Shown: positions 1 to 13,959 of the stretch, piece by piece
Numbering within the stretch: the first letter of the stretch is position 1
Layout: the number at the start of each line of letters is the position of its first letter
From: Caulobacterales bacterium
GTDB lineage: Bacteria > Pseudomonadota > Alphaproteobacteria > Caulobacterales > Caulobacteraceae
Assembly: GCA_947480815.1 (NCBI GenBank)
Contig: CANKEA010000007.1
Coordinates: 1-13,959, forward strand
Direction: 5' to 3'
DNA: 13,959 nucleotides
Position numbers and translations under genes: made by a program
The notes under the pieces: generated by a model
Databases searched by the model: none
Told to the model about the DNA's origin: nothing
What the model saw: only the letters and a program-made list of their open reading frames with translations

Positions 1-2
1 GC

Positions 3-284
3 CGTTTTGATAAGGGCCATGAGGTGGAATTGCCCTCGATCCGCAAGATCAAGGTGCCGCCATCGGCCTATCTCAAGCGTATCTGGTAAGACTGCATTAT
101 ATCCACCGCAGACGCCCTGAACTATCTGGTCAAGATCGTGGGCGTAGATCGTGTTCTTTACGGAACTGACTATCCGCACTGGGTGCACGACATGGCGGGG
201 TCGTGGACGCATACGGGCGACATGCCAACGCAACAGCGGGACGCCATTCGGGGCGGGAACGCGCAGACGCTGTTCGGTCTGTAG
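3..284 (+). pseudogene. 3' end of an amidohydrolase-2 family gene with an in-frame stop
   Basis: The frame beginning at base 3 reads as the C-terminus of an amidohydrolase-2 (TIM-barrel metal-dependent hydrolase/decarboxylase) protein, ending at TAG 282-284. Visible marks are VDRVLYGTDYPHW, the usual G(S/T)DYP motif carrying the metal-ligand Asp, and a closing RGGNAQTLFGL, the family's typical final helix. The frame is interrupted by TAA at 87-89, between PSAYLKRIW and DCIISTADALNYL. Related proteins usually have an aromatic residue here (W-Y/F-D), so one base change of a TAC or TAT codon would explain the stop. The reading frame is the same on both sides, so this is a nonsense change and not a frameshift. 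The 5' part lies outside the window, and the substrate cannot be told. The alternative is a base-call error in a live gene. Confidence 0.7.
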
Positions 285-366
285 GCACCTTCCAGCCACA
301 CCCAAAGTTAACGCCTGTCAGTGCGGTGAGGGTGGCGAAAATTGTAAGGAGCGCCTACAGGTGTCG

Positions 367-541
367 ATGGCGGGCCTTGCTGCGGCTCTCGTCGAAGGCA
401 ACCATATTCCTGTGACCTTAATTCACTCTACGGGATCTGTACCTATTCGTGGCCGTGGCTGCGAGTACACGGAGCCCACCTGTTACGACAGGTCCGAGGG
501 AATTGAACCGTCCTTCACGGCTCTTGCGGCGCCGCCACCTT
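367..541 (+). ncRNA. ssrS: 6S RNA (ssrS), alphaproteobacterial type
   Basis: 6S RNA binds the housekeeping RNA polymerase holoenzyme by mimicking an open promoter. The stretch lies directly upstream of the 5-formyltetrahydrofolate cyclo-ligase gene, the classic partner of 6S RNA in proteobacteria. The 3' half has the alphaproteobacterial 6S look: an apical hairpin ACCTGT-TACG-ACAGGT (478-493), then an A/T-containing single-stranded-looking segment (GGAATTGAACCGTCC), then a closing G/C-rich 3' strand. TGGCGG at 368-373 can pair with CCGCCA at 532-537, giving a terminal stem and a transcript of roughly 175 nt. A second possible pairing is AGGTG 359-363 with CACCT 536-540, so the ends are approximate. 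I recognised this by pattern and did not compute a covariance score. No convincing promoter was seen. Confidence 0.75.
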
Positions 542-562
542 ATACCCCTTCTCGACGGCCCG

Positions 563-1129
563 ATGCTGCGCGCTGCTGACGCCAAACAGGTCCTGCGCGC
601 TACCTTGCTGGATCACCGAAAGGGTTTGGCCGCGGCCCATCCCGATGCAGGGAACACAGCGGCATCGCTGGCACCACCCGAACTCTATGGTTTCAAATGT
701 GCCGCGGGTTATCACCCGATCCGCGCCGAGATCGATCCGGCCCCGCTAATGCGGGCCCTGGCCGCCAGAGGCGTGGCCCTCTGCCTGCCCAGTGCTCGCC
801 CTGGGCAGGCGCTGGACTTCCGGCATTGGTCGCCGGGCGATCCACTCAGCCGCGGCCGCTATGGCATAGAGGAGCCGCACGAGGACTCCCTGAGCGCCAC
901 GCCGGACCTGATTATCGTGCCCTTGGCCGCCTTCGATCCCGCCGGCCATCGCCTGGGATATGGCGCGGGCCATTTCGACCGCACCCTTGCAGCGCTTCGC
1001 CTCAGCGGCACGGTCTTCGCGCTGGGTCTAGCCTATGCTGAGCAGGAGGTCGCCGCCGTGCCATTCGAGCTGCATGATCAGAAGCTGGACGCGGTTCTGA
1101 CCGAAAAGGGCTATAGGCCTTTCGCATGA
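563..1129 (+). CDS. 5-formyltetrahydrofolate cyclo-ligase
   Basis: The enzyme converts 5-formyltetrahydrofolate to 5,10-methenyltetrahydrofolate with ATP, in cytoplasmic one-carbon metabolism (5-FCL/YgfA/MTHFS family). From ATG 563 the protein is 188 residues, the normal family size. The family signature is clear: PDLIIVPLAAFDPAG (about 114-128) followed by HRLGYGAGHFDR (129-140), the glycine-rich phosphate-binding segment. The C-terminus AVPFELHDQKLDAVLTEKG is also typical. The frame is open back to 449, but that extension would be read through the 6S RNA and looks non-coding, so ATG 563 is preferred. The ribosome-binding site is weak. The stop overlaps the next ATG by 4 nt (ATGA), pointing to coupling with the phosphoesterase. 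The 6S-ygfA pairing is widely conserved, and 6S RNA and this gene are often co-transcribed. Confidence 0.9.
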   Translation: MLRAADAKQVLRATLLDHRKGLAAAHPDAGNTAASLAPPELYGFKCAAGYHPIRAEIDPAPLMRALAARGVALCLPSARPGQALDFRHWSPGDPLSRGRYGIEEPHEDSLSATPDLIIVPLAAFDPAGHRLGYGAGHFDRTLAALRLSGTVFALGLAYAEQEVAAVPFELHDQKLDAVLTEKGYRPFA

Positions 1130-1947
1130 GGATTGCCTTTTTTGGAGACGTGGTCGGTCGCAGTGGGCGCGACGGCCTGGCCGACCACCTGCCGGGCCTG
1201 CGCCGTGACCTCGGCCTAGAGTTCGTGGTCATCAATGCCGAGAACGCCGCCGCCGGGTTTGGAATTACCGAGAATACCGCTCGCGAGCTGTTCGACGCCG
1301 GTGCCGACTGCCTGACGCTCGGCAATCACAGTTGGGATCAGAAGGAGGCGCTGACCTATATCGTGCGGGAGCCGCGGCTTATCCGACCGCTGAACTATCC
1401 GGTCTTGGCTGACGCCCCCGGGCGCGGGGCCAATCTATTTGAGACTAGCAGCGGCAAGTCGATCCTGGTGGTCAACCTGCTGGGCCGCGTGCACATGGAT
1501 GCACTGGACGATCCTTTCGCTGCCGTCGACAGGGTGTTGAATGATACGCCCTTGGGCAGCGTCGCTGACGCCATCCTCGTCGACATGCATTGCGAGGCGA
1601 CTAGCGAGAAGATGGCCATGGGCCATTTTTGCGACGGTCGTGCCAGCCTGGTGGTCGGCACCCACACCCATGTGCCTACGGCCGACTGTCAGATCCTGAA
1701 CGGCGGCACCGCCTATCAGACAGACGCCGGGGCCTGCGCCGACTACGACAGCGTTATCGGCAACCACAAGGACGAGCCGATCCGCCGGTTCACCACCCGC
1801 ATTTCCAAAGAGCGCTACCGTCCGGCCGACGGCGAGGCGACGGTCTGCGGACTTTACCTCGAAACCGATGACCGCACCGGCCTGGCTCGGCGCATAGAAC
1901 CCATCCGGGTCGGCGGGCGACTTAGCCGCACCGTTCCGTTGGTCTAA
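1126..1947 (+). CDS. TIGR00282/YmdB-family metallophosphoesterase
   Basis: This 273-residue calcineurin-like phosphoesterase belongs to the YmdB/TIGR00282 family; characterised members hydrolyse 2',3'-cyclic nucleotides. The two-metal site is complete: FFGDVVGRSGR (Asp8), INAEN (36-40, Glu39), LGNHSWD (Asn67-His68), DMHCEATSEK (153-162) and GTHTHVPTAD (178-187, the two His ligands). There is no signal peptide or membrane segment, so it is cytoplasmic. The start ATG overlaps the preceding stop by 4 nt (ATGA), and the two genes probably share a transcript. The true substrate in this organism is not known from sequence. Downstream the gene meets the opposite-strand RTX remnant tail to tail, 21 nt away. 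Confidence 0.9.
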   Translation: MRIAFFGDVVGRSGRDGLADHLPGLRRDLGLEFVVINAENAAAGFGITENTARELFDAGADCLTLGNHSWDQKEALTYIVREPRLIRPLNYPVLADAPGRGANLFETSSGKSILVVNLLGRVHMDALDDPFAAVDRVLNDTPLGSVADAILVDMHCEATSEKMAMGHFCDGRASLVVGTHTHVPTADCQILNGGTAYQTDAGACADYDSVIGNHKDEPIRRFTTRISKERYRPADGEATVCGLYLETDDRTGLARRIEPIRVGGRLSRTVPLV

Positions 1948-1968
1948 AGCCCGAGGGCGGCCTGCCCG

Positions 1969-2444
1969 CTAGATGAAATCGGCCAGGATCAGGGTGCTGG
2001 CCGTAACCCTGGTCATTTGCACCACCATTGACGCCAGGTTGGTGTTCGTCAGGTCGAAGAACACATAGGTGTCTGAACCGACCTGCTCGGCCACCACATC
2101 CGTTCCTGTATAGCCGGCGAAGTAGCTGTTGGCGGCGGTCTGGGCCAGGGCATAGGCCGATTGGCTGCCGCCGGTATAGATGCGCTCACCGTGCCGAGGG
2201 TGGTCTGGATCTTGTTGACCGTGACGTTGAAGTCGGTGATGACGTCCCAACCGGCAGTGGTGGCCGTGCCCGATGTGAAGGCACCGGAATAGGTGTTCGC
2301 GAGCACGAAAACGTCGTTTCCCGTTTCGCCAACCAGGGTATCGACGCCCGCGCCGCCGGTCAGCGTGTCGTTGTCGGCCGCGCCGTAGAGCACGTCGTTA
2401 CCGTTGCCGCCGCACAGACTGTCGTTGCCGCTGGTCGCCGCTCA
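1969..2444 (-). pseudogene. Degenerate C-terminal remnant of an RTX (haemolysin-type calcium-binding) protein
   Basis: Read on the minus strand, 2441-2330 encodes glycine/aspartate-rich RTX nonapeptides: [17 protein letters not shown], then [24 protein letters not shown]. These bind calcium in proteins exported by type I secretion. The frame continues through WDVITDFN and [12 protein letters not shown] to about 2180, where the sense switches to the next frame: [21 protein letters not shown], later [13 protein letters not shown] sequence, and a closing ILADFI ending at 1969. A C-terminus of this form (short hydrophobic tail ending after D-F-I/V) is typical of RTX proteins. So one indel lies within roughly 2170-2190. 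On the 5' side an in-frame TGA (2444-2442) and the yebC leader cut off the rest. The fragment has no start and no secretion genes nearby, and is judged dead. Confidence 0.75.
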
Positions 2445-2493
2445 GGGCTAAATGCCCGCCAACGCCTCGATTTGGCGAAGCAGAAGAAGCAAC

Positions 2494-3264
2494 ATGGCCG
2501 GCCATTCAAAGTTCAAGAACATCATGCACCGCAAGGGCCGCGCCGATGCGGCCCGGTCAAAGCTGTTTTCCAAACTGTCTCGCGAAATCACGGTGGCCGC
2601 CAAGGCGGGCATGCCGGACCCGAACATGAATCCGCGTCTGCGTTTGGCCGTGAATAACGCCAAGGCTGAGTCCTTGCCCAAGGACGTGATCGATCGCGCG
2701 ATCAAAAAGAGCCAGATGGGCGATGCCGCCAACTATGATGAGATCCGCTACGAGGGAGTAGGCCCTGGCGGGGTCGGTATCGTGGTCGAGGTGCTGACCG
2801 ACAATCGGAACCGCGCGGCCGCCAATGTGCGCAGTATCTTCGGCAAGATGGGCGGCAACATGGGGGCCACCGGCTCGGTGACGTTCAACTTCGATCGTGC
2901 CGGTGAGATTCGCTATCCGTCCAAGGCCGGTACCGAAGATGCCGTGATGGAGGCCGCCATCGAGGCCGGTGCCGACGACGTCGAGTCAGACATGGGCGAC
3001 GGGGTCTACGAATTCGGCGAGGGCCACACCATCTATACGGCCTTTGAAGCCCTCAACGAGGTCGCCGCCGCCCTGGAAAAGACCCTGGGACCGGCCAACA
3101 GCACCAAGATCATCTGGCGGCCGAAGAGTCTCGTGCCGGTCGCTGGCGAGCAAGCCGCTGCCCTGATGCGGCTGATTGACGGTCTCGACGAGGAAGACGA
3201 TGTCCAGGCGGTCTACGCCAACTTCGACATCAGCGATGAGGACATGGCCACCCTGGCAGGATGA
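2494..3264 (+). CDS. YebC/PmpR-family protein
   Basis: A 256-residue YebC-family protein. Family members have been described as DNA-binding regulators (PmpR), and some have more recently been tied to translation of difficult peptide stretches; which applies here cannot be told. The N-terminus [20 protein letters not shown] is nearly diagnostic. Further hallmarks are [53 protein letters not shown], the glycine-rich [17 protein letters not shown], and an acidic C-terminal end ([18 protein letters not shown]). The frame is open back to ATG 2452, but those 14 codons do not resemble the family and reach into the RTX remnant, so ATG 2494 is chosen, with a weak AGAAG upstream. It precedes ruvCAB, a neighbourhood common in many bacteria. 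The gap to ruvC is about 100 nt, and no terminator was seen in it. Confidence 0.93.
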
Positions 3265-3363
3265 TCCCTCCCTGCTTAATCGTTTAGGCGGCGGGCCTTC
3301 CCTGGCGTTAACCCATCCGCACTTTCCTCGCGTTAAAGCATGAGCGACAGTGGGGAACACATG

Positions 3364-3870
3364 ATGAACGCTGCCCCGATTCGTATCCTTGGCCTGGACC
3401 CTGGCCTGCGCCGCACCGGCTGGGGCCTGATCTCTGTGGAAGGCTCCCGCCTTAGCCATGTGGCCCATGGCGTTATCAGCCCGCCCGATGGGCTGAGCCT
3501 GGCCGAACGGCTGTTGTGGCTGTTCGAGGCCATCGAGGGCGTTATCGCCGCTCATGGCCCGCATGAAGCGGCGGTCGAGGAGACCTTCGTCAACGCCAAT
3601 CCGCAGTCGACGCTTAAGCTGGGGCAGGCCCGTGCCGCCGCCATGATCGCCCCGGCCCGCGCCGGCGTGCCCGTGGCTGAGTACGCCGCCCGTTACGTTA
3701 AAAAGGCCGTGGTCGGCACCGGCGCGGCGGACAAGTCCCAGATCGCCTTCATGGTTGCCCGGCTGCTACCCAGTAGCGGCTCGCCGACGGCGGATGCCGC
3801 CGACGCCCTGGCCGTTGCTATCACCCACGCGGGTGCGCGCCGCTCGGCCGCCCTGAGGTCTGTCGCATGA
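3364..3870 (+). CDS. ruvC: Holliday junction resolvase RuvC
   Basis: RuvC is the endonuclease that cuts Holliday junctions held by RuvAB, ending recombinational repair. From ATG 3364 it has 168 residues, the usual length. The catalytic acids are all present: Asp12 in LGLDPG, Glu72 in VEETFV, and Asp144 and Asp147 in [15 protein letters not shown]. The KSQIAFMV region and GTGAADK also match the family. Three in-frame ATGs exist (3340, 3361, 3364). A GGGGA at 3352-3356 sits 7 nt before 3364 and only 4 nt before 3361, and lies inside the longest version, so 3364 (or 3361) is favoured. The stop overlaps ruvA by 4 nt (ATGA). Confidence 0.95.
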
Positions 3871-4478
3871 TCGGGCGTCTGCGTGGCCTGCTGGCTGAGA
3901 TCGGCGAGGAGGAGGCCGTGATCGACTGCGGTGGGGTTGGCTATGTGGTGCGTCTGGGTGCCAAGACCCTGTCGCGCCTGCCGGCTCTTGGAGAAGACGT
4001 CACTCTGCAAGTTGAGAGCCAGTGGAGCGAGTCGCAGGGCCTGCGACTGTCAGGCTTCCTCACGCGAGAGGAAAAACAGGCTTTCGTCGCGCTCCATTCG
4101 ATTCAGGGTGTGGGCCCTAAGGCAGCCATGGCGGTTCTGGATGTGCTGTCACCGGCCGACCTGGCGCAGGCGGTGGCGCGCGAGGACAAGAGCGCCGTCG
4201 GCCGGGCCAATGGGGTCGGGCCGAAACTGGCCCTCCGCATCATCACCGAGTTGAAGGGCAATTCGCTGGGCGCAAGCCTGAACATCGCCTCGCCCGGCGC
4301 TGCGCCCCTCGCTCCGGCTGCACCATCGATTTCCGGCGAGGCCACGGCCGCCCTGATGGGGCTTGGTGTCAATGAAGTGCTGGCCCGCCGCGCTGTTGAC
4401 CTCGCCCTGCGCCGCCTGGGTGATGACGCGCCCTTAGCCGAGCTGATCCGGGCCGCCCTGCAGGAGACCACCCGGTGA
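3867..4478 (+). CDS. ruvA: Holliday junction branch migration protein RuvA
   Basis: RuvA is the tetrameric junction-recognition subunit that loads the RuvB motor. The 203 residues show all three domains: the N-terminal OB fold (MIGRLRG to about 64), the double helix-hairpin-helix domain ([16 protein letters not shown] at about 77-92 and [18 protein letters not shown] at about 114-131), a flexible Ala/Pro linker (about 140-155), and the C-terminal three-helix RuvB-binding domain ([19 protein letters not shown]). The acidic pin, Glu-Asp in E. coli (residues 55-56), reads WSES here, so only one acidic residue remains; this may be normal for the lineage. ATG overlaps the ruvC stop by 4 nt, and the ruvA stop overlaps the ruvB GTG by 4 nt. 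Confidence 0.96.
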
Positions 4479-5509
4479 GTCGGCTGATCGAGGCCGGCGA
4501 GGGGCCCGAGCCGGCTGACAAGGCGCTGCGCCCGCAGACCCTGGCCGAGTTCGTCGGCCAGCCCAAGGCCAAGGCCAATCTGTCGGTGTTCATCGAGGCG
4601 GCCCGCCAGCGTGGCGAGGCTATGGATCATGTGCTGCTGTTTGGCCCGCCGGGGCTGGGCAAGACCACCCTGGCCCAGATCGTCGCCCGCGAACTGGGCG
4701 TGAATTTCCGTACCACCAGCGGGCCGGTTCTGGCCAAGGCCGGAGACCTGGCCGCAATCCTGACCAATCTCGAGCCGCGTGATGTTTTGTTCATCGACGA
4801 GATTCATCGCCTGTCGGCACCGGTTGAGGAAATTCTCTACCCAGCCATGGAAGATCATGTGCTGGACCTGATGATCGGTGAGGGGCCCAGTGCTCGCTCG
4901 GTGCGGATCGACCTGGCCCCCTTCACCCTGGTGGCGGCGACAACGCGGGCGGGTCTGTTGGCGACGCCGTTGCGAGACCGTTTCGGCATCCCGCTGCGGT
5001 TGGAATTCTACTCCAAGGCGGAGCTTTGCCAGGTGCTTGCCCATGCCTCACGCAAGCTGGGGCTCGACTTGAGTGCGGATGGCGCGGCAGAAATCGCCGC
5101 TCGGTCTCGGGGCACGCCGCGCGTGGCAGGCCGCTTGCTGCGCCGGGTGCGCGATTTCGCGGCTGCGGAAGGCGCTGTGGTGATCGACCAAGCGGTGGCG
5201 GCCCGTTCCCTGGCCCGGCTGGAGGTCGATCAGGCGGGGCTAGATGGCCTCGACCGCCGCTACCTCGATGCCTTGATTGGACATTACGGTGGCGGTCCTG
5301 CTGGGGTGGAAACGCTCGCCTATGCCATCGCCGAGGCGCGTGACGCGGTAGAGGATGTGATCGAGCCGTTCCTGCTGCAGCAGGGCTTCATCCAGCGTAC
5401 CCCGCGCGGCCGAATCGCTTGCGCCCGCGCCTACGAGCACATGGGACTGACCCCGCCCGCCGCGCCACCTATTGCGGGGCAGGGTGCCCTGTTCGAGGAT
5501 GAGGCATGA
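4475..5509 (+). CDS. ruvB: Holliday junction DNA helicase RuvB
   Basis: RuvB is the AAA+ hexameric motor that drives branch migration with RuvA. The 344 residues are full length. Walker A is GPPGLGKT (57-64), Walker B LFIDE (105-109), sensor 1 ATTRAG (155-160), the arginine-finger segment PLRDRFG (165-171), sensor 2 GTPRVAGR (213-220), and a C-terminal winged helix that ends near the typical FIQRTPRGR. The start is GTG at 4475, within GTGA shared with the ruvA stop, so translation is probably coupled. The ruvCAB order with back-to-back 4-nt overlaps indicates one operon. No LexA-type GTTC-N7-GTTC box was found upstream, so SOS control is not shown. Confidence 0.97.
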
Positions 5510-5946
5510 GTGAGCCTTCCGCCGGCCAGTTCCGCGATGGGGCCCACTGGCTTGCTGTTCGGGTTTACTACGAGGACACCGACTTCACCGGGGTGGTCTA
5601 TCACGCCAACTATCTGCGCTACATGGAGCGGGGTCGGTCGGACTTCCTGCGACTAGCGGGGGTGAATCACCAGGGTCTGCAAACGCAGTACGCCACCGCC
5701 TTCGCCATCGCCCATATGGACATCGATTTTAAGAAGCCGGCGCGGGTTGATGACGCTCTGATCGTGCGCACCGCGTTTTCGGCCCCCACGGGCGTTCGCC
5801 TCATTGCGCGCCAGTGTGTCATGCGCGATGGCGAGATTCTGGCGCAGGCGGTTGTGACCGCCGTTTGCGTTGGTCGCGATGGAAAGCCGAGTAAACCGCC
5901 CCGCTCCATGGTTGAGCTTTTGACGCCATGGTTTGCGCTTCGCTAG
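5506..5946 (+). CDS. ybgC: YbgC/tol-pal-associated acyl-CoA thioesterase
   Basis: A 146-residue hotdog-fold thioesterase of the 4-hydroxybenzoyl-CoA thioesterase/YbgC class, expected to act in the cytoplasm or at the inner membrane on acyl-CoA or acyl-ACP. The signature [25 protein letters not shown] spans about 20-44; Asp26 and His33 match the catalytic Asp and the conserved His of E. coli YbgC (same 7-residue spacing). ATG overlaps the ruvB stop by 4 nt (ATGA), so here ybgC is the last gene of the ruv transcript as well as the gene before tolQ, 102 nt away. In many proteobacteria it is the first gene of the tol cluster. Its physiological substrate is unsettled. Confidence 0.93.
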
Positions 5947-5949
5947 GCT
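5920..5949 (+). promoter_or_regulatory. Possible housekeeping promoter for the tol genes
   Basis: TTGACG (5920-5925) and TAGGCT (5944-5949) are separated by 18 nt. The -35 is a near-perfect sigma-70/73 element, and the -10 region reads GCTAGGCT, partly like the Caulobacter GCTANAWC form. It sits over the last codons of ybgC, about 100 nt before the tolQ ATG, in the only sizeable gap between the ruv-ybgC block and the tol block. It is seen by eye only; the -10 match is weak. Confidence 0.3.
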
Positions 5950-6048
5950 GGGGCAAGACATCGGTGACGGCTCAGGCCATAGTTTCACCATGGCTACGGT
6001 ACATTTGCGTGCCGATTCCATCGACCGGACTAAAGGAACGAACCGCCC

Positions 6049-6753
6049 ATGGATCCTTCGAACGTTACGCCGGAGACTTTCTCCTTCCTCACCCTGTTCC
6101 TTCGGGCCGACTGGGTGATCAAGGCGGTGATGACGGGTCTGGCCCTGGCCTCGCTGTGGTCTTGGGCGGTCATCATCGACAAGACCTTCCGCTTTACCTC
6201 GCTGAATGCCGCCGCGGATAAGTTCGAGGATCAAGTCTCCGGCGGGCGCAGCCTGGAGGACGTGGCGACCGAAGCGGGCGAGCGTCCGCGCCAGCCTTTG
6301 CCGCGTATGCTACAGGCGGCGCTGAAGGAATGGCGTGATGCCCGTAAGGGCGGTGGGGCGCTGGGCGAAACCCAATCGGCCTTCCTGATCCAGCGCATCG
6401 ACCGGGTCTTGGACTCCATGATCGCGCGCGAGAATGCCCGCATCGAGGAGGGCCTGGGAAGCCTCGCGATCGTCGCCACGGCCTCGCCGTTCGTGGGGTT
6501 GTTCGGCACGGTATGGGGCATCATGCATGCGTTCCAGAACATTGCGATCCAGAAAAACACCTCACTTGCCGTGGTCGCACCGGCCATTGCCGAAGCGCTG
6601 TTTGCCACCGCAATTGGTCTGGTGGCCGCCATTCCGGCCTATATCGCCTACAACAAGTTCTCGACCGACGCCGGCAAGTTCGGCGGCCGTCTGGAGGGCT
6701 TCGCCGACGATCTCTCCACCGCTATCCAGCGGCGGCTGGCCGAGCGGGTGTGA
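6049..6753 (+). CDS. tolQ: TolQ, proton-channel subunit of the Tol-Pal system
   Basis: TolQ is the inner-membrane partner of TolR, in the ExbB/MotA class; it uses the proton motive force to energise TolA during outer-membrane constriction. The 234 residues have the family layout: TM1 about 23-43, a long cytoplasmic loop with charged helices (about 44-135), TM2 about 136-158 containing ATASPFVGLFGTVWGIMHAF, and TM3 about 173-200 containing APAIAEALFATAIGLVAAIPA. These two blocks are the most conserved parts of the family. AAGGA (6033-6037) lies 11 nt before ATG 6049. The gap to the tolR/tolA frame is about 110 nt, long for a tol cluster, and holds a small ORF (see 6756-6860). Confidence 0.95.
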   Translation: MDPSNVTPETFSFLTLFLRADWVIKAVMTGLALASLWSWAVIIDKTFRFTSLNAAADKFEDQVSGGRSLEDVATEAGERPRQPLPRMLQAALKEWRDARKGGGALGETQSAFLIQRIDRVLDSMIARENARIEEGLGSLAIVATASPFVGLFGTVWGIMHAFQNIAIQKNTSLAVVAPAIAEALFATAIGLVAAIPAYIAYNKFSTDAGKFGGRLEGFADDLSTAIQRRLAERV

Positions 6754-6755
6754 GC

Positions 6756-6860
6756 ATGCCCGTCGAAGTTTGTGCGGCTTGCCGTTCGGAGCGGCTGGCT
6801 TTCTTGGACGGCGAGCCTGGTGGTGCGTCTAAGATGCAATCTGAAGCGGGGAGGCTTTAG
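6756..6860 (+). CDS. Possible 34-residue small ORF between tolQ and tolR
   Basis: ATG 6756 begins 2 nt after the tolQ stop, and the frame ends at TAG 6858-6860, 3 nt before the tolR GTG. The peptide opens MPVEVCAACRSERLAFLDGE and has one Cys-x-x-Cys pair; it resembles nothing I recognise. Its position, filling the whole gap and stopping at the next start, would suit a translationally coupled spacer ORF. No clear ribosome-binding site precedes it, and the sequence could simply be an intergenic stretch that happens to be open. Treat as doubtful. Confidence 0.2.
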   Translation: MPVEVCAACRSERLAFLDGEPGGASKMQSEAGRL

Positions 6861-6863
6861 CCG

Positions 6864-8171
6864 GTGGCCCTCTCTGCTAACGACGCTTTCGCGGCCGGCC
6901 GGCGCCGCGGCCGGCGCGGCCGCGGCCGACGCGGTGCTTTGTCGGAAATCAATGTAACGCCGCTGGTCGATGTGATGATGGTCCTGCTGATCATCTTCAT
7001 GATCTCTGCCCCGCTGCTAACTGTGGGCGTGCCAATCGAACTGCCCAAGACGTCCGCCGGGGCACTCAACGACCAGAATCAACCGATCACGGTGTCGATC
7101 CGCCGCGACGGCCGGCTCTATCTGGGCGAGGACGAAGTGCCGTTCACGGCGCTAAGCGATCGGGCCATCGGCCTCGCCGCTGGCGAACTGGCGCGGCCGA
7201 TCTATGTGCGCGCCGACGGCGGCGCGCAGTACGCCATTGTGGCCCAGGTCATGGCAGCTCTGTCGACCAGTGGCTTTACCCGCATCAACCTGATCACCGA
7301 TACCGGTGGTCCCCCCTCTGGTTTGGCTGGGGATGCGAAGCCAGACGAAACGGCGTCGAAGGGCTCGGCCGTGGCTAGGTCACGCACCGAGACCAATTTT
7401 TCGCCAGCCGTTCTGGCCAGCGGGGTGCTGCATGGGCTGATCGCGGTGGTCCTGCTGATCGCTTGGCCGCATGCCTCCAAGCCGATCACCCTGGGCTCAG
7501 CGGTACCGGTGACCATCGTCGCGACGGGTCCCGTGGCCAATATCCGGCCGGCTGAACAGGCGCTGCTCGACCAGGAGGCTCAGACCGAGGCTCCGGTTCC
7601 CGACGCCGCGCCCGCGCCCGCCGCCCCAATCCCAGCCCCGACGCCGCCCAAGCCCGATGCTGCGCCAAAGCCCGCCCCCGCGCCCATACCGGCGAAGACC
7701 CTGGCCAAGCCGGCACCGCAGCCGAGCCTGAACCTCGACGCCCTGGCCGCTTCTATTGCCAAACGCCAAGTGGCCGCTTCTGGCCAGACCCGCTCCCAGG
7801 CTCAACAAGGTCCAGCCCGTGCCGAAACGGCCGTCGAAGCCCGTCAGGCCGTGGGCGCATCGTCCGCCCTGACTGCCAGCGCGCTTGGCATCCTGGCCGC
7901 GGAACTGCAGCGGCGCTGGAACCCCAATTGCGCGGTAGAAGGCGGCTCGTCGGTCGATATTCGTGTTGGCTTCCGCTTGGTTCAGGGTGGAATGATTGTC
8001 GGTGATGTGGATTCCTCTGGCGCGACCGCGACCGACCCCGTGGTTAAGGCGGCGTCTGATCGCGCCGTGAGAGCCGTGCGCCAGGCTGCACCCTTCGAAT
8101 CCCTGCCACCGGAACTTTTCGGCCAGAGGATCGTCGTCAACTTCAACGCCAAACAGGCCTGTTCGGCGTAA
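6864..8171 (+). CDS. tolR-tolA: TolR and TolA in one continuous reading frame
   Basis: One 435-codon frame covers two normally separate Tol proteins. Residues 1-150 are TolR: an Arg/Gly-rich cytoplasmic tail, [20 protein letters not shown] with the proton-path Asp36 in TM1, and the periplasmic ExbD/TolR domain ending near [10 protein letters not shown]. Residues 151-180 are a polar linker. Residues about 180-435 are TolA: TM2 (about 182-201) with SGVLH, matching the Ser-x3-His motif that contacts TolQ, then a Pro/Ala-rich stalk (about 235-300), then the C-terminal TolB/Pal-binding domain (about 335-435, with LQRRWNPNC). The start is GTG 6864 with GGGGAGG at 6848-6854. There is no stop between the halves. 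TolA normally begins N-in, so a literal fusion is topologically awkward. Internal GTG 7371 is a plausible separate tolA start. Both identities are firm; the fusion is uncertain. Confidence 0.9.
6894..6915 (+). other. GC-only hairpin early in the tolR coding region
   Basis: GCCGGCC (6894-6900) and GGCCGGC (6909-6915) form a 7-bp perfect stem around an 8-nt loop that is itself GC-only. It begins 30 nt after the GTG start, within codons for the Arg/Gly-rich tail. The surrounding 6891-6929 contains no A or T until the final codons. Such a fold could slow ribosomes or merely reflect CGG/CGC arginine codons. Confidence 0.4.
7358..7373 (+). promoter_or_regulatory. Candidate internal ribosome-binding site and GTG start for tolA
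   Basis: GAAGGG (7358-7363) is followed after 7 nt by GTG 7371-7373, in the same frame as the long ORF. Initiation here would give a 266-residue TolA beginning [12 protein letters not shown]. That is a short basic N-terminus followed at once by the membrane segment with SGVLH, the normal layout of a free-standing TolA. TAG at 7376-7378, in the -1 frame, overlaps this start. Inferred from spacing and topology, not shown. Confidence 0.5.
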
Positions 8172-8182
8172 GGATGATTGTT

Positions 8183-9505
8183 ATGCGTTTGTCTCTGCTG
8201 CTTTCTGCCCTCGCCCTGCTGGCCCTGCCGTTCGCTTCGGCGCATGCGCAGGGCCCTGCCGCGCCGCCCGCTGCGGCGGAAGAGATCACCGTCGATGTCA
8301 ACTCCGGCGCGGTGCAGCCTTTGCCCATCGCGGTTCCGGTCTTCAGCGGCGCTGCCCAGGGCGCTGACATCGCCAAGGTGATCATGGCCAATCTGGAACG
8401 TTCGGGTCTGTTTCGACCCATCGACCCCTCGGCCTTTGTTGAGACGTCGCTCGAGGTTAACGTTCAGCCAAGGTTCTCGGATTGGAAAACGGTCGGGGCG
8501 CAGGCGCTCGTCAATGGTCAGGCCACAGTTGAGGCAGACGGGCGCCTTCGGGTCGAATTCCGGCTATGGGACGTGTTCTCGGAAACCCAGTTGCTCGGCT
8601 TGCAGTTTACCTCCACGCCAGAGAACTGGCGGCGCGTGGCCCACAAGATCAGCGATGCGGTCTATGAGCGCCTGACCGGAGAGAAGGGTTATTTCGATAC
8701 GCGCGTGGTGTTCGTGGCCGAGAGTGGTGCCAAGGTCGGGCGCATCAAGCGGCTGGCGATCATGGATCAGGACGGCACCAACCCATCCTACCTGACCGAT
8801 GGCTCCTACCTGGTGATGACCCCGCGGTTTTCCTCGACCAGCCAGGAAATCACCTACATGGCTTTGCGACCCACTGGCTCCAGCGTTTATCTGTTCAACA
8901 TCGAGACGGGCCGTCAGGAAACGCTCGGCACCTTTCCCGGCATGGTGTTTGCCCCGCGCTTTTCGCCAGGGGGCGACAAGGTCGCATTTAGCGTCGAGCG
9001 CGGTGGCAACAGCGATATCTATGTTATGGACCTGCGTACGCGGCAGACCAGTCGCGTGACCTCCGACCCCGCCATTGATACCTCGCCATCCTTCTCGCCG
9101 GACGGCTCCAAGATCGTGTTCAATTCCGACCGGGGCGGCTCGCCGCAGATTTACATGATGAACACCGATGGCTCGGGCGTGCGGCGGATTTCCTACGGCA
9201 CGGGCCGTTACACCACCCCCGTCTGGGCCCCACGCGGCGATTTCATCGCCTTCACCAAACAGACCGGCGGCGAGTTTCATATCGGCGTCATGCGCGCCGA
9301 CGGCAGCGATCAGCGTTTGCTGACCACCAGCTATCTCGATGAGGGGCCAACCTGGGCCCCCAATGGACGGGTTCTGATGTTTTTCCGTGAAACCTCGCCG
9401 GGCAATCCGCGTCTCTGGACCGTGGACATTACCGGCCGAATTCTTCGGCCTGCGCCCTACACCAGCGCTGCGTCCGACCCGGCCTGGTCGACCTTGTTGA
9501 ACTAG
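8183..9505 (+). CDS. tolB: TolB, periplasmic beta-propeller of the Tol-Pal system
   Basis: TolB is the periplasmic shuttle that binds Pal, TolA and outer-membrane proteins. From ATG 8183 it has 440 residues, the family norm. Residues 1-22 form a Sec signal peptide ([20 protein letters not shown], likely cut after AHA). An N-terminal alpha/beta domain follows (about 35-165, ending near [20 protein letters not shown]), then a WD40-like six-bladed propeller with repeated F-S-P-D/G-G motifs: [61 protein letters not shown] 8174 is also in frame, but AAGGA (8170-8174) overlaps it and sits 8 nt before 8183, so 8183 is chosen. The gap to the tolA stop is 11 nt. Confidence 0.96.
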
Positions 9506-9529
9506 GGAGATGGTTTGCACGGTATTGTG

Positions 9530-9548
9530 AGCCAAGCTGGCTTTTTTT
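9530..9548 (+). terminator. Possible intrinsic terminator between tolB and pal
   Basis: AGCCA (9530-9534), loop AGC, TGGCT (9538-9542), running directly into seven T residues (9542-9548). The stem is short (5 bp) but the U-tract is strong. It lies 25 nt after the tolB stop and about 70 nt before the pal start, so it may reduce read-through into pal. Confidence 0.5.
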
Positions 9549-9615
9549 GATCCCATCTGGAGTAAAAACGCGTCAAGCTGCGTCTATTCGGTTCAAACGA
9601 TCCAAGGAGGACGTT

Positions 9616-10164
9616 GTGAGATTAGACATTAAGCGCGCCGTAACACTGGCGTTGATTGCCGTCGCATCCGCCAGCCTGGCTGCCTGCGCGACCAAGAAGC
9701 CGCTGCCGGTAACCCCGCCACCGCCCCCGCCGCCAGCTGCAAAGCCTGCGCCGCCGCCGCCGCCGGCCCCAGTGCCACCCCCTCCCGGGATAGCCCCCGG
9801 TTCGACGCAGGACTTCGTGGTCAATATCGGCGACCGTATCTATTTTGATTTCGACGCCTATGACCTGCGCACCGATGCCCAGCCTGTACTGGCCAATCAG
9901 GCCACCTGGCTGGTGCGCTACACCAATGTGAAGGTGCGAATCGAAGGCAATGCCGACGAGCGCGGCACCCGCGAATACAACCTGGCCTTGGGTGCGCGCC
10001 GCGCCAATTCTGTGCGCGACTTCCTTGTCTCTCATGGTGTCGCGGCCAATCGCATCGAGACCATTTCCTTTGGCAAGGAACGGCCGATCGCTGAGAGCTC
10101 TGACGAGGCGTCCTGGGCGCAGAACCGCAATGTCCATACCGCCATCACCGAGGGTGCCCGTTAA
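9616..10164 (+). CDS. pal: Pal, peptidoglycan-associated outer-membrane lipoprotein
   Basis: Pal anchors the outer membrane to peptidoglycan and is the endpoint of Tol-driven transport. The start is GTG 9616, 5 nt after a perfect AAGGAGG (9604-9610); the frame is open further upstream to 9547, but that lacks a site and hides the signal peptide. The 182 residues comprise a lipoprotein signal with lipobox SLAAC (Cys24), a linker very rich in proline (about 30-58), and the OmpA-like domain (about 66-180): RIYFDFDAYDLR, VRIEGNADERGTREYNLALGARRA with Asp114 and Arg129 at the peptidoglycan-binding positions, and ISFGKERPIA. The residue after Cys24 is Ala, compatible with outer-membrane sorting. It may have its own promoter, given the hairpin after tolB, but I could not identify one. 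Confidence 0.96.
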   Translation: MRLDIKRAVTLALIAVASASLAACATKKPLPVTPPPPPPPAAKPAPPPPPAPVPPPPGIAPGSTQDFVVNIGDRIYFDFDAYDLRTDAQPVLANQATWLVRYTNVKVRIEGNADERGTREYNLALGARRANSVRDFLVSHGVAANRIETISFGKERPIAESSDEASWAQNRNVHTAITEGAR

Positions 10165-10190
10165 GGTTTGCAGGGTCAGGTTCGATTCGG

Positions 10191-10218
10191 AGAAGGGACC
10201 GCGTGCGGTCCCTTCTTT
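10191..10218 (+). terminator. Hairpin terminator after pal
   Basis: AGAAGGGACCG (10191-10201) and CGGTCCCTTCT (10206-10216) are perfect 11-bp inverted repeats around a CGTG loop, ending in a short T-run (10216-10218). The stem is strong and the U-tract poor, so it may be a partial terminator or a 3' stabiliser. It separates pal from cpoB. Confidence 0.65.
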
Positions 10219-10275
10219 GCATCCGGTGGCCCCGCAGCCCTATTCTAGCCGCGCAAACCGACGAGTGTTCCGAAC

Positions 10276-11154
10276 ATGATGAGCCCCGCCTTCGCCAAGA
10301 TAATCGCCTCCGCCCTTGCTGGCATGACGCTGGCGGCGGCCGGACAGGGCCTGGCCCAGACCCCGATCGACAGCGATCCGCTCGACGATCGCTCCAAGCG
10401 TCGGCTCGACAACATGGAGAAGGTGGTGCGTGAACTACGCAGCATCGTCTACCAGGGGCGCAGCACGGGAAAGCCCATCGTTATCCAGTCGGCCGAGACT
10501 GATTCCGTGGTCGAGATCCTGAAGACCCACGTCGATGACCTCGAACAGTCGCTCAAGCGGATGACGGCCGACAGCGAGGCCCAACTTCGTGATCTCGACC
10601 AGGCGCGCAAGGACCTGGCTACCGCCCTAAACCATGAGGCCGCCCTCGAAGCCCGGCTTGGCGCACTCGAAGGCAAGGTCGCCGCAGCCATGGCCCCGCC
10701 CCCCGCCGAACAGCCTGCGGCTCCGCCTGCCGCTGCCTTGCCTGCGCCTGCGGTGTCTCCCGCCGTGACACCGGCGGCGGCCTTTGCTGCGGCCAACAAA
10801 CAGCTTCTCGATGGCGACTATCCCCATGCCGAAAGCGCCTTCGCCGATTTCGTGCAGCGATATCCTACGGACCCTCGCGCCGCTGAAGCCAACTATCATC
10901 TGGGGCAGACCCTGACCGTACGCACGAATACTGCCGATGCCGCCGGTGCCTATCTCGCGGCGATCCGCGGCTATCCGAAGACGGTCTGGGCGCCAGATGC
11001 CATGTTACAGCTGTCGCGTGCCCTGCTTACGCTCGGTGACCAAGCCAATGCCTGCAAGGTGCTGGACGACCTGAATAAGCGCTATCCGATGGTGCCCCCG
11101 CCGGTGCAGTCCCGCGCGGCCACAACCCGGGCCCAGGCCAAGTGCGTACCCTGA
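10276..11154 (+). CDS. cpoB: CpoB/YbgF, TolA-associated periplasmic TPR protein
   Basis: CpoB (YbgF) links Tol-Pal to peptidoglycan synthesis at the division site in E. coli. The 292 residues show a Sec signal peptide (about 1-27, cut after GLA), a coiled coil rich in heptads (about 38-60 and 76-135: VVEILKTHVDDLEQSLKRM and onward), an Ala/Pro-rich linker (about 138-165), and a TPR domain (about 167-285): AAANKQLLDGDYPHAESAF, FVQRYPTDPRAAEANYHLGQ, AIRGYPKTVWAPDAMLQLSRA. The YPTDPRAxEAxYxLG element is the family hallmark. Two adjacent ATGs (10276, 10279) are equally good starts. The stop overlaps tilS by 13 nt. Confidence 0.92.
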   Translation: MMSPAFAKIIASALAGMTLAAAGQGLAQTPIDSDPLDDRSKRRLDNMEKVVRELRSIVYQGRSTGKPIVIQSAETDSVVEILKTHVDDLEQSLKRMTADSEAQLRDLDQARKDLATALNHEAALEARLGALEGKVAAAMAPPPAEQPAAPPAAALPAPAVSPAVTPAAAFAAANKQLLDGDYPHAESAFADFVQRYPTDPRAAEANYHLGQTLTVRTNTADAAGAYLAAIRGYPKTVWAPDAMLQLSRALLTLGDQANACKVLDDLNKRYPMVPPPVQSRAATTRAQAKCVP

Positions 11155-12359
11155 TCGAAGAGGTCGAGGCGATCCTGGACCGGCGGCTGGCGTCGCGCAC
11201 TTATGCCCCGTTGACGGTCGCCTTTTCGGGAGGAGGCGACAGTCTCGTCTTATTGATCCTGGCGCTCGAATGGGCCGGTCGGCATGACCGGCGCGTCCTG
11301 GCCCTGGTGCTCGATCACGGCCTAAACCCTGACAGCTCAGCTTGGACCCGCTTTGCCGCCGCGGCCGCTGCCCGGCTTGGCGCGCAGGTCCAAACCCTTT
11401 CCTGGGATGGCCCCAAACCCGAAACGGGCTTGCCAGCCGCCGCTCGTGCCGCGCGTCATGCCGTCTTGGCGCAGGCTGCGAGAGCTTTGGGTGCGTCTGT
11501 ATTGCTGATGGGCCATACGGCTGACGACCGCCTTGAGGCTGAACACATGCGCGCCGAAGGCTCCAGCGTCCCTGATCCCAAGACATGGGCCCCATCCCCG
11601 GCGTGGCCACAGGGACGCGGCGTATCTGTGCTGCGGCCCTTGATAAACATCCGGCGAGACGCATTGCGCGATTTTCTGCGGGCGCGCGGCGAGCGCTGGC
11701 TCGATGACCCGGCCAACGACGATCCGCGCTTCGCCCGTGCCCGGGCGCGGGTCGCTCTGGCGGACCAGGAGCCTGCGCCCGCCCCGGCCGACGTCGCAGA
11801 ACCCGTAGCGATTGAGGGCTGGCGAGAATCTTTTGGCGCCCTAGAGGCCGAAGGCGAGGTTGTTGCAGCCGCTCTGGCGGCGGCTTGCCTTTGCGCCGCC
11901 GGAACCACCCGCCCTCCGGCGGCAACCCAGATCGCTCGGGTGATGGCCCTGATGGAACGGGGTGAAGACTTCGCTGCCACCCTGGCCGGTGCCCGCGTGG
12001 CGCGGCGAGGCGGCCGCCTCAGCATTACCCGCGAGACCGGGCGGCTGCCGATGGAGTCCCTGGCTATAGCTGAAGGCGAAACCTTGGTCTGGGATGGCCG
12101 CTTTGAACTGAAGGCTGCGGGGCCAAGTCTTACGGTCCGCGCGCTCGGTGGGCTGGCGTCCTACCTGCCCAAGTCCCAGCGGGAAGCGCTTAGTAAGGTT
12201 CCCATCGCCGCTCGCCCAAGCCTGCCTGTACTGGTCAGCCCCGACGGCGAGGTGTCTTGCCCTGTTCTTGCAGGGGGCTCGCCGGGTGCTACGGCGGTAT
12301 CTCTGGTTATGGCGCGGTTTGCCGCCGCCTGCGGCCAAGTGGACTTTGAACCATCATAA
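11142..12359 (+). CDS. tilS: tRNA(Ile)-lysidine synthase TilS
   Basis: TilS ligates lysine to C34 of the CAU-anticodon tRNA(Ile), using ATP, so that it reads AUA. The start is GTG 11142 inside the end of cpoB (13-nt overlap). The 405 residues have the N-type ATP pyrophosphatase domain: PP-loop SGGGDS (29-34), LDHGLNPDSSAW (58-69), GHTADDRLEAEHMR (124-137), RPLINIRRDALRDFL (165-179) and WLDDPANDDPRFARARAR (186-203). The usual HHADDQxET block reads HTADDRLEAE here, a modest departure. A C-terminal domain follows (about 300-400). The overlap suggests translation coupled to cpoB. The tilS-ftsH order downstream is conserved in many proteobacteria. Confidence 0.93.
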   Translation: MRTLIEEVEAILDRRLASRTYAPLTVAFSGGGDSLVLLILALEWAGRHDRRVLALVLDHGLNPDSSAWTRFAAAAAARLGAQVQTLSWDGPKPETGLPAAARAARHAVLAQAARALGASVLLMGHTADDRLEAEHMRAEGSSVPDPKTWAPSPAWPQGRGVSVLRPLINIRRDALRDFLRARGERWLDDPANDDPRFARARARVALADQEPAPAPADVAEPVAIEGWRESFGALEAEGEVVAAALAAACLCAAGTTRPPAATQIARVMALMERGEDFAATLAGARVARRGGRLSITRETGRLPMESLAIAEGETLVWDGRFELKAAGPSLTVRALGGLASYLPKSQREALSKVPIAARPSLPVLVSPDGEVSCPVLAGGSPGATAVSLVMARFAAACGQVDFEPS

Positions 12360-12393
12360 AAATAGCTGCGCGTGGCGAAAGCCGTCCAAGCGT

Positions 12394-12403
12394 CCTATCT
12401 TGG
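12394..12403 (+). promoter_or_regulatory. Weak candidate heat-shock -10 element before ftsH
   Basis: CCTATCTTGG fits the alphaproteobacterial RpoH -10 pattern CYTATnTnnG. The -35 partner CTTG is absent at the expected 17-18 nt; the closest match is CGTG at 12371-12374, with 19-nt spacing. FtsH is heat-induced in several bacteria, which makes the site plausible, but half the promoter is poor. It lies in the 81-nt tilS-ftsH gap, 37 nt before ATG 12441. Confidence 0.2.
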
Positions 12404-12440
12404 GATGAACGCGCACGACCCAACGAAAGCCTGTACCGGA

Positions 12441-13959
12441 ATGAACATTCGAAACTTGGCCATCTGGGCCGTCCTGATTGTGGTCGGGATCGGCGCCTAT
12501 AGCGTCGTCACTCAGAACGGTCGTCCGGGCGGACCCACGCCGGACATCAGCTACAGCCAGCTGCTGCAGCGCATCGATTCCGGCAACATCAAGAGTGCGA
12601 CCTTCCTGGGTCCGCGCGTCGAGGCGCGTGGTGCTGACGGCAAGACCGTCACCTCGACCACGCCAACCAATTCCGACGACCTGGTACGGCGGCTGGAAGC
12701 GCATGGTGCCGATATCAACTTCAAGGCCCCGGGCGGCCTGTCGCTGGTCGGGATTATCGTCAACATGCTGCCGATCCTGCTGTTGATCGGGGTGTGGATC
12801 TTCTTCATGCGTCAGATGCAGGGTGGGGCCAAAGGGGCCATGGGCTTTGGCAAATCCAAGGCTCGGCTGCTGACAGAGAACAAGAACCGCATCACCTTTG
12901 AGGAAGTCGCCGGTGTCGATGAAGCGAAGGAAGAACTGCAGGAGATTGTCGACTTCCTGAAAGACCCAGCCAAGTTCCAAAGCCTAGGCGGCAAGATTCC
13001 CAAGGGCGCCTTGCTGATTGGCCCTCCCGGCACCGGTAAGACCCTGATCGCCCGCGCCGTGGCAGGCGAGGCGGGCGTGCCCTTCTTTACGATCAGCGGC
13101 TCGGATTTCGTGGAAATGTTCGTTGGCGTCGGTGCGAGCCGGGTGCGCGACATGTTTGAACAGGCCAAGAAAAACGCCCCCTGCATCATCTTCATCGATG
13201 AAATAGACGCGGTCGGCCGCCATCGCGGGGCGGGCCTGGGTGGCGGTAATGATGAGCGCGAACAGACCCTCAACCAGCTTCTGGTCGAGATGGACGGCTT
13301 TGAGTCGAATGAAGGCATCATTCTGATCGCCGCGACCAACCGTCCCGATGTGCTGGACCCGGCGCTGCTGCGTCCCGGCCGCTTCGACCGCCAGGTGGTT
13401 GTGCCCAATCCCGACGTGACCGGCCGCGAAAAGATCTTGCGGGTGCACATGCGCAATGTGCCACTGAGCGCCGACGTGGACGTGCGCACCCTGGCGCGCG
13501 GCACGCCCGGATTCTCGGGTGCCGACCTGGCTAATCTGGTCAATGAGGCTGCCTTGACCGCCGCGCGTCGCGACCGTCGCATGGTGACCATGCATGACTT
13601 CGAATACGCCAAGGACAAGGTCATGATGGGGGCCGAGCGCCGCTCCATGGCCATGAACGAGGAAGAGAAGACCCTCACCGCCTATCACGAGGGCGGCCAC
13701 GCGATCGTGGCCATGAACGTTCCTTCGACCGACCCCGTCCACAAGGCGACCATCGTGCCTCGCGGCCGGGCTTTGGGGATGGTGATGCAGTTGCCGGAAG
13801 GCGACCGCTATTCGCTGAAGTATCAGCAGATGACCTCTCGCCTGGCCATCATGATGGGCGGCCGCATGGCTGAGGAGCTGATTTTCGGCAAGGAGAACAT
13901 CACATCCGGCGCGAGCAGCGATATCAAGGCCGCGACCGATCTTGCTCGCAACATGGTGA
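12441..13959 (+). CDS. ftsH: ATP-dependent membrane zinc protease FtsH (3' end outside window)
   Basis: FtsH degrades misfolded and short-lived inner-membrane and cytosolic proteins. The first 506 codons are present and the gene runs off the window. TM1 is about 7-24, then a periplasmic domain (about 25-102), TM2 about 103-123, then the AAA+ module: Walker A GPPGTGKT (194-201), pore loop [15 protein letters not shown], Walker B IIFIDE (249-254), and the second region of homology ending RPGRFDRQ (311-318). The protease zinc site HEGGH is 416-420, with Asp494 in ASSDIK fitting the third ligand. The start is ATG 12441, giving the typical [13 protein letters not shown] 12405 is in frame but adds 12 residues unlike the family. 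Ribosome-binding sites are weak for both. Confidence 0.97.

Follow-up and report, generated by a model that had tools for sequence, protein, structure and literature searches.

The tolR-tolA frame and its surroundings

The window, i.e., the whole stretch of 13,959 nucleotides analysed here, comes from a Caulobacterales bacterium and contains a tol-pal locus, the main features of which are listed in the table below. Around the frame under study the genes follow each other as a ybgC-like gene, tolQ, tolR, tolA, tolB, a Pal-like OmpA-domain gene and a cpoB-like TPR gene, an arrangement shared with the Tol-Pal operons of Caulobacterales and E. coli (ybgC-tolQ-tolR-tolA-tolB-pal-cpoB). In those operons TolR and TolA are two proteins, whereas in the window the assembled frame runs continuously through both: a single open frame of 435 codons occupies positions 6864-8171 of the forward strand, from a GTG start to a TAA stop, exactly as claimed in the first-pass annotation. 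Between 7300 and 7420 this frame is devoid of any stop, and the only forward-strand stop of that interval, the TAG at 7376, belongs to a different frame.

Features of the tolQ-tolB region of the window, with the evidence for each
Feature	Position	Strand	Evidence
tolQ	6049..6753	+	TIGR02796 over cut-off
tolR	6864..7364	+	167 codons to the stop site of the sister genome; PF02472 on residues 26-146; sister tolR also has 167 codons
AAGGG, modest ribosome-site-like motif, 7 nt 5' of GTG 7371	7359..7363	+	AAGGG also present in the sister genome
TCG codon, TAG at the same place in the sister genome	7365..7367	+	DNA alignment with L002/L031
GCC, sole codon separating the sister's tolR stop from the tolA start	7368..7370	+	alignment
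tolA, 266 codons from GTG, possible internal start	7371..8171	+	P0002 (266 aa) and P0003 (268 aa) begin here
TAG in another frame, shortly after the tolA start; no role assigned	7376..7378	+	stop scan
tolB	8174..9505	+	TIGR02800 over cut-off

The first half of the frame matches the ExbD/TolR family PF02472 with 97.6 bits against a cut-off of 25.4 (E 7.4e-28), and also resembles solved ExbD and TolR chains. It carries the membrane aspartate of this family, D36, within the first hydrophobic segment (residues 34-52), as E. coli TolR carries D23 in its helix. The whole 435-residue frame remains below the curated cut-off of TIGR02801, the NCBIfam tolR equivalog (112.6 against 127.3 bits), and the half is called TolR because the gene sits between tolQ and tolB. 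In the second half, a second hydrophobic segment (182-200) with an SGVLH motif at 186-190 is followed by a Pro/Ala-rich middle stretch and a C-terminal region. The S186/H190 pair resembles the S18 and H22 residues of the E. coli TolA helix, which contact TolQ according to the available text of PMC12583513. No match to Pfam at E <= 0.001, C-terminal domain included, and no solved relative were found for this half, which is identified as TolA because of the gene order (a locus between tolR and tolB), full-length Caulobacterales homologues and the S...H motif of the membrane helix, together with the extended middle. One of these homologues, P0032, is named both "cell envelope integrity protein TolA" and "energy transducer TonB". 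The key residues proposed earlier for both halves are thus present in the helices, i.e., Asp36 and SGVLH, whereas the TolA C-terminal domain proposed along with them goes unmatched by Pfam.

The junction in the nearest genome

The nearest genome found is that of an uncultured Caulobacterales, the metagenome-assembled genome ErkenSummer_bin-4356 (G015, contig CAISYT010000121.1), hereafter the sister genome. It shares 96.9% DNA identity with the window across 12.1 kb, and the two genomes diverge by 3.1% over 99.4 kb of matched contigs. Since 95% identity is the conventional species boundary, the sister genome represents a relative at about the species level, in which tolR and tolA are separate. 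In a whole-genome search it matches the entire 435-codon frame with 98% amino-acid identity and one internal TAG. The operon, the shared frame and the tolA GTG are the same in both genomes, the TolR and TolA sequences are respectively 98% and 97% identical, and the DNA from 7306 to 7364 is strictly identical. The junction itself reads AAG GGC TAG GCC GTG GCT in the sister genome and AAG GGC TCG GCC GTG GCT in the window, so that the TAG separating the two genes in the former is a TCG in the latter, by a single transversion at position 7366. In the sister genome tolA starts at its own GTG, corresponding to 7371 in the window, one codon (GCC) past the TAG.

As tolR and tolA already lie in one frame in this lineage, one transversion is enough to join them. 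The open frame is more than a product of chance, as known proteins match each half and the tolR stop of the sister genome falls precisely on the junction codon. The 30-residue polar linker of the first-pass annotation dissolves into the variable tail of TolR (about residues 147-167), the former stop (168), the intergenic codon (169) and the N-terminus of TolA (170 on), and did not evolve as a linker. The same annotation held that a stop at about 7311-7370 in a relative would speak against a fusion, and the TAG found at 7365-7367 in the 96.9% identical relative is such a stop.

Junctions in other relatives

A survey of 75 genomes of the genus, 74 of which matched at E <= 1e-40, revealed a stop-free match across both genes in the window's genome only; a match spanning both genes with one stop occurs in 11 other genomes (G015, G002, G023, G034, G036, G021, G065, G077, G062, G097 and G012). 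Similarly, in a sample of 200 genomes of the order (59 matching at E <= 1e-38), a stop-free passage from TolR to TolA was confined to the window's genome. Junctions were also read in fetched DNA for 149 loci with tolR of at least 45% identity, 142 of them distinct. Among the 83 distinct loci with tolR of at least 58% identity, one single locus, the window, is fused, and tolA was found 3' of tolR in 82. The comparison of tolR-tolA junctions called for earlier therefore goes against a conserved fusion, since tolR ends with a stop in 82/82 of the other distinct Caulobacterales-like loci (TAG in 43, TGA in 38, TAA in 1) and the fusion recurs in 0/82. Depending on the locus, tolA lies in the frame of tolR or in another one: the frame is shared in 17/82 distinct Caulobacterales-like loci, including the window, and the 16 others all possess a stop. 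At the next closest locus (TolR 88% identical), a TGA and 4 nt precede the GTG, and tolA occupies another frame. The 59 more distant distinct loci (45-58% identity) showed no fusion, the tolA matches being weak or absent there.

A second candidate fusion, in G076, for which 507-codon open frames had been reported for tolR and tolA, was discarded because the fetched DNA displays a TGA after 173 codons and a tolA located 162 nt downstream. Spacings of 146-203 nt between tolR and tolA were observed in L023, L029, L250, L251 and L252; in the first part of this gap, L023 and L029 carry a palindrome-like ctcatcccggcgaa stretch resembling a mobile repeat.

Matches in protein databases and in the literature

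Searching with the whole frame yielded 349 matches, the best of which, P0002, is a separate TolA of 266 residues beginning at GTG 7371, with 5 mismatches to the window and standing for 64 sequences. The stop upstream of tolA in the members of P0002 is presumed, none having been directly seen. No near-identical fused protein occurs among the best 120 of these 349 matches. A search scored on TolR and restricted to fusion-length proteins yielded 67 matches, none of them near-identical, with P0025 (72%) at the top. A counterpoint to the view of two separate genes is that no near-identical TolR of normal length occurs among the best 120 of 7576 matches, the best one reaching 92% over 92% of the query; the TolR of the sister genome is likewise missing from the best 120 of these 7576 matches, which shows that this organism is covered in a patchy or odd way by the protein database. 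A mismatch is apparent between the near-identical TolA, represented by 64 sequences, and TolR, for which nothing exceeds 92% over 92% of the query among the matches listed.

Seven entries (P0025, P0243, P0244, P0251, P0253, P0254 and P0260) resemble the window's frame in that a TolR/ExbD domain precedes TolA- or TonB-like sequence; P0251 has 2 members and the six others are single-member entries. None was retained as a comparable fusion. In P0025, P0243, P0244 and P0260, judged by eye, TolR runs into out-of-frame, Arg/Pro-rich text, and these resemble frameshift read-throughs, whereas P0251, P0253 and P0254 show a shortened TolR joined straight to TolA. All seven were taken, also by eye, for errors or one-offs. 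Another domain combination was encountered among the 67 fusion-length matches, 20 of which associate PF01618 (MotA/TolQ/ExbB) with PF02472 (ExbD/TolR); a few of them (P0275, P0276 and P0277) comprise several members or contigs, so that genuine TolQ-TolR or ExbB-ExbD fusions may be among them. A scan of viral contigs with the junction gave no match.

The Tol-system literature searched, to which subscription papers contribute little as they were mostly outside reach, yielded no description of a natural TolR-TolA fusion, and no occurrence of the phrases "TolR-TolA fusion", "ExbD-TonB fusion" or "tolR and tolA fused". In the accessible part of PMC4389277 the gene string appears solely within an operon list.

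Origin and significance of the continuous frame

Taken together, these comparisons make it very probable that tolR and tolA are separate, ordinary genes whose frames were joined by a one-base change of the stop, arising either as a consensus error or as a recent and rare stop loss. The two genes would be ordinary members of an alphaproteobacterial tol-pal operon, in a lineage where they share a frame, separated by one stop and one further codon; a single assembled sequence departs from its near-identical relative by one transversion in that stop (TAG to TCG), which yields the continuous frame. We infer that this species uses TolR and TolA as two distinct proteins. The joined frame reflects either an isolated variant or a mistake of assembly and represents no new kind of protein. 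Among the three readings offered in the first-pass annotation, recent stop loss and sequence error are those supported by comparison, and the real fusion is argued against.

Such an established, functional TolR-TolA fusion, with an unusual topology or processing, appears very improbable. The frame is indeed open, key residues are kept in both halves, and the dN/dS values against the sister genome are low (0.07 for tolR and 0.14 for tolA), though these mostly reflect the time before the stop was lost. However, the fusion is absent from the 96.9% identical relative and from all other loci compared, its linker consists of the tail of TolR and the N-terminus of TolA, and database entries that looked comparable turn out-of-frame by eye. 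Moreover, TolR and TolA each normally have a cytoplasmic N-terminus and one membrane helix. In a fused chain, the helix of TolA would approach the membrane from the periplasm, and the chain would serve at best as a TolR with an extension. The conflict of topology raised earlier is soundly reasoned and applies only if the fused chain is really made; a true fusion would challenge the known topology and subunit ratio of the Tol motor.

With respect to the base at 7366, known from the assembled consensus alone, we judge error and real stop loss to be about evenly balanced. An error of base calling, strain mixing or assembly in the metagenome consensus, the cells keeping the stop, has about one chance in two, the variant being confined to G000, an incomplete assembly (74.57% complete, in 246 contigs). 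The Tol-Pal system is reported as essential in Caulobacter crescentus in the accessible text of PMC7391070 and PMC7403779, so that cells permanently lacking a free TolR should be selected against, a point in favour of an error and against a real stop loss. To compare both assemblies, coding-like open reading frames of the matched contigs were retained by a crude filter (a length of 110 aa or more and 5 or more differences, with third positions making up 60% or more of these), which included some antisense frames. Both assemblies carry other breaks: indels of a length other than a multiple of three affect 6/88 of the frames defined in the sister genome and 5/88 of those defined in the window's genome, while internal stops in the other genome affect 4/88 and 6/88, respectively. 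The tolR-tolA frame is one of these 6, and one of the 4 is a 406-aa frame of the sister genome that a stop interrupts in the window's genome. These other frame breaks fit error or real decay alike. Against an error, 13 gene stretches fully compared between the window and the sister genome show no further break (tilS and ftsH were incompletely aligned and pal was compared from 9610 only), and errors are not rife at stops: the stop is conserved in the window's genome for 87/88 sister-defined frames, tolR being the exception, and in the sister genome for 87/88 frames defined in the window's genome, the exception being an alignment gap at the stop.

A real and recent stop loss in some cells, in which TolR would bear a TolA extension and functional TolA would come from GTG 7371, is a serious possibility, though short of an even chance. 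It would require one A to C change, a class that accounts for 25 of the 358 substitutions between the window and the sister genome, and both the GTG and the AAGGG are retained. Conversely, the ribosome-site match is ordinary, since the predicted strength of AAGGG (-5.5 kcal/mol) is equalled or beaten at 16/93 internal start codons (the ftsH row, with its wrong start, being ignored), and the near-identical TolA of P0002 is called as a separate gene. A strong ribosome site for tolA was consequently not used as evidence. A frameshift to TAG 7376 releasing TolR was also rejected, as the sister genome shares 7306-7364 exactly and needs no such release. In a cell with a real stop loss, functional TolA would mainly derive from initiation at GTG 7371. 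That a natural Caulobacterales population lives with the loss, making TolR solely as a TolR-TolA read-through and TolA from the internal GTG, seems unlikely; if true, TolR would tolerate having another membrane protein attached to its periplasmic terminus.

More generally, wherever same-frame neighbours are separated by one stop, as in the 17/82 loci mentioned above, one miscalled or mutated base can mimic a gene fusion, and apparent fusions of such neighbours should be accepted only with support from reads or from a near-identical relative.

Other observations in the window

Two overlapping frames occur on the reverse strand at 1969-2393, between a gene ending at 1947 and yebC (2452 on). The frame at 2049-2393 matches the RTX calcium-binding repeat PF00353 (E 2e-7), and that at 1969-2250 has no such match; searched as separate pieces, they look like the remains of a longer RTX-repeat gene whose frame was broken. 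At 3867, the ATG with which ruvA starts in the window corresponds to a GTG in the sister genome.
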